Shown here: positions 1 to 64,000 of the stretch, one piece after another
Numbering within the stretch: position 1 is the first letter of the stretch
Layout: each line of letters opens with the position of its first letter
Made by a program: the position numbers and the translations under genes
The notes under the pieces: generated by a model
Seen by the model: the letters and a program-made list of their open reading frames with translations, nothing else
What the model was told of the DNA's origin: nothing
Database searches by the model: none
From: Paludisphaera rhizosphaerae
Lineage (GTDB): Bacteria; Planctomycetota; Planctomycetia; Isosphaerales; Isosphaeraceae
Direction of reading: 5' to 3'
DNA: 64,000 nucleotides
Assembly (NCBI RefSeq): GCF_011065895.1
Contig: NZ_JAALCR010000009.1
Span: forward strand, 62,001 to 126,000

Positions 1-168
1 CGTTCGATCACTTTTCGACCCTGCGAATCGTCATCTCCGCGTCTCGCTCGAACTGATGCGGTTCAGTGCTCTCTACAGATATAATGGTCTCGGTTTGCAA
101 TTCCTGTTCGGGCGATTTGCGACGAACGGACGAGGCAATTTCGACGCCTCGCTTTGCGGGGACGAACG
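1..168. other. window start without a gene
   Basis: No convincing reading frame, RNA gene or repeat is visible in this leader. Frames that cross it look like shadows of the small gene that follows. A purine-rich GGGGAC lies just ahead of the first likely ATG at 169. Confidence 0.5.
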
Positions 169-489
169 ATGATGGCCAGAATTTCGAGTTGGCTGACCAT
201 CGTGATGCTCGTCTTCATCGTGGCGATCGTCCTCACTCCTCGCTGGCAGAGGGATCGTCTCTCCTGCCACACCTGCCGGGCACGGAAGGACGTCCAGACG
301 ACGTGGTTCCTGTTCTGGCCGATCTCACGGGAGGAGATGGTCCGCTACGCTGGTCGGCCGAATATCGGCCACGAGCACGCCTGGTGGCGTTATTCCTATG
401 TTCACGGCGACGGCTTCCCAACGTGCGGCGTTGTTCGAGGGGTCGCCTGCAACGTCGATCGTTACGCTGACGGGACTGTCATGCCCTGA
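169..489 (+). CDS. small membrane-anchored protein, function unknown
   Basis: A 106-residue product that I do not recognise. An N-terminal hydrophobic stretch (about residues 7-24, WLTIVMLVFIVAIVL) looks like one membrane anchor or an uncleaved signal. It is followed by a CHTC pair (CxxC), an aromatic- and histidine-rich middle, and two more cysteines near the C-terminus, so metal or disulfide chemistry is possible but unproven. ATG 169 is preferred over an in-frame TTG at 154 because of the purine-rich stretch before it and the double ATG. It ends 43 bases before the reductase-like gene on the same strand and may be cotranscribed with it. Confidence 0.6.
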   Translation: MMARISSWLTIVMLVFIVAIVLTPRWQRDRLSCHTCRARKDVQTTWFLFWPISREEMVRYAGRPNIGHEHAWWRYSYVHGDGFPTCGVVRGVACNVDRYADGTVMP

Positions 490-532
490 ACTCGATGCGG
501 GTGACTGAACCCGCACCCTTCGGAGGGAACCG

Positions 533-1180
533 ATGTCCAAACTACGCGTCCAGAGCTTCGCGACGTCCCTCGACGGCTTCAGCGCCGGGCCGAATCAGAG
601 CCTGGAGAATCCGCTTGGCGTGGGCGGGTTCGAGTTGATGGAGTGGTTCTTCCCGACGCGGGTCTGGAGGACGATGCACGGTCAGGGCGACGGCGAGACG
701 GGCGTCGACGACCGGATGGCGGCGAAGGGGTTCGAGAACTTCGGCGCCTGGATTCTGGGGCGGAACATGTTCGGCCCGATCCGGGGGCCCTGGCCCGACG
801 AGAACTGGAAGGGCTGGTGGGGCGACGAGCCGCCCTATCACGTCCCCGTCTTCGTGCTGACGAATCACCCTCGCCCGACTCTGGAGATGGCCGGCGGGAC
901 GGTCTTCCACTTCGTCACCGAGGGCATCCACGAGGCGCTGAGGCGAGCGAAGGAAGCCGCCGGCGGTCGCGACGTCCGCCTCGGCGGCGGGGTCGCAACC
1001 ATCCGGCAGTATCTTCAAGCGGGGCTCGTCGACGACCTGCATCTCGCCGTTCGGCCGGTCCTGCTGGGCTCGGGCGAGAACCTGATGGCCGGGCTCGACC
1101 TGAAGGCCCTGGGATACCGGTGCGTCGAGAGCGTCGCCGGCGAACGGGCGAACCACGTCTTCCTCAGCAAGAGCGCGTGA
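533..1180 (+). CDS. dihydrofolate reductase-like protein (RibD C-terminal domain)
   Basis: A 215-residue cytosolic protein of the RibD C-terminal/DHFR-like fold, common as a stand-alone NADPH-dependent oxidoreductase in soil bacteria. The N-terminus (KLRVQSFATSLDGFSAGPNQ) is the usual first strand with its SLDG turn. The GRNMFGP segment near residue 78 and the GGGVATIRQYLQAGLVDDLHL segment near 150 match the cofactor-binding core and the last conserved helix-strand of the family. Length is normal for the stand-alone form. GGAGGGAACCG precedes the ATG. It converges on the DoxX gene, whose stop is only 6 bases away. The family is fairly sure; the substrate is unknown. Confidence 0.85.
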   Translation: MSKLRVQSFATSLDGFSAGPNQSLENPLGVGGFELMEWFFPTRVWRTMHGQGDGETGVDDRMAAKGFENFGAWILGRNMFGPIRGPWPDENWKGWWGDEPPYHVPVFVLTNHPRPTLEMAGGTVFHFVTEGIHEALRRAKEAAGGRDVRLGGGVATIRQYLQAGLVDDLHLAVRPVLLGSGENLMAGLDLKALGYRCVESVAGERANHVFLSKSA

Positions 1181-1186
1181 CGGCGC

Positions 1187-1597
1187 TCAGGCGGCAGCCT
1201 CCAGGATCGTCGCCGGCGTGGTCGAGACGATCGACAGCCTGCGGCTCGCCGGCCGGAGAGCCCACGAGGCGGCGACGATCCCCAGGATGACGAGCGGCGT
1301 GATCACCTTGGCCGTCGGATGGCCGACCGCGGCGTGGGACGCGGCCGCGCTGGTCATGTTGAAGGCCATCCCGGCGTAGGCCCATTCCTTCAACAGCGGA
1401 CAGCGAGGAGCGAGCACGACCAGCGCCCCCAGGATCTTCCAGACGCCCAGGATCGTGGCGAAGTAGGCGGGGTAGCCCAGTTCGGTGATCCCCAGCACCG
1501 CGGGCGCGGCGCCGATGGACTGCATCACGCCTCCCGACAGGAAGACGAAGGCGGTGAGGACCGTGGCGACCCAGTAAGCGATCCCTCGCGGATTCAT
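1187..1597 (-). CDS. DoxX-like small membrane protein
   Basis: A 136-residue protein with four predicted membrane helices, fitting the DoxX/DoxX-like family. The run AYWVATVLTAFVFLSGGVMQ opens the protein, and the KILGALVVLAP segment is typical of the second helix. The start at 1597 is supported by a strong TCAGGAGGTT Shine-Dalgarno. It is the last gene of a three-gene minus-strand set (ArsR regulator, SRPBCC protein, DoxX), an arrangement often seen in bacteria and thought to be a self-regulated stress or detoxification unit. The biochemical role of this subfamily is not established. Confidence 0.85.
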   Translation of the reverse strand: MNPRGIAYWVATVLTAFVFLSGGVMQSIGAAPAVLGITELGYPAYFATILGVWKILGALVVLAPRCPLLKEWAYAGMAFNMTSAAASHAAVGHPTAKVITPLVILGIVAASWALRPASRRLSIVSTTPATILEAAA

Positions 1598-1629
1598 GAG
1601 AACCTCCTGATTCTTGGAAATATTGCGGC

Positions 1630-2067
1630 TCAGCCCAACTCGGCCGCGACGCGTTCGAGGCCGTCGACGAACTTCGGCCAGCCGTAGCCCGCGCCCTTGT
1701 AGAAGCCGTCGTCCTCGGCGCGGAAGCCTGCGTGTTCCATCCTCACGAGGGTGCCGCCCACGGCGGGCTCCAGCGTCCAGGTGACGACGGTGTCCAGGCC
1801 GTCGGCGGCCTCCTCGCCCGAGGACCGCCAGCGGTAGGAGAGCTTTTTCAGAGGCTCGACGGTCAGCACCTCGCAGTCCGTCACGCCGTTCCACTGGGGA
1901 CGCGGCTCGGCTCGGAAGTTGAAGCGATGGCCCGGGACCGGCTGGAAGTCGTTCGCCATGAGCCAACGCTCGATGAGAGGGCCCTCGGTGAGCGCCCGCC
2001 AGACCTTCTCGGGCGGATGCGACATCACCCGCTCCACGACGATCGAACGCGAGGCGGCTTCGGGCAT
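1630..2067 (-). CDS. SRPBCC (AHSA1-like) domain protein
   Basis: A 145-residue protein of the START/Bet v1-like SRPBCC superfamily, activator-of-Hsp90-ATPase-1-like branch. The N-terminus SIVVERVMSHPPEKVWRALTEGPLIERWL is the classic first strand and helix of the family, and the end VDGLERVAAELG is the usual C-terminal helix. These proteins hold small hydrophobic ligands in a cavity; no ligand can be named here. Its ATG overlaps the last base of the ArsR stop, so translation is probably coupled. The pairing with an ArsR regulator is a widespread cassette and supports the call. Confidence 0.9.
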   Translation of the reverse strand: MPEAASRSIVVERVMSHPPEKVWRALTEGPLIERWLMANDFQPVPGHRFNFRAEPRPQWNGVTDCEVLTVEPLKKLSYRWRSSGEEAADGLDTVVTWTLEPAVGGTLVRMEHAGFRAEDDGFYKGAGYGWPKFVDGLERVAAELG

Positions 2068-2387
2068 CAGTCCATCTCCTCCAGGAGTTGTTCCAGCTTG
2101 TCGAACCGGTCGAGCCAGAACTTGCCGTAGACCTTCATCCAGTTGGCCAGCGGCGCCAGACCGTTCGGGTCGGCGCTGTAGTGGGTCTGACGCCCCTCGG
2201 GACGGTCGCGAACCAGCCCCGCCGCCTTCAAGACCCCCAGGTGCTTCGACACCGCCGGCTGCGAGATCCCGGCGTAGTCCGTCAGCGCGCGCACCGTCTG
2301 CTCCCCCTCGCCGGCCAGCCTCTCGAAGATGGCTCGCCGCGTCGGATCGCCAAGCGCCCTGAAGACCTCGTCCGGTGCCGCAGGCAT
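2067..2387 (-). CDS. ArsR-family winged-helix transcriptional regulator
   Basis: A 106-residue protein with a single winged-helix domain. DEVFRALGDPTRRAIFERLA is the characteristic first helix pair, SQPAVSKHLGVLKAAGLV is the recognition helix, and the RPEGRQTHYSADP wing follows. The metal-binding cysteines of metalloregulatory ArsR members are absent, so this is the non-metal SRPBCC-linked subgroup. It opens the three-gene minus operon and probably represses it. The upstream 2388-2546 interval is the likely operator region, but no clear palindrome stands out there. Confidence 0.92.
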   Translation of the reverse strand: MPAAPDEVFRALGDPTRRAIFERLAGEGEQTVRALTDYAGISQPAVSKHLGVLKAAGLVRDRPEGRQTHYSADPNGLAPLANWMKVYGKFWLDRFDKLEQLLEEMD

Positions 2388-2546
2388 GGCGGAATCATAG
2401 CCCGATGGTTATGAATTCGTCAAGGCGCAGGAGTAGGCTTGAGTAGAATTGGGTCGAGGAAGCGACGTGGAGCCGGTCATCGGCTCGTTGGCGGGGAGGG
2501 TGTTTCGGACCGCGCCGAGGAGGGCGCGGTCCGAGGCTGTTGCGGT

Positions 2547-3053
2547 TCAGTCGATGGCGGCGGGCTTGCGGGTCTTGGGCTCGGCCTTCTTGGATTCGGG
2601 CTCGGCCTTTTCCTCGGCTTGGGCTTCGGGTTCGGCCTTGCGTGCGGACTTGCGGCGCTCGGCGGCGGCTTTTCGGGCTTCGACGAGGGCTTTCTTCTGG
2701 GGGGCGGTCAGGATGTTCTCGCTCTCGACGAGCTGGCGGTCGCGGAGGGCGTCGGCCTTTTTCTCCAGGTCCTGGATCTGGGGCTGGTACTTGGCGGCGA
2801 CGGCGTAGATGGCTTCCTTCTGCTCGTCGGAGAGGCCCAGGCCGCCGAAATACGCCGGGACGCGATGGGTGGCGTCGGGGGGGCCGGGACGGGCTTCCTC
2901 ATCGGACTTCGCGGTCTTTCCCGCGGATTTCTTGGCCTTGGTGCTCTTGGGCGCTTCCTGCGCGCCGATGGTGGGGGCCAGGGAGGCCAGCGTGAAGGTC
3001 ATCAGCACCGCGCCGGCCGCGGCGGCCGTCGACTTCCGGATCAGATTCGACAT
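2547..3053 (-). CDS. secreted Lys/Ala/Glu-rich protein, possible LTXXQ-like
   Basis: A 168-residue exported protein. A Sec-type signal (KSTAAAAGAVLMTFTLASLAPTIGAQ) is followed by a basic, low-complexity stretch. A helical core of about residues 65-125 (LSDEQKEAIYAVAAKYQPQI and QKKALVEARKAAAERR) recalls periplasmic CpxP/Spy-like LTXXQ proteins, though only weakly. The tail is highly charged and rich in K, A, E and P. The start at 3053 is chosen over a longer frame to 3197 because it places a signal peptide at the N-terminus and has GAGAGG upstream. A periplasmic helical chaperone-like or structural role is a guess. Confidence 0.7.
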   Translation of the reverse strand: MSNLIRKSTAAAAGAVLMTFTLASLAPTIGAQEAPKSTKAKKSAGKTAKSDEEARPGPPDATHRVPAYFGGLGLSDEQKEAIYAVAAKYQPQIQDLEKKADALRDRQLVESENILTAPQKKALVEARKAAAERRKSARKAEPEAQAEEKAEPESKKAEPKTRKPAAID

Positions 3054-3440
3054 GGGGGCGACCTCTCGGGAGCGGAACAGGAAGGAATGGTTCGGCAGGA
3101 CCGAATCGTCCATTAAGCCTAGTATTGAAAAGTTCGCGTCGCAATGGGCGGCCGCGCATTCTTGATTGAATGCGGACGGGAAGTGGGCGGAGGGCATGGG
3201 ATTCGCAATGGTCCAGGAGGGAAACCCTGGGGGTCGGCGTAAGATCCGGGGCCTTGACGACGAAGACCCCTCGGGCCCGGATCCGGGTCGGGGCGAGGTC
3301 GTTCCGGCGGCTGATCCAGGGCAGAGGCTGTGTCTTTACCCTGACGCGGCCGGGCGTTACGATCTTCGGTCGGTCTCCGCCGGGGGCCCGGCGCGGCCGG
3401 ACCGGCGTCCCGCGATCTTGCCGCATGGAGAGTCCACGTC
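3054..3440. other. divergent intergenic region with a small hairpin
   Basis: This 387-base spacer separates a minus-strand and a plus-strand envelope gene, so it should carry both promoters. A perfect 7-base inverted repeat lies at 3155-3161 (CGCATTC) and 3168-3174 (GAATGCG) with a six-base loop. Frames crossing it are rich in Arg and Pro and look like shadows. No other feature is clear. Confidence 0.4.
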
Positions 3441-4316
3441 ATGTCAACAGACGCGAAGAATCCCGAGTCCCCAGTCTCGACGAAGCCGCGAAGCAGCGGT
3501 GAGAAGGGGATCAAGATTTTCATGTGGCCCAAGGTCATCTACATTTTCCCGTCGGCCATCGTCGCCCTGTTTTGCGCCCTCGGGATGTACATGCTGCGGG
3601 AGAAGCTCTACGACCCCAGCGAACCCCACGAGCACGGCGTCGTCCAGAAGGCGGTCGCCGACCCCAACGCTCCTGCGACCACCACGACCACGACCACCAC
3701 AGCGCCCGGCACTCCAGCCCCGATCACTCACCGGGAGCGGTTCAACACTCCCCAGAACTTGCTGGGGGTTCTCTTTCTGACGGTCCTGGCGTTCAACCTG
3801 GTCGTCATGGGGCTGGACTTCCCGAGGTTCGAGTTGATCGGGATCATCCTGGCGATCCTCTTCGGGACGTTCTTCATCTTGTGGCTGGGGGCGTTCTTCG
3901 ACCTCGACCTGCTGAGGCCGATCAATGCGATGCTGGCGGAGATCTACGTGTTCGCCAACGCCGGGTTCTACCTGATGTACGCGCTGGTGGTTCTAACCGT
4001 GCTGGTGATCGTCTACATCACTCGATGGCTGGACTACTGGGAGGTTCTGCCGAACGAGATCCTGCACCACCACGGGCCCCTCTCCGACCTGGAGCGGTTC
4101 CCGACGATGAACCTGAAGTTCGACAAGGAGATCCCCGACGTCCTGGAGTTCATGATGCTGGGCGCGGGGCGGCTGGTGCTGCGGGTCCCGAACGTCGACA
4201 AGGCGCTGATCCTCGACAACGTGCTGTTCATCAACTCGAAGGAAGAGGCTCTCAAGAGGCTGATGAGCCGGCTGGACGTTCGGATCACGACCGACAAGGA
4301 CGAGCCGATCCTCTGA
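3441..4316 (+). CDS. polytopic membrane protein with C-terminal soluble domain, unknown
   Basis: A 291-residue protein with four likely membrane helices (about residues 32-52, 104-124, 131-155 and 166-190) and a soluble C-terminal domain of about 95 residues. The first loop carries a run of eight threonines encoded by ACC/ACG/ACA repeats, a low-complexity linker that could slip in length. The C-terminal part, with LPNEILHHHGPLSDLERFP and later strand-rich segments, looks like a bacterial PH-type or similar small domain; that is inference from pattern only. I know of no assigned function; planctomycete relatives are likely. Confidence 0.75.
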   Translation: MSTDAKNPESPVSTKPRSSGEKGIKIFMWPKVIYIFPSAIVALFCALGMYMLREKLYDPSEPHEHGVVQKAVADPNAPATTTTTTTTAPGTPAPITHRERFNTPQNLLGVLFLTVLAFNLVVMGLDFPRFELIGIILAILFGTFFILWLGAFFDLDLLRPINAMLAEIYVFANAGFYLMYALVVLTVLVIVYITRWLDYWEVLPNEILHHHGPLSDLERFPTMNLKFDKEIPDVLEFMMLGAGRLVLRVPNVDKALILDNVLFINSKEEALKRLMSRLDVRITTDKDEPIL

Positions 4317-4346
4317 CGGCGGAAACCTGGTCCCCCGGCCCGAGGT

Positions 4347-5162
4347 TCAATCGGGTCGGGGGGCGAGCGCCGGCGACGTTCCAACATGAGGTTTGTGGAT
4401 CGGCTCGGCGGCGCCCTCCAGCAGTTCGCGGAGGATCGGGCCGTTGAGCGCTTCCTCGATGTCCACCAGCCGACGCGCGACGAACGCGCCGTCGAGGACT
4501 CGATGGTCGTAGATCAGCTTGACCATCACCTTGCCGGCCACAGGGTCGATCGGGCCGTAGGTCAGGGTGGTCGTCAGGGGGGAGATCGGGTGGATCTGCT
4601 CCGCCCCGAGCGCTCCGTAGGTGCTCAGGCCGAACGTGCCGAACCGTTTGCACCGCTTGAAGCCTGAGATGTTCAGCGTGCTCCACCACAGGAACCGGCG
4701 CACCGGCCTGGGGACGCGGCTGAACCGCAGGGCCTGTCGGAAGAAGCCCACCTCTTCCAGGGGCTTGTTCTTGTAGAACAGCAACGCCTCCTGGAGCTGG
4801 GCGATGGTCTGCCGCTCGGGCGCCCGGAAGAGGCCGACGAAGACGCCCTCCTCCCCCATGTACTGGCGTTCGACGGCCAGCGCGCAGTTCATCCAGGGGT
4901 GTTCGTAGATCCGCGGCCAGGGGAACTCCAGATAGGAGCGCCTCAGGGGCGAGTGCTCAGCACCGACCAGCGCGTACGCCTTCATGAAGAGGCACGACCA
5001 CGACGGGCGCAGCGGGTGCCGGACCCTCGGCCCGGCCAGCGCTGAGACGTCGAACGCCCGGCTCACCGGTGCTGAGGGGATCTTGTGGGCGAAGTGGACC
5101 AGGTCGCCGATAAACCCTCGCGGGCCGGTCGGCGAAAGGTATCGTCCCTTCGGCTCGTGCAT
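4347..5162 (-). CDS. E2/CAT-like acyltransferase domain protein
   Basis: A 271-residue protein resembling the catalytic domain of 2-oxoacid dehydrogenase E2 components and chloramphenicol acetyltransferase. The signature YDHRVLDGAFVARRLVDIEE near residue 225 contains the HxxxDG active-site motif, and SLLTTTLTYG-type strand segments precede it (SPLTTTLTYGPID). Lipoyl and subunit-binding domains are absent, so it is not a complete E2. The ATG at 5162 is preceded by GAGCGAGG. A longer upstream frame exists but has poor codon use. It stands alone, with its 3' end 30 bases from the preceding convergent gene. The acyl acceptor is unknown. Confidence 0.8.
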   Translation of the reverse strand: MHEPKGRYLSPTGPRGFIGDLVHFAHKIPSAPVSRAFDVSALAGPRVRHPLRPSWSCLFMKAYALVGAEHSPLRRSYLEFPWPRIYEHPWMNCALAVERQYMGEEGVFVGLFRAPERQTIAQLQEALLFYKNKPLEEVGFFRQALRFSRVPRPVRRFLWWSTLNISGFKRCKRFGTFGLSTYGALGAEQIHPISPLTTTLTYGPIDPVAGKVMVKLIYDHRVLDGAFVARRLVDIEEALNGPILRELLEGAAEPIHKPHVGTSPALAPRPD

Positions 5163-6074
5163 CCATGCACCTCGCTCAAGACGACGAAAGTGAGGCAGAC
5201 TGCTGACGGGAGGACCCCAGGCGATCGGTTTAAGGTCGCCCGGTCCCCCGGCGGCGTCGTTGCCGACGACCGCGTTTGAGGTCCGGAGGCTACACCAAAC
5301 GCCCCTGCCTGGGAAGGCGAACGCCCCGAATCGGCGTCCGCCCGCGGCACGACCCGCGATCGCCCCAGTCCGACTAATCCTTAACATCGTCACAAGAGGC
5401 CATCGCCTCCAGCTTCTTCTGCCAGGCCCTGGGTCCGATTGGCTTTGATCGTCGAGCCGTGAGGGAGATTGCACAGGTCGCAAAGCGATTAGCATAAGTT
5501 GGTTGCGTCGAAAACTTAGGGCCCGAAGATTGGCTTTGTTCGTCCCGTTCTCGATGTCCGAACGCCGAACTCCCGTGGCAATTTGGCGAACCTGGGTGCC
5601 ATGGTTACGCTTGCATGATCGTGTGAGAAGCGAAGGTCGCACGCTGATTTCAAATGCGTGGCTTGATACTTGCGTGCTTGCGGCCGGCTGCTGCACCGCT
5701 GAACTCCAAGATGATCTCGGGCCGATTCCGACCGTGTTGATCGAGCCATCACATGATTCCGTCCAACCATTAGCGCACCTCGGTTGGCGCTAACTTCGAG
5801 ATCATCTCGACCCGAGTCGAGTGGAAGACCCCCGCTCTCCCTAAGTCACCATGGTTCATGTACGCTATTTTTGTTCGCGATTGGATGCCAGATAAGGCGG
5901 GGTAGGCGCGTTGTAACCCTTAAAGTCCGTCGTGGGGGCTTGTCGATCAGGCCGACCGATCCCCGTTTGGCTGCAGAGCGACGAATGCCACGCCTCCGAT
6001 CGAAAGGGCTAAATCAGAGTAAACCGCTGCAAGGCTCGACAGGCCCAGTGAGGTATGGCGGACGATCCGGTCGG
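5163..6074. other. long gene-free, AT-richer interval
   Basis: About 0.9 kb without a believable gene on either strand. Stop codons are frequent, frames are short and the third-position G/C bias of neighbours is lost between roughly 5460 and 6050. It may hold decayed coding sequence. The stretch near 5592-5643 begins TGGGTGCCATG and continues with partial matches to the REP-like element found at 41247. It may also contain the promoter for the acyltransferase gene (minus strand). Confidence 0.5.
5592..5643 (+). repeat. possible degenerate REP-like element
   Basis: Starts with the same 11 bases TGGGTGCCATG as the element at 41247. With small gaps it continues to share ACGCT and a GC.A.GGTCGC.CG block. 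The 10-base palindrome that defines the intact copies is lost. By eye this is an old, decayed copy; the match could be chance outside the first 11 bases. Confidence 0.35.
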
Positions 6075-6965
6075 TCATGGCCGCTTCTTGGCTTCGAGAA
6101 TCCGCTGCATGTCGGCGAGCATCTCCTCGGTCGGAGCGACTCGGCCCGACTTCATGTCTTCGAGCGAATCTTTCAGAGCATCAATCCGCTCGGCACTTTC
6201 GGCTGCTTCGGCGAGTCTCCGATGCGCAGGATCGGGCATCGTGAGACTCCTTGCCTTCGATTTGCTCTCGAGCTCAGCCTCTCGAGGCCTTGCCGGAATC
6301 TCCATGACCAGCAGCAGTCGATCTCCCTGGACTTCGTCGACTCCGAAGCGATCGAGGAGGGAGATGGGCCGGCGGGCACAGGCGGTGGCGATCCTGCGGA
6401 TTTCGTCGTCGGCCAGGCGGATGGAAGGGGCATGGCGAGGGAGGATGAAGGGGTGGGCCTCGGCGGGGAGATCGGCTCCGATCCGGCTGGCGACGGCCTG
6501 GGCGATCCGCTGTTTCTCCGCCGTGAATGTGCCGTCGGGATAGGGTTGCGTGTCGGCGAACAGCTTTCGCGCGCAGAGGTAGACGAACGGATTCATCGTC
6601 GTCGCCCAGACGATCAGTTTTCGGCCGTTGGCGTCCTCCCACTGTTGGGCGTCACGGATGGACTGCTGGATGAGGCGGACGACCTTGCCGGTCCCCTTCA
6701 CGTCCGGCCGGGGGGCGCAGACGCCCAGGTAGAGGACCGGGAGTTCCCGGCCGTCGATCTCGAGCGACTCGTAGTTGACCAGGAAGAAGCCCTGCAAGTC
6801 GCCCCGCCGGTCTTGCGAGAGGTAAAGGGTGCCGAGCCGGTCGATCTCCCCGTCCAGGCGGGCGTCGTCGTGGGTGAAGCTCCCCGAGGCGACATCGTGG
6901 ATCTGGCGCCGCAGATGGGCGTCGTTGCGGAAGGAGCCGTCGCGAAGGACCTCGATCTGGGACAT
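6075..6965 (-). CDS. GNAT-like acyltransferase fold protein downstream of a hybrid kinase
   Basis: A 296-residue cytosolic protein. The middle has strands LQGFFLVNYESLEIDGREL and PVLYLGVCAPRPD followed by KGTGKVVRLIQQSIRDAQQW (about residues 90-109), which resembles the acetyl-CoA-binding motif A of GNAT enzymes (basic-x-x-G-x-G/A). The C-terminal 60 residues are helical and charged. The start at 6965 follows the stop of the hybrid histidine kinase by 22 bases on the same strand, so the two probably share a transcript and this protein could be an output of, or an accessory to, that signalling system. The GNAT call is moderate; the substrate is unknown. Confidence 0.65.
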   Translation of the reverse strand: MSQIEVLRDGSFRNDAHLRRQIHDVASGSFTHDDARLDGEIDRLGTLYLSQDRRGDLQGFFLVNYESLEIDGRELPVLYLGVCAPRPDVKGTGKVVRLIQQSIRDAQQWEDANGRKLIVWATTMNPFVYLCARKLFADTQPYPDGTFTAEKQRIAQAVASRIGADLPAEAHPFILPRHAPSIRLADDEIRRIATACARRPISLLDRFGVDEVQGDRLLLVMEIPARPREAELESKSKARSLTMPDPAHRRLAEAAESAERIDALKDSLEDMKSGRVAPTEEMLADMQRILEAKKRP

Positions 6966-6987
6966 CGCCGTGATCCTCCGTCCGGGA

Positions 6988-9900
6988 TTACCTCGGCATC
7001 CAGACGCGGACCAGGGAGAGGAGCTTCTCAACGTCGAGGGGCTTGGCCATGTAGTCGTTGGCTCCGGCGGAGATGCATTTCTCCTGATCGTCGGGCATGG
7101 CCTTGGCGGTCAGCATGATGATGGGGAGATATTTCCACTCGTTCCGCTTGCGGATCTCGCGGACGGCGGTGAGGCCGTCCATCTCCGGCATCATGACGTC
7201 CATGAGGACCAGGTCGATCCGGAGCGCGGGATCGGCCCCGGACGTTTCCAGGGCTTCCAGCGACTCGCGGCCGTTGCGGGCGATCTGCACGATCGAGCCC
7301 CGGCGCTCCAGGACGCTGGTGAGCGCGAAGACGTTGCGGACGTCGTCCTCCACGATCAGGACTCGCTTGCCCTCGAGCGCGGCGTCGCGGCTCTGGGCCC
7401 GTTCGAGCATCCGCTGCTGTTCCGGAGGAAGGTCGGCCACGACCTGGTGGAGGAAGAGCGTCACCTCGTCCAGCAGCCGTTCGGGGGACTTGGCGCCCTT
7501 GATGATGATCGACTTCGAATAGCGACGGAGCGTCTGTTCCTGCTCGGCCGTCAACTCGCGCCCGGTGTAGACGATGACCGGCGGGAACGAGTAGGCGTCC
7601 TCACGGCTCAGCGTCTCCAGCAGCGAGTATCCCGAGGCGTCCGGCAACGAGAGGTCCAGGACCATGCAGTCGAACGTCTCCTCCTTGAGCCGGGCGAGGC
7701 ATTCCGCAGCGCTCCGGACGCCGACGGTCTCGACGTCGTGGGTGCCCAGGAGTTTGCGGACGCTGTCGAGCTGAACGGCGTCGTCCTCGACCACGAGCAC
7801 CCGGCGCATTCGACGAGAGAACCGCCTCTCCAGGCCGCCGAGGGCCTGGATCAACTCATCCCGCTTGACCGGCTTGAGCATGTAGCCGACCGCGCCCAAC
7901 GAGAGCGCCGTCTGTGCGTAGTCGCCGCCGGAGACGACGTGGACGGGGATGTGCCTTGTGCGGGCGTCGTGCTTGAGGCGGTCGAGCACGGTGAGCCCCG
8001 ACTGGTCGGGAAGGCCGACGTCGAGCACGATGGCGCTGGGGAGATACTGAACGGCCACCGCCACCGCTTCCTCGGCCGTCGCCGCGACCAGGCACTGGAA
8101 GTCCAGCTCCCGGGCCAGGTCGTAGAGGATTCTCGCGAAGGCCTCGTCGTCCTCGACCACCAGGATGACGCGGCCGTTGCCATTGAGGCGCTCTCGGTCG
8201 TCGTCGATTCGCCTTGGAGCGATGGGCGACGATGGAGCAGCCTCGACCGGGCGTCGGGGCTGATCGACGGAGGCGTCGGGGACTGCGTCGCTCAGTACGG
8301 CGCGGGGCGGCGCCTTGTCGATCATCCGGGGCGCGACGAAGCTCGGGTCGTAGGTCGCCGGGATCGTCACCGTGAACGAACTGCCGCGGCCCGGCTGGCT
8401 GTCCAGCTTGATCGATCCGCCGAGAAGCCTCGCCAACTCGCGTGAAATGGAGAGCCCCAGGCCGGTGCCGCCGTACTTTCGGTTGGTCGTGCCGTCGGCC
8501 TGGTGGAAGGCCTCGAAGATCACCTCTTGCTGATCGGCGGCGATGCCGATTCCGGTGTCCTCGACCGTGAAGCCGATCCGACCCTTGGCGTCGGTCGCAA
8601 CCACAAGCTTGACCTCGCCGCGCTCGGTAAACTTGAACGCATTCGAGAGAAGGTTTTTGAGCACCTGTTCAAAACGTTGCCTGTCGGTCTGGATCTCCTC
8701 AGGGCAGTCGGGGGCGATCTTCGTCGAGAAGGTGATTCCCTTCTCGTCCGCCACTGGGCCGAAGGTACGCGACAGACCTCCAAGAAGGTCGGCGATCGCG
8801 ACGGGCTCGGGCCGGACGTCCATGCGGCCGGCCTCGATCTTGGAGAGGTCGAGGATGTCGTTGATGAGATTCAGCAGGTCGTTGCCGGCCGACTGGATGG
8901 TCCGAGCGTACTGCACTTCCTCATCGCTCAGACGTCCGCCCGGGTTGTCGGAGAGGAGCTTGGCGAGGATGAGCGACGAGTTGAGCGGGGTCCGAAGCTC
9001 GTGCGACATGTTGGCCAGGAAGTCGGACTTGTAGCGGCTCGCCTGTTCGAGTTCGCGAGTCCGGAGTTCCAGCGACCCCCGCGCCCGGGCGAGACCGTCG
9101 CGCTGGTCTTCGAGCGTCCGCGTCTGCTCCTCAAGCTGCACGTTGACCTGTTCAAGCTCCGCCTGTTGCAGTTCGAGCTGGGACTGCGATTCTTTGAGGG
9201 CGCGGCTCTGCTCGTCAAGCTCCTCGTTCGAGACCCGCAGCTCTTCCGCCTGAGCTTGAAGCTCCTCCGCCTGGCGCTGGGTTTCTTCCAGCAGGTTTTG
9301 AAGGTGCAATCGGTAGTCGGCCGCCCTCAGGGCTCGGGCGATGAAATCCGAGTTTGTGGAGAGGAGCTCGCTCGACAGCGGCCCCATCGTGTGGAGGTTG
9401 CCGAGCTCGATCAGGCCGGCCACGCCGCTTTCGGATTTCACGGGTGAGATGACGAGATGCCCCGGCTTCGATCGGCCGAGTCCGGTTCCGATCGTCAGAT
9501 AGCCTTCGGGGACGTTGTCGAGAACGAAGGCCCGGTCGTCCCTGGCCGCCTGCCATAGCAGACCGTCGCCCGCCTCGACGCGCTCGGGGACGGCGCCGTC
9601 GGTCGGCACGCCGTACGCGGCGATCCGATTGAAGCCGTTTCCAGCCCGGGCGAAGAACGCGCCAGCCTGCGCGCCGAGATATTCGGCGAGGAACTTCAAT
9701 GCGTTCTCGCCGATCTGGTTGGGCTGCTGGTCGCCGGCCAGGGCGGTACTGAGGCCCACCGTCCCCTTCTGGAGCCACTCCCGGCGGCGCTGGGCCAGTG
9801 CGGTTCTGCGGAGGAAGAGCCACAAGGCGGCCGACAAGGCGACGCCCAGCAGGGCGCTGAGGATCCCGCTCCCCACCGCCATCTTGAAGGCGCCGCCGGC

Positions 9901-10455
9901 TTCTTCCATGCGATCGTTGCGGGCGCGACGCTCGTCTCCCTCGAGCTGACGCATTCCGTTGCGGATGGCGTCCATCGCCTCCTTGCCGTGATCGGTCGCC
10001 ACGATCTTGCGGGCGGCGTCGAAGCCCTCCGTGCGGCGGACCTGGATGGTCTCGCCAAGCTCGTTCAGCTTCGCCGCAACGCTTTCTTTCAGGGCGGCGA
10101 TTCGTTCGGTCTTGAAGAGGGAATCGCTCAGGTGCGTCTCAACGTCCTGGAGCGTGGGATCGATCTGCGAGAGGGCGCGATTGTACGGCTCCAGGTAGCG
10201 ATCGTCTCCCGTGATGACGAACCCGCGCTGGCCGGTCTCGGCGTCCTTTACGAGCGAGAGGAGATCGTTAAGCCTGGTCAGAGCGACGTGCGTCTGCGTG
10301 GTCGCCTCAAAGGCGGTCACGATCTTTTGAATGTTCAAATAAGACAGGAGCCCGCCGAGCGCGAAGAAGAGGACGACGGCGATGAATCCCAGGACCAGGG
10401 AGACGGGCAGATCGGTCGCCGCGTTTCCGCGGCGGGCGGTCGAATTCGGCATCAT
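6988..10455 (-). CDS. hybrid sensor histidine kinase, CHASE3-GAF-HisKA-HATPase-3xREC
   Basis: A 1155-residue membrane-bound hybrid kinase. Helices at about 18-40 and 193-216 bracket a CHASE3 sensor domain (KDAETGQRGFVITGDDRYLE at 70-89). A GAF-like domain (about 230-385) and a long coiled coil of E/Q/L heptads (385-475) lead into HisKA (SHELRTPLN, phospho-acceptor H485) and HATPase_c (N605 in NLLSNAFKF, DTGIGI at 633, GGTGLGL at 662). Three receiver domains follow, with phospho-acceptor aspartates near D812, D934 and D1086. The first two and the last keep the acidic pair, Asp and Lys. No output domain or histidine phosphotransfer domain is present in the window, so partners lie elsewhere unless the downstream GNAT-like protein is one. 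Confidence 0.95.
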   Translation of the reverse strand: MMPNSTARRGNAATDLPVSLVLGFIAVVLFFALGGLLSYLNIQKIVTAFEATTQTHVALTRLNDLLSLVKDAETGQRGFVITGDDRYLEPYNRALSQIDPTLQDVETHLSDSLFKTERIAALKESVAAKLNELGETIQVRRTEGFDAARKIVATDHGKEAMDAIRNGMRQLEGDERRARNDRMEEAGGAFKMAVGSGILSALLGVALSAALWLFLRRTALAQRRREWLQKGTVGLSTALAGDQQPNQIGENALKFLAEYLGAQAGAFFARAGNGFNRIAAYGVPTDGAVPERVEAGDGLLWQAARDDRAFVLDNVPEGYLTIGTGLGRSKPGHLVISPVKSESGVAGLIELGNLHTMGPLSSELLSTNSDFIARALRAADYRLHLQNLLEETQRQAEELQAQAEELRVSNEELDEQSRALKESQSQLELQQAELEQVNVQLEEQTRTLEDQRDGLARARGSLELRTRELEQASRYKSDFLANMSHELRTPLNSSLILAKLLSDNPGGRLSDEEVQYARTIQSAGNDLLNLINDILDLSKIEAGRMDVRPEPVAIADLLGGLSRTFGPVADEKGITFSTKIAPDCPEEIQTDRQRFEQVLKNLLSNAFKFTERGEVKLVVATDAKGRIGFTVEDTGIGIAADQQEVIFEAFHQADGTTNRKYGGTGLGLSISRELARLLGGSIKLDSQPGRGSSFTVTIPATYDPSFVAPRMIDKAPPRAVLSDAVPDASVDQPRRPVEAAPSSPIAPRRIDDDRERLNGNGRVILVVEDDEAFARILYDLARELDFQCLVAATAEEAVAVAVQYLPSAIVLDVGLPDQSGLTVLDRLKHDARTRHIPVHVVSGGDYAQTALSLGAVGYMLKPVKRDELIQALGGLERRFSRRMRRVLVVEDDAVQLDSVRKLLGTHDVETVGVRSAAECLARLKEETFDCMVLDLSLPDASGYSLLETLSREDAYSFPPVIVYTGRELTAEQEQTLRRYSKSIIIKGAKSPERLLDEVTLFLHQVVADLPPEQQRMLERAQSRDAALEGKRVLIVEDDVRNVFALTSVLERRGSIVQIARNGRESLEALETSGADPALRIDLVLMDVMMPEMDGLTAVREIRKRNEWKYLPIIMLTAKAMPDDQEKCISAGANDYMAKPLDVEKLLSLVRVWMPR

Positions 10456-10639
10456 GGCTTCCGTATGGGAGGAACCGCGAGGAGCCCGGCGGGAGATCGG
10501 GGCCTGATTCGGTCAGTCGGATTGTACTCGGTTCGGAGACCTTCTCGCCGCGCCAGTGCGAGACGGCCGCCTGCTTGCATCGAGACGAGAGCCGGATTCT
10601 ACTGTGGACCGACCCCGGACGGCTCATGGGAGGAAGAAG
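10456..10639. promoter_or_regulatory. divergent promoter region between kinase and hydrolase
   Basis: This 184-base spacer separates the minus-strand hybrid kinase operon from the plus-strand secreted hydrolase and should carry both promoters. No strong inverted repeat or consensus promoter is obvious by eye. An AGGAAG Shine-Dalgarno sits at its right edge for the hydrolase. Confidence 0.4.
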
Positions 10640-12514
10640 ATGAATCGGATCACGATCCTCGGTGTGTTGATCTGGATCGGTCTGGCTGGTTCCGCCTCGG
10701 CGCAGGCGCCGGTGGGGGCCGCGGGCGCGGTCGCCGTCGAGAAGAACGTGATGGTCCCCATGCGCGACGGCGTCCGGCTCGCCACGGACGTTTATCACCC
10801 CGCGAAGGACGGGAAGCCGCTCGACGGCTCGTTCCCCGTCATCCTGACCCGGCTCCCTTACAACAAGGACGGTTCGCAGGGGATCGGGAACTACTTCGCC
10901 GCCAACGGGTACGTCCTGGTGGCGCAGGACACGCGAGGTCGGTACAAGTCGGAGGGCGTCTGGCGCATGCTCGTCGACGACGGGCCCGACGGGATCGACT
11001 GCGCGAAGTGGATTCTCGGTCAGTCGTGGTCGAACGGCAAGATCGGGATGATCGGCACGTCATACGTCGGCGGCACCCAGCACGCGATGGCGATGCTCGA
11101 CGCGCCGGGGCTGGCGACGGTCATCCCCGTGGACGCCATGTCGAACATCGGCCGCCACGGCCTGCGGAACGCCGGGGCGTTCGAGATGCGGTTCTGGAAC
11201 TGGATCTTCCTCAACGCCGGCCGAGGCAGCCGCGCCGGCCACGACCCCGGGACCGAGTCCGTGCTCAAGGAATTGTCATCCCAGCGGTTCGCGTACCTCG
11301 CCAACCTCCCCACGCGACGCGGGGCGACGCCGCTGCACCTCGCCACGGAGTATGAGGACTGGCTCGTGTCGGCGATGGAGCACGGCGGGAACACCGCGTT
11401 CTGGTCGCAGAACAACATCATCGACGCTCCCGAGCGTTACAAGGACGTCCCCGTCTACCTCGTCGGCGGCTGGTACGATTCGTGGGGGGCGAGCACGACG
11501 GGGAACTACCGGGCCCTCAGCCGGACGCTGCACAGCCCGGTCTATCTGATCATGGGCCCCTGGATCCACGGCCGACAGGCGGCGTCCTGGCATGGGCAGG
11601 TGAACTTCGGCTCGGACTCGGCGATCGCCGACGAAATGGCCTGGCGGAAGGAGTGGTACGACCACTGGCTGAAGGGCGTCGAGAACAGCATCGGCAAGTC
11701 GGCCCCGTTCGCGACCCCCGTCCGGATCTTCGTCATGGGGACCGGCGACGGCGGCAAGGACGACAAGGGCCGCCTCAACCACGGCGGCTCCTGGCGCGAC
11801 GAACACGAATGGCCCCTGGCCCGGACGCGATACACCGACTACTACCTGCATCGCGACGGCCGGCTCGACACCGACCGTTCCACCGTCCCCTCGGAATCGA
11901 CCCAATTCCAGTTCGACCCCCGGAACCCGGTCCCGACGATCGGCGGCAACATCTCCTCGGGCGACGACATCCTGCTTCAAGGCGCATGGAACCAGAAGGG
12001 GGGCCCGCACGTCTGGAACTTCACCGCGCCGATTCCTCTCTCGGCCCGCAACGACGTGCTGGTCTTCCAGACCGAGCCGCTGGCCGCCGACACGGAAGTC
12101 ACCGGCGAGATCGAGGTGAAGCTCTTCGCCTCCAGCTCGGCCGTCGACACCGACTTCACGGCCAAGCTGATCGACGTCCATCCGCCGAGCGCCTCGTGGC
12201 CGGGGGGCTTCGACCTGAACATCGGCGACGGCATCATCCGCGGCCGGTTCCGCGAGTCCTTGAAGGAAGAGAAGCTCATGGAGCCGGGCAAGCCCTACGA
12301 GTTCACCATCAAGCTCTACCCGACCTCCAACGTCTTCAAGAAGGGCCACCGGATCCGCGTCGACGTCTCCAGCTCCAACTTCCCCCGGTTCGACGTGAAC
12401 CCCAACACCGGCGAGCCCCTCAACCGCCACCGCCTGACGCAGGTCGCCTCGCAGACCATTTTCCACGACGTCGATCATCCCAGCCGGATCATCCTGCCGG
12501 TGATCCCGCGTTGA
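10640..12514 (+). CDS. secreted CocE/NonD family (peptidase S15-like) hydrolase
   Basis: A 624-residue exported alpha/beta hydrolase. The signal peptide ends near LAGSASAQA. MRDGVRLATDVYHP opens the catalytic domain as in the CocE/NonD and X-Pro dipeptidyl-peptidase family, GTSYVGGTQ carries the nucleophilic serine (near residue 140), and YLIMGPWIHG supplies the catalytic histidine region. The C-terminal jelly-roll domain (GEIEVKLFASSSAVDTDFTAKLIDVHP and the HRIRVDVSSSNFPRFDVNPNTGE block) is typical. Members hydrolyse acyl esters, amides or proline peptides; the substrate is not predictable here. AGGAAG is well placed before ATG 10640. Confidence 0.92.
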   Translation: MNRITILGVLIWIGLAGSASAQAPVGAAGAVAVEKNVMVPMRDGVRLATDVYHPAKDGKPLDGSFPVILTRLPYNKDGSQGIGNYFAANGYVLVAQDTRGRYKSEGVWRMLVDDGPDGIDCAKWILGQSWSNGKIGMIGTSYVGGTQHAMAMLDAPGLATVIPVDAMSNIGRHGLRNAGAFEMRFWNWIFLNAGRGSRAGHDPGTESVLKELSSQRFAYLANLPTRRGATPLHLATEYEDWLVSAMEHGGNTAFWSQNNIIDAPERYKDVPVYLVGGWYDSWGASTTGNYRALSRTLHSPVYLIMGPWIHGRQAASWHGQVNFGSDSAIADEMAWRKEWYDHWLKGVENSIGKSAPFATPVRIFVMGTGDGGKDDKGRLNHGGSWRDEHEWPLARTRYTDYYLHRDGRLDTDRSTVPSESTQFQFDPRNPVPTIGGNISSGDDILLQGAWNQKGGPHVWNFTAPIPLSARNDVLVFQTEPLAADTEVTGEIEVKLFASSSAVDTDFTAKLIDVHPPSASWPGGFDLNIGDGIIRGRFRESLKEEKLMEPGKPYEFTIKLYPTSNVFKKGHRIRVDVSSSNFPRFDVNPNTGEPLNRHRLTQVASQTIFHDVDHPSRIILPVIPR

Positions 12515-12536
12515 CGACCGCGACTCGATGCGAAGT

Positions 12537-13481
12537 TCATCGACCGATGATCTTGAGCATGGGATTGGCCTGTTTCAGAGCCTTCAGCTCTTCGTCGAGA
12601 AGTCCCGAGCCGGAGAGTTGGAGTTGTTTCAGGCGGGGGATCGCGAGCAGGTAGGGAAGCCGTCCAGCCGTCAGCGCGACGCCGTTGATCGAAAGGTCCT
12701 CGAGTGAGGTCGCGCCGGCGAGGGCCTTCAGGCCGTCGTCGGTCAGCGGCGCGTCGTCCAGGTGGAGGGTTTTCAAATACGGGAGTGCTTTCAACTGCGC
12801 CAGTCCTGGGCCGCGAATCTCGGTCCGGAGGAGGTAAAGCGATTCCAGCTCGGTCAGGTCCTGGATCGACGCCAGTCCGGCGTCGGTGATCGGTGAGCCG
12901 TCGAGATAGAGGCTCTGGAGTCGAGGGAGCTTTCCCACATGGACGAGACCGGCGTCGGAGATCGTCGTCCAAGTTTCGGGTTGTCCCCGGGCGGGTTGGG
13001 CGCAGCGGATCACGAGTTCCCGCAGGTTGGGCATCTGCTGCAAGGATTGGAGTGCGGGATCTGTGACATTGGTGTTGTCGATCTCCAGACGATGCAACTG
13101 ACCGCCGGACGAATCCGCGAGATGGTGCAGCATCGAGCCGTCGTACTTCGGGCCTCGGAAGACTGCGTCGCAGTTCTCGACTCGACCAATCCGTCCCAAA
13201 AATCCGGGGCGGACGATCGTCACGATCGGCATGCCTCTCAACGACTTGACCTCGGCCTTGAACCGTTTGGCGGCTGCGCTGGGGGCGGACGGGTCGTAGT
13301 TGTGGAAGGCGTCGTAAAGGCTCTCCGCCCAGGGGCCGAGCCGAGTGATCGTGGATCGGTCCAGTTGGAGGAACGCGAACAGCATGAGGCCGAGGGCGTT
13401 CACCGTCAGCAGCACTTTCAGGCGACGGCTGGAATGCTTCGGCGGTGGCAGGTCGTCGGTTGAAGGGGCGTCGGGGTTCAT
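12537..13481 (-). CDS. membrane-anchored leucine-rich-repeat protein, copy 3 of a tandem triplet
   Basis: A 314-residue protein with one N-terminal membrane segment (about 24-43, LLTVNALGLMLFAFLQLD) and a C-terminal array of about seven leucine-rich repeats of the RNI-like/LRR_6 type, each with a core such as LQSLYLDGSPITDAGLASI. Such proteins are probably anchored with the repeats facing outward and bind partners; no catalytic motif is present. It is the most diverged and last member of three head-to-tail paralogues on the minus strand, 23 bases after the copy at 13505. The shared pieces LDRSTITRLGPWAESLYDAF and SAAAKRF mark the family. Confidence 0.85.
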   Translation of the reverse strand: MNPDAPSTDDLPPPKHSSRRLKVLLTVNALGLMLFAFLQLDRSTITRLGPWAESLYDAFHNYDPSAPSAAAKRFKAEVKSLRGMPIVTIVRPGFLGRIGRVENCDAVFRGPKYDGSMLHHLADSSGGQLHRLEIDNTNVTDPALQSLQQMPNLRELVIRCAQPARGQPETWTTISDAGLVHVGKLPRLQSLYLDGSPITDAGLASIQDLTELESLYLLRTEIRGPGLAQLKALPYLKTLHLDDAPLTDDGLKALAGATSLEDLSINGVALTAGRLPYLLAIPRLKQLQLSGSGLLDEELKALKQANPMLKIIGR

Positions 13482-13504
13482 GGATCGTTGACCGAGGACA
13501 CGGT

Positions 13505-14476
13505 TCAGTTCTGGATCTTGAGCGACGGCCTGGCCTTTCGGAGGGCGTCCACTTCCACGTCGAGGAGGCCGCAGCCCTGGAGGCTCAGGTTTGTCAGGCG
13601 GGGGAGCTTCAGCAGCAGCGGGAGTTGCTCGGGAGGCAGCGTGACGTCCTGGAGCGTGAGGGACTGAAGGGAAGTCACGCCGGCCAGGGCTTTTAAACCG
13701 TCGTCGGTCAGCATGTCGCCGCTGATGTACAGGCTGGACAGGGTGGGATGCGATTGCAGATGCACGAGGCCCGGGCCCTGGATTTCGGTCCTCGTGAGCA
13801 TGAGTGAAGAAAGGCTGGGCAGATTCTTGACGACCGCCAGGCCTGCGTCGGTGATCGGTACGTTATGCAGGTCCAGACTGTGGAGCTGGGGGAGTTTCGC
13901 CAGGTGGGCCAGTCCCGCGTCCGAGATCTTCGGTTGAAGGATCGGCCAGCCACGACCTGGGGGGTAGTAGTAGATCCCCAGGTGACTGAGGTTCGTCATG
14001 CCCTCCAGGTGACGGAGGCCGTCGTCCGTAATGCTCGTCTGGTGTAACCAGAGGGCGGAGATTCGGGAGCCGTACGAAGCGGCGAGGCGAGCCAGCGCCG
14101 CATCGTCGTACTTCGGGCCTTCGAACCGGGCCTCGTAGGTCTCAGCGCGACCGATGAAGCCGAGCAATCCCGGCCTCACGACCTGAATGGTGACCGAGCC
14201 GCCGAGGGCTCGCACCTCCTCTTTGAACCGCTCGGCCGCCGCGCTGGGGGCGTCCGGATCTGGGATGTGGAAGGTGTCGTACAGGCTCTCGGCCCAGGAG
14301 CCCAGCCGGCTGACGGTCGTCCGGTCGAGCTGGATGAACTGGGACACCGCGAAGCCCATCGCGAGCAGCGCCAGCAGGGCCTGCAGTCGGCGGCGGGGAC
14401 GCCTTGGCGGAGGCGACGGCTCGCCGGCCGGGGGGACGTCGGGATTCGCGGGTCGTAGATCGACGTCAGGGTTCAT
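13505..14476 (-). CDS. membrane-anchored leucine-rich-repeat protein, copy 2 of a tandem triplet
   Basis: A 323-residue paralogue of its neighbours with the same plan: a proline-rich cytosolic N-terminus, one membrane helix (about 33-50, LLALLAMGFAVSQFIQLDR), a linker with GSWAESLYDTFHIPDPDAPS, and LRRs such as LHSLDLHNVPITDAGLAVV. It begins 20 bases after the stop of the copy at 14497, so the three are likely cotranscribed. Most differences from the other copies lie in the linker and the outer repeat positions, which may reflect divergent binding. Confidence 0.85.
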   Translation of the reverse strand: MNPDVDLRPANPDVPPAGEPSPPPRRPRRRLQALLALLAMGFAVSQFIQLDRTTVSRLGSWAESLYDTFHIPDPDAPSAAAERFKEEVRALGGSVTIQVVRPGLLGFIGRAETYEARFEGPKYDDAALARLAASYGSRISALWLHQTSITDDGLRHLEGMTNLSHLGIYYYPPGRGWPILQPKISDAGLAHLAKLPQLHSLDLHNVPITDAGLAVVKNLPSLSSLMLTRTEIQGPGLVHLQSHPTLSSLYISGDMLTDDGLKALAGVTSLQSLTLQDVTLPPEQLPLLLKLPRLTNLSLQGCGLLDVEVDALRKARPSLKIQN

Positions 14477-14496
14477 GGTGGTTCCCGCTGTGGCCG

Positions 14497-15462
14497 TCAG
14501 TTCTTGATCTTCAAGGACGGTTTCGCCTTCCGGAGGCCGTCAAGCTCCTCGTCGAGGAGGCCGCAGCCGTGGATGTTGAGTTCCTGGAGGCGAGGGATCG
14601 CTTGCAGGAGGGGGAGCTGGTTCGGGGTCAGCCCGACGCCGTCGAGCGAGAGAAACTGGAGTGACGTCGCGCCGGCCAGGGCGTTCAGGCCGTCGTCCGA
14701 CACCTCGCCGCCGTTCAGGTTCAGGAGGAGCAGACTCGGCAGCGACTTCAACTGCGCCAGGCCCGAGCCGCGCACCTCGGTTTGCATGAGGTAGAGCGAC
14801 TGCAACTTGGGCAGATCCTTGATCGAGGCCAGGCCGGCGTCCGTGATCGGAGCCTGGCTGAGCCAGATGGTCCAGAGTTGGGGGAGCTTCGCCAGATGGG
14901 CCAGGCCGGCGTCGGTGATCTTCGTCTGGGGGGCTGGTCGGCCTCGGCCGAGGCTGTAGTAGTGGATCGTGAGATGACGGAGGTTCGTCATGCGCTCCAG
15001 ATGCCGGAAGCCGGCGTCCGAGACGTTCGGATTACGCAGGTCGAGGTTGAGCAGCAGAGAGCCGTAGGAGTCCGCGAGCCGCTCCAAGGCCGCGTCGTTG
15101 CAAGCTGGGCCTTCCATGACGGCCCCGTAGGTTTCCTCGCGACCGAAGACGCCGAGGAAGCCGGGCTTCAGCACCTGCACGTATCCCTTGCCCCCAACGG
15201 CTTGCACTGCCTCCTTGAAGCGTTTCGCGGCCGAGCTGGGGGCGGAGAGGTCATGGTTGTTGAAGACGTCGTAGACGTTCTCCGCCCAGGGGCCCAGCAG
15301 CGAGACCGTCGACCGATCCAACTGGATGAACAGCGACACGGCGAAACCCACCGCGAGCAGGGCCAGCAGCGCGCGGAGTCGGTGGTTGGGACGCGTCGGC
15401 GGCGGGGCGGGATCGCCGCTCGGCGAGGCTTCGACGTTCGCGGGGGGATCGAACTCGGCCAT
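14497..15462 (-). CDS. membrane-anchored leucine-rich-repeat protein, copy 1 of a tandem triplet
   Basis: A 321-residue first member of the tandem LRR set. It shares the proline-rich N-terminus with PPTRPNHRLRALLALLAVGF leading into the membrane helix, then the LDRSTVSLLGPWAENVYDVF linker and repeats ending with LLDEELDGLRKAKPSLKIKN, nearly identical in pattern to the copy at 13505. The region upstream (15463-15626) divides it from the divergent methyltransferase-like gene and probably carries the promoter for the whole triplet. Confidence 0.85.
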   Translation of the reverse strand: MAEFDPPANVEASPSGDPAPPPTRPNHRLRALLALLAVGFAVSLFIQLDRSTVSLLGPWAENVYDVFNNHDLSAPSSAAKRFKEAVQAVGGKGYVQVLKPGFLGVFGREETYGAVMEGPACNDAALERLADSYGSLLLNLDLRNPNVSDAGFRHLERMTNLRHLTIHYYSLGRGRPAPQTKITDAGLAHLAKLPQLWTIWLSQAPITDAGLASIKDLPKLQSLYLMQTEVRGSGLAQLKSLPSLLLLNLNGGEVSDDGLNALAGATSLQFLSLDGVGLTPNQLPLLQAIPRLQELNIHGCGLLDEELDGLRKAKPSLKIKN

Positions 15463-15626
15463 GGAAACGGAGCCCTCCTGTGACAGACGTCGCAGATTCT
15501 TCTATCTGAGACGGCCGCGGCTCGTCAAGGGATCGCGACGCGTCGGAGATGGGAAGCCTCCCCGGGCGCCGATATGATCTTCGGGCGATGCGACGGACGC
15601 GAGAGGATCGGAGCCACGGAGGAAAC

Positions 15627-16388
15627 ATGAGGGGCGACGAATCGGTGGGGATTGCAGCGACGACTTCATCGCCCAGGCCGATGCCGGCGTGGGCGGACGC
15701 GGTCCGGCGCGCTTCGAACTACCTGATGGCCGATATCGGCGGCGGGCCGAGGCCGTGGAAACTGGCCTGGGTGATCGACTTTCAGAAGGCCGGGACGTTC
15801 CCGTTCCTGGGGCTCCTGATCGCCTGGTACGGGAACACCAGCGCCGCCGCCTGGATCTACCTGGCGATGCACGGCGGCTACGGCATGGTCTGGCTTATCA
15901 AGGACCTGGCCTTCTCCGACCCCGCCTGGCAGCGCCGGGCGACGATCCTGGGAGGGCTCAACGTCTTCTTCGGCGTGCTGGTCTGGTACTGGTCGTTCGG
16001 CTGGCTGTTGATCTCGGGGACCTCGCGGCCGACGTATCCATTGCCGGACTACGCCTGGTTCTGCTTCTGCATCAGCCTCTGCCTGGTGGGCACGGCGATC
16101 ATGATCGCGGCCGACGCCCAGAAGTATTTCACGCTGCGCCTGCGCCCGGGGCTCATCACCGACGGCATGTACCGCTACATCCGCCACCCGAACTACCTGG
16201 GCGAGATGATGATCTACGGCTCGTTCGCGCTGATGGTCTGGCACTGGCTGCCGTTCGTGGTGCTGGCGGTGATCTGGGGCGGGGTGTTCGCGGTGAACAT
16301 GATCGCCAAGGAAGCGAGCCTGTCGCGGCATCCCGGCTGGGCGGAGTATCGTCGCCAATCCTGGTGGCTTCTGCCTCTTCTTCTATAG
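15627..16388 (+). CDS. isoprenylcysteine/phospholipid methyltransferase-like membrane protein
   Basis: A 253-residue polytopic protein of the ICMT/PEMT or DUF1295-like superfamily, with five or six helices. The C-terminal LITDGMYRYIRHPNYLGEMM (about 183-202) is the hallmark of this family, where the H-P-N-Y-L segment contributes to SAM binding, and EASLSRHPGWAEYRRQSW follows as the usual second motif. GGAGG at 15618-15622 supports ATG 15627 over the in-frame ATG at 15588. The substrate could be a phospholipid, isoprenoid or fatty acid derivative. It stands alone between divergent and codirectional genes. Confidence 0.85.
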   Translation: MRGDESVGIAATTSSPRPMPAWADAVRRASNYLMADIGGGPRPWKLAWVIDFQKAGTFPFLGLLIAWYGNTSAAAWIYLAMHGGYGMVWLIKDLAFSDPAWQRRATILGGLNVFFGVLVWYWSFGWLLISGTSRPTYPLPDYAWFCFCISLCLVGTAIMIAADAQKYFTLRLRPGLITDGMYRYIRHPNYLGEMMIYGSFALMVWHWLPFVVLAVIWGGVFAVNMIAKEASLSRHPGWAEYRRQSWWLLPLLL

Positions 16389-16504
16389 CGGTCTGACGAC
16401 TGGGTTTGCTTTCAATGGCAGCGCGGGCCGGGTACGATGCCTAAAGGCGAGGGCCGCCGATGGTCGGGCCTTTCGCTCGGGCGCGTACCGATGGAGTCCC
16501 CGCG

Positions 16505-19123
16505 ATGAAGCCTCGTTCCTCCCCCGCGGCTGCAGTCGTCCTCTGCCTGCTCTGGTCGCTTTCTTGCACGACGGCCGCGCCGGCGGCGAACGCGATCGAG
16601 GGGAAGGATTGGACCTGGCGCATCCAGGCCGACGGTACGGTCCGGGTTTCTTGCAAGGGGACGCCCGTGCTGGAATCCGGCCACATCGCCTGGGGCAAGG
16701 CCTGGGCGTGGGCCGGCGTCTCCGCCGAGTATCACGCCGAGGGCGAGGGGAACGGAACCTTCAAGGGGGGCGTCTCCGACCTGGGGACGGAGATGACCGG
16801 CCAGTATCGGTCGCCTCGACCGAACGTGCTGACGATGGATCTGCGGATGGCGTCGGCTCGATCGATTGCGGAGGCGATCGGCGCGGGCCAGAACTGGACC
16901 TTGAGGCTGGACTCACCGGTTTTCGGCGGCCGAGCCGCCATGCCGGAACTCGCGGCCGGCGGTCAGGGTTGGACCTGGCGCCCCGCGCCGGGGATGGAGA
17001 TTCGACTGACCGTCGAACCGGGCGCGGCGAAGGTTTATTACGAGAACGGGGTTCGCATCTTCTTCCTGGCCGATCGGGTCGACCGGGGCGAGAAGCGATT
17101 CCGGCTGACGCTGACCTTGCCCGAAGGGGCGACCCGCGAGTCCTCGCCCGAGGAGCGATACGATCCGGAGGCGAAGGCGCGATGGTTCGCCGGCGCGCTC
17201 GACTGGAACGCCTCGCCGGTGGATCTGCGGTTTCTCAACGCCGGCGATCGACCGGCCGGCGGTCGCGGCCCGGTGCGGGCGTCGGGCGACGCCCTGGTCT
17301 TCGGCGACGGTTCGCCGGCGCGGTTCTGGGGAGGCAACCTCGCGGCCTACGCCCTGTTCGCGACGCCTCGAGCCACGGTCCCCGCGCAGGCTCGCCGGAT
17401 GGCCCAGATGGGCTTCAACCTGATGCGGATCCACCACCATGATTCGTCGTGGGTCTCGCCCAACGTGTTCGGCCGGAAGCCGACGACGACCCGTCGGCTC
17501 GATCCCGCCGCCATGGAGAGGCTCGACTGGTGGATCAAGAGCCTGAAGGACGAAGGGATCTACGTCTGGCTCGACCTCCGCGTCGGCCGGCAGATCCCGC
17601 CGGGCGACGGGCCGCCGAACGGCGCGGACGAGATCGCCCGGTCCGAGGGCTCGCTGATCGGCTACGACTACCTCAACGACGGCGTCCGCGCCCTGATGCG
17701 CGAGTTCCAGGACGCCTATCTGTCCCACGTCAATCCGCACACGGGCCTGGCGTACAAGGACGACCCCGGGGTCGCGGCCGTGCTCGTCACCAACGAGGAC
17801 GATCTGACCACCCATTTCGCCGGGCTGTTCGGGCCGGGCTCGGGGCGACCTTTTCACGAAGGCCTGCTGACCCGCGAGGCCCGCTCCTTCGCGGCGCGAA
17901 CCGGTTTGCCTGAAGCGCAGACGCTCGCGGTCGGATCGCCTGGAGCCGACAAGATGCTGCTCGCTGATCTGGAGCACCGGTTCAACGAGGAGATGATCGC
18001 CGACCTCCGACGACTGGGCTTCCGATCGCCCGTGGCGACGACCAACACCTGGGGAGACGCCGGGCTCGCCAACCTCGCCGCGCTTGCCGACGGCGACGTG
18101 ATCGACGTGCACGCCTACGGCGAGGCCGAATGGCTCGGCTCCAATCCCCGGACGGACGCAAGCTTCGCGGCCTGGATCGGGGCCGGCCAGGTGAGCGGCA
18201 AGCCGACGACGATCTCCGAGTGGAACGTCCCCTTCCCCGCCGTCGACCGTTTCGCCGCGCCGCTGTACGTTGCGGCCCTTTCAGCCTTCCAGGGCTGGGA
18301 CGCGCCGATGATCTACAACTACTCGCAGGACCCGTTGCAAACTCCGAGCGGCCCCTCCACCTGGTCGAGCTTCTCCGACCCGGCGCTGGCGGGCGTGATG
18401 CCGGCGGCCGCCCTGCTCTTCCGTCGCGGCCAGGTGGCGCCGGCGCGGGGGACGATCCATCTGGCGCTCTCGCCGGAGCATTTCTTCGGCGGCGTCTCGG
18501 CAAAGTCCTCGGCGGCGATCCGGACGGCCGTCGAACAGTCTCGGCTGACGATCGGCGTCCCGGAGACGCCCCATCTCCCCTGGCTCAAGCCGAGCCCGGT
18601 CCCCGAGGGCGCCACGGTCATTCAAGACCCCGATCGCGATCTGATTCCCGAGGGGCGGATGTCCGTCCGCTCCGATACTGGCGAGTTGACCCGAGACTGG
18701 CAACGCGGGGTGCACGTGATCGACGCCCCCAAATGCCAGGCGGCGTCGGGCTGGATCGGCGGCGATCCCATCGTGACGACCGACGCCCGTTTCGAGGTCC
18801 TGACGAAGAAGGCCGTCGTGGCCCTCAACAGCGTGGACGACCAACCGCTCTCGCAGTCGAAGTTCATCCTGATCACGACTGTCGCACGGGCCGTCGCCGA
18901 TCCCGAAAAACGATCGGCGTACATCTCTGAGCCGGTCGTCGCCACGATCACGCTCAAGACGGCGGCGACCGACCTGGAACTGCTCGCCCTGGCCTCCGAC
19001 GGCCGCATCGCCGGCCGCCTCCAGCCGAAGCACGCCGACGGCGCCGTCCGCATCGAGCTGCCCGCCGCCAGGGGCTCGCACTGGTACGTGCTCAGGGCCC
19101 CGGGGGCGAAGCCGGGGCCTTGA
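16505..19123 (+). CDS. secreted clan GH-A-like glycoside hydrolase
   Basis: An 872-residue exported protein. A signal peptide (AAAVVLCLLWSLSCTTAAPAANA, with a cysteine that makes a lipoprotein possible but lacking a good lipobox) leads to an N-terminal beta-rich domain (to about 240). A TIM-barrel domain of GH5/clan-A type follows: FNLMRIHHHDSSWVSPN, LDWWIKSLKDEGIYVWLDLR, the AAVLVTNEDDLTTHFAG segment with the likely acid/base Glu, and TISEWNVPFPAVDRF with the likely nucleophile Glu. A C-terminal beta domain ends the protein. Substrate is unknown; the length and extra domains do not match a standard cellulase. Most likely it acts on a plant or microbial polysaccharide outside the cell. Confidence 0.8.
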   Translation: MKPRSSPAAAVVLCLLWSLSCTTAAPAANAIEGKDWTWRIQADGTVRVSCKGTPVLESGHIAWGKAWAWAGVSAEYHAEGEGNGTFKGGVSDLGTEMTGQYRSPRPNVLTMDLRMASARSIAEAIGAGQNWTLRLDSPVFGGRAAMPELAAGGQGWTWRPAPGMEIRLTVEPGAAKVYYENGVRIFFLADRVDRGEKRFRLTLTLPEGATRESSPEERYDPEAKARWFAGALDWNASPVDLRFLNAGDRPAGGRGPVRASGDALVFGDGSPARFWGGNLAAYALFATPRATVPAQARRMAQMGFNLMRIHHHDSSWVSPNVFGRKPTTTRRLDPAAMERLDWWIKSLKDEGIYVWLDLRVGRQIPPGDGPPNGADEIARSEGSLIGYDYLNDGVRALMREFQDAYLSHVNPHTGLAYKDDPGVAAVLVTNEDDLTTHFAGLFGPGSGRPFHEGLLTREARSFAARTGLPEAQTLAVGSPGADKMLLADLEHRFNEEMIADLRRLGFRSPVATTNTWGDAGLANLAALADGDVIDVHAYGEAEWLGSNPRTDASFAAWIGAGQVSGKPTTISEWNVPFPAVDRFAAPLYVAALSAFQGWDAPMIYNYSQDPLQTPSGPSTWSSFSDPALAGVMPAAALLFRRGQVAPARGTIHLALSPEHFFGGVSAKSSAAIRTAVEQSRLTIGVPETPHLPWLKPSPVPEGATVIQDPDRDLIPEGRMSVRSDTGELTRDWQRGVHVIDAPKCQAASGWIGGDPIVTTDARFEVLTKKAVVALNSVDDQPLSQSKFILITTVARAVADPEKRSAYISEPVVATITLKTAATDLELLALASDGRIAGRLQPKHADGAVRIELPAARGSHWYVLRAPGAKPGP
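19096..19119 (+). terminator. possible hairpin terminator at the end of the glycosidase gene
   Basis: GGCCCCGG at 19096-19103 and CCGGGGCC at 19112-19119 form a perfect 8-base stem with an 8-base loop. The hairpin overlaps the last codons and no T-run follows, so it is only suggestive. It lies between two convergent genes. Confidence 0.35.
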
Positions 19124-19145
19124 GAAGGTGTGGATGCGGGATTAA

Positions 19146-20618
19146 TCACTTCTTCCGAATGACGATCCGATAATCCTGCGACCACATCTTCGGCGAAGTG
19201 GGCGCGGCGAGCGTGGCGACGTCGCCGTCGACTTTCCACAAGAACGCTGAGCCGGAGACGGGATCGACGGGGACGGGGGCCTCGTGGACGTCGCCGAGCG
19301 AGGCGGGGAGCCGGCCTTCGTGGGCCGCGGCGTACATCCGGACGGCCTCGACGGTCCGCAGCATGGCGACCCTGCGGGGGAGCCGGGCCTCGGCCTGGAG
19401 GGCGCCAAGGGCGGAGGCGTGGATCGAGGCGAAGAGGGCGAACGGGCCTTCCTGAGCCGCGCGGGTTTCGCGTTCGTATTCTTCGCGATGCCCCTCGGCC
19501 TCGGCGAGCGTGAGGTAGGCCGGCTCGAACAGGCGGTCCCAGAGAATCCGGAAGCCCAGAATCAGGCCGCGAGCCGCCGCCTCGTCGTCGGTCATGGCGG
19601 CGATCCGATCGGCCGGTAGCCCCCCGTGGTCGGCAAGGGTCTTGCGGAAAGTCGCCAGGTGCTTCCGCCTGTATTCGCTGAGATTGGCCCCGAGGCTCGA
19701 TTTGAGGTTCTCTGCGGTCCTGTCCGGGGCGTGATCGCCGGACTTCGCCGCCTCCGCCTTGGCCGAGGCGACCAACTCGGGGAAGAGCTGGCCGGTGAGC
19801 TTCCGCATGCGGTCGTACATCGCCGCCAGGCGGAGCGTCCAGCCCTCCGGCGTTTCAGGGAGGTCGTCAGAGACGAGCTCCGGGATCACGTTCGACGCCA
19901 GGGCTCGCTCCTGCTCGAAGGCGTCGTACGTGTCCACCAGGGGAGTGGGAAGGGCGGTCAGGCTCCAGTAGAGGTTCGGCGAGTTCGGGGCCGCGATCCA
20001 GTCTTCAACGACGGCGAGCGTCTGAGCGGCCATCGCAATCCCGACCAGGGCGTTGATGAGGAACGGTCCTTTCCCGACCTTGCGGGCGAAGGCCATGCCG
20101 GTCTCGATCGACCGCGCCGCGTCGTCGAACCGGCCCTCGGCGATATCCAACCGAGCCTTCAGGGTCTGGAGTCGGCTGAGGTCCCTCATGGTGGAGGCGT
20201 CGGCGATGCCGATGTTGATGACGTCCGTCCGCTGCTCGGCGATCGGGTAGCCCCAGTCGCACTGTTGCCGCCGCGCGGCGATGGCGAGCAGGTCGAGCCG
20301 ACGCTGCCACTTCTCGACCATCGCCTTGACCTCGGGGAGCGGCAAGTCTCGCAGGGGCTTCTGATTCCACTCCGCGGTTTTCTGGGACATGTCGCTCCAG
20401 TCCTGGTCGTTCACCTCGAAGCGCAGCCGCAGCAGGATCGGAGCCGCGTCCCCAGGGATGAGCCGGGCCGACGAAGGCAGGAGCGGATACTTGAACGAAG
20501 GGGCTGAAGCCGCCGCCGGCGAGGCCGTCATTTCGATCGGCTTGGGAGGCGTCGACTGCGCCGGAGCCAGCCCCGGCGCGAGGGACAACAAGACGGTGAC
20601 GGCGAAACAGGAACGCAT
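19146..20618 (-). CDS. secreted protein of unknown function in an ECF sigma operon
   Basis: A 490-residue exported protein with a Sec signal (CFAVTVLLSLAPGLAPAQS). The mature part is mostly helical, including LDIAEGRFDDAARSIETGMAFARKVGKGP, which has a TPR-like look, and RVAMLRTVEAVRMYAAAHEGRLPASLGDV near the C-terminus. I recognise no enzymatic motif. It lies 121 bases after the TM anti-sigma gene on the same strand and so ends the set ECF sigma, anti-sigma, large secreted protein. The same order occurs at 53514-56651. That parallel suggests the secreted proteins are output or cargo of these sigma factors, which is inference. Confidence 0.8.
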   Translation of the reverse strand: MRSCFAVTVLLSLAPGLAPAQSTPPKPIEMTASPAAASAPSFKYPLLPSSARLIPGDAAPILLRLRFEVNDQDWSDMSQKTAEWNQKPLRDLPLPEVKAMVEKWQRRLDLLAIAARRQQCDWGYPIAEQRTDVINIGIADASTMRDLSRLQTLKARLDIAEGRFDDAARSIETGMAFARKVGKGPFLINALVGIAMAAQTLAVVEDWIAAPNSPNLYWSLTALPTPLVDTYDAFEQERALASNVIPELVSDDLPETPEGWTLRLAAMYDRMRKLTGQLFPELVASAKAEAAKSGDHAPDRTAENLKSSLGANLSEYRRKHLATFRKTLADHGGLPADRIAAMTDDEAAARGLILGFRILWDRLFEPAYLTLAEAEGHREEYERETRAAQEGPFALFASIHASALGALQAEARLPRRVAMLRTVEAVRMYAAAHEGRLPASLGDVHEAPVPVDPVSGSAFLWKVDGDVATLAAPTSPKMWSQDYRIVIRKK

Positions 20619-20739
20619 GCAAGAACTCCTGGATCAAAAGGCGCGGAACGAACCGGGAGGCTGGGCTTCGACCCAGACCGGGAACGGCGAGGCGTACTCC
20701 CGGCTGGGGCTCGGCCCAGCCTGTGGGGAGGGGCGCGAT

Positions 20740-21225
20740 CTACAGGTTCAGAAGACGGTCCCGATCGCGGACGCGGAGGGGCGTCGGACCTGGTCGCGAA
20801 GGGGCGTCGGAGTGAGAGGAGGGCCGATCAAGGTCGACGTCGCCGTCGACGATCCGGCGCGTGAGCGATAGGTAGCTGTAAGGGCTGGGGGGCGTCGGCG
20901 GAGTTTCGTCGCGCGACGGGGGCGCGACCGCGACCGGCGCGGAGGCATCCGCCGAGGCCGCGGCCAGAGCCAGGGCCGATTCGAGGTCCAGGCCGCGGCG
21001 ATGCTCGCGAGACCAGGCCGCGCCGAGGCCGGCCGTCGCCAGGGCCAGCGCGACGGCCGCGGCGGCGACGACTCTCAGGGGGCGGCGGCCTTCGGCGAGG
21101 CCTGCGGCGCGGCCGGCTTCGTAGAGGGTCGCACCACGGTCCAGGCCGCCGGCCGAGGGTCGCCAGCCGTCGAGCCGGGATTCCAGCGCGGTCAGGTCGT
21201 CGATTCGGTCGTCGTTGATGGACAT
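20740..21225 (-). CDS. probable membrane anti-sigma factor
   Basis: A 161-residue protein with an N-terminal cytosolic part (residues 1-50, helical), one membrane segment (about 55-75, LRVVAAAAVALALATAGLGAAW) and a short, Pro- and Ser-rich exterior tail. It lacks the zinc-binding HxxxCxxC of the other anti-sigma candidates. Its start overlaps the end of the ECF gene by 34 bases, a strong sign of coupled translation and of a partner role. The anti-sigma call is therefore from position and topology, not from sequence family. Confidence 0.6.
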   Translation of the reverse strand: MSINDDRIDDLTALESRLDGWRPSAGGLDRGATLYEAGRAAGLAEGRRPLRVVAAAAVALALATAGLGAAWSREHRRGLDLESALALAAASADASAPVAVAPPSRDETPPTPPSPYSYLSLTRRIVDGDVDLDRPSSHSDAPSRPGPTPLRVRDRDRLLNL

Positions 21226-21704
21226 GGTCGTTCCAGCCTTTCCTGAAGCCGGGCGAGCCCGGACTTGTATCGTCGATGCGCGGCGGCCGTGGAACACCCT
21301 TGAAGCACGGCGATCTGGTCGAAGGTCAGTCCGCCCCAGATGCGGGCTGTGACGGCTTCGCGGGACTCGGCGTCCAACTCGGCTAAGAGCGAGGACGCGT
21401 CACGGGCGTCGAGCCGGTCGTCCACCGAGGCGAACCAGGCGTCGGCCTCCGATCGGCTGACCAGCCCCTCGCGGGCCCGGCGCCGGCGGTCGCCGCGGTG
21501 GGCGGAGACCGCCGCGTTGCGGACGACGCGATGGAGCCAGACGGCCGGTTCGTCGGGCAAGCGCCCCTGCCGCGCCAGGGCGACGAAGGCGTCTTGCACC
21601 AGATCCTCGGCCTCGGCGGCGTCGCGCCACTGGCGGGCGTAGAGGACCAGGGCCGCCGCGTGGGCGTCGAAGAGGCGTCCCAACACGTCCGGCCCGATCG
21701 TCAT
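21192..21704 (-). CDS. ECF-type RNA polymerase sigma factor
   Basis: A 170-residue sigma-70 family ECF factor. Region 2 includes YARQWRDAAEAEDLVQDAFVALARQG with the D-L-V-Q-D-A-F motif, and WLHRVVRNAAVSAHRGDRRR is the end of region 2. Region 4 has LDAESREAVTARIWGGLTFD and QGCSTAAAHRRYKSGLARLQ, the DNA-recognition helix for the -35 element. It has no extra C-terminal domain. It is followed by the TM anti-sigma candidate with a 34-base overlap and then by the secreted 490-residue protein. The ECF subgroup cannot be named from sequence alone. Confidence 0.92.
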   Translation of the reverse strand: MTIGPDVLGRLFDAHAAALVLYARQWRDAAEAEDLVQDAFVALARQGRLPDEPAVWLHRVVRNAAVSAHRGDRRRRAREGLVSRSEADAWFASVDDRLDARDASSLLAELDAESREAVTARIWGGLTFDQIAVLQGCSTAAAHRRYKSGLARLQERLERPCPSTTTESTT

Positions 21705-21829
21705 GCCCGTCGCCTCCCGATGGCCCTGGCGACGGCCCGTCCGTCTCCCCATGAGAGTACACGCCGCGGGCGGCGAGATTTCTCGGGGGCGATGAATTTG
21801 ACGAGTGCATCGGGCGGCACGGGTGCCCT

Positions 21830-22129
21830 TTACACGTCCCGTCGTTCGTCGGGGGAGGCGTCGTGGAGGGTGCGGAGAATTCGGGCTCGCGCCTCGGCGC
21901 TGAGGGCGTCGAGCTCGATCGATTCGCCCAAGGTTCTTTGGCGGCAGGCTTTGCGGAGGAACTGGATCTGGCGGCGGAAGCGACGACAGGGCGGGCAGAT
22001 GATCAGATGGCCGCCCAACGCCAGGCGGTCGACGAGGTCGAGCGGCTCGTCGAGCTGGCGCGAGGCCAGCTCGGACGCCGAATCGCACGCGAGGGTCAGG
22101 ATCGAGCGGAGCCGTCGCAATCGCTTCAT
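21830..22129 (-). CDS. small zinc-type anti-sigma factor (ZAS-like)
   Basis: A 99-residue soluble protein without a membrane helix. It keeps the complete zinc-associated anti-sigma pattern: C15, H41, C45 and C48 (C-x25-HLIICPPC), with an extra C62. In the known ZAS family (RsrA, ChrR) this site binds zinc, and in some members it senses disulfide stress. ATG overlaps the TGA of the ECF gene upstream by four bases (ATGA), so the pair is translationally coupled. Being soluble and of minimal size, it fits a cytosolic redox or metal sensor better than an envelope sensor. Confidence 0.85.
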   Translation of the reverse strand: MKRLRRLRSILTLACDSASELASRQLDEPLDLVDRLALGGHLIICPPCRRFRRQIQFLRKACRQRTLGESIELDALSAEARARILRTLHDASPDERRDV

Positions 22130-22755
22130 GGACGTCTCGGAGGGCCGTCGGCGTCGGTGCCGAACCAGTGTTTCTCCAGGCAGGCCCGGAGCAGGATCCG
22201 CGCCCGGTGGAGCCGGACTCGCAGGTTGCCGGGGTTGACGCGGAGGTCGACGCGGAGTTGATCAAGTTCCACGCCCTCGACCTCCCGGAGCAGGAAGGCC
22301 CTGGCGAGGTGGCCGGGGAGGCGAGACGAGCAGTCCTCGAACACCCGCCAGAAGTCGGCGTCGTCGAGCGCCGCCTCGGGGGATCGCCATTTCGCCGGGG
22401 CTTCCCGCCAGCGGCCCCGGGCGTCGAACAGGTCCGACGACGGCCGATCGCCGGGACCGGGGAGGTCCGCTTCGATCATGGCCGAACTCGACCGCTCACG
22501 GCGATAATGGTCGGCGATCTTCCGTCGGAGAATGCCCAGCAGCCAGGTCCGGGCGGCGGCCTCGCCGCGATAGAGGTGGACGCCCCGGAGGGCTGCAAGG
22601 AGAACGTCCTGGACGAGGTCCTCGGCGATCTCCCGACGACCGACGCGCGCCCGGGCGTAGCGGTAGAGCGCGTCGCCGTGCCGATCCAGCCAGGCGGACG
22701 GGTCGGCGGTCTCGTCGGCAGGCCCGGAGGTCCCAGGGTTCGGAGTGCTCGACAT
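22126..22755 (-). CDS. ECF-type RNA polymerase sigma factor in a redoxin operon
   Basis: A 209-residue ECF sigma factor. Region 2 has WLDRHGDALYRYARARVG, AEDLVQDVLLAALRG and TWLLGILRRKIADHYRRER. Region 4 is partly diverged (LDQLRVDLRVNPGNLRVRLHRARILLRACLEKHWFG), including ARILLR of the helix-turn-helix. It starts 12 bases after the stop of the redoxin gene on the same strand, with the DUF1223 gene upstream of that, and is followed by the ZAS-like anti-sigma gene in a 4-base overlap. The four genes therefore look like a single operon. Confidence 0.92.
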   Translation of the reverse strand: MSSTPNPGTSGPADETADPSAWLDRHGDALYRYARARVGRREIAEDLVQDVLLAALRGVHLYRGEAAARTWLLGILRRKIADHYRRERSSSAMIEADLPGPGDRPSSDLFDARGRWREAPAKWRSPEAALDDADFWRVFEDCSSRLPGHLARAFLLREVEGVELDQLRVDLRVNPGNLRVRLHRARILLRACLEKHWFGTDADGPPRRP

Positions 22756-22767
22756 CGCGGCGGGGCC

Positions 22768-23343
22768 TCACTCGCCCCCGGTTCGCATGCCCGGGGCTTG
22801 CAAGATCTCGGGCGCCTTCACGCGTCCGCCGTGCCCATGGCTGACCTTCGCGAAGGCGACCTTACGCCCCGGGCCGATCACGAACGTGGAGGGGTAAGCC
22901 GTCTCGCCCGGGGCGTCCCAGCGGAGCCCGTAGGCCCTGGTCACGGCGAAGTCGGGATCCAGCACGAGGTCGAAGTTGTCGGGCAGCCCCTTGCCCGACG
23001 CGAAGTCCTGGGCGTGCGCCTTCAGGGCTTCGGCCGGGCCGGGATAGAGCAGGACGACCCGGGCCTTTCGCTCGCGGAACTGACCGGCATTGCGGACCAG
23101 CTCGGCGACTTGCGCCGTACAGGCCGGGCACTCGTAGCCCGGCCAGCCCCGGAGGACCACCAGGACCACGGGCCCCCTCTCGGTCAGCGTCTCCAACCGA
23201 ACGGCCCCGTCGGCGAGGGTTTTGAGGGTGAAGTCCGGGGCCAGGCCCCCGACGCTCGGCGGAGCGACGGGGCCGGCCGCCAGGGCGCCGGCGACCAGGA
23301 ACAGGAAACCGCAAGGAGGTGAAAGACGGTGAATCGTACGCAC
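22768..23343 (-). CDS. secreted redoxin (AhpC/TSA-like) with a CxxC
   Basis: A 191-residue exported thioredoxin-fold protein. The Sec signal (RLSPPCGFLFLVAGALA) leads to a peroxiredoxin-like domain with LAPDFTLKTLADGAVRLETL and LRGWPGYECPACTAQVAELV. C72 and C75 form an ECPAC redox pair at the active position. I start it at GTG 23343 because GGGAG is upstream and because the paralogue at 25390 begins at the equivalent place; the longer ATG at 23388 gives a poor signal. It sits 48 bases downstream of the DUF1223 gene and 12 bases before an ECF sigma gene. Possible substrates are extracytoplasmic peroxides or disulfides. Confidence 0.85.
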   Translation of the reverse strand: MRTIHRLSPPCGFLFLVAGALAAGPVAPPSVGGLAPDFTLKTLADGAVRLETLTERGPVVLVVLRGWPGYECPACTAQVAELVRNAGQFRERKARVVLLYPGPAEALKAHAQDFASGKGLPDNFDLVLDPDFAVTRAYGLRWDAPGETAYPSTFVIGPGRKVAFAKVSHGHGGRVKAPEILQAPGMRTGGE

Positions 23344-23391
23344 GGCAAGTCTCCCGAGGAACTGATTCCCACCAAGGATTCCACACATCGG

Positions 23392-24201
23392 TCACTTCGC
23401 TTTCGTCGCCCGCCACGGGATGTCGACGGCCTGGTAGACGACGGCCGTGCGCTTGTTCTGGACGAAGCAGGCCAGCCGCAGCCTGTCACGCTTCCAGGCG
23501 GGGTCGATCGTGAAGGCGAACTGCTTCGACGCCGGGGCGGTCCCATTCAACTCGACGAAATCGTACTCGGTCCGGCGGGCCGGGAACCGGGCGATCAGGG
23601 TCTTGCCGGCGTTCTCCCCAGACTGGACGTCGGTCGAGACGCCGTCCTCGCGAAGCACCGCGCAGACGAGCAGCGGCGCGTCGTCGAGCTTCGTCGATCG
23701 GCGAGCGACCGCGACGAACGCCTTGCCCGACAGTCCATCCTCAGCGACGTCGAGTTTCACGTCCAGCGACACGGCGGGCGGTTTGGTCCGAGCCGCGCGG
23801 ATCGCGGCGGCGGCCGAGGCCGGGTCGCGGCCGTTCACCGACCGGGCGCCGTCGATCATCAGCATCGGCGTATAGTAGAGGCCGTACGATTCGGGCTTGG
23901 GCCCGGTGTAGACGTCGTTGTAGACCATCTGCCGCTGGCTGTAGATCGGGTCGGAGAAGACGTCTTTCCACGGCTTGTTGAAGTAATCGACGTGGAAGGC
24001 GATGGGGACGATCCCCGGGTTCTCGGCGGCGAGCCGGCCCAGGATCTCCTCGGCGGCGGGGCACATGTCGCACCCCTGCGAGGTGTACAACTCGACGAGG
24101 ACCCCGCGCTTGGACGACGAGGGCTCCTCAGCGGCCGAGGAGGAGGGGAGGGCCGCCAGGGCGACGACGACTGCGGCGAGGAGCCGGCTTTGAGGGGGCA
24201 T
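23392..24201 (-). CDS. DUF1223 thioredoxin-like secreted protein
   Basis: A 269-residue exported member of DUF1223, which has a thioredoxin-like N-terminal half. After the signal (LLAAVVVALAALPSSSAAEE), VELYTSQGCDMCPAAEEILGRL contains the conserved C44-D-M-C47 pair, followed by FHVDYFNKPWKDVFSDPIYS and YTPMLMIDGARSVNGRD, both typical of the family, and a C-terminal beta domain. The function of DUF1223 is not established; an extracytoplasmic disulfide role is inferred from the CxxC. ATG 24201 is first in the probable operon DUF1223, redoxin, ECF sigma, ZAS anti-sigma. A decayed paralogue lies at 26023-26418. Confidence 0.85.
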   Translation of the reverse strand: MPPQSRLLAAVVVALAALPSSSAAEEPSSSKRGVLVELYTSQGCDMCPAAEEILGRLAAENPGIVPIAFHVDYFNKPWKDVFSDPIYSQRQMVYNDVYTGPKPESYGLYYTPMLMIDGARSVNGRDPASAAAAIRAARTKPPAVSLDVKLDVAEDGLSGKAFVAVARRSTKLDDAPLLVCAVLREDGVSTDVQSGENAGKTLIARFPARRTEYDFVELNGTAPASKQFAFTIDPAWKRDRLRLACFVQNKRTAVVYQAVDIPWRATKAK

Positions 24202-24444
24202 TGAGGAGTCTCCTGGAGCGAGGCCGCGACGGAGGAGGTCGAGGCGGTCCGGTCGCCCCGAGGACGCTGGCAAGACGCCGCCCGCGGCCGAGTTATTCGC
24301 CCCTATCGCCGATCCGCAGGAAATCGCCCCGGACGCGTAACGCTCGAAGGGATCCCGCGACTAATGCCAGGGCGACGGCCAGGAGGCCGCGCCGATCCGC
24401 CTCCCATGAGGCACGGTTTCGAGCAATCCAACAGAGGACGATCC
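24202..24444. promoter_or_regulatory. divergent promoter region between DUF1223 operon and PEP-CTERM gene
   Basis: This 243-base spacer must carry promoters for the minus-strand DUF1223-redoxin-ECF operon and the plus-strand PEP-CTERM gene. No clear -10/-35 pair or inverted repeat is seen by eye. Confidence 0.35.
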
Positions 24445-25254
24445 ATGCTGAGAACCCACCTCGCGCGGGCCCGGTCGCTCGCGCTCACCGCCTTTCTCGT
24501 CGTGATCGGTTGTGCATCGGCGGCCGCCGGCGAGTTGCAGATCACGGTGACCAGCAATCAACCGGCCGGCGGCTTCGCATTTTCTCCGGTGTGGTTCGGG
24601 GTCCACGACGGGACCTATCGCACGTTCGCCCCGGGGACGGCGGTCTCGCCGGCCTTGCAGGCGGTCGCCGAGCTGGGAGACCCCTCGGCGCTGGCGACGG
24701 CCTTCACCGGCCACGGCTCGCAGGCGATCGCGGGCTCGGCGCCGATCGGGCCGGGGGGGACGGCTTCGACGATCCTGGACGTCGCCTCCCCGACGACGCA
24801 GCAGTACCTGAGCTTCGCGTCGATGGTGGTCCCCTCGAACGACTTCTTCTTCGGGAACTCCGACCCGTTGGCGTTTCGCTTATTCAACGCCGCCGGCCAG
24901 TTCCTGGGGCCGATCACCATCCAGATCTTCGGCTTGAACGTCTGGGACGCCGGCAGCGAGCGGAACGACATCGGCTTCGGCGCGGCGTTCATCGTCGGGG
25001 ACGACGCCACGGGCCACGTCGCCGAGAACGGCGTGGTCGCGCCCGTCTTCGGCGGCTCGGCCGACAATTCGGCCTACCTCGCCTCCATCCTGGGCAAGTC
25101 CACGCCGTACGGCTACGACATCTCGCACCTCATGAGCCCCGGCGACCTCATCGCCACGATTCGGATCGAGGCCGTCCCCGAGCCGGCGTCGATCGCGATG
25201 TTCGGCGCGGGCCTCGTCGCGATCGGCGTCGCGACACTTCGGCGGCGCGGCTGA
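24445..25254 (+). CDS. spondin-like secreted protein with PEP-CTERM signal
   Basis: A 269-residue exported protein. A Sec signal (ALTAFLVVIGCASAAAG) is followed by a beta-sandwich with FSPVWFGVHDGTYRTFAPGT and a GDPSALATAFTGHG stretch that resemble the spondin N-terminal domain. The last 24 residues have the PEP-CTERM layout: VPEPAS, a hydrophobic helix (IAMFGAGLVAIGVATL) and a basic RRRG end. PEP-CTERM proteins are sorted by exosortase and often linked to exopolysaccharide; the exosortase is not in this window. AGAGGA precedes ATG 24445. The gene is wedged between the intact and the decayed copy of the redoxin-DUF1223 cassette. Confidence 0.85.
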   Translation: MLRTHLARARSLALTAFLVVIGCASAAAGELQITVTSNQPAGGFAFSPVWFGVHDGTYRTFAPGTAVSPALQAVAELGDPSALATAFTGHGSQAIAGSAPIGPGGTASTILDVASPTTQQYLSFASMVVPSNDFFFGNSDPLAFRLFNAAGQFLGPITIQIFGLNVWDAGSERNDIGFGAAFIVGDDATGHVAENGVVAPVFGGSADNSAYLASILGKSTPYGYDISHLMSPGDLIATIRIEAVPEPASIAMFGAGLVAIGVATLRRRG

Positions 25255-25281
25255 GGCCTTGGGTTACGAACCGAACGACGG

Positions 25282-25306
25282 CGGCTCCGCTCCGGCGGCG
25301 GAGCCG
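25282..25306 (+). terminator. hairpin terminator after the PEP-CTERM gene
   Basis: CGGCTCCG at 25282-25289 and CGGAGCCG at 25299-25306 pair perfectly with a nine-base loop. TTCGTCTCC follows. The position, 27 bases after the stop, and its lying between two convergent genes fit a terminator. Confidence 0.55.
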
Positions 25307-25389
25307 TTCGTCTCCACTGCTCGGCCCGGCTCACCTCGGACGGGGGCCTCGGGCCGGGCCGAGGGGGGCGACGAGTCGCTCTCCTGCTT

Positions 25390-25971
25390 TCAAGGTTGCA
25401 GCGTCGTGGCCGAAACGCCCAGGGCTTGCAGGATTTCGGACGCGTCCGCACGGCCGCCGTGGACGCGGCTGACCTTCGCAAAGGCGACCTTACGGCCGGC
25501 GCCAAGCACGAAGGTGGAGGGATAAGCCGTTTCGTCCCCGCCCTCCCAACGCAGGTTGTAGGCCTTGGTCATAACGTAGTCGGCGTCCAGCACGAGGTCG
25601 AAGTTGCCCGGGAGATCCTTGGCGGCGACGAATGCGTCGGCGGCCGCCTTCAGACCGTCGGCCTCGCCGGGATAGACCAGCACGACCCGGGCGTTTCTCG
25701 CCCGGAACTCCGCGGTTCTTCGGACCAGATCGGCGACCTGTTGCGTGTCGTAAGAGTCCTGGAATCCCGGCCAGCCGCGGAGGAGCACCACGACCGCCGG
25801 CCCTTGCTCCACCAACGCTCCCAGATGGACCGACTTGCCGGCGGGCGTCTTGAGCGTGAAGTCCGGCGCCTGGCCGCCCACGACCGGCGGTTCCTTCGAG
25901 CTCTGCGCCCCGGCGCTGGAGACGAGGAGCAGCAGCAGGCACGGCTGGAAGAGGCGGAGGGCCGAGTGCAT
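25390..25971 (-). CDS. redoxin paralogue without its active-site cysteines
   Basis: A 193-residue exported paralogue of the redoxin at 22768, of the same length and alignable without gaps through residue 80. It keeps the QAPDFTLKTPAGKSVHLGAL and LLRGWPGF blocks and the signal peptide. Where its sister has ECPAC (C72, C75) it has QDSYD, so both redox cysteines are replaced by aspartates, and the mature protein has no other cysteine. It therefore cannot act as a thiol peroxidase or thioredoxin in the usual way. It may be decaying, or kept as a structural or binding protein. The remnant of DUF1223 lies 51 bases upstream. Confidence 0.85.
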   Translation of the reverse strand: MHSALRLFQPCLLLLLVSSAGAQSSKEPPVVGGQAPDFTLKTPAGKSVHLGALVEQGPAVVVLLRGWPGFQDSYDTQQVADLVRRTAEFRARNARVVLVYPGEADGLKAAADAFVAAKDLPGNFDLVLDADYVMTKAYNLRWEGGDETAYPSTFVLGAGRKVAFAKVSRVHGGRADASEILQALGVSATTLQP

Positions 25972-26022
25972 CGTCGAAGTCTCCAGAGGAAATGTAGGGT
26001 CATGTAGAATCATACACGAACA

Positions 26023-26418
26023 TTACTTGGCCGGCAGGCCCTGCCATGGAAGATCGACCGCCTGATGAACGACGGCCGTCCGCTTGTCTTGCACGAAGCA
26101 GGCCAGTCGCAATTTATCGCGATCTCAGGATGGGTCGATTGTGAAGGAGAACTGCCTGGAAACGGGGGCGGATCCACTCAATTCGACCAAGTCGTACTCG
26201 GTGCGACGGGCCGGGTAGCGGGCGATCAGAGTCTTGCCGGCGTTCTCGCCGGAGATCCCCGGATTCTCGGCGGCGGGGCACATGTCGCACCCCTGCGAGG
26301 GGTACAACTCGACGAGGCCCCCGCGCTTCGCTGGGGAGGCGGCCTCCTCGGCGGCCGCGAATTGGACGATCGTCGTCAGGAAGACGGTCACGGCCAGGTG
26401 CAGCCGGCGGAGCGGCAT
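26023..26418 (-). pseudogene. decayed DUF1223 gene (two deletions and one nonsense codon)
   Basis: A remnant of the DUF1223 gene at 23392. The signal region and CDMC pair remain, but nine codons are missing between two CTCGGCGGCG repeats that flank the lost 27 bases in the intact copy, and about 129 codons are missing between NPGI and SGENAGKT. The reading frame is kept. A TGA at 26125-26127 stands where the intact copy has a Trp codon, and the remaining 33 codons past it still read DRDKLRLACFVQDKRTAVVHQ and end in TAA at 26023. The full span of 132 codons equals 269 minus the two deletions and the stop. This shows the gene is dead or reduced to a short secreted peptide. Confidence 0.85.
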
Positions 26419-26507
26419 GAGGGATTCTCCTGAAGCATGCCATCGAGAAAGTCTGTGGCGTTCCCGTCGCCACGAGAATGCGAGCAAGACGACCGCCGCC
26501 GCCAGGC

Positions 26508-28457
26508 TCAGAACGAATCTGCCGCGTACCAGATCGAGACGAGCGCCAGAACCACGACCACCCATGGGACGCCCGCCACGACGAGCGCGGCCCAGCCGGC
26601 CGTGGGAAGGACGCCGATCCACCATCCGAGCAGGAACTTCGTGAGGTAGTAGGTGAAGGCGAGGAGGAGCAGCAGGGCGAGCAGGATGCCGAACCAGACG
26701 AGGCCCGAGATCTTGGTGACCCACTGGAGGTTCTCCTCGGGCTTCTGAGGCTTCAACTCGATCGGGAAGGACGCTGCGCCCGCCTTCGGGCCCAGCAGAA
26801 TGAACCGGGAGAGCGACTCGTGGTTGCGCGGGTCGAGAGCCGCGCCGTGGCCTCCGTCGACGGTGAACTGGTTGCGGTTGGCGACGTCCCTGGTGAATCC
26901 GGTCAGACCGCCGCTTCCCAGGACGCCCCGCGGTCGTCGAAAGACGCGCCGGAGCTGCTCGTGGAAGGCCGGGAAAAGGCCCACGACCCAGTCGCGCGTG
27001 GCGACGTCGTTGCGCAGGTCCTGGAGCCGTCCCTCGGCCTCGAACTCGTCCCACTCGTAGTCGCGGTCGACGACGCTCCCGGTCAGGGCGACGCGTTCGA
27101 ACCGACACGCCTTGTAGTCGCGCATCGCCTGCGCCAGCATGTGCGTGCCGTGGCTGTGGCCGACGAATCCGAAACGGCGGCGGGCGTTGGGGAACTGCGC
27201 GACGTCCTGAGTGTACGAGTCCATGAATTCGCGAGTCACCTTGAGGCGGTCTCGGGGGATCAGGAAGTTGAGCAGGGAGAAATAGACGTACTTCCCTTTT
27301 CGGACCACGAGCGAATCCTCCGGCATCCCCTCCGCGCGGGCGACGTCCTTGAGCTTCTCCGCCACCGCGTCGACCCAGTCGCCGTAATCCCGGATGCCGT
27401 GGACAAGGTAAACGACGCGCGTCACCTCGTCGCGGCGTCGGTTCTCGACGGCCGTCTGTGGGCCGATCTCCCCCACGGGGTCGGCGATCGCCGTGCGGAA
27501 GAGCCGCTCGCGCTTCTCGCAGCTTTCCGGAGAGTGGCCCGGTCCGGGGGTGAATCGCAGGATGTCGTAATGCCCGGTCTGCTTGCTGCGCTCGATCCCA
27601 TCCGAGGTCACGACCAGACTGCAAAACTTGTCGCCCGCCAGCAGCACGTCCTGGTGGTCGGACTCCTTCATCATGTTGTCGTACTTGCCCACCAGCAGGA
27701 TCGTGAGCGGATAGCCCTCGGCGGTCGCATTGAGGTTCGACCACTGGACGCGGAGGTTGCCGATGAACGGCGAGCCGCGCAGGGTTGCGAAGATCAACTT
27801 CCCGAGCCCCGCCTTTCGGGCCGGCCTCTGGATCAGCCGGAAGAACCAGTAGAGAGGCCGGCTCATGTACTCAGGCCGCACGGTCAACGTCCAGCCTCGG
27901 TCCATGCTCGACATCAGGACCATCCGTTCGACCAGGCCCGGCCAGGGCTTCTTCCCCCGAACGAGCTGCGTGGGACAGTCCTGGACCTGCCCGCGGCCGT
28001 AGACGTACGCCTTGCGGATCATCAACGCTCCGACGCTGTGGCCGATCAGCACGATTTTCCGATAGCCGTCGCCGGGTCGCTGGGCCCGGGCGTCGACGGC
28101 TTCCTGGATGGCGTCGCTCAGGTCGGCCGCGATCCTCGCCGCATCGGCCCGGGAGAGCCAACACGTCAAATTGCGGAAGAAGGCCCAGATGAAGCGGATC
28201 GGCCAGGAGAGCCGTCGCAGGATTTCGAGGAATCGGGACCGGGGCCGAGCGCCTCCCTCCACGACCCACCGATTGGAACCCCAACTCGCAGGATAGCGCG
28301 GCGCCAACAAATCGGCGTCCGGATACTCTTCGAGGACGACCCGCCGGAGGTCCCGAAGCCGGTCCCAGGGATACCCCCAGCCGTGCACGAGGACGACCAG
28401 GTCGAGCGATCTGGACGCAGGGGGGAAGGCGACCGGCTTGGGGTAGGCGAGGGCCAT
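26508..28457 (-). CDS. membrane protein with two alpha/beta-hydrolase domains
   Basis: A 649-residue protein. The first half has LVVLVHGWG and GHSVGALMIRKA (S141), the second half has VVYLVHGIRDYGDW and GFVGHSHGTHMLAQAM (S435). Each is a G-x-S-x-G nucleophile elbow in an alpha/beta-hydrolase fold. The C-terminus has two or three hydrophobic helices from about 585 on (LVWFGILLALLLLLAFTYYL, GWAALVVAGVPWVVVVLALV). Two hydrolase domains in tandem plus a membrane anchor is an unusual layout and I cannot assign a family. The catalytic Asp and His of each half are not certain by eye. No N-terminal signal is seen, so the hydrolase domains may face the cytosol. Confidence 0.75.
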   Translation of the reverse strand: MALAYPKPVAFPPASRSLDLVVLVHGWGYPWDRLRDLRRVVLEEYPDADLLAPRYPASWGSNRWVVEGGARPRSRFLEILRRLSWPIRFIWAFFRNLTCWLSRADAARIAADLSDAIQEAVDARAQRPGDGYRKIVLIGHSVGALMIRKAYVYGRGQVQDCPTQLVRGKKPWPGLVERMVLMSSMDRGWTLTVRPEYMSRPLYWFFRLIQRPARKAGLGKLIFATLRGSPFIGNLRVQWSNLNATAEGYPLTILLVGKYDNMMKESDHQDVLLAGDKFCSLVVTSDGIERSKQTGHYDILRFTPGPGHSPESCEKRERLFRTAIADPVGEIGPQTAVENRRRDEVTRVVYLVHGIRDYGDWVDAVAEKLKDVARAEGMPEDSLVVRKGKYVYFSLLNFLIPRDRLKVTREFMDSYTQDVAQFPNARRRFGFVGHSHGTHMLAQAMRDYKACRFERVALTGSVVDRDYEWDEFEAEGRLQDLRNDVATRDWVVGLFPAFHEQLRRVFRRPRGVLGSGGLTGFTRDVANRNQFTVDGGHGAALDPRNHESLSRFILLGPKAGAASFPIELKPQKPEENLQWVTKISGLVWFGILLALLLLLAFTYYLTKFLLGWWIGVLPTAGWAALVVAGVPWVVVVLALVSIWYAADSF

Positions 28458-28575
28458 GTCGTCGGCTCCAGAGGGCTGATCCCGCGCCCGTTCCGTCCGC
28501 GAGGGGCGTCGTCGATACGCCGGTCCCCCGCATTGCGGCGTCGTCGACGACGCCTCTGGCGGTACGCTTCCTTTG

Positions 28576-28584
28576 TGTTATAAT
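28576..28584 (+). promoter_or_regulatory. extended -10 promoter for the DUF1592/DUF1552 operon
   Basis: TGT at 28576-28578 followed by TATAAT at 28579-28584 is a perfect extended -10 element. The -35 region at a 17-base spacing is poor. It lies about 75 bases before the ATG of the DUF1592 gene, in the spacer to the divergent double-hydrolase gene. Confidence 0.5.
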
Positions 28585-28658
28585 CTTCGGGACCGTTGCA
28601 TGCGCCCTCCCTGGAACGGTTCCCGCCCCGACCTCTCACCGAGGAGCCGGCGCCGCTG

Positions 28659-31115
28659 ATGAATCGCCCCTTCACGCAGTCTCTGATCATCCTCATCCTG
28701 GGGGCCCCCCTGGCGGCGAATCCGCGCGCCACGGCCGGCGAGGATGCGGCCGCCGAGGCGACGGGCCTCTTCAAGACGTACTGCTACGACTGCCACGGCG
28801 ACGGCGCCCGCAAAGGGGGCCTGGCGCTCGACGAACTGCTGAAGCCCGGCAAGGGCGAGGGCCGGCTCGAGTGGGAGTCCGTCTGGAAGATCGTCCGCCA
28901 CGAGTTCATGCCCCCCGCCGACGCCGACCGTCCCTCCGACGACGAACGCCGGGAGATGACCCGCTGGATCGAACGCCAGGTCTTCCACGTTGAGGCATCG
29001 AAGCCCGACCCAGGCCGCGTGACCATCCGCCGCCTCAATCGGATGGAGTATCACTACACCGTCCGCGACCTGTTCGGGATCGAACTGGATCTGGCCAGGG
29101 AACTCCCCCCGGACGACACGGCCTTCGGCTTCGACAACATCGGCGACGCCCTGACGCTCTCCCCCGCCCTCCTGGAAACCTACCTGAAGCTGGCCGAGAA
29201 GGTCGTCGAGTCGGTCGTCGTGACCGACGGCCCACGCCATCCTCGGGTCGACCTGTCGCCCCCTCAGTTCAAGGCGACGGCACCCGACGAGAAGGGGCGA
29301 CTCCAGCAGACCGCCCAGGTTGAGCTGAAGCATTCGGGCCGCTACCGCGTCGAGGTCCAGTTCCGGCTGGGCGACTTCCGGGCCACCACCGGCGATTACC
29401 TGTTCCAGATGACCATGGGCGGGACGAAGCTCGCCGAACAGGTCGTCAGCGACGGCGGCGAGAAGACCTACGTCCTTGCCGGCGAGGTCGAGCTGCCGGC
29501 TGGGACGCACGCCCTGGCTCTGTCGACCGAGCCGACGCCCCCCGTCGCCGGGGGCGACAGGCCGCGTTCGTTGACCCTCTTCCCCAGAGCCATGGTCGTC
29601 GGGCCGCTTGGGTCGAACATCTTCGACGTTCCCGAGCCTCACCGCCGGATCTTCTTCAACGGTCCCGCGCCCGAGGACCCCGCGGCTCGTCGAGCTTACG
29701 CCAAGTCCGTCATCCGGCGCGTCGCCGATCGGGCCTTCCGTCGCCCCGCGACCGACGAGGCGATCGAGCGGCTGGCCGACGTCGCCCTGGAGGGGGGCTC
29801 GTTCGAGGTCGGAATCGCCCGGGCCCTGACGGCGATCCTGGGCTCCCCTCGGTTCTTCTACCGGGCCGAACTCCAGGCGCACCCGGACGACCCGGCGGAA
29901 GTCCAGCCGCTCGACGAATACGCGCTGGCGTCTCGGCTCTCGTACCTGCTCTGGCTGAGCCTTCCGGACGACGAGTTGTCCCGACTGGCCGCGGAAGGCC
30001 GATTGCGGGCCGAACTCCCGGGGCAGCTTCGCCGGATGCTGGCGGATCCGAGGTCAGGCCGGTTCTTCGAGGACTTCGCCGGCCAGTGGCTGCGGACGCG
30101 CAACATCCTGCACACCCCGATGACCAGCCGCGATTCAGCCCGCGTTACGCCCGTCCGCCCCGCCATGAAGCGCGAGACGGAGATGCTCTTCGAGTACATC
30201 GCCCGCGAGGGCCGCGACCTCGTCGAGCTGCTGACGGCCGACTACACGTTCCTCAACGAGAAGCTCGCGAGGCACTATGGGATCGACGGCGTGTCCGGCG
30301 ACGAGATGCGCCGGGTCCCTCTGCCGCCGGAGAGCCATCGCCAGGGCGTGCTGACCCACGGCGGCCTGCTGATCTCCACGTCGAACCCCGGCCGAACCTC
30401 GCCGGTGAAGCGCGGGGTGTTCGTGCTGGAGAACCTGCTGGGGAAGGAAGTGCCGCCACCTCCGCCGAACGTCGCGCCATTGGAGGACGAACGGCGGGGC
30501 GGGTTTCGGTCGAGGACGCTCCGCGAGCAACTGGCCGCGCACCGGGAGCAGGCGTCGTGCGCCTCGTGCCACAACCGCTTCGACCCGATCGGCCTGGCGC
30601 TGGAGAACTTCGACCAGCTCGGCGTGTTTCGCGAGCGAGAGCGCAACGGCCAACCCGTCGACGCCACCGCGAAGCTCGTGACGGGCGAGGCGATCTCGGG
30701 GGCGGCCGAGCTGGGCCGGGCGCTGGCCTCTCGGCCCGAGGCGTTCTACCGCTGCGTGGCCGAGAAGCTGCTGACCTACGCCCTGGGCCGCGGTTTGGAA
30801 CCTTCGGACGCACCCACGCTGGACGCGATCACGGCCCGAACCAAGGCGGAGCATGGAGCGTTCCCCGCGATGCTGACGGCCGTGGTCGAGAGCGCTCCGT
30901 TCCAGTCGCGTCGTGGCGACGGCGGCGAGGCCGCGGCTCAAGCGCGGACGGCCCGGATGCAGCCCCCGCCGCCGGAACGTCGGGGCGCCGCCGGCCGAAG
31001 CATGGTGGAGGCCGCCCGTCGCGCGGCGGCCGGGGAACAGGCGAAGAACCAGGCGGAACCCGAAGAGGCCGAGGCCGAGCGCCCGGCAGGCGCCGAAGTG
31101 GAGGGAAGGCCGTGA
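28659..31115 (+). CDS. DUF1592 planctomycete-type cytochrome c protein
   Basis: An 818-residue exported protein of the planctomycete DUF1587/1592/1588/1585 family. The signal is followed by a c-type heme site YCYDCH (C42, C45, H46). Then come DUF1587 (RLNRMEYHYTVRDLFGIELD), DUF1595 (ADRAFRRPATDEAIERLADV), DUF1592 (LDEYALASRLSYLLWLSLPDDEL), DUF1588 (ISTSNPGRTSPVKRGVFVLE) and a second CxxCH (CASCHNR) near residue 630, then DUF1585. The chemistry is not established; redox or dehydrogenase-like roles in carbohydrate or sulfated-polymer breakdown are commonly proposed. ATG 28659 has GAGGAG upstream. Its stop overlaps the next gene by four bases. Confidence 0.92.
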   Translation: MNRPFTQSLIILILGAPLAANPRATAGEDAAAEATGLFKTYCYDCHGDGARKGGLALDELLKPGKGEGRLEWESVWKIVRHEFMPPADADRPSDDERREMTRWIERQVFHVEASKPDPGRVTIRRLNRMEYHYTVRDLFGIELDLARELPPDDTAFGFDNIGDALTLSPALLETYLKLAEKVVESVVVTDGPRHPRVDLSPPQFKATAPDEKGRLQQTAQVELKHSGRYRVEVQFRLGDFRATTGDYLFQMTMGGTKLAEQVVSDGGEKTYVLAGEVELPAGTHALALSTEPTPPVAGGDRPRSLTLFPRAMVVGPLGSNIFDVPEPHRRIFFNGPAPEDPAARRAYAKSVIRRVADRAFRRPATDEAIERLADVALEGGSFEVGIARALTAILGSPRFFYRAELQAHPDDPAEVQPLDEYALASRLSYLLWLSLPDDELSRLAAEGRLRAELPGQLRRMLADPRSGRFFEDFAGQWLRTRNILHTPMTSRDSARVTPVRPAMKRETEMLFEYIAREGRDLVELLTADYTFLNEKLARHYGIDGVSGDEMRRVPLPPESHRQGVLTHGGLLISTSNPGRTSPVKRGVFVLENLLGKEVPPPPPNVAPLEDERRGGFRSRTLREQLAAHREQASCASCHNRFDPIGLALENFDQLGVFRERERNGQPVDATAKLVTGEAISGAAELGRALASRPEAFYRCVAEKLLTYALGRGLEPSDAPTLDAITARTKAEHGAFPAMLTAVVESAPFQSRRGDGGEAAAQARTARMQPPPPERRGAAGRSMVEAARRAAAGEQAKNQAEPEEAEAERPAGAEVEGRP

Positions 31116-32485
31116 GCCGACGACCGACGACCGACGGGACCAGTCGACGCGCCTTCCTTCGCGGCCTGGGCGCCTGCGTGGCGCTGCCGACCCTCGAATC
31201 ACTGGCCCGCCCTGCGCGAGCGGGGGCCGTCGCCGGCCGCCCGGCGCAGACGGCCTCCGGCATGCCCCTGCGGACGGCGTTCGTCGCCTTCCCCAACGGC
31301 TCGAACTACGAGCGCTGGCTCCCCTCTGGCGAGGGCCGCGACTACAAGGCGAACGAGACGTTCGTCCCGATGGCCGCGCTCCGCGAGAAGTTCCAGATCA
31401 TCACCAACCTGGCCCACGACGCGGCCAACGACTGGGGAGACGGTCCCGGCGATCACGCTCGCTCCGGAGCCACCTTCCTGACCGGCGCCCACGCCTGGAA
31501 GGCCGGCGGCGCGAGGCTCCATCTGGGGACGTCGGTCGATCAGGTGGCCGCCGCGCAGGTCGGCCGGACGACGCGGATCGACTCGCTCCAGCTCGGCACC
31601 GAGCCCGGCCGTCTCTACGGGGCCTGTGACACCGGCTACGCCTGTGCGTATCAGTACAACCTCTCGTGGGCTTCCGAGAGCACCCCCCTGCCCCCTGAGC
31701 CCAACCCCCGAATGGTCTTCGAGCGTCTCTTCGGCGCGCCCGGCCCCAACCGTGAAGCCCTCCTGCGACAGCGTTTGGAGACCCGCAAAAGCGTCCTCGA
31801 CTTCGTTCTGGACGACGCCCGCAGCCTGCAGAAGTCGCTGGGTCGGAACGACCGCGCCAAGCTCGATGAGTACCTGGCGGGCGTTCGCAAGCTCGAAGAG
31901 GAGATCGAAAAGCACGAGCGGTTCCGCTCGCCCGATCCCTCGCTCGCCCCGGCCCTCCCCGCCGGCATCCCCGAAGGCCACGGCGATCACGTCGACCTGA
32001 TGTACGACCTGATGGCCATCGCCTTCCAGTCCGACTCGACCCGCGTGATCAGCTTCGCCGTCGCCCCCGAGGGGAGCAACCGCCCTCTCCCGGAGCTGGG
32101 CCTGACCGAAGGCCACCACTACCTCACCCACCACGCCGGCGATCCGGAGAAGCGCAAGAAGGTCGGCCAGATCGAGCGCTGGTACATGGAGCGGTTCGCC
32201 CGCTTCCTGGCGAAGCTCGACGCCGCCAAGGACGCCGACGGATCGTCCGTCCTGGACAACGCGATGATCGTCTACGGCTGCGCCATCGGCGACGGCAACC
32301 GGCACAACCACGACCAGTTGCCGGTCGTCCTGGCGGGCGGCGGCGGTGGGACGCTTTCCCCCGGCCGTCACGTCAAGCTGGCCTCCGCCACGCCGATGAC
32401 GAACCTCTACGCCTCCATGCTCGACCGCCTGGGCGTCCGCGCCGAACGCGTCGGCGACAGCACCGGGCGGCTCGACGAGGTCTGA
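31112..32485 (+). CDS. DUF1552 protein with Tat-like signal
   Basis: A 457-residue exported protein of DUF1552. The N-terminus has a twin-arginine motif (TSRRAFLRGLG) and hydrophobic stretch ACVALPTLESLA. Landmarks of the family include VAFPNGSNYERW, a KLDEYLAGVRKLEEEIEKHE helix and the closing NAMIVYGCAIGDGNRHNHDQ. The GTG start lies in GTGA overlapping the previous stop, so it is translationally coupled to the DUF1592 gene; the two families occur together throughout planctomycetes. The function is not established. Tat export suggests a cofactor or folding before export. Confidence 0.9.
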   Translation: MSRRPTTDGTSRRAFLRGLGACVALPTLESLARPARAGAVAGRPAQTASGMPLRTAFVAFPNGSNYERWLPSGEGRDYKANETFVPMAALREKFQIITNLAHDAANDWGDGPGDHARSGATFLTGAHAWKAGGARLHLGTSVDQVAAAQVGRTTRIDSLQLGTEPGRLYGACDTGYACAYQYNLSWASESTPLPPEPNPRMVFERLFGAPGPNREALLRQRLETRKSVLDFVLDDARSLQKSLGRNDRAKLDEYLAGVRKLEEEIEKHERFRSPDPSLAPALPAGIPEGHGDHVDLMYDLMAIAFQSDSTRVISFAVAPEGSNRPLPELGLTEGHHYLTHHAGDPEKRKKVGQIERWYMERFARFLAKLDAAKDADGSSVLDNAMIVYGCAIGDGNRHNHDQLPVVLAGGGGGTLSPGRHVKLASATPMTNLYASMLDRLGVRAERVGDSTGRLDEV

Positions 32486-32595
32486 TCGAAGGTTCCCGGG
32501 CGAGGAATCTCGTAGAGCAGCGTGAGATTGAGGCGGCGACGGCAAACTAAGGGTTGTCGAGCGAGGCCGCGAACCCTCGTCGCGAGGTCGCCGGG

Positions 32596-33153
32596 ATGTT
32601 GAGCGACGCGGAGATCCGCGAGGTGATCGATCAGGTGTCGCGCGGTAACCGCGAGGCCTTTCATCTGATCGTCCGCGCTTACAACCTGCCGCTGCGCAGC
32701 TTCATCGCCAGTCAGGTTCACCACCTGGAAGACGTCGACGACCTGGCGCAGGAGGTGCTGCTGGGCGCCTATCGCAACCTGGGCGACTTCCGCCGCGGCG
32801 AGGACTTCGGAGCGTGGCTGCGGGGCATCGCACGCAACCAACTCCTCTTCTATTTTCGCACCTCGGGAAGGCGACGGAAGGCGATGGAACGGTTCCGCGA
32901 AGACGCCTCGCGGCTCGTCCAGGCTGATCTCGACCACGCGGTCTCGGGCGACACCAGCGAGGCCGTCGAGGCCCTGCTGCGTTGCGTGGGTCGGCTCCCG
33001 GAGAAGCTCCGCCGCGTGGTCCGCGCCGGCCTCGACGGCGACAAGCCGGCGCTCCTGGCCAAGGAACTGATGACCACCGTCGGCGCGATCTATAACCTGC
33101 ACTACCGAGCCAACCGCCTGTTGCGGGAATGCATGACGAGGGAACTTGACTGA
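32596..33153 (+). CDS. ECF sigma factor (Rhodopirellula/Verrucomicrobium type)
   Basis: A 185-residue sigma-70 family protein. EAFHLIVRAYNLPLRSFIASQV and DVDDLAQEVLLGAYRNLGDFRRGEDFGAWLRGI form region 2, and the C-terminus with LLAKELMTTVGAIYNLHYRANRLLRE is region 4. The same domain layout is known from the planctomycete group (TIGR02989-type) that pairs with FecR/LamG proteins. The ATG at 32596 follows GAGG and is preferred over a TTG at 32554. Its stop is one base from the ATG of the FecR-LamG gene. No start for a separate anti-sigma gene is seen, so the FecR protein is the likely partner. Confidence 0.92.
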   Translation: MLSDAEIREVIDQVSRGNREAFHLIVRAYNLPLRSFIASQVHHLEDVDDLAQEVLLGAYRNLGDFRRGEDFGAWLRGIARNQLLFYFRTSGRRRKAMERFREDASRLVQADLDHAVSGDTSEAVEALLRCVGRLPEKLRRVVRAGLDGDKPALLAKELMTTVGAIYNLHYRANRLLRECMTRELD

Positions 33154-33154
33154 G

Positions 33155-34852
33155 ATGGATCCCGACCTGCGCGAGATGATCGCCGCCTGGATGGGGGGCG
33201 ACCTGGAATCGGCCGAGGCCGAGCGATTGCTCGCGAGGCTGCGCGACGACTCGGCCTTTCGGCTCGCGTTCGTCGCCGAGATCCGGATGCTCGGGATGCT
33301 GAAAGCCGTCCAGTCGTCGGAGCCGCGCTGGCTGCGCCTTGAGGACGAACTGGGCTGGAGCGCCTTGCAAACGCCCGACGACGAAGCCTCAGCCGTGGAG
33401 GAGGAGTTCGCCCGGCGGCTGTCCGAGGGACCCCCGCGACTGAGCCAGGCCGGACGGCGACGGGCGGCTTGGCTGACGCCGACTGCCGCAGCCGCCGCGG
33501 TCCTCGCGGCAGCCGCCCTCGTCTACTGGGTCGCGTCGCGGCGTGGGAACGTTCCACCCGCCCCGGTCGTCGTCCTGGGGGCGCCGCCGGCCTTGACCCC
33601 GGCCATTGCGATGCTGGTCCAGGAAGACTCGGCTCGTTGGAATACGTCGAGCGGGCCGCCGCCAGCCGTCGGCGAGGTCCTCCGCCCGCGTCGTCTTGAA
33701 TTGCTGGAAGGCCGCGCGACTCTCTCCATGCTCAACGGCGTGCGGCTCGTCGTCGAGGGGCCGGCCGACCTGGATTTGATGTCCGTCGATCAGGTCCACT
33801 GCCGGCGTGGTCGGTTGCGCGCCCGGGTGCCCGAGGGCGCCGAAGGTTTCGTCGTTTCCGGCCCGGGCTCAGCGGTCGTCGACATGGGGACCGAGTTCGC
33901 GCTCAATCTCGCCCCCGAGGGCGCGGCGCGAGGTCGGGTCATCCAGGGGAAGGTGGAGGCTGCGGCGCTGGGACCCTCCGGGATGCTGGAACGCTCTCGC
34001 GTGCTGTCCGAGAAGCGGAGCTTCAAGATCGACCACTCCGTGATCGAGCTTGAAGAGAACGACTCGCCGACCGACTTCGTCGGACCGTCGAACCTGACCG
34101 TCGGTACGCTCGCCCCGGCCGCCGATTACGCCTCCACGATCCTGGCCGACCATCCTGCGAGTTACTGGCGGTTCGAACGCCTGGATTCGGGGAAAGTCTC
34201 GAACGAGGTCTCGGGCGGACCCGATCTCGTCGCTCACGGCCCGGTCCGACTCGCAGATCCCGTCGACGGCCGTGACAACCACTGCGCCGAGTTCGTCGAG
34301 GGGGACACAAGCCAGTACTTCAGCCCCACGACACTCTGGTCGCCTCCCGAACGGCCGGGGTACGCCGTCGAACTCTGGTTCCTTACCGAGTGGATCTCGC
34401 ACGCCGCGCTGGCCGCGATGGTCTCCGAGCCCGACACTCAGAACCACGCGTTCCTTCTGGAGTTGACTTCACGGAACCGCCTGACGCTCCTATATAAGCC
34501 GGCTTCGGTCCGGATGGTCCATCGCCGTCCTCCAGGTCGTGGGGGCGGCGGCACGGTCTTCTCCGAGCCGTGCTACGTCCCCTACCGCTGGCATCACCTG
34601 GTCGGCCAGATGAACGGCGATCGGATGGAAGTCTATCTCGACGGTCTTCCCACCGCGTCGTCGGTGGTTTCCGCGGGCCCGGCGACTCCTCCCGCGCAAC
34701 TGATCTTCGGTCGGCTCACGACGATCCCCATCCACGACTCCGGCTACAGCCGGCCGTTCTACGGGCGGATCGACGAGGCGGCGATCTACGATCACCCGTT
34801 GACGCCTGAGCGGATTCGCCTCCACCACGAACTGGGCCGGGCCCGGCCCTGA
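33155..34852 (+). CDS. FecR-LamG fusion membrane protein, sigma-partner
   Basis: A 565-residue protein. An N-terminal helical segment (MDPDLREMIAAWMGGDLESA to about 70) resembles anti-sigma N-domains of this family. It is followed by a membrane segment (about 107-130, AWLTPTAAAAAVLAAAALVYW), a FecR domain (LELLEGRATLSMLNGVRLVVEGPADL and GSAVVDMGTEFALNL), and a C-terminal concanavalin-like LamG domain (residues 320-560, PASYWRFERLDSGKVSNEVSG, YRWHHLVGQMNGDRMEVYLDG). It overlaps the operon of the ECF sigma factor by one-base spacing. The likely role is a carbohydrate- or glycan-sensing regulator of that sigma; this is inferred from the domain order. Confidence 0.88.
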   Translation: MDPDLREMIAAWMGGDLESAEAERLLARLRDDSAFRLAFVAEIRMLGMLKAVQSSEPRWLRLEDELGWSALQTPDDEASAVEEEFARRLSEGPPRLSQAGRRRAAWLTPTAAAAAVLAAAALVYWVASRRGNVPPAPVVVLGAPPALTPAIAMLVQEDSARWNTSSGPPPAVGEVLRPRRLELLEGRATLSMLNGVRLVVEGPADLDLMSVDQVHCRRGRLRARVPEGAEGFVVSGPGSAVVDMGTEFALNLAPEGAARGRVIQGKVEAAALGPSGMLERSRVLSEKRSFKIDHSVIELEENDSPTDFVGPSNLTVGTLAPAADYASTILADHPASYWRFERLDSGKVSNEVSGGPDLVAHGPVRLADPVDGRDNHCAEFVEGDTSQYFSPTTLWSPPERPGYAVELWFLTEWISHAALAAMVSEPDTQNHAFLLELTSRNRLTLLYKPASVRMVHRRPPGRGGGGTVFSEPCYVPYRWHHLVGQMNGDRMEVYLDGLPTASSVVSAGPATPPAQLIFGRLTTIPIHDSGYSRPFYGRIDEAAIYDHPLTPERIRLHHELGRARP

Positions 34853-35157
34853 AGCGGCAGGCTTGTGAAGAGACGGTGAATTTCGTCGCGGCGCCCGGCT
34901 TTTCCGCGGCAAAGTCGAGTTCCGTGTGAGATTCGAACCGACGCGGCAAATTCGTTGCGTTCGAATCTCTAAGTCATCCGTCGTGTCTTCGCGGACGCTT
35001 ACTCGTCTGCCCTTGGGATCGAAGAAGCCGAAATCACGCCTAAGCGTGCATCGGCCTCCTCGCCTCGCGGTCGGTCTGTGGAAGGGCCTGCGCCGGCCGC
35101 GTCCACATTGCACGGCCGAGCAAGGCCGATCCTTCCTCAACGTCAGAGGGATAACGC
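34853..35157. other. intergenic region with a large inverted repeat
   Basis: 305 bases between the FecR-LamG gene and the DUF1559 gene. It holds the inverted repeat listed separately at 34929-34970 and a 5-base palindrome CACGC-CTAA-GCGTG at 35036-35049. A GAGGGAT ribosome site lies at the right edge. No gene is visible. Confidence 0.45.
34929..34970. promoter_or_regulatory. perfect 11-base inverted repeat upstream of a pseudopilin gene
   Basis: GAGATTCGAAC at 34929-34939 and GTTCGAATCTC at 34960-34970 are exact reverse complements, with a 20-base spacer that itself has GCAA and TTGC arms. It could be an operator, a transcription terminator for the ECF-FecR pair, or an RNA hairpin of the DUF1559 leader. 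No T-run follows. Confidence 0.5.
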
Positions 35158-36201
35158 ATGCGCACCTCATCGCCGCGACTCGGCTTCACACTGATCGAAC
35201 TCCTGGTGGTGATCGCGATCATCGCCGTGCTCATCGCACTGCTGCTGCCGGCCGTGCAGGCGGCTCGCGAGGCCGCCCGTCGCGCTCAGTGCGTCAACAA
35301 CCTCAAGCAGATCGGCCTGGGGTTGGCCAACTATGAGAGCGGCGTATCCGCTTTCCCAACCTCGGAGTTGGAACGGTGGGCCCCCGGCAACACGTCGCCC
35401 TCTGCGCTGGTGATGGTCCTTCCCTACATCGAGCAGACGGTGCTTGCGAATGCGTTGAACTATCTCAATATCGCCCCGGCCGCGGGCGGACCGACCTTCT
35501 GGAACTCGACGTCGCCGGTCAACTCGACGGTGCAGTTCGCGGTGATCAACGCGTACCTCTGTCCCTCGGACCAGTCTCGGCTGACCTTCGCCTACGGCAG
35601 TACGAACTACCAGGCTTGCACGGGGGCCGACGCCAACAACTTCAACAGCACCACGACCGTCCGGACGGTCACCAGCGTGCAGTCGTACGCGGGCGTCTTC
35701 AACGGCCTGAGCGTCTCCAACAACATGGGCGCGATCGTCGACGGCACGTCGAACACGGTCGGCATGAGCGAGGTCGTCAAGGGGATCGGCCAGGTCAACA
35801 CCTGGGATCCGCTGAAGCCGGGGGCTTACGCTTCGAGGGTCTCCACGGCGGCCTCGAACAACCCCCAGACTGACAACGCGAACTGCAAGACCGTCAACCG
35901 TTCCGCTGCCAGCATCTCGGCCGGTTGGCCTTTCGGCGGTGCCTGGTGGTGGGGACGTTCCGGTCAGACGCGGTACAGCCACGTGATGACCCCGAACGAC
36001 GTGAGCTGCGCCTTCGGCAGCACGAGCAACACCGACAGCAACCTCGACGCCATCACGGCGTCCAGCCGGCACTCCGGCGGCGTGAACGCCCAGTTCATGG
36101 ACGGCTCGGTCCGTTTCATCAAGGATAGCATCAGCCCCGCGACCTGGTGGGCGCTGGCGACCCGGTCCGGCGGCGAGGTGATCTCGTCCGATTCGTACTG
36201 A
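35158..36201 (+). CDS. DUF1559 pseudopilin-like secreted protein
   Basis: A 347-residue protein of DUF1559. It starts with a type IV pilin-like leader and hydrophobic helix ([20 protein letters not shown], with the prepilin cleavage at G-F), followed by [16 protein letters not shown], conserved in the family. The C-terminal H-X9-DG signature [18 protein letters not shown] is present. These proteins are hyperabundant in planctomycetes and probably form type II secretion- or pilus-like structures or bind surface material; none is characterised well. It is followed by a lipoprotein gene 111 bases on and preceded by an ECF-FecR pair. A second copy lies at 58580. Confidence 0.93.
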
Positions 36202-36312
36202 CCCGCGCCGTCGACCTTCGACTCCGCTCGGCTGACGCGGCGAGCCCAGGGCAACGCGGGGCATCGAACCCATACTGTTCCTCTGGATGTTTGCAGCAGG
36301 GAGAATGGACAG

Positions 36313-36693
36313 ATGATGCGAACGATGCGCTGGGTGTTGACCTCGGCCGTGACCACGGCCGCCTTGCTGGGCGTCGTGGCGGGATGCGACGACGGGACGC
36401 CGCCCGTGGAGAGCGGAATGGAGGAGGTCGCGGTCAAGGGAACGGTCACGCTCAAGGGGAAGCCGCTTGAGAATGGCGACATCACCTTCGACGGCAGCAA
36501 CGTCAAGCGGAAGAACGGAATCCTGAAGTCCGCCAAGGTGAAGGCGGGCGTCTACGAGGCCAAGGCCCTGGTCGGCGGCAACTCGGTCACCGTTCACTCC
36601 AAGGAGATCGACAAGGACACGGGCCTCTCCGCCAACTCCAAGTTCGTGGAGCTGAAGGCTGGGGAGGAGAACAAGGTCGACATCCAGCTCTAA
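36313..36693 (+). CDS. small lipoprotein with carboxypeptidase-like/Ig fold
   Basis: A 126-residue lipoprotein. The signal ends with the lipobox VVAGC (C25), followed by a short acidic linker and a beta-rich domain (VKGTVTLKGKPLENGDITFD) typical of planctomycete lipoproteins next to DUF1559 genes. VYEAKALVGGNSVTVHSKE and FVELKAGEENKVDIQL close the fold. The GTV.L.GKPL.NG.I.F pattern recalls the carboxypeptidase regulatory/transthyretin-like fold. It should sit in the outer membrane or periplasm side as an anchored partner. A homologous protein stands before the DUF1559 gene at 58058. Confidence 0.85.
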   Translation: MMRTMRWVLTSAVTTAALLGVVAGCDDGTPPVESGMEEVAVKGTVTLKGKPLENGDITFDGSNVKRKNGILKSAKVKAGVYEAKALVGGNSVTVHSKEIDKDTGLSANSKFVELKAGEENKVDIQL

Positions 36694-36722
36694 GCCGGAC
36701 TGACGCCTTTGAACGAGACCTG

Positions 36723-36756
36723 GGGGAATGCCGCGCGATCCCGCACGGCATTCCCC
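36723..36756 (+). terminator. strong hairpin terminator after the lipoprotein gene
   Basis: GGGGAATGCCG at 36723-36733 and CGGCATTCCCC at 36746-36756 form a perfect 11-base stem with a 12-base loop, 29 bases after the stop. No T-run follows, so termination may be weak or Rho-assisted, but it closes the ECF-FecR-DUF1559-lipoprotein set well. Confidence 0.6.
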
Positions 36757-36930
36757 TCGCTGATTTCGTACGCCAAGTGGTCCGGCGCTTGCGCCGTGCA
36801 TTGACTCCAATCGATCCGGCCGACGTCCGAGATTTGCGGCGAAGGCTGGGCTCGCCTCTCGGGACCGGGTACGATGCGCCCGTCGTATCGCCCGAGCCTG
36901 TTCCCGACACCAACCGCCAGGAGCCGCGTC

Positions 36931-37905
36931 ATGGACCTTTCGCGTCGCCAGTTCATCCAGACCGCGGCCGTCGGGGCCGCCGTTGCACCTTCGCTGGGCG
37001 CGGCCGCCGCGGCCGGCAAGCTGCCGAGCCGGCCGTTCGGCAAGACCGGGATGGAGGTCTCCATCCTCGGCTTCGGCTCGGGCAGCCGGTTCCTTATGTA
37101 CGATGAAGACACGGCGCTCCAGGCTTTGACGAAGGCCCTGGAAGGCGGGATCACGTACATCGACACCGCCAACAACTACGGCAACGGCAAGAGCGAGGAG
37201 CGGATCGGCCGCATCCTCCCCGAGTGGCGCTCCAAGGTGACGCTCGCCAGCAAGATCGCCGGCCGCACGGCGGACCTGTTCAATCGCCAGCTTGAGGCGA
37301 GCCTGAAGCGGCTGAAGACCGACCACCTGGACGTCTGCCATCTGCACGCCCTCTCCGGTCCCGAGGACCTCGCCAAGATCGAGGCCCCCGACGGCGCGTT
37401 GAAGGCCCTGTACAAGGCCCGCGACGAGAAGATCATCCGGGCCGCGGGGATCTCCTGCCACGCCGCGCCCGAGTCGCTCAAGCTCGCCCTGGAGCGGCAC
37501 GACTTCAACGCCACCCAGATGGCCCTGAACGCGGCGCTCGCCCGCATGGCCGAGGCCAAGGGAGGCATGAAGGCCACGCCGATGCCCCCGCCGGGGAGCT
37601 TTGAGGAACTCGCCTTGCCCGTCGCCGTGAAGAAGGGGCTGGGGATCATCGCCATGAAGGTCTTCGCCCAGGAGCAGATCCTTGGCGCTGCGCCGGTGGA
37701 GAAGCTGCTGGCGTACTCGCTGTCGCTGCCGGTGAGCCTGGCCAGCGTGGGGATGCCCAAGCTGGAGTTCATCGACCGCAACCTGGAACTGGCCCGCGCC
37801 TTCACCCCGATGTCGGCCGACGACCGCCACAAGCTGAACGACTCGATCGCCTCCGAGCGCAAGGCGGCCGTCGTGGAGTTCTTCCGCGACCACCTCGACG
37901 CCTGA
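36931..37905 (+). CDS. Tat-exported aldo/keto reductase
   Basis: A 324-residue aldo-keto reductase with an N-terminal twin-arginine signal (LSRRQFIQTAAVGAAVAPSLGAAAA). The (beta/alpha)8 barrel core starts at PFGKTGMEVSILGFGSG. The catalytic tetrad is visible: D and Y in ITYIDTANNYGNG, K in VTLASKIAGR, and H in DHLDVCHLHAL. The C-terminal helix segments are shortened relative to cytosolic members. Planctomycetes carry many such exported AKRs; substrates are unknown. ATG 36931 is followed by the signal; the upstream ATG at 36874 would put the signal 19 residues in and is disfavoured. Confidence 0.9.
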   Translation: MDLSRRQFIQTAAVGAAVAPSLGAAAAAGKLPSRPFGKTGMEVSILGFGSGSRFLMYDEDTALQALTKALEGGITYIDTANNYGNGKSEERIGRILPEWRSKVTLASKIAGRTADLFNRQLEASLKRLKTDHLDVCHLHALSGPEDLAKIEAPDGALKALYKARDEKIIRAAGISCHAAPESLKLALERHDFNATQMALNAALARMAEAKGGMKATPMPPPGSFEELALPVAVKKGLGIIAMKVFAQEQILGAAPVEKLLAYSLSLPVSLASVGMPKLEFIDRNLELARAFTPMSADDRHKLNDSIASERKAAVVEFFRDHLDA

Positions 37906-37922
37906 CAGGCTCTCGCGGTCAT

Positions 37923-38951
37923 TCACTGCAACCACCGGGCGGCCGCTCGGACCGCGGTCCAAGCGATCAGCCCGGCGGTCGCTAGCGCCAGCAGGACGGC
38001 CGCCGCGTCGCGGTTTGGGGATTCGGCGGGGGCTTTCGGCGGTGAGGGAGCCTTTATCTTCGGGCCCAGGAGGCGGCGAGCCTCGTCGAGCGTGATCGGA
38101 GGGACCTCGAGGGCCAGCGGGACCGAGCCCCCAGGGCCTTCGATCGCACGGACCGGTCCGGTGGTGATGATCGCCGGCCTGGCGTCCAGGTCGAGAGATG
38201 AAGTGGCGCGAAAGTGGGCCGTCGCACGTCGGCCGCCCATCGGGGTGAAATCCGGCGACTCCCCATTCTTCGCGTCGAGCCCTCCCAACTCCCACGTCTC
38301 GCAGTCCCATCCGGTCGGTACATACCCGCCCGAGGCGCACCGCCAGGCTTCCTGGACCTCCACCGTCAGGCCGGTCGCCGTGCCCGATCCTCGGTCGAAC
38401 TTGATCAGACGGGCCGTCCTCGGGAGCCAGCCGATGGAAGGGTCGTAGGCGACCTCGATCCGGATCCATCCACTTTCGCTGATCTTGTGATACGACTCCA
38501 CCTCCACGGGGCGGCCGTCTCGAACCCCCGGTAGAAGCTCCGGCGTCACCCCCGGGAAGACCGACTCGATCATGTGGGGGAATGACGTCGCCATCCCCCA
38601 CCAGAGCGGCGACCGGGCGTCCTCCGGCAGAGCGGCCCCCTCCCCCTCGGCGACCTCCAGCGAACGAGGGCGCCGCGAGACCAGGGTTGTACCGTTCCAC
38701 AGGACCTCGTCCGCGGCCAGACCCGGACCCCCCTCCTCCGGCCGCCATCGCAGGTGCTCCGTCCGGCCGTCGCAGGCCCACGTCCCAAGGATGACCGTCG
38801 CCGGGTCTTCGACCCCGCTCCCCGCCAGCCGATCGTACGCGAACCGGAATTGCACCTTCGCCCGGGTGACCGCATAGTTCGCCTGCGACCGCTCCAGCGG
38901 TGTCAGCCCGCTCGCCAGGACGCCGAGGATCATCGCTGTCGCGAACGTCAT
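37923..38951 (-). CDS. secreted protein of unknown function with C-terminal membrane helix
   Basis: A 342-residue protein with an N-terminal signal (TFATAMILGVLASGLTP) and a C-terminal hydrophobic stretch (DAAAVLLALATAGLIAWTAVRAAARW) that could anchor it. The central part (SQANYAVTRAKVQFRFAYDR, WACDGRTEHLRWRPEEGG, ESYHKISESGWIRIEVAYDP) is strand-rich, with no motif I know. GAGAGGG before ATG 38951 supports this start over ATGs further upstream. The palindrome at 38977-38990 lies just upstream. It converges on the aldo/keto reductase, with 17 bases between stops. Confidence 0.75.
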   Translation of the reverse strand: MTFATAMILGVLASGLTPLERSQANYAVTRAKVQFRFAYDRLAGSGVEDPATVILGTWACDGRTEHLRWRPEEGGPGLAADEVLWNGTTLVSRRPRSLEVAEGEGAALPEDARSPLWWGMATSFPHMIESVFPGVTPELLPGVRDGRPVEVESYHKISESGWIRIEVAYDPSIGWLPRTARLIKFDRGSGTATGLTVEVQEAWRCASGGYVPTGWDCETWELGGLDAKNGESPDFTPMGGRRATAHFRATSSLDLDARPAIITTGPVRAIEGPGGSVPLALEVPPITLDEARRLLGPKIKAPSPPKAPAESPNRDAAAVLLALATAGLIAWTAVRAAARWLQ

Positions 38952-38976
38952 GGGAAGACCCTCTCGAACAGAATCT

Positions 38977-38990
38977 ATGACATGTGTCAT
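38977..38990. promoter_or_regulatory. possible operator palindrome
   Basis: ATGACA-TG-TGTCAT has perfect 6-base arms around TG. It lies 26 bases upstream of the start of the minus-strand gene at 38951, overlapping where its promoter or leader should be. Function is unproven. Confidence 0.35.
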
Positions 38991-39241
38991 TCGGCCTCTG
39001 TCGTGGATTCTTTCGCCGAGAGTTCCCGTCGTCAAGGGGTTTCTGCGACATTTGTAGGATTGGCGGATCGAGGGCGGAACTACGGGTTGGGGGCTCCCTT
39101 GATAGGGGACGACTCTGCGTCGACGCGGGTAGTCTCGTAGGGCTGATTCCCGCCGGGGTTCGTCCCCGAGGTCCTCATCGAATGATGTTTCAATTATAGG
39201 ATGGTGTGTGAATCTCGGGATGCGACGAGGGCCATGGCGTT

Positions 39242-40987
39242 TCAGTCTTTCGCATAGACCCTCACGAAATCGACGATCATCGTCGAGGGCTCCGGCGTCT
39301 TGTCGACGGGCCAGCCGCCGCCGAGGGCGAGGTCGACGAGGAGGTACAGGGGGACCTTGGCTTCGGGAGGGGTGGGGTGGCTGCGGAGCGGGACGCCGTC
39401 GAAGTAGTAGGTGACCTGGGCGTCGTCGACCATCACGCCGTAGGTGTGGAATTCGGCCGTCATGTCGGGGACCAGGGCGACGTCGCCGTCGGCCGTGTGC
39501 TTGCCACCCGGCGGGGGCCAGAGATGGGTCGTGGTGTGGAGGGCGTTGTCGTTGACGCCGTATTGTTCGACCACGTCCAGCTCGATCTGCGTGATCGTCT
39601 TCTTATCCTTCGGCTCCTTCAACTGGGGGACGCCCAGCAGCCAGAAGGCGGGCCAGGTGCCGGGCCCTTTGGGGAACTTCGCCCGCATCTCGAAGTAGCC
39701 GAACTTCTGCGAGAAGCCCTGGCCCGTGGGGTCGACCGACGCCAGCAGGCCCGACCGCCACTTGCCGTCGACCTTCCTGGCGGTGATGTGGAGCATCCCG
39801 TCCTTCAACTCGAACGGGAAGCCGGGCTTCGGGTCGGCGAAACCGGCGTCGCCGAAGTCCCCCGAATACGGCGTGTGGGCGATCCAGCGCGTGCCGGGGC
39901 CCCAGGCCGAGACGTCTAGCGGTCCGTTGAACTCTTCGCTGAAGGTGCGCCGCCAGCCCGTGAGATTCAGGCTCGGCGGCGGCAGCTTGGGGATGGGTGC
40001 GTCGGCGCGGATCTCCAGGGAGCCGACCCGACAGGCGTCCTCGCCGATCATCGCCAGGCTCGACGCCGTTGCCGCGCGGAACGGCTTGCGGCCCCCGCCC
40101 TTCGCGGCCGGCTTGCCCGACCAGAAGCCAACGACGACTTCATAACGCCCCGGCGCGACGTTCGACGGCACGATGACCGTCTTGCTGTACGTGACCCGGC
40201 CTTTCCAGTCGGCCGTCGGTCGGCCCGGGTCGTGATCGGCCTGGAAGACCATCTGGCCTTTCTCGTTGCGGAAGTGGACGAAGACGCTGCACTCGATCCC
40301 CAGCGGCTCGGCGTCCCAGGTGTAGCTCATCCGCGTCCCGAACCCCGGTCGACAGATGGCGGGCTCGATCGTGCACGCGACGAGCGTCGGCTTCCCCGCG
40401 GCGGGCGGGACCGCGGCGAGATCGTCGACCCACAGGCTCCCCCGTCCCGCCTTCACCGCGTTCTTGCCGATGTTCAGCCCGATCCCCTTCGCCGGCCCGT
40501 GCCAACGGCCGTCGTTCGCGCCACCCCAGTGCTCGCCGCCGACGAGGCCGGTGATCGGGAGGTCCAGTTCCCGCCAGTCGCGATCGGCACCCTCGGGGAG
40601 CCTGGCCTTCGACTGGTGGCACTGGCCAGTGGCGTCGACGATCCGGACGCCGATCTCCGCGAGATCCCGCGCCTGCACCCAGACCCGGAGCCGTTCGACG
40701 TCCGGCAACTCCAACCCTTCCAGATCCCGCCAGACCCCGACGTACGCCCCGCCCGCGCGGAAGTCGCCGTCGAGCCGAAGCGACGCCTTGCCGCCATGCG
40801 CAAACGTCGCATCCCGCTCCATCGCCCCCTTCGCCCCCGGGAACTCCTCGCCGCCGACGAACTTCCAACCCTTCAGATCCCCCTCGAAGCCATCGACCGT
40901 GATCCCGGTCGACTGCGCCGAAGCTGAGGATGTTGTCAGGATGACCCAGACGAGCCAGAGCGATGAGCGGACGAAGTTCGGACGCAT
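39242..40987 (-). CDS. secreted glycoside hydrolase family 16 protein
   Basis: A 581-residue exported protein. A signal (SSLWLVWVILTTSSASAQ) is followed by an N-terminal beta-rich domain (to about residue 330) and a family 16 catalytic domain. The active site ITQIELDVVEQYG shows the E-x-D-x-(x)-E pattern of the nucleophile, assisting Asp and acid/base. WRRTFSEEFNGPLDVSAWGP begins the jelly-roll and YPFDGVPL-type strands (TYYFDGVPLRSHPT) end it. GH16 enzymes cut beta-1,3/1,4-glucans, agar, carrageenan or related polysaccharides; the N-terminal part may bind carbohydrate. ATG 40987 is preferred to 41002 because AGGA is suitably spaced. Confidence 0.92.
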   Translation of the reverse strand: MRPNFVRSSLWLVWVILTTSSASAQSTGITVDGFEGDLKGWKFVGGEEFPGAKGAMERDATFAHGGKASLRLDGDFRAGGAYVGVWRDLEGLELPDVERLRVWVQARDLAEIGVRIVDATGQCHQSKARLPEGADRDWRELDLPITGLVGGEHWGGANDGRWHGPAKGIGLNIGKNAVKAGRGSLWVDDLAAVPPAAGKPTLVACTIEPAICRPGFGTRMSYTWDAEPLGIECSVFVHFRNEKGQMVFQADHDPGRPTADWKGRVTYSKTVIVPSNVAPGRYEVVVGFWSGKPAAKGGGRKPFRAATASSLAMIGEDACRVGSLEIRADAPIPKLPPPSLNLTGWRRTFSEEFNGPLDVSAWGPGTRWIAHTPYSGDFGDAGFADPKPGFPFELKDGMLHITARKVDGKWRSGLLASVDPTGQGFSQKFGYFEMRAKFPKGPGTWPAFWLLGVPQLKEPKDKKTITQIELDVVEQYGVNDNALHTTTHLWPPPGGKHTADGDVALVPDMTAEFHTYGVMVDDAQVTYYFDGVPLRSHPTPPEAKVPLYLLVDLALGGGWPVDKTPEPSTMIVDFVRVYAKD

Positions 40988-41246
40988 GGGAGGTGTCCTC
41001 ATGAACCCGGGCAGGGTGGGGCTGCGGCTTCTCGGAGTCTGGCGGGAGCGTCGAGGCGGGACAAGAGGCGTGATTTCGCGGCGGCTTCGATTGGGTTCGG
41101 TCGGTGCGGCGTGTTCGAGGCTTTTGATGTCGCAAGGCCTGTGTTTTCAGTAGGTTGTGGTTTCTGGCGGCGGCTCGGCGATTGGCTTCGGTCGACGACT
41201 TCTCGTGGGGCGTTTCACTCGATCTCACCACCAGGCAGAGCGATCT

Positions 41247-41340
41247 GGGTGCCATGCCCACGCTCGTTCGTGGGCATGCGATCAGCAACGGTCGCGCGTC
41301 AGCTCTCGTCGGTTCATGGCCATGCAAGCGTGGTCGTGCC
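41247..41340 (+). repeat. REP-like element, plus-orientation copy
   Basis: Begins TGGGTGCCATGCCCACG. A perfect 10-base stem (CATGCCCACG at 41253-41262, CGTGGGCATG at 41269-41278, loop CTCGTT) forms the first hairpin. A second, imperfect hairpin lies around 41316-41338 (ATGGCCATGCAAGCGTGGTCGT). The whole element aligns with the reverse complement of 42368-42470 by eye, with small gaps. Two hairpins about 50 bases apart are typical of bacterial REP/BIME sequences. Confidence 0.75.
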
Positions 41341-41466
41341 GTTCGTCATCCGTCCAAGTAGTAGGGTACGACCGAAACGCCAGGCTTGGTCGAGGGGCCA
41401 GGGATATGGGGAGTGTGCGGGTGAGGTCGACGCGGTCGGCGGGGACTCCCCAGGCGGGGCGGGGTG

Positions 41467-41475
41467 TGCCATAAT
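41467..41475 (+). promoter_or_regulatory. possible extended -10 for comB
   Basis: TGC followed by CATAAT is a near-consensus extended -10 element, 65 bases upstream of the comB ATG. The -35 region is weak. Confidence 0.35.
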
Positions 41476-41539
41476 CGCGGGGTGGAATCTCGCATGAAGG
41501 GCCATGGGGCCGCATGCGGGGAGGGGGAAGGAGTCGGTG

Positions 41540-42316
41540 ATGGTCTCGGTGCATTTACTGCCGGCGTTGATCCCGTCGGGGGCGTTGCGCGGGGGGGTGG
41601 CGGTCGTGATCGACGTGCTGCGAGCCTCCACGACGATCGCCCACGCGCTGGCGCACGGTTGTGAGGCCGTGCTCCCCTGCCTGGAAATCGACGAGGCCCG
41701 GCGGATCGCGGCGGATTTTCCGAGAGGTCAGGCGCTGCTCGGCGGCGAACGTCGGGGAGAGCCGATCGCGGGGTTCGACCTGGGGAACTCGCCGGGCGAC
41801 TACTCGGCGAAAGCCTGCTGCGGCAAGACGCTGGTGATGACCACTACCAACGGCACGAAGGCGCTGCTCGCCTGCCTGGATGCGGAAACGGTTCTCGTCG
41901 GTGCGTTCGTGAACTTCGCGGCGACCGTTCAGCGGTTGATCCACGAGGAGCGCCCCATCCACATCGTTTGCGCCGGGACCGAAGGCCAGATCAGCTACGA
42001 GGATTCGCTGCTGGCCGGCGCGTTCGCCAGCCGGCTCGCCGACCTGGAGCACGACCTGGCCAACGACCAAGCCGAGGTCGTCCACGGGCTCTGGGAGCAC
42101 GTCGACGAGAGCATCCGGTCGTACGAGGACCACGGCCGTCGATCGGGCGAGGAGCCACCCCTGGTCCGCTACCTCAAGCGCGGGGCCGGCGGCCGTCGCG
42201 TGATGGAGCTGGGTCTGGGCGACGACATCGAAATCGCGGCCACCCTCAACCGGGACGACTGCCAGGTGGTCGTCGAATTGGCTCGCGACCCGCTGCGGCT
42301 GGTGGTTTCGGATTAA
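41540..42316 (+). CDS. comB: 2-phosphosulfolactate phosphatase (ComB)
   Basis: A 258-residue cytosolic enzyme of the ComB family, which hydrolyses 2-phosphosulfolactate to sulfolactate; in archaea the step belongs to coenzyme M synthesis. Landmarks are VAVVIDVLRASTTIAHALAH, LLGGERRGEPIAGFDLGNSP, MTTTNGTKALLACLDAETVLVG and the ISYEDSLLAGAFASRLAD segment. ATG 41540 has GGAAGGAG upstream. ComA and the later enzymes are not in the window, so in this bacterium it may serve sulfonate handling rather than CoM. It stands alone between two inverted REP-like elements. Confidence 0.9.
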   Translation: MVSVHLLPALIPSGALRGGVAVVIDVLRASTTIAHALAHGCEAVLPCLEIDEARRIAADFPRGQALLGGERRGEPIAGFDLGNSPGDYSAKACCGKTLVMTTTNGTKALLACLDAETVLVGAFVNFAATVQRLIHEERPIHIVCAGTEGQISYEDSLLAGAFASRLADLEHDLANDQAEVVHGLWEHVDESIRSYEDHGRRSGEEPPLVRYLKRGAGGRRVMELGLGDDIEIAATLNRDDCQVVVELARDPLRLVVSD

Positions 42317-42367
42317 GACGAGGAAAGCTCGGGCTCCTGCTGAGAAAACGGAATGGAGTCGTGATCG

Positions 42368-42470
42368 GGTGGCATGGCCACGCTTGTCGTGGCCATGGAT
42401 CGGCGAGGGATGTTTGCGAGACCATCGCCGATCGCATGCCCACGACGGGCGTGGGCATGGCACCCAAGCC
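42368..42470 (-). repeat. REP-like element, inverted copy
   Basis: Two perfect 10-base hairpins: CATGGCCACG (42373-42382) with CGTGGCCATG (42388-42397), and CATGCCCACG (42435-42444) with CGTGGGCATG (42450-42459). Read on the minus strand it starts with the same TGGGTGCCATGCCCACG as the copy at 41247. The two copies are thus inverted and flank comB. The second hairpin is better preserved here than in the other copy. Confidence 0.75.
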
Positions 42471-42576
42471 AGATCCGGTCTCTTGTGGTAATCGGTCGTA
42501 GTTTCCAGAATACGGACCCGCGGCCAGGACCGCGGCGGAAGTGAATCGATCTCAAGAGGGGAAGGCGAGGGGGACG

Positions 42577-44097
42577 ATGGAACTCGAAATGGACAAGCTG
42601 GTCTCGCTGTGCAAGCGGCGAGGGTTCATCTTCCCTTCGAGCGAGGTCTACGGCGGGATCAACGGTTTCTGGGACTACGGTCCGCTGGGCGTGGAGCTGA
42701 AGCGGAACATCAAGGAAGCCTGGTGGCGGGACAACGTCCAGATGCGCGACGACATGGTCGGCCTGGACTGCTCGATCATCATGAATCCGCGGGTCTGGGA
42801 GGCGTCCGGGCACGTCGGCGGGTTCAGCGACCCGATGGTCGACTGCCGGGCGACGAAGGAACGCTACCGGGCCGACCAGATGTACGTCTTCGCGTACCTC
42901 TTCCCCGCGACCAACGCCAAGGGGGAGCCGGCCGAAGCCTGGCTCGCCGGCCTGGGGGGCTCGCCCGAGGAGGCTGGCGAAGGCGTTGAGAAGCGCGCCG
43001 CGAAGCTCGCCAAGAAGCTGGGCAAGCCGACGGCCGACCCGGTGATCACGCCCTACCTCCAGATCGCCGCCGACGACCGCATCAAGGTCATCGGCCCCTC
43101 CACCGACGAGGCCGGCACGCTCACCGAGCCGCGCTCGTTCAACCTGATGTTCAAGACGTTCGTGGGGGCTCTTGAGTCCGAATCGAACGTCGCCTACCTG
43201 CGGCCGGAGACGGCCCAGGGGATCTTCGCCAACTTCAAGAACGTGGTCGACACGGCGCGGGTGAAGCTCCCCTTCGGCATCGCGCAGATCGGCAAGAGCT
43301 TCCGCAACGAGATCAACCCGCGCAACTTCACGTTCCGCTCGCGCGAGTTCGAGCAGATGGAGATCGAGTTCTTCTGCCGCCCCGAGGAGGCGAAGGACTG
43401 GTACAAGTACTGGCGCGACTCGCGGTTCGCCTGGTACACCGGCCTGGGCCTGCGGTCGGACAAGCTCCGCCTCCGCGACCACGACGCCGAGGAGTTGGCC
43501 TTCTACTCGACGGCCACCGCCGACATCGAGTACGCCTTCCCGTTCGGCGTCAGCGAGCTGGAGGGGATCGCCCACCGCGGGGCCTACGACCTGACCCAGC
43601 ACATGAAGTTCAGCGGCAAGGACCTCTCGTACTTCGACGAGGAGAAGAAGGAGCGGCTGACGCCCCACGTCATCGAGCCCTCCGCCGGCGCCGACCGCGC
43701 CACGCTGGCCTTCCTCTGCGAGGCGTACGTCGAGGACGAGGTCGGCGGCGAGACGCGAACCGTCCTGAAGTTCCACCCCCGGATCGCCCCCGTGAAGGCC
43801 GCCGTCTTCCCGCTGGTCAAGCGCGACGGCATGCCCGAGAAGGCCGACGCGATCTATCGGGAATTGAAGAAGTCTTACAACGTCTATTACGACGAGAAGG
43901 GCGCCATCGGCCGCCGCTACCGCCGTCAGGACGAGGCCGGGACGCCGTTCTGCATCACGGTCGACAGCCAGACGGCCACCGACGACACGGTCACGTTCCG
44001 CGACCGCGACTCCTGCCGCCAGTGGCGCGTGCCGGCCGCCGGAGCGGTCCAGGCTGTCCGCGATTTGCTCGACGGCAAGCCGGTTCCCTCGGCCTAA
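42577..44097 (+). CDS. glyS: glycyl-tRNA synthetase, homodimeric type
   Basis: A 506-residue class II aminoacyl-tRNA synthetase of the alpha2 type that charges tRNA(Gly). The start MDKLVSLCKRRGFIFPSSEV and GFWDYGPLGVELKRNI are the conserved N-terminal block. FRNEINPRNFTFRSREFEQMEIEFF is the class II core region, HRGAYDLTQHMKFSGKDL and the HVIEPSAGADRATLAFLCEAY segment carry motif 3, and a typical anticodon-binding domain follows (KFHPRIAPVKAAVFPLVKRD). Length is normal. GAGGGGGACG precedes ATG 42577. It is essential in any bacterium. Confidence 0.97.
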   Translation: MELEMDKLVSLCKRRGFIFPSSEVYGGINGFWDYGPLGVELKRNIKEAWWRDNVQMRDDMVGLDCSIIMNPRVWEASGHVGGFSDPMVDCRATKERYRADQMYVFAYLFPATNAKGEPAEAWLAGLGGSPEEAGEGVEKRAAKLAKKLGKPTADPVITPYLQIAADDRIKVIGPSTDEAGTLTEPRSFNLMFKTFVGALESESNVAYLRPETAQGIFANFKNVVDTARVKLPFGIAQIGKSFRNEINPRNFTFRSREFEQMEIEFFCRPEEAKDWYKYWRDSRFAWYTGLGLRSDKLRLRDHDAEELAFYSTATADIEYAFPFGVSELEGIAHRGAYDLTQHMKFSGKDLSYFDEEKKERLTPHVIEPSAGADRATLAFLCEAYVEDEVGGETRTVLKFHPRIAPVKAAVFPLVKRDGMPEKADAIYRELKKSYNVYYDEKGAIGRRYRRQDEAGTPFCITVDSQTATDDTVTFRDRDSCRQWRVPAAGAVQAVRDLLDGKPVPSA

Positions 44098-44110
44098 TGA
44101 CCAAGAATCG

Positions 44111-44294
44111 TCTTCCCCCCTGGAGGGGGAAGACAGACCGCGAAGCGGTCAGATGAGGGGGACGACCGCCAGGGAGTTCTCAGTTGTTAGTTCTCAGTTC
44201 TCAGCCGAGGGAACATAGTCGTCTTCCTCTCTCTCAACTGAGAACTGAGAACCATTCGTGCCCTTCGGGCCACCTTCCCCCGCGAGGGGGGAAG
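44111..44294. repeat. cluster of four intergenic palindromes
   Basis: Four perfect or near-perfect inverted repeats crowd this spacer: TCTTCCCCC/GGGGGAAGA (44111-44119, 44125-44133), GACCGC/GCGGTC (44136-44150), a 15-base perfect repeat GTTCTCAGTTCTCAG (44190-44204) with its complement at 44238-44252, and CCTTCCCC/GGGGAAGG at 44273-44294. The first and last share a C-run/G-run theme, as in a compound repeat. The first can serve as a terminator for glyS. The layout suggests inserted repeats rather than ordinary spacer. Confidence 0.6.
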
Positions 44295-44356
44295 GCCGTT
44301 ATGATGGGTCCTTAATATCCACAACGGCGAGCCTTTTCCCTCTCGGTGCCGCTTTC

Positions 44357-45220
44357 ATGAAGCCCTGCATCAGCCAAGCCACCACGATGAACGCCCCGGT
44401 CGAGGCCGAGTTGAAGGCCTTTGGCCGGGGAGGGTGGAATCTCGTCGAGCTTTGGCTGACCAAGATCGAGGGATACCTCGTCGGCCGGAAGACGTCCGAC
44501 CTGCGCAGCCTCCTCGACGAGCACGGACTCAAGCCCGCCGCGGCCGCCGGCCAGGGGGGGCTCTTGCTCTCTCGGGGGGCGGAACGCGGCGTGCACTGGG
44601 ATCTCTTCCGCCGCCGACTGGAGCTGCTCCGCGAGCTGGAAGTGCCGGTCCTCGTGGTGGCGGTCGATTTTCAACGCGCCCTGACCGAGGATGATTACCC
44701 GCTGGCCGCCGCCTCGCTCGCCGAGGCGGGCGAACTAGCTGCCCCGTACGGTGTGAAGATCGCGCTGGAGTTCCAGAGGGGCGCCTCGTTCTGCGCCAGC
44801 CTGGATACGACGCTGGCCCTGATCGCCCAGTGTCGATCGGCGAACGTGGGGGTCTGCCTGGACCTGTTCCACTACTACACCGGCCCGAGCAAATTCGAGG
44901 ATCTGGCCTACCTGACGCGTGAGAACCTGGCCTGGGTCCAGCTTTGCGACCTGGCCGGGACGCCTCGCGAACTGGCCGGCGACTCGGACCGAATCCTCCC
45001 CGGCGAGGGAGATTTCCAGATCACCCCGATCCTCGACCATCTGGGGGCGATCGGCTATGACGGGCCGGTCTCGCTGGAGGTGCTGAACCCGGCGCTTTGG
45101 GTTTCGCCCGTCGATCGCGTGGCGGACTTCGGCCATCAGGCGACCGTCCGCGCGCTGGGGCGTTGGAACGACGACGCCGGGCCCGACGCCGGCCTCGGAT
45201 CCGACCGGAAAGGACGTTGA
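44357..45220 (+). CDS. sugar phosphate isomerase/epimerase (xylose-isomerase-like TIM barrel)
   Basis: A 287-residue cytosolic protein of the AP endonuclease 2/xylose-isomerase-like TIM barrel superfamily. Strand and metal-site markers include WNLVELWLTK at the first barrel strand, VLVVAVDFQRA, IALEFQRGASFCASL (a Glu metal ligand), VGVCLDLFHYYTGPSKFED (Asp and His) and DRILPGEGDFQITPIL (Glu-related). GYDGPVSLEVLNP is the last strand with the closing Glu. It probably isomerises or epimerises a keto-sugar; the substrate is unknown. Its TGA overlaps a possible TTG of the next gene. Confidence 0.85.
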   Translation: MKPCISQATTMNAPVEAELKAFGRGGWNLVELWLTKIEGYLVGRKTSDLRSLLDEHGLKPAAAAGQGGLLLSRGAERGVHWDLFRRRLELLRELEVPVLVVAVDFQRALTEDDYPLAAASLAEAGELAAPYGVKIALEFQRGASFCASLDTTLALIAQCRSANVGVCLDLFHYYTGPSKFEDLAYLTRENLAWVQLCDLAGTPRELAGDSDRILPGEGDFQITPILDHLGAIGYDGPVSLEVLNPALWVSPVDRVADFGHQATVRALGRWNDDAGPDAGLGSDRKGR

Positions 45221-45222
45221 GC

Positions 45223-45762
45223 GTGTCGAGCGTGGCGACGATCCGTCCAGCCTCGGCCCTCTTCCACGAAGAGCAATACTTCGATTGGAAAGTCTACGCG
45301 CTGATCGGATTTCTGGAACTCGCCTGCGGCCTATCGATCCTGGCGTGGACCCACCGGGCGGACGCCGCCGATCTGGCCTCGCGAGCATGGGCGCCCGATT
45401 TCCTGCTGGGCCTGGCCGCCGGTCTGGGCGTGCCGTTCCTGCTGATCGTCTCCGTCCTGCACATGACGACCGAGGTCGGCCCCGACGTGGCCACGATTTG
45501 GTACGGCTGGGTCCCCATTTACCGCCGGACGTTCGCCCTGGCTGACGTCCAGTCTTGCGAGGTCGTCCAGTATCGGCCGATCGCCGATTACGGCGGCTGG
45601 GGCGTCCGCCGCCGCTCCGACGGCGAACGCGCGCTGACCGCCCGCGGCGACCGCGGCGTCCGCGTGACCCTCGCCGACGGCTCCCGCCTCCTCATCGGCT
45701 CCCAGCGCCCCGAGGACCTCACCGCCGTCCTCTCCCGCTCCAACGGCCCCGACGCCGTCTGA
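45223..45762 (+). CDS. two-helix membrane protein, function unknown
   Basis: A 179-residue protein with two hydrophobic helices (about residues 21-38, VYALIGFLELACGLSILAW, and 57-76, FLLGLAAGLGVPFLLIVSVL) and a soluble C-terminal half that looks PH-like: IWYGWVPIYRRTFALADVQS, GGWGVRRRSDGERALTARG and VRVTLADGSRLLIGSQRPE. GTG 45223 is chosen because AAAGGA sits eight bases upstream; a TTG at 45217 is too close to it. The 44-base overlap at its 3' end with the minus-strand gene that follows shows a tight convergent layout. Confidence 0.7.
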   Translation: MSSVATIRPASALFHEEQYFDWKVYALIGFLELACGLSILAWTHRADAADLASRAWAPDFLLGLAAGLGVPFLLIVSVLHMTTEVGPDVATIWYGWVPIYRRTFALADVQSCEVVQYRPIADYGGWGVRRRSDGERALTARGDRGVRVTLADGSRLLIGSQRPEDLTAVLSRSNGPDAV

Positions 45763-46171
45763 CAGGCCATCGCAAAATAGGGACGTCGGGTAGCGGGACT
45801 TCGGCTGTCGATCGAGGTGGAAGCGGGTCGTCGGGAACGGCGGCCGACGGCTCGATGACGAGCTGTTTGCGGCCTGGGTCGACGGTGAGCCATCGCGTGA
45901 CGTCGTCAGGCGGCAGGAGTGCGGACCAATCGATCTCTTCAGCCGAGGGAACCGGTTGGTCAAGCAGCAGCGTGAACGCGTATCGATCCTCGTAATTGGA
46001 ACCGATCCATATCCAGGCATAACCGAGGATACGGGGATTCGGGTCGTCGAGGATGTATTGCTGTGGAACGAAGCCATCGCACCAGTAAATACGGGTCGCG
46101 GCGTGCCTGAACCCAGCGAGTTCGAAGCACACACGGTATTCCAGGTGGATCCAGAATTTGCGTTCATCCAC
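45719..46171 (-). CDS. hypothetical cytosolic protein, possibly immunity-like
   Basis: A 150-residue acidic, Trp- and Tyr-rich protein (MDERKFWIHLEYRVCFELAG, GYAWIWIGSNYEDRYAFTLL) with no signal or membrane segment. Good coding bias and an AGAGGAGG-containing leader (minus strand) support it. The tail after residue 130 is Arg-rich and overlaps the end of the convergent gene, so a shorter version is possible. I do not recognise the family. Small proteins of this kind are sometimes immunity or phage-related in other bacteria, which is not shown here. Confidence 0.55.
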   Translation of the reverse strand: MDERKFWIHLEYRVCFELAGFRHAATRIYWCDGFVPQQYILDDPNPRILGYAWIWIGSNYEDRYAFTLLLDQPVPSAEEIDWSALLPPDDVTRWLTVDPGRKQLVIEPSAAVPDDPLPPRSTAEVPLPDVPILRWPVRRRRGRWSGRGRR

Positions 46172-46391
46172 TGGGTCGCCTCCTCTGGTCTGATGATCAA
46201 GAACACATAGGTCAGTAGGGCGCTACCCAAGCTCGGCAATTCTACTGCGGACGCTATCGCGTCCCATCCTTACGAGACAGTCTTCGGATCGACCGAGTTC
46301 GCCGCTTTGAGTCGGCTGTCGGGTCGACTACACTGGTCACGGGCCGCCGGGCGGGTCGGCGGCGATGGGTGATGGGCGAGGGGGCCCCGCG

Positions 46392-47159
46392 ATGCGGTTG
46401 CAGGACATGAAGTGGCCGGAGGTGCAGGCGCTCTCCGGCGACGTGCCGATCGTGGCGCCGATCGCCGCCGTCGAGCAGCACGGGCGGCACTTGCCCGTCT
46501 TCACGGACAGCATGCTTCTTGGCGAGGTTTGCCGCCGCGCCCAGGAGGCGATGGGGGACAAGGTCGTCTGGGCTCCCCTGCTCTGGCTCGGGAATTCGCA
46601 TCATCATATGGATTTCCCCGGAACCGTCTCGGCCGAGCCGCGCGTCTATCTCGACCTGCTCGCCGGGCTGGTCGAGAACTTCCTGGCCCATGGGTTTCGG
46701 CGGATCGTCTTCCTCAACGGCCACGGCGGGAACATCGTCCCGTCCAGTCAGGCCGTTTTCGAGGCCCGCCAGCGGCATCGCGACCGCTCGGACCTGCTGC
46801 TCCTCTCGGCGACTTACTGGTCGGTCGGCCCGCAGCCGCCGGACCTCGGGCCGGGGTTCGTCCAGGACCACATGGAACACGCCTGCGAGTGGGAGACCTC
46901 CATGATCCTCCGGCTCGCGCCGGATCTCGTGGGGCCGATCTCGCATCTTGAGGAAGTCTCCGGGGCCGACGGATTCGCCCCCGCCGCGCACGGGTGGACG
47001 ACCAAGGACCGCAGCGCCGAGGGCTACATCGGCTCGCCAAGTCACGCCACGGCCGAGAAGGGCGAACGCCTCTTCCAGCGGTTCTCGTCGGATGTCGTCG
47101 CATTCCTGGAAAAGGTGGTCGGCTGGGACGGGCGGACCTGGGCGGGAGGCCGTTCATGA
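46392..47159 (+). CDS. creatininase/creatinine amidohydrolase family protein
   Basis: A 255-residue cytosolic metalloenzyme of the creatininase family, which hydrolyses cyclic amides (creatinine, formamidopyrimidines, mycofactocin-type substrates). Metal ligands are clear in PIAAVEQHGRHLPVFTDSML (Glu, His, Asp), FLNGHGGN, and EHACEWETSMILRL (Glu). Length and order match the family. Its TGA overlaps the ATG of the MFS transporter (ATGA), so enzyme and transporter are translationally coupled and may take up and hydrolyse a common small substrate. Confidence 0.9.
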   Translation: MRLQDMKWPEVQALSGDVPIVAPIAAVEQHGRHLPVFTDSMLLGEVCRRAQEAMGDKVVWAPLLWLGNSHHHMDFPGTVSAEPRVYLDLLAGLVENFLAHGFRRIVFLNGHGGNIVPSSQAVFEARQRHRDRSDLLLLSATYWSVGPQPPDLGPGFVQDHMEHACEWETSMILRLAPDLVGPISHLEEVSGADGFAPAAHGWTTKDRSAEGYIGSPSHATAEKGERLFQRFSSDVVAFLEKVVGWDGRTWAGGRS

Positions 47160-48415
47160 GCGTCGAAGAAGCGGCTGCGCCGCCGATCGCCTGGCGGACC
47201 TGGGCCGCCTGCGGCCTGATGCTGTTCGCGACGGCCCTCAATTACATGGATCGACAGGCGCTTGCGCAACAGGCCACCGAGGTCCAGGCTGAGCTGCACC
47301 TCAACGACGAGCAGTACGGCGAGCTGGAATACTGGTTCGGGATCGCCTTCGCCGCCGGCGGCGTCGTCACCGGCTGGCTCGTCGACCGCGTCAGCCTGCG
47401 CTGGATGTATCCGGCGATCCTCCTGGCGTGGTCGGTCGTCGGCTTCCTCACCGGCGGCGCGACGTCGTATCGGGAACTGCTGATTTATCGCGTTCTGCTG
47501 GGGTTCTTCGAGACCGGCCAGTGGCCCTGTGCGCTGGCGGCCTCGCAGCGGCTGCTCTCGCGGGGGAATCGTGCTCTGGGGAACAGCATCCTCCAGAGCG
47601 GCGCCTCGCTGGGGGCGATCGCCACGCCTCTCGTCGTGCTGGCGCTGAACTCCGGAGACGCCGGCGGTTGGCGGATCCCCTTCCGCGTGATCGGTGCGCT
47701 GGGGGTGGTCTGGGTGGCCGCCTGGCTCGTGTTGATCCGCCCCGGCGATCTGGACGGACCCCAGGAAGAATCGGATAAGCGAGCCGATGCGCCGCCGAGC
47801 GACCCGGCGACGACGATCCGGCGCGTCGCGGTCTTGATCGTGGTCGTCATCATGATCAACGTCTGCTGGCAGTACTTCCGGGCCTGGATGCCCAAGATGC
47901 TGGCGAAGGAGCACGGGTACGACCGCAACGCGGTGCAACTGTTCTCGTCGGCGTATTACGTCGCCGCGGGGATCGGCTGTCTGGCGGCGGGGTATCTCTC
48001 GCGACAGTTGTTCGTACGCGGTTGGAGCGTCCACGGCGCGAGGCTGGCGACGTTCGCCGGCTGCGTCGCGCTGACGTCGACGAGCCTGGCCGCGGCCTAT
48101 CTGCCGGCCTCGCCGCTGCTGCTGGGCCTGCTGCTGGCGATCGGGTTCGGCTCGCTCGGCCAGTTCCCGCCGTACTACGCGTTCACGCAGGAGATCTCGG
48201 CACGTCGGATGGGCCTGGTAACTGGGCTTTTCAGCCTGGCCGCCTGGGGCGCCACTGCGCCGATGCATCCGGCGATCGGCCGTTGGATCGACCGAACCGG
48301 CTCCTACGCGGCCCCCAATGCGCTCGCTGGGCTCGCCCCGGTCGTCGCCCTCTTGGCCCTGATCGCACTATGGGACCTCCCCCGCCGCTCCGACCGATCG
48401 GGCCCCTCCGCCTGA
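47156..48415 (+). CDS. MFS transporter
   Basis: A 419-residue protein with about twelve membrane helices, of the major facilitator superfamily (anion:cation symporter-like branch). LMLFATALNYMDRQALAQQA is the first helix, the loop between helices 2 and 3 has GWLVDRVSLRWMYPAILLAW, and YRVLLGFFETGQWPCALAAS is helix 4-5. A long loop rich in charged residues divides the two halves (residues 200-230). The ATGA overlap with the creatininase-like gene makes a common role likely. An importer of a sugar acid or small amide is plausible; direction and substrate are inference. Confidence 0.9.
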   Translation: MSVEEAAAPPIAWRTWAACGLMLFATALNYMDRQALAQQATEVQAELHLNDEQYGELEYWFGIAFAAGGVVTGWLVDRVSLRWMYPAILLAWSVVGFLTGGATSYRELLIYRVLLGFFETGQWPCALAASQRLLSRGNRALGNSILQSGASLGAIATPLVVLALNSGDAGGWRIPFRVIGALGVVWVAAWLVLIRPGDLDGPQEESDKRADAPPSDPATTIRRVAVLIVVVIMINVCWQYFRAWMPKMLAKEHGYDRNAVQLFSSAYYVAAGIGCLAAGYLSRQLFVRGWSVHGARLATFAGCVALTSTSLAAAYLPASPLLLGLLLAIGFGSLGQFPPYYAFTQEISARRMGLVTGLFSLAAWGATAPMHPAIGRWIDRTGSYAAPNALAGLAPVVALLALIALWDLPRRSDRSGPSA

Positions 48416-48430
48416 GTCGGTGATTCGGAA

Positions 48431-48450
48431 TTCTGAATAGGCATTCAGAA
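48431..48450 (+). terminator. hairpin downstream of the MFS gene
   Basis: Perfect 8-base stem with an AGGC loop, 16 bases after the stop codon. AAAAA follows, not T's, so if it acts as a terminator it would be Rho-assisted or bidirectional. Confidence 0.4.
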
Positions 48451-48676
48451 AAATCGTCGGATTGAAGGAAAACGCCGGGCCTCCCGAGTTCCGGAAGACG
48501 CTGAGTTCTTTCGGAGAAGAGACGAACGCGGTGGGGCTCGAGCGGGGCGGCGATCGCCGCCGGTTCGTCCTGAGGGCCCTCACGCCGGTTGCGAGGGGCT
48601 TGCGTCGACTCCGCGATAGGGAATCTTGCGCCGGGCTGGATCGCCGGTCTCGGGGGCGTCGTCGCGCGCTCATGCA

Positions 48677-48702
48677 AATGAAAGTGTGATATCATTTTCA
48701 TT
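48677..48702. promoter_or_regulatory. Fur-like inverted repeat
   Basis: AATGAAA and TTTCATT arms surround GTGTGATATCAT, an AT-rich palindrome in a GC-rich setting, 14 bases before a small ORF. The layout recalls a Fur-type or other dimer operator, and it lies in the likely promoter of the small gene and the phosphatase-superfamily gene. Confidence 0.35.
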
Positions 48703-48716
48703 CGGGGGAATTCTGC

Positions 48717-48881
48717 ATGGAACCGATTTTCGCCTACTTCGGCCCCGAGGTGCAGATGCCGATGGCGTCGCTGCTGGCCTCGTTGGTCGGGATGCTGATG
48801 ATCGCAGGGGCGACGCCGGTGCGTGCGGCCCGACGGCTGTGGGAGCGGTTGGGGGCGTCGCGTCGCGAGGCTCGCGGCTGA
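48717..48881 (+). CDS. small membrane protein (54 aa)
   Basis: A short reading frame with a good ribosome site (GGGGGAA) and strong coding bias. The product begins MEPIFAYFGPEVQMPMASLL, has one hydrophobic helix (about residues 15-32, MPMASLLASLVGMLMIAGAT) and ends with a basic tail (ARRLWERLGASRREARG). It fits a single-pass small membrane protein. It ends 22 bases before the TTG of the membrane phosphatase-superfamily gene, so the two likely share a promoter and perhaps a complex. Confidence 0.6.
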   Translation: MEPIFAYFGPEVQMPMASLLASLVGMLMIAGATPVRAARRLWERLGASRREARG

Positions 48882-48903
48882 GGGCGGTTCGGGAGGATCG
48901 GCC

Positions 48904-50808
48904 TTGGACGAAATCGCGGCGCGGGGGGGCCGGCGGGCCGCGTTGGACGCCTTCCGCACGGCCCTGGCGTTCGGCCTGACGGCCGGGGGCGTCGAACTGC
49001 TGCTGCTGGCCCTTCGAGTTGGGGCGTGGGAACGGGGCTTCTTCCTGCGCAGTCGGCATTTCGTCTGGATGGTCCCCACGTCGACGACGATGCTGTTCGC
49101 CGGCCAGGGGCTCGTCGCCGCGGCGGTTGCGGCTCGTTGGGAAGAACGGCCGGCGGCTCGACGCGCGATCCTTGGGCTTTACGTCTTCACGGCGGTTCTG
49201 GGCTGGTTCCTGCTGGTTCGGGGGCTGGCCGCGTCAGCATGCGGCTTGATCGCGCTGGGATTCGCGGCGAGGTTTGGGCCCTGGCTGGACGTGCGTCGCG
49301 AGGGGCTCCGACGGTTCGTCGGGCTCGCTTCGCCGACGCTCGCCGTGGCGCTGGCCGGCACGGCCGTCCTGCTGTTCTTCCGCGATTCGCGCGAGGCCTC
49401 GTGGCGGCGCGGGGAAGCTCCGGTCCTGACCGGCGTCCGGGACGTGCTTCTGATCGTCCTGGACACCGTGCGGGCGGATCATTTGTGCCTGTATGGATAC
49501 GATCGACCGACCACGCCGAACCTCGGTCGGCTGGCGGGCGAGTCGACGGTGTTCACGAGGGCCCGCGCGGCGGGCGCATGGACCCTCCCCTCGCACGCGA
49601 CGATCTTCACCGGCCGGTGGCCGGGCGAGTTGGGCGTGGAGCGGGCCGGGTGGCTGGATGGGACGACGCCCACCCTGGCCGAGCGTTTCCGCGACGCCGG
49701 CGCGGCGACGGGCGGCTTCGTCGCCAATCCGTTCTTCTGCGGCCGCGAGTCGGGCCTGGGCCGCGGCTTCCAGGTCTACGCTGATTATCCGCTGACGTTC
49801 GGCGAGGTCTTCCGATCGTCGGCGCTCGGATGGCTGCTGGCTCGCTCATGGTTTCGCCTGGAGGCGACGATCCAGCCGGGAGGGTCGGCTGGGGCGGTGC
49901 GAGACGTCGACCTGGACTTCTCGCGCAAGAGCGCCGCGACGGTCGCGCGCGAATACCTGGCCTGGCTCGACCGTTGCGATCGCGACGATCCCCGTCGATC
50001 GCGGTTCGCCTTCCTCAACCTGTTCGACGCCCACGATCCGTACATCCCCCCTTCGGGCTTCGCGCCGAGGTTTGCCGTCGGCTCGCGTCCCGACACGCCC
50101 AAACTGCTGCGTGACTGGCAGCGAGTCGACAAGAGCAAGCTCACCGACAACGACGTCCGGGCCGCACGCGACGCCTACGACGACTGCCTGGCAGCGCTCG
50201 ACGCGCAGCTTGGCGATCTGATCGAATCCCTGCGCGCCCGGGGCTCGCTCGATCACACGATCCTGATCGTGACGGCCGATCACGGCGAACAGTTCGGCGA
50301 GCGCGGCGAGTTCGGCCACGGGCTCGGCCTGTACGATGAGGAGGTGCGCGTGCCGCTTTTGATCCGCGCGCCGGGGCTCGCTCCCGCGGGCCTGGTGGTC
50401 AACCGTGAAGTCAGCCTGCGCGACGTGGCCGCAACGACGATGGGTCTTTCGGGGCTCGCCTTCCGTGAGCCCCCCCTCCCCGGCGTTTCGCTTGCCGAAT
50501 GCTGGCGGGATGGTGGGACGGGCGCGACTTCGCCGGCGTTCTCCGAGCTTCTCGGGGCCGTCGATCCGGGGGAGTCCACGGCCGAGGAAGACCCGCCGAA
50601 GTCGTGGAAGAGCGTCGAGGTCGACGGATTTTCCTACATCCGCCGCGGCGACGGCCGGGAATCGCTCTACGAACTGAAGTCGGATCCGGGTCAACTCCAC
50701 GACCTTCACGCCGAACCCGCGATGAGCCAGGCTCTCGATCGCTGCCGACGGGCGCTGGCCGAGGTGGTCAGCCGGGGGTCGGCTGCGGCCGCAGGTGGAA
50801 GTCGATGA
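48904..50808 (+). CDS. membrane sulfatase-superfamily protein with Thr at the nucleophile position
   Basis: A 634-residue protein. An N-terminal membrane domain of four or five helices (residues 15-160) leads to a sulfatase/alkaline-phosphatase-superfamily domain: DVLLIVLDTVRADHLCLYGYDRPT with metal ligands, then AGAWTLPSHATIFTGRWPG. In sulfatases the same position is C or S in C/S-x-P-S-R; here it is T227 followed by LPSH, as in phosphoethanolamine and phosphoglycerol transferases. TADHGEQFGERGEFGHGLGL gives the other metal site. So it more likely transfers a phospho-group on an envelope lipid or glycan than hydrolyses sulfate. TTG 48904 has GGGAGG upstream. The end overlaps the convergent gene by 41 bases. 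Confidence 0.88.
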   Translation: MDEIAARGGRRAALDAFRTALAFGLTAGGVELLLLALRVGAWERGFFLRSRHFVWMVPTSTTMLFAGQGLVAAAVAARWEERPAARRAILGLYVFTAVLGWFLLVRGLAASACGLIALGFAARFGPWLDVRREGLRRFVGLASPTLAVALAGTAVLLFFRDSREASWRRGEAPVLTGVRDVLLIVLDTVRADHLCLYGYDRPTTPNLGRLAGESTVFTRARAAGAWTLPSHATIFTGRWPGELGVERAGWLDGTTPTLAERFRDAGAATGGFVANPFFCGRESGLGRGFQVYADYPLTFGEVFRSSALGWLLARSWFRLEATIQPGGSAGAVRDVDLDFSRKSAATVAREYLAWLDRCDRDDPRRSRFAFLNLFDAHDPYIPPSGFAPRFAVGSRPDTPKLLRDWQRVDKSKLTDNDVRAARDAYDDCLAALDAQLGDLIESLRARGSLDHTILIVTADHGEQFGERGEFGHGLGLYDEEVRVPLLIRAPGLAPAGLVVNREVSLRDVAATTMGLSGLAFREPPLPGVSLAECWRDGGTGATSPAFSELLGAVDPGESTAEEDPPKSWKSVEVDGFSYIRRGDGRESLYELKSDPGQLHDLHAEPAMSQALDRCRRALAEVVSRGSAAAAGGSR

Positions 50809-51502
50809 CGAGCGGGAGGTGGTCGGAGGCGTCGCGGGCGAGTTTCGAGCGGGCGATCCGGGCGTGCCGGATGGTGACGGCGCCCCGGGTGTAGGCTTTA
50901 TCCAGGGCCGTCATCGGGAGATAGGCCGGGAACGATCGGAACCGCGAGCGTGGCGCGGTGACCTGGTGGAAGCCTTCGCGGCCGAGGGCTCCCTTGACGC
51001 CCAGCGTGTTGCGCCAGTCGTTGTAATCGCCGACGATCAGAGTCGGAAGGTGGCAGGACTCGCGGAAGAGGGCGTGCCGCATCAGGTGGTCGGCCTGCCA
51101 GTGCCGCTCCTTCTCAGCCAGGCCGAGATGCCAGTGGATCAGGTGGAGCGGGCCTTCGGGCGTCTCGACGACGCAGATCTGCGCCCCACGGGGCTTGCGG
51201 CGTTCCATACGCAGCGAGATCTGGTGGTGCGACTGGAGGGGCCAGCGCGAGAGGACGAGGTTGCCGTAACCCCCCTCTTTGAGTCGAACGTTGAGTTGGT
51301 ACAGGTGGGCGATCGGCCGGAAGGCTGTGACGAACAGGTGCGCCTGGTCGTCGTGGCGGGTCCGCTTGACGTTCCGATCCACCTCCTGGAGGCAGATGAG
51401 GTCTGGGTTTTCCTGCTCGACGACCTCGATGACGCGGTCGAGCCGGTAGCGGCGGTCTCGGCCGCCGACCCCCTTGTGGATGTTATAGCTGAGAAGGCGC
51501 AT
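50768..51502 (-). CDS. endonuclease/exonuclease/phosphatase (EEP) family hydrolase
   Basis: A 244-residue metal-dependent hydrolase of the EEP superfamily. LLSYNIHKGVGGRDRRYRLD, DLICLQEVDRNVKRTRH (metal Glu), YGNLVLSRWPLQSHHQISLR, IHWHLGLAEKERHWQADHLM, LPTLIVGDYNDWRNTLG (Asp/Asn) and the final SKLARDASDHLPLVIDF (Asp-His) are the usual motifs. Such proteins act on nucleic acids, phosphoinositides or similar substrates; planctomycete relatives are not characterised. No signal peptide is seen, so it is probably cytosolic. It overlaps the sulfatase-like gene at the 3' ends. Confidence 0.9.
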   Translation of the reverse strand: MRLLSYNIHKGVGGRDRRYRLDRVIEVVEQENPDLICLQEVDRNVKRTRHDDQAHLFVTAFRPIAHLYQLNVRLKEGGYGNLVLSRWPLQSHHQISLRMERRKPRGAQICVVETPEGPLHLIHWHLGLAEKERHWQADHLMRHALFRESCHLPTLIVGDYNDWRNTLGVKGALGREGFHQVTAPRSRFRSFPAYLPMTALDKAYTRGAVTIRHARIARSKLARDASDHLPLVIDFHLRPQPTPG

Positions 51503-51590
51503 TTGCGGTTTTCTCTGGAAACCAGTGTAGGTTTAGTGTCAAGCTTGTCACTAAACAACCGAGTGTCGCGATGCCGAGACCAGGAAAACT

Positions 51591-52040
51591 GTGGCGGTGG
51601 AGTGCGCGAAGTTGCTGAGCTGCGATGATCGACGGCGTGCGGGTTTGCGCCTCGAAGTCGAGCCGCCCACGCCGTCTTTCGTCTCGAGAGCCGTCCCATC
51701 TGACGGCTGCACGATCGCTGCGACGATCAACCAGGCGAGCACTGCCTCGTCGCAGTTCAGGTTCACGGTCGCCGCCAAAGGCTTGACGGGCGCTGCCGAC
51801 TCGGTTTTCATGCTGGGGTCTATCCTCACCGTCACCCCCGCCATCCGGCTCCAAGCCGGCTGGGAGGTGGTGCTCAACTTGGCGCCTGACGCTGCGTCGG
51901 CCTTGGTTGGGGATGGCACCTGCGTGGGTAGCTCCGTGACCGCGACGAAAAACACCACTGACAGCCCCGGCGGCGGTAAGACGGCGATTCCGGCGCCCGC
52001 CGGTCTCAGCAGCGTGGTGATGATGATCGGGAGGCTGTGA
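51591..52040 (+). CDS. doubtful small ORF, unknown function
   Basis: A 149-residue frame (GTG start with AGGA before it) with high G/C third positions. An opposite-strand frame at 51551-51958 shares the same third positions and cannot be excluded on base composition. The + reading ends in TGA that overlaps a GTG of the next plus frame (GTGA at 52037-52040), which favours the + strand if that GTG is used. The product has no signal, no membrane helix of note and no recognised motif. Treat as provisional. Confidence 0.3.
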   Translation: MAVECAKLLSCDDRRRAGLRLEVEPPTPSFVSRAVPSDGCTIAATINQASTASSQFRFTVAAKGLTGAADSVFMLGSILTVTPAIRLQAGWEVVLNLAPDAASALVGDGTCVGSSVTATKNTTDSPGGGKTAIPAPAGLSSVVMMIGRL

Positions 52041-52162
52041 CACGATCGCTTTGTGAAAAAATTAACATTGATGACGAAGTCATTACGGTTCCGAACGGGA
52101 TTCTATATTTTGGACCGATGGGTTCCGTGATCGCTTACTCCAGAAGGATCTTTGCACCTCCC

Positions 52163-52465
52163 ATGCTCCGACGCCTTCTACCCCCTGAACTCTTTCTGGT
52201 CGCCGCACTGGTAGGGCTCTTCGCCATCGTTAACTGGATCTCACCAAGAGTTCCTGTGCTCCCCGCGACCGCACCCACACCCACGCCGCGAGTTCTGGCG
52301 GTGCGTCGCGAGATCACCAGACTGCATCAGGGCGAGCGACATCAGAGGCTGCAGGCGATCCTCGAGGACCCAACTCTCTCTGCCGACGACGCCGAGACCC
52401 TGCGGCTCGACTCCTCCTGGCTCCTGGCTCAACCTGACCCCGAGTTCCTGCCGATCGTCGACTGA
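52163..52465 (+). CDS. small single-pass membrane protein, unknown
   Basis: A 100-residue frame starting MLRRLLPPELFLVAALVGLF, with one N-terminal helix (about residues 9-28, ELFLVAALVGLFAIVNW), a proline-rich linker and a helical C-terminus (REITRLHQGERHQRLQAILE). A longer GTG start at 52037 exists but the added stretch is AT-rich and codon-poor, so I prefer ATG 52163. A good terminator follows at 52503-52528, which supports a plus-strand transcript. No family recognised. Confidence 0.55.
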   Translation: MLRRLLPPELFLVAALVGLFAIVNWISPRVPVLPATAPTPTPRVLAVRREITRLHQGERHQRLQAILEDPTLSADDAETLRLDSSWLLAQPDPEFLPIVD

Positions 52466-52502
52466 ACTTCCTCGCGTGATCTTCTGGTGGTTCCCCGCTT
52501 TC

Positions 52503-52528
52503 ACCCGGGCTTCGGCCGGGGTTTTTTT
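52503..52528 (+). terminator. Rho-independent terminator
   Basis: ACCCGGGC-TTCG-GCCGGGGT (52503-52521 with its next base) forms an 8-base stem with one mismatch, capped by a stable TTCG tetraloop, and is followed by seven T's at 52522-52528. It is the clearest intrinsic terminator in the window, 37 bases after the small membrane protein stop. Confidence 0.8.
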
Positions 52529-52666
52529 ATGCGCCGAGCCTGATACGATTCGCGGCGATCAACTCCAGATTAATCGCGTGCATCCTGTGGTCTTATCGCG
52601 TTTATCAGTCCGAGGCCGCCGCGAATCTTCCATGGCTGATAAGGCGCGTGGGCTTCGTCGCGGATT

Positions 52667-53398
52667 TCATTGAGGTTTCGCACCCGGAGTGCGTTGCGAG
52701 GTCGGGTCGGCTCCGGCCTCTGCCTCGGTCTCGGCATCGACATCGACCTCGGGGTCGGCTTCGGTGTCGTCCCAGTGTCTTCGACGCTCGACGTAATGGC
52801 GGAGAGCGGCATGGTCTTCCACGGCCAGGTGCCTCGGGACGCCGTGGGAGTCGCGAGCGACTGGCTCATCGAGGGCTGGGTCGGATTCGGCCGTCGTCGG
52901 GGGGGGATGCCAGCGAGCGTGATGAAGGGATCGGACGATGCCGTAGTGGCTGTAGGCCCGGTAGGCGAACCAGAAGAAGATGACGTTGGGCCCCGGGAGG
53001 ATCCAGAGGACCAGGCCGGTCAGGACGGCGAGGACGGCATCGACGATCACCCAGAGCAGGTGTGTGCTCGCCCGAGCCGCCAGGTAGCGCCGCCAGGCTG
53101 AGCGGGTCTTTTTCTCGCTCGTCGCCGAGGGATGGTGGAGCGTGATCGATTCGGCCGAGCCGAGCTTCGCCAGCAATGGTTCGTCCGGCCTGACGGAGGT
53201 CTGAAGCCAGTCCCAGACCTTGCGCGAGAATCGCGCGGCGGCCGTAGGCGAGGTCTTCCAACGCGCCTCGATTTCCGCCCATTTGGCGGCCGCCCAACCT
53301 CGCGCGCCGTCGGCTTGATCGGCGTCGTCGGCGATCTGGGAGGGGTCGGCGTAGAAGAACGGGCGTCCGTGTTCGGGCCTGAGGTAGAGGATCTTCAC
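52667..53398 (-). CDS. possible Mit_KHE1-like membrane protein
   Basis: A 243-residue protein. Its N-terminal half is soluble and helical (ARGWAAAKWAEIEARWKTSP, FSRKVWDWLQTSVRPDEPLL), then two membrane segments with WVIVDAVLAVLTGLVLWILP and GPNVIFFWFAYRAYSHYGIV (about residues 115-155). The LPGPN-x-xFFWFAYRAYSH pattern recalls the family annotated as mitochondrial K+/H+ exchange-related (Mit_KHE1), which also occurs in bacteria; I hold this with moderate confidence. The C-terminal tail is acidic and low-complexity. GTG 53398 has AGGAG about 13 bases upstream, a long spacing, so the start may differ. Confidence 0.55.
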   Translation of the reverse strand: MKILYLRPEHGRPFFYADPSQIADDADQADGARGWAAAKWAEIEARWKTSPTAAARFSRKVWDWLQTSVRPDEPLLAKLGSAESITLHHPSATSEKKTRSAWRRYLAARASTHLLWVIVDAVLAVLTGLVLWILPGPNVIFFWFAYRAYSHYGIVRSLHHARWHPPPTTAESDPALDEPVARDSHGVPRHLAVEDHAALRHYVERRRHWDDTEADPEVDVDAETEAEAGADPTSQRTPGAKPQ

Positions 53399-53513
53399 GG
53401 CGGGGCGAGGACTCCTGGGGGCCGCCGGGCGTCGACGATCCCTTGAGGAATAGGACGCCCCAAGGCTCCAGGATAGCGGCGAATCCTCCCCGGCGCGAAG
53501 GCGGCGGGCCGGA

Positions 53514-55352
53514 TCAGGGGGTCTTCGGGGATCGTCCGGTCCGATCGGGGACCAGTCCGAACCGGAGTTCGATGACCTCCGCCTTCTCGTCGACCCGACC
53601 GGCGGCGTAGACCGCCTCGAACGGCTCGGCCAGGTCGAGGATCTGGTCGAGGTCGTGGGCGACCTCGGCCGCGGAGCGGTCTTTCCGCCGGGCGGCGGCG
53701 GCGACGAGCCGGTCCTTATGACGGGCCGCGAGGGAACGGAGCTTGAGGAGATCGGCGAAGGCGTAGGATGAGAGATCCGAGATCGCCGCCTCGCGCAGCC
53801 TGAGGAAACGGGCTCCGGCGTCCGCGCGGAGCCCGGCCTCCAGGTAACGGGCGACGGCCGCACGCGACGAACCCACGACCAACCGCCGCGCCTGGGCGCC
53901 GATCGCGAAGGCGAACGGGAACGGAACGTCCAGCGAGACGACGCCTTCGCGGGCGAGGACCTGGGCGTTCGCCGGCGCCCACTTGGACTCAAGGGCCAGC
54001 GCGGCCAACGCGGCCTTCAGGGCGTTCTCCAGCGCGGCGGCCGTCGGCGGTCGCTGGTCGCCGGATCGGTCGTTGAGGCCCGCCTCGTCGTTGATCTCGA
54101 TGGCGGCGACGATCGGGAAGAGCGGGCCGACGCCGTTCGGTTCGGGAGCGTCCGCGTACACGACGGTCCGCGGACCCAGCGCCGGCAGGATCCGGTCGTG
54201 CAGATTCTGACCCAGCAACAGAGCGCTCGCGATGGCCTCCAGCTTGGCGAGTCGTCCCCGCTCGGCGTCCGGGACCAGTGCGGTCAGGAGCTTGTAGAGC
54301 GTCGGGAAATCGATGTTCATCGCCGCCGCCGCCACGGCGGTCGACGGCGGCGTCATGAGCTGTGGCCCCGGTCCGAGCCGTTCGTCCTGCAAACGGAACG
54401 GGGCGAACGCGGCGTCGTCCATGCGCTCGAACGAGCCTGTCTGGAACGCCTGCACGATCTGGAGCTGAATCTTGGTCTCGCCGACGGTCAATCCGGCCGC
54501 CGTCATGTCCATCGCGCCGAAGTAGGTCCGCAGCCCTTTGAGCAGTTTCCTGGCCGCGGGATCTGGATTCGGGGGAAGAGCCTGGAGCGTTCGAACCAGC
54601 AAGGCGGGCGAGATGAACGCCCGCGCGATCGGCCGATCCGCCAGCAACTGGGAGGCTTCCACGAACCCCGCGGCTTCGGCGAACGACGGCCCTCGGCCGG
54701 CGTCGCCGGCCTTGCGGTCGATCGCCTCCTGAATCGGCGATTCGGCGTTCGAGAAGGCGAAAACGCCGTCCGGGAAGAGGACGTAAAACTCCGTCAACCT
54801 CCCCGAGCCGTCGGGAAACCGCCTCGTGAAATAGCTGACGGCGCCCCGGCGGGTTTCCACGATCTCCGCCAACTCGCCGCTCTCGCGCTGGGCCTGGTTG
54901 ATCCGGTTCACCAGAACTCCAAGGAGGTCCGGCCGGCGAGCCTTCAACGCCAGCAGACCGCGTGCGTGCGAGGCGTCGAGGGTCGGCTCGTCGGGGACGA
55001 GGATGGCCAGGATCACGGCGTCGCCCAGCAGGTCGTCGCGGACCTCGGCCGGAGTCGTCCCCAGGAAGCCGAGGATCCGGTCGCGGGCCTGGAAGAAATC
55101 GCGGGCGTTGCGCGAGTTGAGCCAGGCCTGGATCGAGGGCCTTTCGAGGAGCGATTTCGTCAGTTGCAAGCCGGTGATCTCGCCCCAACGGCCCCGGAGG
55201 TCGTCAAGCGCCAGGACCGCCCCGGCGTCCGCGGGGACCAGCTTCAGCAGGGCGTCGCTGGGGGCTTCGCCGCCGCGGAGGTTGGGGACGAGCCAGAGCG
55301 TCGCGAGCAGGGCGAAAGTCGCGGATCGGGAGGCGAGCGGCGTGGCGGTCAT
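53514..55352 (-). CDS. secreted protein of unknown function in an ECF sigma operon
   Basis: A 612-residue exported protein with a Sec-type signal (SATFALLATLWLVPNLRGGE). The mature region alternates helices and strands (DAGAVLALDDLRGRWGEITG, FDRSGSFERMDDAAF-like segments, ALGPRTVVYADAPEPNGVGP, PFPFAFAIGAQARRLVVGSS), with no catalytic motif I know. It looks like the planctomycete type annotated only as hypothetical or DUF3352-like; the latter is a guess. It begins five bases after the anti-sigma stop and is third in the operon ECF sigma, zinc anti-sigma, this protein. The same order is at 19146-21704. Confidence 0.8.
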   Translation of the reverse strand: MTATPLASRSATFALLATLWLVPNLRGGEAPSDALLKLVPADAGAVLALDDLRGRWGEITGLQLTKSLLERPSIQAWLNSRNARDFFQARDRILGFLGTTPAEVRDDLLGDAVILAILVPDEPTLDASHARGLLALKARRPDLLGVLVNRINQAQRESGELAEIVETRRGAVSYFTRRFPDGSGRLTEFYVLFPDGVFAFSNAESPIQEAIDRKAGDAGRGPSFAEAAGFVEASQLLADRPIARAFISPALLVRTLQALPPNPDPAARKLLKGLRTYFGAMDMTAAGLTVGETKIQLQIVQAFQTGSFERMDDAAFAPFRLQDERLGPGPQLMTPPSTAVAAAAMNIDFPTLYKLLTALVPDAERGRLAKLEAIASALLLGQNLHDRILPALGPRTVVYADAPEPNGVGPLFPIVAAIEINDEAGLNDRSGDQRPPTAAALENALKAALAALALESKWAPANAQVLAREGVVSLDVPFPFAFAIGAQARRLVVGSSRAAVARYLEAGLRADAGARFLRLREAAISDLSSYAFADLLKLRSLAARHKDRLVAAAARRKDRSAAEVAHDLDQILDLAEPFEAVYAAGRVDEKAEVIELRFGLVPDRTGRSPKTP

Positions 55353-55357
55353 CAGTC

Positions 55358-56077
55358 TCAGGCTCCCTTCGGTGCGGCGGACGGCGCGGGGGCGTTGCGG
55401 TCGGGCGCTTCCAGGGCCGGCGAGCGGAGGAATCCGAACGCCTGACGCGCGGCGTCGGAGAGAGGCCGGGCGCCGGCGGCGGCGTATCCTCCCACCCGGT
55501 CGAGCAGCGTGGAAGAGTCGAGTTCCGTCGACGCCGTCGGCTCGGCTTCAGCGACGGGCTGCTCGTCGGCGAACGAGGCGTCGAGCATGAGTCTCGCCGC
55601 CGGTTCCGAGGCGGTTTGAGCCAGCCGCCATGAGGCGTCGCGGGCGTCGGCCACGGCGAGGCTCAGCGAGACGGGCTGCGGCGCGTCCAGCGGCTGGGGC
55701 GGCTCGTTCGTGGCAGGTCGGATCGCCAGGAGAACCGCCGCGGCGGCGAGTGAACCCGCGGCCAGGGCGGCGATCCCCGCCCCGGGGCCGAAACGCCGGG
55801 GCGCGGGCAGGACCAACGGTTCGACGGCGGCCTGGAGGATCCGATCGGCGATCTCCGGTTCCGGGGTCGGTCGGGCCGACCAGGCCCGCATCGCGGTGCG
55901 GAGAGTCTCGAACTGGTTCTGACTCAGGCGGCATGCGGGGCATTCGGCGGCGTGCTCGCGGAGGCTTGACTCAAAGGCGAGACGCGCGGCCGTCGCTTTC
56001 GGACCGTCGTCGCGGCGGGGGCCGGACTCGGCGTCCAGCAGCCGGTTCCAGATCTGGTCGAAGTCGCGGCAGTTCAT
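55358..56077 (-). CDS. membrane anti-sigma factor with zinc-finger N-terminus
   Basis: A 239-residue protein with a cytosolic anti-sigma domain (RDFDQIWNRLLDAESGPRRD and SLREHAAECPACRLSQNQFE, with H-x3-C-x2-C at the zf-HC2 site), one membrane helix (about 100-120, GPGAGIAALAAGSLAAAAVLLAI) and a Pro/Ala-rich exterior part (120-239). That is the usual zf-HC2 anti-sigma topology. It follows the ECF gene by 34 bases and precedes the 612-residue secreted protein by five, so it probably controls the sigma in response to an envelope signal. Confidence 0.88.
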   Translation of the reverse strand: MNCRDFDQIWNRLLDAESGPRRDDGPKATAARLAFESSLREHAAECPACRLSQNQFETLRTAMRAWSARPTPEPEIADRILQAAVEPLVLPAPRRFGPGAGIAALAAGSLAAAAVLLAIRPATNEPPQPLDAPQPVSLSLAVADARDASWRLAQTASEPAARLMLDASFADEQPVAEAEPTASTELDSSTLLDRVGGYAAAGARPLSDAARQAFGFLRSPALEAPDRNAPAPSAAPKGA

Positions 56078-56111
56078 GGGGTTCGTCCGGTTCGACGGCC
56101 TCCGGTTCGGG

Positions 56112-56651
56112 TCAACATTGGACGCCTCGGCTCGCCAGATGGGCGGCCAGTTCGGCTCGGGCGCGGTGGAGCCAGGTCTTGATCGTCCCCACGGGACGCC
56201 CGAGCGCGGCGGCGACCTCCTCGTAAGACAGGCCCTGCTCGTGGAACAGCGTGAAGACCCGGCGGTATTCGGGACGGAGCCGAGAAAGGGCCAGCTCCAA
56301 CTCCCCGGCCAGGTCGTCGGGATCCGAAACGGCGGGGCGGGCGTCGGGGCGGTCGACGATGTAGGCGGGCCCGGCCGGAGCGGGCCGCTTCGCCCGCGCG
56401 GCGAGCGCCGTGCGGCAGCGGTTGGCGGCGATCTCCAGGAGCCAGGGCCGGATGGGCCGGTCGGCGTCGAAACCGAAGATGCCGCGAAGCGCCCGGACGA
56501 ACGTCTCCTGCATCGCGTCTTCGGCGTCGTGCCGATGGTCGAGCATCCGGAAGCAGAGACCGAACACCACGCCCTGGAATCTCGCGATCAGCTCGCGAGG
56601 GGCCTGGGGGTCTCCCGCCCGGATCGCCTCGACCAGAAGGCGGTCGTCCAT
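56112..56651 (-). CDS. ECF-type RNA polymerase sigma factor
   Basis: A 179-residue ECF sigma factor. Region 2 shows LIARFQGVVFGLCFRMLDHR, DAEDAMQETFVRALRGIFGF and RPWLLEIAANRCRTALAARA, all typical. Region 4 has LRPEYRRVFTLFHEQGLSYE and EVAAALGRPVGTIKTWLHRA, a well-kept helix-turn-helix. Of the four ECF factors in the window it is the most canonical (SigE/RpoE-like pattern). It starts a three-gene minus operon with the zinc anti-sigma and the secreted protein. The upstream interval to 56894 should contain its promoter. Confidence 0.94.
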   Translation of the reverse strand: MDDRLLVEAIRAGDPQAPRELIARFQGVVFGLCFRMLDHRHDAEDAMQETFVRALRGIFGFDADRPIRPWLLEIAANRCRTALAARAKRPAPAGPAYIVDRPDARPAVSDPDDLAGELELALSRLRPEYRRVFTLFHEQGLSYEEVAAALGRPVGTIKTWLHRARAELAAHLASRGVQC

Positions 56652-56894
56652 CGTCGCCCTTGCCCGCCCGACGTTCCGGCCCGTCGTTTCCCCCGGTTCC
56701 GCCGAGTCCGCGCCGGTCGAGGGGTGATACCCGGGGGATGGGGCCTTCGTTTCAACGTCTCGATCATTCTCGCCGAAATGACGGCTCGGGGTCGATCGGA
56801 GAACCGCGGAAACGCCGATCGGCGGCGTCCCACCCCCAGAGGGGCGAGGCGTCGCCGATCGAGAGGCGCAGGTTTTGGGAGGGGCGGAGTCGGA

Positions 56895-57287
56895 TCAGGA
56901 TCCGACGACCGCGCCGGTCCCTTCGAGGTCGAGAAGCGCGGCCAGCTCTTCGGCCGAAAGGTCGAGGAATTCTCTCCCCTGGCGTTCCAGGCCTTCCTCC
57001 ATCCGGACGGCGAGCTCGTGCAGTTCGGGGAGATCGACCCGGAAGGCCAGGTCGGCCAGGTCCTGGGGATTCAGGTCGCTGAGCCGCCGTTGCATCGTTT
57101 CCAGCTCGAGCTCGATACGGGTCATGGCCTCGCGCATCTCGGCGTGGGTCTCCGCGGAGCCGCCGACGACCAGGCACTGAGCGCTTCGCGTCAGACGCTG
57201 GAGGTCGTCGCCGCCGTCAAGCCCGATGCCGATGACGGCGGCGCGGAGACGGCGGGTGGGCGGCGTCGAGGTTTGGGTCGTGCTCAT
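56895..57287 (-). CDS. hypothetical helical protein
   Basis: A 130-residue cytosolic protein. The N-terminal AAVIGIGLDGGDDLQRLTRS has a Rossmann-like glycine-rich look, then helical segments MTRIELELETMQRRLSDLNP and LHELAVRMEEGLERQGREFL follow. No membrane segment. I do not recognise the family. The region on its left (56652-56894) separates it from the ECF gene. It and the small gene at 57463 lie on the same strand, 175 bases apart. Confidence 0.65.
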   Translation of the reverse strand: MSTTQTSTPPTRRLRAAVIGIGLDGGDDLQRLTRSAQCLVVGGSAETHAEMREAMTRIELELETMQRRLSDLNPQDLADLAFRVDLPELHELAVRMEEGLERQGREFLDLSAEELAALLDLEGTGAVVGS

Positions 57288-57462
57288 CGCGCAAGGGGCC
57301 TTTCGCGTGGGGTCGCCGATGTGCAGAGGGACGTCGAACGGGGGCGAATCCCTCGGGCGTCATCGGCCAGGTTCGTCACGCTTGTTATCGGCTCCCGCGC
57401 GGCGGTCGAACAGGGCCGGGGTTCGGAATCCCGGCCCGCTCGGGATGCGACCGGCAACGGTC

Positions 57463-57672
57463 TTACGACCCGCTCAGGCATTCCTTCGCGACGTTGCGGG
57501 CGACCCGGTAGGCGATTTTGATCGTCAGGCCGCGACCCTCGATCTGGTCTTCGGTGAACGGCCGGCCCTCGCTCGTGTGCAGCCCCGCCAGAGCGATGGT
57601 CAGTGGGAGCAAATCGAGAAATTGGCGGTACTTCTGCTGAAGATCGGGCGAGGCGGGGATGGGTTCGGCCAC
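57463..57672 (-). CDS. small hypothetical protein (69 aa)
   Basis: A 69-residue product beginning VAEPIPASPDLQQKYRQFLD. It is helical (LLPLTIALAGLHTSEGRPFT, LTIKIAYRVARNVAKECLSG), soluble and probably compact. GTG 57672 has a near-perfect AAAGGAG eight bases upstream, the main argument for the gene and its start. A longer ATG start at 57804 adds Arg/Pro-rich sequence without coding bias. No family recognised. Confidence 0.65.
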   Translation of the reverse strand: MAEPIPASPDLQQKYRQFLDLLPLTIALAGLHTSEGRPFTEDQIEGRGLTIKIAYRVARNVAKECLSGS

Positions 57673-58057
57673 GGCAGGCTCCTTTCGCGAAGTCGGGGGT
57701 CGCGACCGCCCGAGGGGCGGGCCGTCCGGCCCGTTCCGTGCGCCCCGCGGCGTCGCCGCCGGGCCGGTCGCAAGTCCCTCGATTCTCTCCCCGCCGACCT
57801 GCACCGGGCAAGCGCGTACACCGTCAGAACGACGCTTTTCGTGGCCGGGTCGAGCGCGACTTGAGGGAAAACGAGTCCTTTCCTCGAGAAACTTTGTTCT
57901 CCTTGGGCCGCGACCTCGCTACAGTAAGGCACCCCCCTCTCCGGTTCCTTTAAACCAAGAGATTCTGAAGTCCCGCTCTCCTCTCTGGGACTTTCTGATG
58001 ATGCGTGATCGGGTGTTTCTCTCGGCCCGGTGTACGTTCCAGACGGAGTATCACACG
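57673..58057. other. intergenic region with a leader hairpin
   Basis: 385 bases between the minus-strand small gene and the plus-strand lipoprotein, so both promoters should be here. AAGTCCC (57968-57974) and GGGACTT (57987-57993) form a perfect 7-base stem with a 12-base pyrimidine-rich loop, about 65 bases before the lipoprotein start, and may be in its leader RNA. No gene. Confidence 0.4.
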
Positions 58058-58504
58058 ATGACGCGCCGATTCCATCCATGCGTCCGCATGGGGTTGGTTC
58101 TGACGTTGGCGTTTCTGATCCCCGTCGGATGCAGCGAGGGGGATGGGCTCCCTCGTCAGGAGATCACGGGCAGCGTGCTCTTTGACGGGAAACCCCTGGC
58201 GACGGGCTCGATCCAGTTCCAGCCTGGCGGCGGCCCCGGAGAGGGTTCCGTCGGCGCCGGCGCCGTCATCCAGGACGGCAAATATCAGATCGATCGCGAG
58301 AAAGGGCTGACTCCCGGCTCGTACAGGGTCGTCATCCTCTCGCACGACTCGTCCATCCAGCCCGTCCAGGAAGACGTCCCTGGCGGCGGGGTTCGTCTCG
58401 CTCCCGAGTTGATTCCTCCCCAGTACAACGTCAAGACGACGCTCACCGCCGAAGTCGTCGCCGAAAAGCCGAACGTCTTCGACTACGACCTTCAGAAGAA
58501 GTGA
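58058..58504 (+). CDS. small lipoprotein beside a DUF1559 gene
   Basis: A 148-residue lipoprotein. The signal RMGLVLTLAFLIPVGC ends at a lipobox (IPVGC), followed by a beta-rich domain with ITGSVLFDGKPLATGSIQFQ, the same transthyretin/carboxypeptidase-regulatory-like pattern as the protein at 36313. DGKYQIDREKGLTPGSYRVV is the usual strand pair of the family. GGAG lies upstream of ATG 58058. It precedes the DUF1559 gene by 75 bases, whereas at 35-36 kb the lipoprotein follows, so the pair is conserved but its order is not. Confidence 0.85.
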   Translation: MTRRFHPCVRMGLVLTLAFLIPVGCSEGDGLPRQEITGSVLFDGKPLATGSIQFQPGGGPGEGSVGAGAVIQDGKYQIDREKGLTPGSYRVVILSHDSSIQPVQEDVPGGGVRLAPELIPPQYNVKTTLTAEVVAEKPNVFDYDLQKK

Positions 58505-58579
58505 GCCAGACGACCTCGCCTCGCCATTCCCACCCCCCCCAATTCCGCCCGCTTTCTTTTCAAGGGAGGTATTTCACCG

Positions 58580-59575
58580 ATGAAACGTCGCCGTGGATTC
58601 ACCCTGATCGAACTGCTGGTCGTCATCGCCATCATCGCCGTGCTGATCGCTCTGCTCTTGCCCGCTGTGCAGGCGGCCCGCGAGGCCGCTCGTCGGATCC
58701 AGTGCACCAACAACCTGAAGCAAATCGCACTGGGGATGCACAATTACCACGAGACGATGGGATCGCTCCCGCCCGGGATTAAGGGATGCTGCTACGGGAC
58801 CTGGATGGTCTACAGCCTGCCGTTCGTCGAACAGGGGGCGATGTACAATTCCTGGAACTCGCTGGGGAACAGCAACCCGGCGGGGAACGCCTTCGACACT
58901 CTCCTCCGATACGGAGGGGCGGTGAACCTCACCGTCACCCGCAGCCACATCAGCGCTTACAAGTGCCCGTCCGATCCGAGCGCCTGGACGATCACGAACA
59001 CTGCGAACAATATCACGTCGCACAACTACGTCGTGAACTTCGGCAACACGAACACGAGCCAGGCCACAACCTACTTCGGCGTGACGTTCGGCGGGGCGCC
59101 GTTCAGCGACATCGGCTCGCCGACGGGAAATCAGAACGTCGTCCAGAACGGGGCGATCACCCCCAGCGCGATCCTTGGGACGTTCAACTTCAGCGCGATC
59201 CCCGACGGCCTGAGCAACACGCTGCTCGTCTCCGAGATTCTCATCGGCACCGGCGGCGACCTCCGGGGGTTCTCCTGGTGGGCCAACGGCTCGACTTTCA
59301 GCGCCTGGGGCGGGCCGAACAGCTCCGTGTTGGACATCCTCCCCAGCGGCAGCTACTGCAAGCCGGCGATCGCCACCAACCCCCCGTGCGACCCCAACGG
59401 CCAGTCGTCCACCTCGGGGCTGATCACGACGGCCCGCAGCAAGCATCCCGGCGGCGTCAACACGGCGATGGCCGACGGCAGCGTGAGGTTCTTCAAGAAC
59501 TCCATCAGCCTGCAAACCTGGCGGGCCCTCTCCACCAGCAAGGGGGGCGAGGTCATCAGTGCGGATTCGTTCTGA
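58580..59575 (+). CDS. DUF1559 pseudopilin-like secreted protein
   Basis: A 331-residue DUF1559 protein. The pilin-like N-terminus [20 protein letters not shown], the helix [20 protein letters not shown] and the H-X9-DG box [18 protein letters not shown] are all present. The opening bases are very like those of the gene at 35158, giving the two loci a patch for recombination. GGGAGG sits upstream of the ATG. A large hairpin (59593-59625) follows the stop. It probably forms part of a pseudopilus-like or surface-binding structure, which is not proven. Confidence 0.93.
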
Positions 59576-59592
59576 CCGCCGTTCTTCGCGAC

Positions 59593-59625
59593 TCGCCCCG
59601 TCCGGCCTCGCGTCGGGCGGGGCGA
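59593..59625 (+). terminator. hairpin terminator after the DUF1559 gene
   Basis: TCGCCCCGTCCG (59593-59604) and CGGGCGGGGCGA (59614-59625) pair over 12 bases with one G-T wobble and a 9-base loop. No long T-run follows. It lies between the DUF1559 operon and the sulfatase pair. Confidence 0.55.
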
Positions 59626-59666
59626 TCGTTGCTCTTGCAGCGAGCCCTCAGGAGACGACGCGCATC

Positions 59667-61124
59667 ATGATTCTCTTCAGACCCGCGGCGGTGATCGCGG
59701 CCCTTCTGGCTCTGATCGCCGCAGCGCCGACCGCCGTCGCCGACGATCGGATGAACGTCCTGTTCATCATCTCCGACGATCTCACCGCGACGGCTCTGAG
59801 CTGCTACGGCAACCCCGTCTGCAAGACGCCCAACATCGACCGCCTGGCGGCGCAGGGCGTTCGGTTCAGCCGGGCCTACTGTCAGGCGACCTTCTGCGGG
59901 CCTTCGCGGGCGTCGTTCCTCTCGGGGTATTACCCGCACGCCTCGAAGGTCTTCGGCTATGTCAGCGGGCGGCAGGCCATCGGCGACGCTCGCGCCACCT
60001 GGCCGCAGCACTTCAAGAACGCCGGCTACCACACGGCGAGGGTCGGCAAGATCTTCCACATGGGCGTCCCGGGGGATGTTGAGAAGGGCGTCGACAGCGC
60101 CGACGACCCGGCCTCGTGGTCAGAGAAGCACAATTGCCAGGGCCCGGAGTGGAAGGCCCCCGGCGCGGGCGAGACGCTGGAGGGAAATCCTGACGGCAAG
60201 AAGCCCGTGGTCGGCGGCAACACGTTCGTGGTCGTCGCGGCCGACGGCGACGACCTCGTCCACGCTGACGGCAAGGCGGCGGCGAAGGCCGTGGAACTCA
60301 TCGACGATTTCAAGGGGCGTGCCGACCCCTTCTTCCTGGCCGTCGGGTTCGTCCGTCCCCACGTCCCGTTCGTCGCCCCCAAGAAGTATTTCGACCTCTA
60401 TCCCTGGGAAACGATCGAGCTGCCGCCGGGCGCTGAGAGCGACCAGGACGACATCCCGAAGGCCGGCATCAACTACAAGACCGGCGCGAACATGAAGTTC
60501 GACGACGTTCGCCGTAGGAAGTCGATCGCCGGTTATTACGCGGCAGTCAGCTTCATGGACGCCCAGGTCGGCAAGGTGCTTGACGCGCTGGAGCGATCCG
60601 GCAAGGCCGATCGGACGATCGTGATCTTCACCTCGGACCACGGCTACCACCTGGGCGAGCACGACTTCTGGGCCAAGGTCAGTCTGCACGAGGAGTCGGC
60701 GGCCGTCCCGCTTATCATCCGTAAGCCGGGAGGCAAGCCGGGCGTCAGCCGCTCGCTCGTCGGCCTGATCGATCTCTACCCGACCGTCTCGCGCCTCTGC
60801 GGCCTGGAAGTCCCAACCCGGATCCAGGGGCTCGACCTCGGGCCGGTCCTCGACGACCCTGCGCGGACCGTCCGCGACGCGGCGTTCTCGATCAACGGCC
60901 CCGATTTTCACAACGGACTTCTGCTCCGCGAGGACCGCTGGGCCTACATCCAGTATGGCGAGGACGCCAGGGACGGCGTGGAGCTGTACGACATGGAGGC
61001 CGACCCGGGCCAGCACCGCAACCTGGCCGTCGAGCCCGGCCGTCGAGAGCAGCTTGAGGCATTCCGGCAGAAGGTCGCCGACCGACTCCGCGAGGTCCGC
61101 GCCTGCGACCTGCATCCCCGTTGA
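59667..61124 (+). CDS. secreted sulfatase (iduronate-2-sulfatase-like), copy 1
   Basis: A 485-residue exported sulfatase. A Sec signal (AAVIAALLALIAAAPTAVAD) leads to MNVLFIISDDLTATALSCYG (metal D37, D38), the formylglycine site ATFCGPSRASFLSGYYP (C77 in CGPSR), RVGKIFHM, FLAVGFVRPHVPFVAPKKY and FTSDHGYHLGEHDFW (metal His/Asp). The overall order and the DUF-free C-terminus match iduronate-2-sulfatase-type enzymes. Such planctomycete sulfatases cut sulfate from algal or other sulfated polysaccharides. A formylglycine-generating enzyme is needed and is not in the window. AGGAGA lies before ATG 59667. Confidence 0.93.
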   Translation: MILFRPAAVIAALLALIAAAPTAVADDRMNVLFIISDDLTATALSCYGNPVCKTPNIDRLAAQGVRFSRAYCQATFCGPSRASFLSGYYPHASKVFGYVSGRQAIGDARATWPQHFKNAGYHTARVGKIFHMGVPGDVEKGVDSADDPASWSEKHNCQGPEWKAPGAGETLEGNPDGKKPVVGGNTFVVVAADGDDLVHADGKAAAKAVELIDDFKGRADPFFLAVGFVRPHVPFVAPKKYFDLYPWETIELPPGAESDQDDIPKAGINYKTGANMKFDDVRRRKSIAGYYAAVSFMDAQVGKVLDALERSGKADRTIVIFTSDHGYHLGEHDFWAKVSLHEESAAVPLIIRKPGGKPGVSRSLVGLIDLYPTVSRLCGLEVPTRIQGLDLGPVLDDPARTVRDAAFSINGPDFHNGLLLREDRWAYIQYGEDARDGVELYDMEADPGQHRNLAVEPGRREQLEAFRQKVADRLREVRACDLHPR

Positions 61125-61147
61125 CCACCTGCGCCATGAGGTCCGAA

Positions 61148-62617
61148 ATGCCTCGACGTCTCCGATGCGCGGCGATGATTCCGGCTGTGTTCGCTTTCCT
61201 CCTGGCGATCGCGGCCCCGTCGACGGCGCTCGGAGTGGACGAGCGGCCCAACGTCCTGTTCATCATCGCCGACGACCTGACGAGGACGGCGCTGGGGTGT
61301 TACGGCAACCCGATCTGCAAGACGCCCAACATCGATCGCCTGGCCTCGCAGGGCGTTCGGTTCAGCCGGGCGTACTGTCAGGCGACCTACTGCGGGCCAT
61401 CGAGGGCGTCGTTCCTCTCGGGATACTACCCGCACGCGACGAAGGTCTTCGGCTACGTCAGCGGGCGGCAGGCCATCGGCGACGCTCGCGCCACCTGGCC
61501 GCAGCATTTCAAGAACGCCGGCTACCACTCCGCGCGGGTTGGCAAGATCTTCCACATGGGCCTGGCCGACGTCGAAAACGGGACCGACGGCGCCGACGAC
61601 CCGGCGACGTGGTCCGAGCGTCACAACAGCAAGGGGCTCGAGTGGAAGGCTCCCGGGACCGGGGCGACGCTGGAGAACAACCCCGACGGCAAGAAGCCCG
61701 TGATCGGCGGCAACAACTTCGTCGTGCTTGCGACCGAAGGCGACGATCAGGTCCTCGCCGACACCCAGACGGCCTCCACGGCGGTGCAGTTGATCGAGAA
61801 GTTCAAGGATCGCGCCGACCCCTTTTTCCTGGCCGTGGGTTTCATGCGTCCCCACGTCCCGTTCGTCGCCCCGAAAGCGTACTACGACCTCTACCCGTAT
61901 GAGTCGATCGAACTCCCTCCCGATGCCGAGGCGGATCAGGAGAACATCCCCCCGGCCGGCATCAACTACCGGACCGGCTCCGGGATGCAGTTCAACGACG
62001 ACCGCCGGAAGAAGGCGATCGCCGGCTATTACGCTTCGGTTACTTACATGGACGCCCAGGTCGGGCGTGTGCTCGATGCGCTGGAACGATCAGGTCGGGC
62101 TGGGAATACGATCGTGATCCTCACGTCCGACCACGGGTTCCACCTGGGCGAGCACGACTTCTGGGCGAAGGTGAGCCTGCACGAGGAATCGGCGACGGTC
62201 CCGCTCATCATCCGCAAGCCGGGAGGCAAGCCGGGTGTCAGCCGCTCGATCGTGGGCTTGATCGATCTCTACCCGACCGTCTCTCGCCTCTGCGGACTGG
62301 AGGTCCCCTCGCGACTTCAGGGGCTCGATATCGGACCGATTCTCGACGACCCCTCTCGGTCGGTCCGCGACGCAATGCTCTCGATCAACACGCCCTCGTA
62401 TCACAACGGCTTCCTCTGGCGCGACGATCGTTGGGCCTTCATTCAATACTCCGAGGACGCATCGAAGGGCATCGAACTCTACGACATGGAAGCCGACCCG
62501 TTGCAACGTCGAAACCTGGCCCGCGACCCGGCCCATCGCGAACAGGTCGATTCCTTCAAGGCGAAGATCGCCGCCCGGCTGCGCGAGATCCGGACCAACG
62601 ATCTGGGGCTGAATTGA
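61148..62617 (+). CDS. secreted sulfatase (iduronate-2-sulfatase-like), copy 2
   Basis: A 489-residue tandem paralogue. The signal (MIPAVFAFLLAIAAPSTALG) is followed by the same set of motifs: VLFIIADDLTRTALGCYGNP (D42, D43), ATYCGPSRASFLSG (C82), IGKIFHM-type core, and LTSDHGFHLGEHDFWAKVSL. Stretches of nearly identical DNA run from about 61444 to 61530 against 59949-60035. Differences concentrate around the middle and near the end, which may tune substrate choice. I choose ATG 61148 because GAGG sits seven bases upstream; ATG 61136 is possible. It starts 23 bases after the stop of copy 1. Confidence 0.92.
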   Translation: MPRRLRCAAMIPAVFAFLLAIAAPSTALGVDERPNVLFIIADDLTRTALGCYGNPICKTPNIDRLASQGVRFSRAYCQATYCGPSRASFLSGYYPHATKVFGYVSGRQAIGDARATWPQHFKNAGYHSARVGKIFHMGLADVENGTDGADDPATWSERHNSKGLEWKAPGTGATLENNPDGKKPVIGGNNFVVLATEGDDQVLADTQTASTAVQLIEKFKDRADPFFLAVGFMRPHVPFVAPKAYYDLYPYESIELPPDAEADQENIPPAGINYRTGSGMQFNDDRRKKAIAGYYASVTYMDAQVGRVLDALERSGRAGNTIVILTSDHGFHLGEHDFWAKVSLHEESATVPLIIRKPGGKPGVSRSIVGLIDLYPTVSRLCGLEVPSRLQGLDIGPILDDPSRSVRDAMLSINTPSYHNGFLWRDDRWAFIQYSEDASKGIELYDMEADPLQRRNLARDPAHREQVDSFKAKIAARLREIRTNDLGLN

Positions 62618-62668
62618 GAAGGTGGATGCCCGGCTTGGCGCGACGTCGGCGTCCAATCACTCTTGGCT

Positions 62669-62697
62669 TTGACGACCGCGCTCGGATCTGATAGATT
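62669..62697 (+). promoter_or_regulatory. sigma-70-type promoter of the DEAD-box gene
   Basis: TTGACG (-35, 62669-62674), a 17-base spacer and TAGATT (-10, 62692-62697) with TGA immediately before it give a good housekeeping-type promoter. The start point would be near 62705, leaving a leader of roughly 107 bases before the TTG start. Confidence 0.6.
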
Positions 62698-62811
62698 GGA
62701 TCTTGAAGAATTGAATAGAAACGGAACGATGGTCGGAGCGGATCGGCCGCCCGGCGCACGCATTCGTCATTTGAACCAAGTCGCATTCGCAGGAATTTTT
62801 CGGAGGACTGT

Positions 62812-64000
62812 TTGATTCGCCCAGTTAAGGAGGAACCCGCCTCGGGCTTCCGCTCGATGGGCCTGAGCCCGACCATGCTGAAGGCCCTGGCGCTCGCCAG
62901 GTATCACACCCCCTCGCCGATCCAAGCCGAGTTCATCCCCCACGCCCTTGACGGTTCCGACGTCCTGGGTCAGGCCCAAACGGGGACCGGCAAGACGGCC
63001 GCCTTCGGTATCCCTCTCATCGAGATGCTTGAAGCACGAGGCCGCGGGCCCCAGGCCATCATCCTGGCGCCGACCCGCGAACTCACCCAGCAGATCGTCG
63101 TCGAGCTGAAGAAGCTGTGCGCCAATCGCGCCGACGTCTCTGTCTGCGGACTCTACGGCGGCGAGCCCATCGAGCGTCAGATCCGCGCGCTGAGCCGCGG
63201 GATCGACATCGCCGTTGGGACGCCCGGCCGGGTGCTCGACCATATGGAGCGCCACACGCTGTACCTTGGGGACATCTTCCACCTGGTCCTCGACGAGGCC
63301 GACCGGATGCTCGACATCGGGTTCCGGCCGGACATCGAGCGGATCATGAAGAAGCTTCCCGTCCCCCACCAGACGCTGCTCCTCTCCGCGACCATCAGCC
63401 CGGAGATTCGCACGCTCACCCACCGCTACATGCACGACCCGGTCGAGCTGAACCTGTCGACGGACGAGCCTTCGGTCGAGAAGATCCAGCAGTTTTATAT
63501 CTCGGTCAACCACGACCGGAAGATGGAGCTGCTCGTCCACCTGCTGAAGCGTGACAAGCCCCGCCAGTGCATCGTCTTCACCCGCACCAAGCGCGGCGCC
63601 GACCGGCTGGCCGAGCGGTTGCGGCGGACGGTTCCCGGCGTGGCGGCCATCCACGGCGACCTCGCCCAGACGGCCCGCGACCGCGTCATGTCCGGCTTCC
63701 GCGCGGGGACGATCCCGATCCTGGTCGCCACCGACGTCGTCGGCCGCGGCATCGACGTCGCCGGTATCAGCCACGTCGTCAACTACGACATCCCCGACGA
63801 CCCGGAGAACTACGTCCACCGCATCGGCCGCACCGGCCGCATGGGTAAGGACGGCGTCGCCTACCTGTTCGTCGGCCCCGATCAGGGCGATCCCTTGACC
63901 GAGATCGAGGCGCTCATCAACAAGGTGATCCCGGCTCACAACGTCGAGGGTTTCGAGGTCGTTCGGCCTTCGGCCGGCGCCCCCAAGGCTCGCGAACTGT
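62812..64000 (+). CDS. DEAD-box RNA helicase, 3' end beyond the window
   Basis: The first 396 codons of an ATP-dependent RNA helicase (RhlE/DeaD-like). Q-motif region TPSPIQAEFIPHALDGSDVL, motif I AQTGTGKT, Ia PTRELTQQI, Ib TPGRVLDHM, II DEADRML, III SAT, and in domain 2 IHGDLAQTARDRVM, ATDVVGRGIDV and HRIGRTGRMGKDG are all present in order. A low-temperature or ribosome-assembly role is typical. GGAGG at 62802-62806 favours the TTG at 62812, since the next ATG (62857) has no suitable site. No stop is reached before 64000. Confidence 0.95.
   Translation, partial: MIRPVKEEPASGFRSMGLSPTMLKALALARYHTPSPIQAEFIPHALDGSDVLGQAQTGTGKTAAFGIPLIEMLEARGRGPQAIILAPTRELTQQIVVELKKLCANRADVSVCGLYGGEPIERQIRALSRGIDIAVGTPGRVLDHMERHTLYLGDIFHLVLDEADRMLDIGFRPDIERIMKKLPVPHQTLLLSATISPEIRTLTHRYMHDPVELNLSTDEPSVEKIQQFYISVNHDRKMELLVHLLKRDKPRQCIVFTRTKRGADRLAERLRRTVPGVAAIHGDLAQTARDRVMSGFRAGTIPILVATDVVGRGIDVAGISHVVNYDIPDDPENYVHRIGRTGRMGKDGVAYLFVGPDQGDPLTEIEALINKVIPAHNVEGFEVVRPSAGAPKAREL

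Follow-up and report, generated by a model that had tools for sequence, protein, structure and literature searches.

Conserved linkage of an ECF sigma factor, a soluble zinc anti-sigma factor and a spondin-domain PEP-CTERM protein in planctomycetes points to a probable surface-protein switch

We consider it likely, from comparison of sequences, that the window (i.e., the whole 64,000-nt stretch of Paludisphaera rhizosphaerae DNA analyzed here) encodes a two-part switch similar to sigmaE/MseR, which mainly controls a surface spondin protein and into which a DUF1223 protein and a redoxin were recruited in one lineage. In the predicted circuit, a soluble zinc-thiol anti-sigma factor would hold an ECF sigma factor in check in the cytoplasm. 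Once released, the sigma factor would activate a dedicated promoter, GTAAC-N16-CGACTAA, leading to transcription of the neighboring spondin gene, and the exported spondin protein would be sorted to the cell surface or matrix by an exosortase. The exported DUF1223-redoxin pair appears to have been inserted, in the host lineage, between the promoter region and the sigma gene, and we propose that this placement ahead of the sigma gene would tie its expression to the switch. Comparison of genomes shows the genes, their conserved linkage, the motif and the fact that the motif stays with the spondin gene. The features are listed in the table.

Features of the predicted switch and its surroundings in the window
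Feature	Position	Strand	Description
Soluble zinc-type anti-sigma factor (ZAS), 99 aa	21830..22129	-	C15-H41-x3-C45-x2-C48; zf-HC2, NF052368
ECF sigma factor, 209 aa	22126..22755	-	Sigma70_r2, 59 bits; nearest group TIGR02943/PRK11924
Redoxin	22768..23388	-	Exported, CxxC; AhpC-TSA, 77 bits; lineage-specific member; alternative GTG start 23343
DUF1223 protein	23392..24201	-	Exported, thioredoxin-like, CxxC; PF06764, 145 bits; lineage-specific sigma-operon member
Predicted ECF promoter GTAAC-N16-CGACTAA	24337..24364	+	Faces the spondin gene; sole exact match in the 8-Mb genome
Spondin-domain (F-spondin-like) protein with PEP-CTERM sorting signal	24445..25254	+	Exported; divergent from the four-gene set
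Second redoxin copy	25390..26013	-	57% identical to the first redoxin; both CxxC cysteines lost
DUF1223 remnant	26026..26415	-	Internal deletion (residues 65-193) and premature stop at 26125

As for the DUF1223, redoxin, ECF sigma and anti-sigma genes, which the initial annotation read as a possible redox-sensing operon, they are indeed arranged head to tail on the minus strand. The gap of 12 nt between the redoxin and sigma genes and the 4-nt overlap between the sigma and anti-sigma genes are as described, while the 48-nt gap reported between the DUF1223 and redoxin genes depends on the GTG start of the latter; it shrinks to 3 nt if translation begins at the in-frame ATG at 23388. Both exported proteins contain the expected CxxC (C44/C47 in the DUF1223 protein and C87/C90 in the redoxin), and the 99-residue protein possesses a complete C-H-C-C motif and no membrane helix (the best 19-residue Kyte-Doolittle mean being 1.07). 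A crude consensus scan for a promoter or terminator splitting the set detected no sigma70-type promoter or terminator inside it. Downstream, 125 nt after the anti-sigma gene, begins a region (20740-21704) with a further ECF sigma gene (21192-21704, minus strand) followed by a gene for a 161-residue protein with one hydrophobic stretch, possibly a second sigma/anti-sigma pair.

The sigma factor has the general ECF architecture, with sigma2 and sigma4 and no region 3 (TIGR02937, 66.8 bits vs. 42.9). It scores 59.1 with Sigma70_r2 (cut-off 24) and 23.2 with Sigma70_r4_2, which is slightly below the cut-off of 25.7. It falls short of membership in TIGR02943, with 152.0 bits against a curated cut-off of 162.2; a Burkholderia relative scores 242. 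The 99-residue protein is recognized by zf-HC2 (22.3 vs. a cut-off of 22.2) and by the NCBIfam anti-sigma model NF052368 (59.5 vs. 50), and it displays the features of ZAS group IV, namely HxxxCxxC with an upstream Cys in a protein encoded beside an ECF gene. C15, H41, C45 and C48 are invariant across 26 homologues, their register matching that of RsrA and MseR (PMC2893595), and a further cysteine, C62, is not conserved. Its predicted structure is helical (pLDDT 87), the best Foldseek match of this model being RsiW, which is weak (E = 1.2), and sequence matches in the PDB are weak as well. The sequence features support a soluble ZAS-type anti-sigma factor paired with an ECF sigma factor, the former presumably binding the latter.

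Two neighboring features were left out of the initial annotation. One is the spondin PEP-CTERM gene, transcribed divergently from the set, and the other is a degenerate copy of the DUF1223-redoxin unit. This second unit, located beyond the spondin gene (at about 25393-26415 on the minus strand), shares ~72% nucleotide identity with the first. For the spondin gene, we prefer the start at 24445 because the alternative, an in-frame ATG at 24364, would fall on the -10 element of the motif. Its product contains an animal-like F-spondin domain, as judged by PF06468 (34.8 vs. 24) and NF038123 (124.7 vs. 40), and a PEP-CTERM signal typical of exosortase substrates (PF07589, 25.9 vs. 20.7), in a genome with three EpsH-type exosortases. 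The invariant residues D133, D168 and E172 are candidate calcium ligands. By analogy with its family, the protein is probably a calcium-binding, adhesive or matrix component.

The linkage between this gene and the sigma/ZAS pair was examined in 45 genomes of the host family (G-numbers; further loci are given L-numbers). The 99-residue protein occurs in 19 genomes and the sigma factor in 18, the two being side by side in all 18. The spondin gene abuts the pair in 11 of the 14 spondin-bearing family genomes (the host genome, G001, G002, G006, G007, G008, G021, G025, G031, G040 and G041); in G040 and G041, it is downstream of the pair on the same strand. All 14 genomes with spondin have the pair, vs. 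3 of 20 listed genomes without spondin (Fisher p about 5e-7, a hand calculation that ignores shared ancestry). Beyond the family, spondin proteins are found in 33 genomes of a 249-genome sample of the host class, with sigma and ZAS genes close by in 15 of the 20 nonfamily loci of the class that have a clear spondin gene. A scan of GTDB contigs extends the linkage to Phycisphaerae/Phycisphaerales (L158, L166, L169, L170, L178, L181, L183, L186 and L220) and to further Planctomycetota, and the sigma pair is mostly absent from proteobacterial spondin loci. L167, which also carries the linkage, comes from a metagenome-assembled genome labeled Alphaproteobacteria, but its sigma factor pairs with a Phycisphaerae one in the tree, so mislabeling or transfer is possible. 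The association of sigma, ZAS and spondin genes is thus, by sequence comparison, conserved in two planctomycete classes. It is also a wider conserved unit than the four genes initially regarded as functional partners. Among the points against the circuit, some sigma homologues in the family adjoin lactonase-like proteins instead of spondin. At L040, L041 and L044, homologous sigma/ZAS pairs are followed by an exported lactonase-type β-propeller protein, with GTCAG-type variants of the motif in L040 and L041. At L130 and L133, the protein beside the pair is very large (about 1,440 residues) and has four spondin domains.

Nine intergenic regions of the family share one common motif, which is aimed at the spondin gene. 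Its exact form has eight matches in the 45 genomes, six of which are between sigma and spondin genes, and a spacing control with a 15-nt spacer has no match in the same genomes. The match in G029, a genome without the sigma factor, was set aside as due to chance. In G022-G024, spondin is on a different contig from sigma, yet it has kept the motif upstream. By eye, other subclades of the family show GTCAG/GTCAT...CGACYAA or CGACTCA variants before an exported neighbor gene. We then used a degenerate motif on loci outside the family that had defined it, i.e., 28 sigma-linked spondin genes. It is upstream of 14 of these, always with a 16-nt spacing; the remaining spacings between 10 and 23 nt gave no match, nor did the reverse strand. 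A further point against the circuit is that the strict motif is missing at half of these loci, several of which have looser variants. At 5 of the 28, the degenerate motif is present upstream of sigma itself, and second copies precede sigma in several families (L123, L129, L132, L134 and L209). No copy faces the sigma operon in the window, so autoregulation is unsupported there. A one-mismatch search of the host genome yielded only two further sites, and since the total of three is below the 10 found with a reversed-pattern control, we claim no wider regulon. We infer that the adjacent sigma factor recognizes GTAAC-N16-CGACTAA. That the motif is instead the binding site of another regulator of the spondin gene is very unlikely. 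No result of our analysis favors it, and it sits poorly with a bipartite motif of fixed 16-nt spacing that is oriented toward the gene, resembles the known sigmaE promoter (PMC2893595) and recurs upstream of sigma at the loci named above.

Could the four genes nevertheless form a single redox-stress operon, in which the DUF1223 protein and the redoxin repair exported proteins, the ZAS protein is an RsrA-like sensor of disulfide stress and the spondin gene is incidental? Tight spacing and the lack of an obvious internal terminator would fit, as would the recurrence of the order in G002, the operon of G015 and the cluster of G025 described below. However, conservation of the full order beyond one genus did not materialize: among the 45 family genomes, it is intact only in the host genome and its congener G002. 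In a sister genus (G007), a truncated DUF1223 gene adjoins sigma, while G015 has a DUF1223-sigma-ZAS operon in which DUF1223 is divergent. G025 has just two exact matches to the motif, the second of which is upstream of a cluster encoding a small exported protein, a peroxiredoxin, a DUF1223 protein and a further redoxin (L116, C263; motif at 7117, minus strand), far from sigma. With ~200 nt separating it from the first gene, and with the tail of a small ORF ahead of the cluster overlapping it, this match is no more than suggestive. The small exported protein intervening at L116 is Gly/Tyr-rich and has no Pfam match. Against a single redox operon, most sigma/ZAS pairs of the family have no adjacent DUF1223 or redoxin gene, DUF1223 is common in genomes without the pair (G003-G005) and the pair is tracked by spondin. 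Moreover, about 24 DUF1223 loci unlinked to the pair were scanned and have no strong motif, and DUF1223 was rejected as a conserved partner. We therefore regard the single redox operon as improbable, and favor a switch centered on the spondin gene.

Phylogeny is informative about how the thiol genes came to be there. In the DUF1223 tree, the proteins from the window, G002, G003 and G005 and the truncated G007 copy cluster together (91/91, not starred), apart from the other G007 copy. In the sigma tree, the window, G002, G006 and G007 cluster (100/99); this tree has a very long outgroup branch and its proteobacterial placement is unsure. Together, gene order and trees suggest that DUF1223-redoxin entered that lineage in a single insertion and was later lost in places, presumably in this direction. 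In G003 (L083), DUF1223 and redoxin genes are followed by the gene that is found after the anti-sigma gene in G002, with sigma and ZAS missing in between, which suggests either loss of sigma/ZAS or the state before insertion.

The link to exported thiol proteins highlighted in the initial annotation is plausible, since it recurs in G002, G007 (truncated), G015 and G025, but it is secondary to the spondin linkage. Nor is the arrangement as unusual as was thought. Control of exported enzymes for thiol repair by soluble ZAS proteins is already documented in Neisseria (PMC2893595) and Haemophilus (PMC7907618), and thioredoxin, CcdA, sigma and zf-HC2 genes follow each other on a Burkholderia plasmid, an order that would also suit a redox operon. 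Oxidative or thiol stress may be the signal. Compatible with our circuit, and different only in the signal, is the somewhat unlikely alternative that the zinc site of the ZAS protein is structural, that metal, a ligand or regulated degradation is sensed and that surface attachment, not oxidative stress, is what the switch governs. A structural role of ZAS-type domains has a precedent in RsiW (PMC7406223), the conserved target gene encodes a surface protein rather than a thiol enzyme, and published tests saw no response of meningococcal sigmaE expression to oxidants, although MseR needs its cysteines (PMC2893595). Invariance of the four zinc ligands in the RsrA/MseR register and the recurrence of thiol proteins beside the pair argue for a redox signal instead, as does H. 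influenzae rpoE2, which has a soluble ZAS partner and is induced by HOCl and H2O2 (PMC7907618).

An important implication concerns ECF sigma factors at large, since a 2021 review counted 102 of 157 defined groups without mechanistic or functional insight (PMC8103513). The circuit proposed here would be complete (sigma, anti-sigma, promoter and target), found in two planctomycete classes and with a target count near one in the host genome. Through it, assembly of the surface or matrix would be linked to a zinc-thiol switch in the cytoplasm, and bacterial spondin-domain proteins would gain a regulatory context. Searches of a library of open-access papers yielded none connecting spondin or PEP-CTERM proteins with ECF sigma factors, and nothing on DUF1223 and a sigma factor. 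Only tentatively do we go further and envisage a planctomycete-wide, nearly single-promoter switch by which oxidative stress, acting on a zinc-thiol protein in the cytoplasm, would lead to the display of a calcium-binding surface protein of the F-spondin type that is sorted by an exosortase, with exported thiol accessories in some lineages.

How does this circuit compare with known systems? The putative output has a fold matching the F-spondin domain of spondin-1 and mindin, which are the top Foldseek matches (3q13 and 3d34, E about 1e-9) of its structural model (pLDDT 87), but it is bacterial, ends with a PEP-CTERM tail and shows 16-17% identity in structural alignment. The Burkholderia glumae plasmid NZ_CP100267 encodes a sigma factor 41.5% identical to that of the window, with a 69-residue zf-HC2 partner and upstream thioredoxin and CcdA, but the annotation shows no spondin gene in the 4 kb flanking the cluster on each side. 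Streptomyces sigmaR/RsrA likewise involves a soluble ZAS protein, which shares its ligand spacing with that of the window; RsrA governs thiol homeostasis via the thioredoxin system (PMC3961337). Haemophilus influenzae RpoE2/HrsE, which also has a small soluble ZAS protein, controls exported repair proteins including periplasmic MsrAB, and the part of the report available describes no spondin protein in its regulon (PMC7907618). A close parallel is Neisseria meningitidis sigmaE/MseR (NMB2144/NMB2145), which consists of an ECF sigma factor and a downstream soluble ZAS protein with the same four-ligand spacing, and has a small regulon (PMC2893595, PMC3240639). Its promoter comprises a -35 GTMAGBWTT and a -10 CGTCTAAH separated by 12-13 nt, with 16-17 nt from GTMAG to CGTCTAA (PMC2893595), i.e., the same spacing as in the motif of the window, from which it differs by one base in each element. 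However, meningococcal sigmaE targets MsrA/MsrB and its own operon, whereas the motif in the window faces a spondin PEP-CTERM gene and not the sigma operon. The putative switch resembles the known sigmaE/MseR kind but has a different conserved output, a spondin surface protein.

Follow-up and report, generated by a model that had tools for sequence, protein, structure and literature searches.

Apparently different fates within a duplicated redoxin-DUF1223 gene pair of Paludisphaera rhizosphaerae: a DUF1223 pseudogene and a redoxin without active-site cysteines

What becomes of a redoxin when both of its active-site cysteines are replaced and the gene beside it is broken? This question is raised by a locus of Paludisphaera rhizosphaerae in which a redoxin-DUF1223 gene pair, as a sequence-only reading had noted, is present twice, in the same order and both times on the minus strand (22768-24201 and 25390-26418). 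Coordinates refer to the window, which is the whole 64,000-nucleotide stretch of DNA that was analyzed (contig NZ_JAALCR010000009.1, positions 62,001 to 126,000). The source is one draft genome of 110 contigs. The features of the locus are the following.

21192-21735 of the window, minus strand: another sigma-factor-like reading frame after the anti-sigma gene, recognized by eye from its translation
21830..22129, minus strand: anti-sigma factor of the zinc-finger type (NF052368, 59.5 bits against a cut-off of 50; synteny in the congener G002)
22126..22755, minus strand: ECF sigma factor that follows immediately downstream of redoxin 1 (TIGR02937, 66.8 bits against a cut-off of 42.9; same order in G002)
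22768..23343, minus strand: redoxin copy 1 (AhpC/TSA type), CPAC intact; open reading frame from ATG 23388, GTG start at 23343 proposed
23392..24201 (stop included), minus strand: DUF1223 copy 1, intact; thioredoxin-like (PF06764), with a CDMC motif and, by eye, a signal peptide
24447..25254, plus strand: unrelated exported protein with a PEP-CTERM-like tail, between the cassettes; a homologue lies upstream of the single cassette of G002
25390..25971, minus strand: redoxin copy 2, open frame, QDSYD versus a QCPxC active site; signal peptide by eye
25747..25758, minus strand: four altered codons, GAC TCT TAC GAC, replacing Cys-Pro-x-Cys; 9 of 12 nucleotides differ
26022..26418, minus strand: DUF1223 copy 2, read as a pseudogene; in-frame deletions of 27 and 387 nucleotides, TGA for Trp, and T to P beside the CDMC motif
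26419..26503 (copy 2) and up to 24289 (copy 1), minus strand: upstream stretch common to both copies, by sequence comparison

The PEP-CTERM-like gene at 24447-25254 has no match in Pfam or NCBIfam. The two copies are 72-79% identical at the DNA level over three ungapped blocks, and their redoxins are the sole two matches for this redoxin type in a search of the whole 8.05 Mb genome. The redoxins probably start at GTG 23343 (copy 1) and ATG 25971 (copy 2), each codon preceded by GGAGACTT. In copy 1, the DUF1223 gene, the redoxin gene, and the sigma/anti-sigma pair probably form one transcription unit.

Both redoxins belong to the AhpC/TSA-Redoxin superfamily (PF00578, PF08534). The AhpC-TSA profile gives 77.1 bits for redoxin 1 and 54.8 bits for redoxin 2, and because these scores exceed the curated cut-off of 26, the assignment of both copies is not due to chance. 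The top NCBIfam match for both is the SelL-related redox protein (NF040769), at 39.4 and 31.7 bits, far under the curated cut-off of 120, and by that model they are not members. AlphaFold2, run with the family alignment, predicts a thioredoxin fold with a mean pLDDT of 90.0 for redoxin 2 versus 92.9 for redoxin 1; the alignment consists mostly of cysteine-bearing relatives, so the redoxin 2 model is not independent proof of folding. The top Foldseek matches in the PDB for both models are peroxiredoxins and ResA, and by eye, a signal-peptide-like start is kept in both. What sets redoxin 2 apart from the superfamily is that it has no cysteine at either active-site position, whereas redoxin 1 has the redox cysteines. 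DUF1223 (PF06764) has been classed as thioredoxin-like (PMC3091736) and has a solved member, Atu2684 (2axo). Copy 1 is a full member, with 145.2 bits against a cut-off of 30.7 over profile positions 1-202 of 202, and matches 2axo with an E-value of 1.8e-11. Of 52 conserved positions, 27 are missing from the copy 2 remnant, which fails the whole-domain match; in a scan of the source genome at E 1e-10, copy 1 was the single match and the remnant was not recovered.

Trees of DUF1223, of the redoxin, and of their concatenation all group copies 1 and 2 together. Topology tests on nucleotides favor sister copies (AU 0.998) and reject both alternatives (0.002). Those on proteins are weaker, with 0.954 for sister copies against 0.078 and 0.009, rejecting one of the two alternatives. 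Gene conversion could also produce sister-like copies. On these trees, the copies appear to have split after the lineage parted from its sampled congeners. The split could also be dated, as the sequence-only reading had proposed: by neutral-scaled branch lengths, the duplication falls at about 0.9 of the divergence between G002 and G003. With copy 2 left free, the copy branches measure 2.15 and 2.09, and the G002 and G003 branches, counted from where the two diverge, measure 2.50 and 2.38. Because these lengths are near each other, the duplication is old in sequence terms.

Relatives were drawn from a sample of 45 genomes, which is the family and also all that was sampled of the order, with the source genome counted in. 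A strong match to redoxin 1 (E 1e-20 or better) was found in 7 of the 45 and DUF1223 in 25. The idea that the second copy might be intact in related genomes did not hold: a second copy is absent from every sampled relative, and G002, G003, and G007 give one full match each; therefore, the duplication is private to this lineage among the sampled genomes. G002, of the same genus, carries a single cassette in the order PEP-CTERM-like gene, DUF1223, redoxin, sigma, anti-sigma, as around copy 1, and a single DUF1223-redoxin pair is present in G003 and likewise in G007. In G012 (locus L027, about 6423-7061), a frameshifted redoxin remnant with its active-site half missing lies directly after an intact DUF1223 gene. 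Judged from this remnant, the redoxin half of the pair is independently lost in another genus.

The three lesions first read in the second DUF1223 gene are all there. Nine codons (27 nucleotides) are gone between two CGCCGCCGAG repeats, 387 nucleotides (129 codons) are gone from the middle, both in frame, and TGA stands where copy 1 has TGG (Trp). In a conserved-position set that leaves out L139 and L165, 27 of the 52 positions lie outside the remnant, and of the 25 that survive the deletions, 24 are kept. A codon fit of the remnant, with the stop codon and four misaligned codons removed, gave an omega of about 0.04, equal to the background, and rejected an omega of 1 with three choices of outgroup (2dlnL 8.4-10.3). 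An earlier fit in which copy 1 was also free placed that branch at zero length with omega at its bound and was not relied on. Because the remnant's omega equals the background and 24 of 25 surviving conserved positions are kept, the second DUF1223 gene appears to have worked for long and broken late; read in this way, it is a young pseudogene that was functional for most of its history.

Other readings of this gene were considered. Weak matches to SelL-related and Omp28-selenoprotein models prompted the idea of selenocysteine at the TGA, which was ruled out, as copy 1 and four aligned relatives have Trp there. By omega alone, the remnant could encode a functional mini-DUF1223 of 97 residues that stops at the TGA. 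Against it, the 27 absent positions include most of the thioredoxin fold, and both changes in the N-terminal patch that is kept (V to G and T to P) alter the amino acid. The near-identical patch around the CDMC motif was also considered as a trace of gene conversion within the DUF1223 pair. This was rejected, as single-copy relatives match copy 1 there at 53-60 of 66 nucleotides and copy 2 does so at 61 of 63; because the relatives are about equally similar, constraint at the patch is general.

In the second redoxin, D and D do occupy the sites of the two active cysteines, ECPAC of copy 1 being replaced by QDSYD. A family profile search at E 1e-25 or better found matches in 94 of 397 genomes of the class, which together with earlier loci gave 107 distinct homologues that are related and not independent; the G012 remnant and sequence duplicates were excluded. 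At the positions of D50 and D53 (core numbering), the homologues have cysteine in 106 of 106 and 105 of 106 covering rows. The one exception, at the second cysteine, is a Ser (CPLS) in the second G566 paralogue, L243 (G566:C15:70808-71302), a one-cysteine member of the family. Another row, L199 (G538:C1:5495453-5495938), is split by an in-frame TAG in mid-gene, either a nonsense mutation or a sequencing error, with CPLC intact in its first half. Among 27 positions that are at least 95% conserved in the 107 homologues, redoxin 2 keeps 25, losing just both cysteines, and redoxin 1 keeps 26. In a 30-homologue set, from which L046 was dropped because it ends before the motif, redoxin 2 keeps 31 of 33 conserved positions outside YQCPxC and 1 of 5 inside (Fisher p 0.001). 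The CPxC codons are the densest 12-nucleotide difference between the redoxin copies (9 of 12, over 459 nucleotides). A search for the active-site stretch as a copy from elsewhere in the window, with 18 bases and up to 3 mismatches, returned only the self-match.

Selection on the cysteine-less redoxin, for which the sequence-only reading had suggested dN/dS, was estimated at an omega of 0.26 versus a background of 0.08, and 1 was rejected (2dlnL 7.4 versus the background and 7.5 versus 1). Over four outgroup choices, 2dlnL ranges from 4.1 to 8.2 versus the background and from 6.5 to 9.8 versus 1, and bootstrap values lie between 0.12 and 0.64, below 1 in 60 of 60. Omega outside the motif is also raised, at 0.24, which on this codon fit shows some general relaxation. 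Redoxin 2 appears relaxed yet constrained, the constraint being an average over one long branch of one genome that does not show selection acting today. With its catalytic residues gone and its scaffold conserved and constrained, it has the marks of a pseudoenzyme. The earlier view that one cassette is intact and the other decaying or repurposed therefore holds, but the second cassette has no single fate. Its DUF1223 gene, with a TGA and 27 of 52 positions lost, is read as a recent pseudogene. The redoxin does not resemble plain decay because the frame, signal peptide (by eye), predicted fold, and 25 of 27 residues are kept and omega is significantly below 1.

Next to copy 2 lies a hydrolase gene with the same direction, and the similarity between the copies reaches to within 5 bp of its stop codon. 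Because the upstream block common to copy 1 and G002 is absent from copy 2, its expression is uncertain. Transcription of copy 2 would start at the hydrolase promoter or another one, and it would probably depend on read-through from the hydrolase gene. No terminator-like site was found between that gene and copy 2, and a promoter scan also gave nothing. In two of five congeners the hydrolase has matches, all of them distant and lying well away from any cassette, so no empty site is readable.

We consider it probable that redoxin 2 is a retained, exported, redox-dead pseudoenzyme acting by binding and that its DUF1223 neighbor became dispensable and is now a pseudogene. Another explanation, which we regard as possible though not likely, is that the whole second cassette is decaying, with the redoxin at an earlier stage and its active site hit first, possibly by one complex mutation. 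The DUF1223 partner is plainly broken, the omega of redoxin 2 is elevated both within the motif and beyond it, the ancestral upstream region is only partly copied, and the broken redoxin beside an intact DUF1223 in G012 is of the same type. Uniform neutral decay, simulated with a neutral phase of 2% to 100% of the branch, removed both cysteines and spared the 24 others in no more than 0.0009 (0.09%) of 20,000 runs, the 24 being the 25 kept positions minus one where copy 1 itself deviates. For a previous simulation, based on 33 and 5 positions, the figure was at most 0.05% of runs. These figures are indicative, as the simulations start from copy 1 as a stand-in for the ancestor and the motif was known in advance, which makes them partly post hoc. 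Keeping the 24 others at d of at least 0.07 has a P of at most 0.02. The other residues could have been kept through a neutral phase lasting a few per cent of the branch, but by arithmetic from the codon fit, the raised omega outside the motif would require neutrality over about a fifth of it. What keeps decay in consideration is that a single recent multi-nucleotide mutation could have replaced the motif, and with little neutral time afterward the gene would look much the same.

The same cluster of changes can be viewed as a gain. Positive selection might have fixed D-S-Y-D as a new functional site that binds metal or carries out another chemistry. In favor of this are the nine changes in twelve nucleotides exactly at the four CPxC codons, the densest 12-nucleotide stretch of 459, and the keeping of every other near-invariant family residue. 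A D-S-Y-D-like site occurs in no homologue of the 107-member set, giving no recurrence, and one mutational event could make the same cluster, so we consider this neofunctionalization quite improbable. An error of sequencing or assembly, for which the draft state of the genome might be held responsible, is the least credible explanation by far. With about 20-30% of bases different between the copies, collapse or consensus error cannot make copy 2, and both deletions are in frame with changes spread along the whole of it.

For the pseudoenzyme that we prefer, the following course would fit. The DUF1223-redoxin pair was duplicated in this lineage, at an age similar to that of a split between species of the genus. 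Copy 1 would keep the ancestral role that its families suggest, an exported pair handling thiol-disulfide exchange or peroxide, with a CPxC redoxin and a DUF1223 protein of thioredoxin fold. In redoxin 2, precisely the two cysteines were exchanged for Asp, and purifying selection would have continued to hold the scaffold. Because the scaffold is constrained though the site cannot carry out thiol chemistry, redoxin 2 most likely binds, and it would do so to a partner, a client, or copy 1. The second DUF1223 gene would have stayed constrained for most of the time until, late on, two deletions and a nonsense change disrupted it. We infer that the protein is produced, that it binds, and that cysteine loss preceded this break.

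A Cys-to-Asp replacement is a laboratory change that mimics the hyperoxidised form. The C54D variant of plant 2-CysPRX is described as mimicking the sulfinylated form and as having binding partners of its own (PMC7346168). Such variants are made in the laboratory, whereas redoxin 2 is a natural gene of a distant exported family with Asp at both positions, and the likeness is suggestive only. By this analogy, redoxin 2 might be a natural, permanently "hyperoxidised-like" redoxin that regulates copy 1 or, once exported, acts as a binding protein or chaperone, with its thiol partner, the second DUF1223, then shed; we think this narrower version unlikely. Some cysteine-less thioredoxin-fold proteins are described that, as redoxin 2, retain neither cysteine (PMC2757866).

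Within a few kilobases, one duplication has left a redox pair that is intact, a pseudogene of recent origin, and a sister redoxin without the cysteines, which amounts to a small natural experiment. If redoxin 2 is made, a bacterial redoxin would have become a non-enzyme through the loss of exactly two catalytic residues. If it is not made, the locus would date the order in which the pair broke down. Production of redoxin 2 would also support a working link between DUF1223, seldom named in the literature searched, and the neighboring redoxin. Such a link is supported by distant redoxins found beside DUF1223 elsewhere. In Aquisphaera insulae (contig L025, 6300-8463), the order is redoxin-DUF1223-redoxin, the second redoxin being distant and on the other side of DUF1223, and distant redoxins adjoin DUF1223 in G006 and G025 too.
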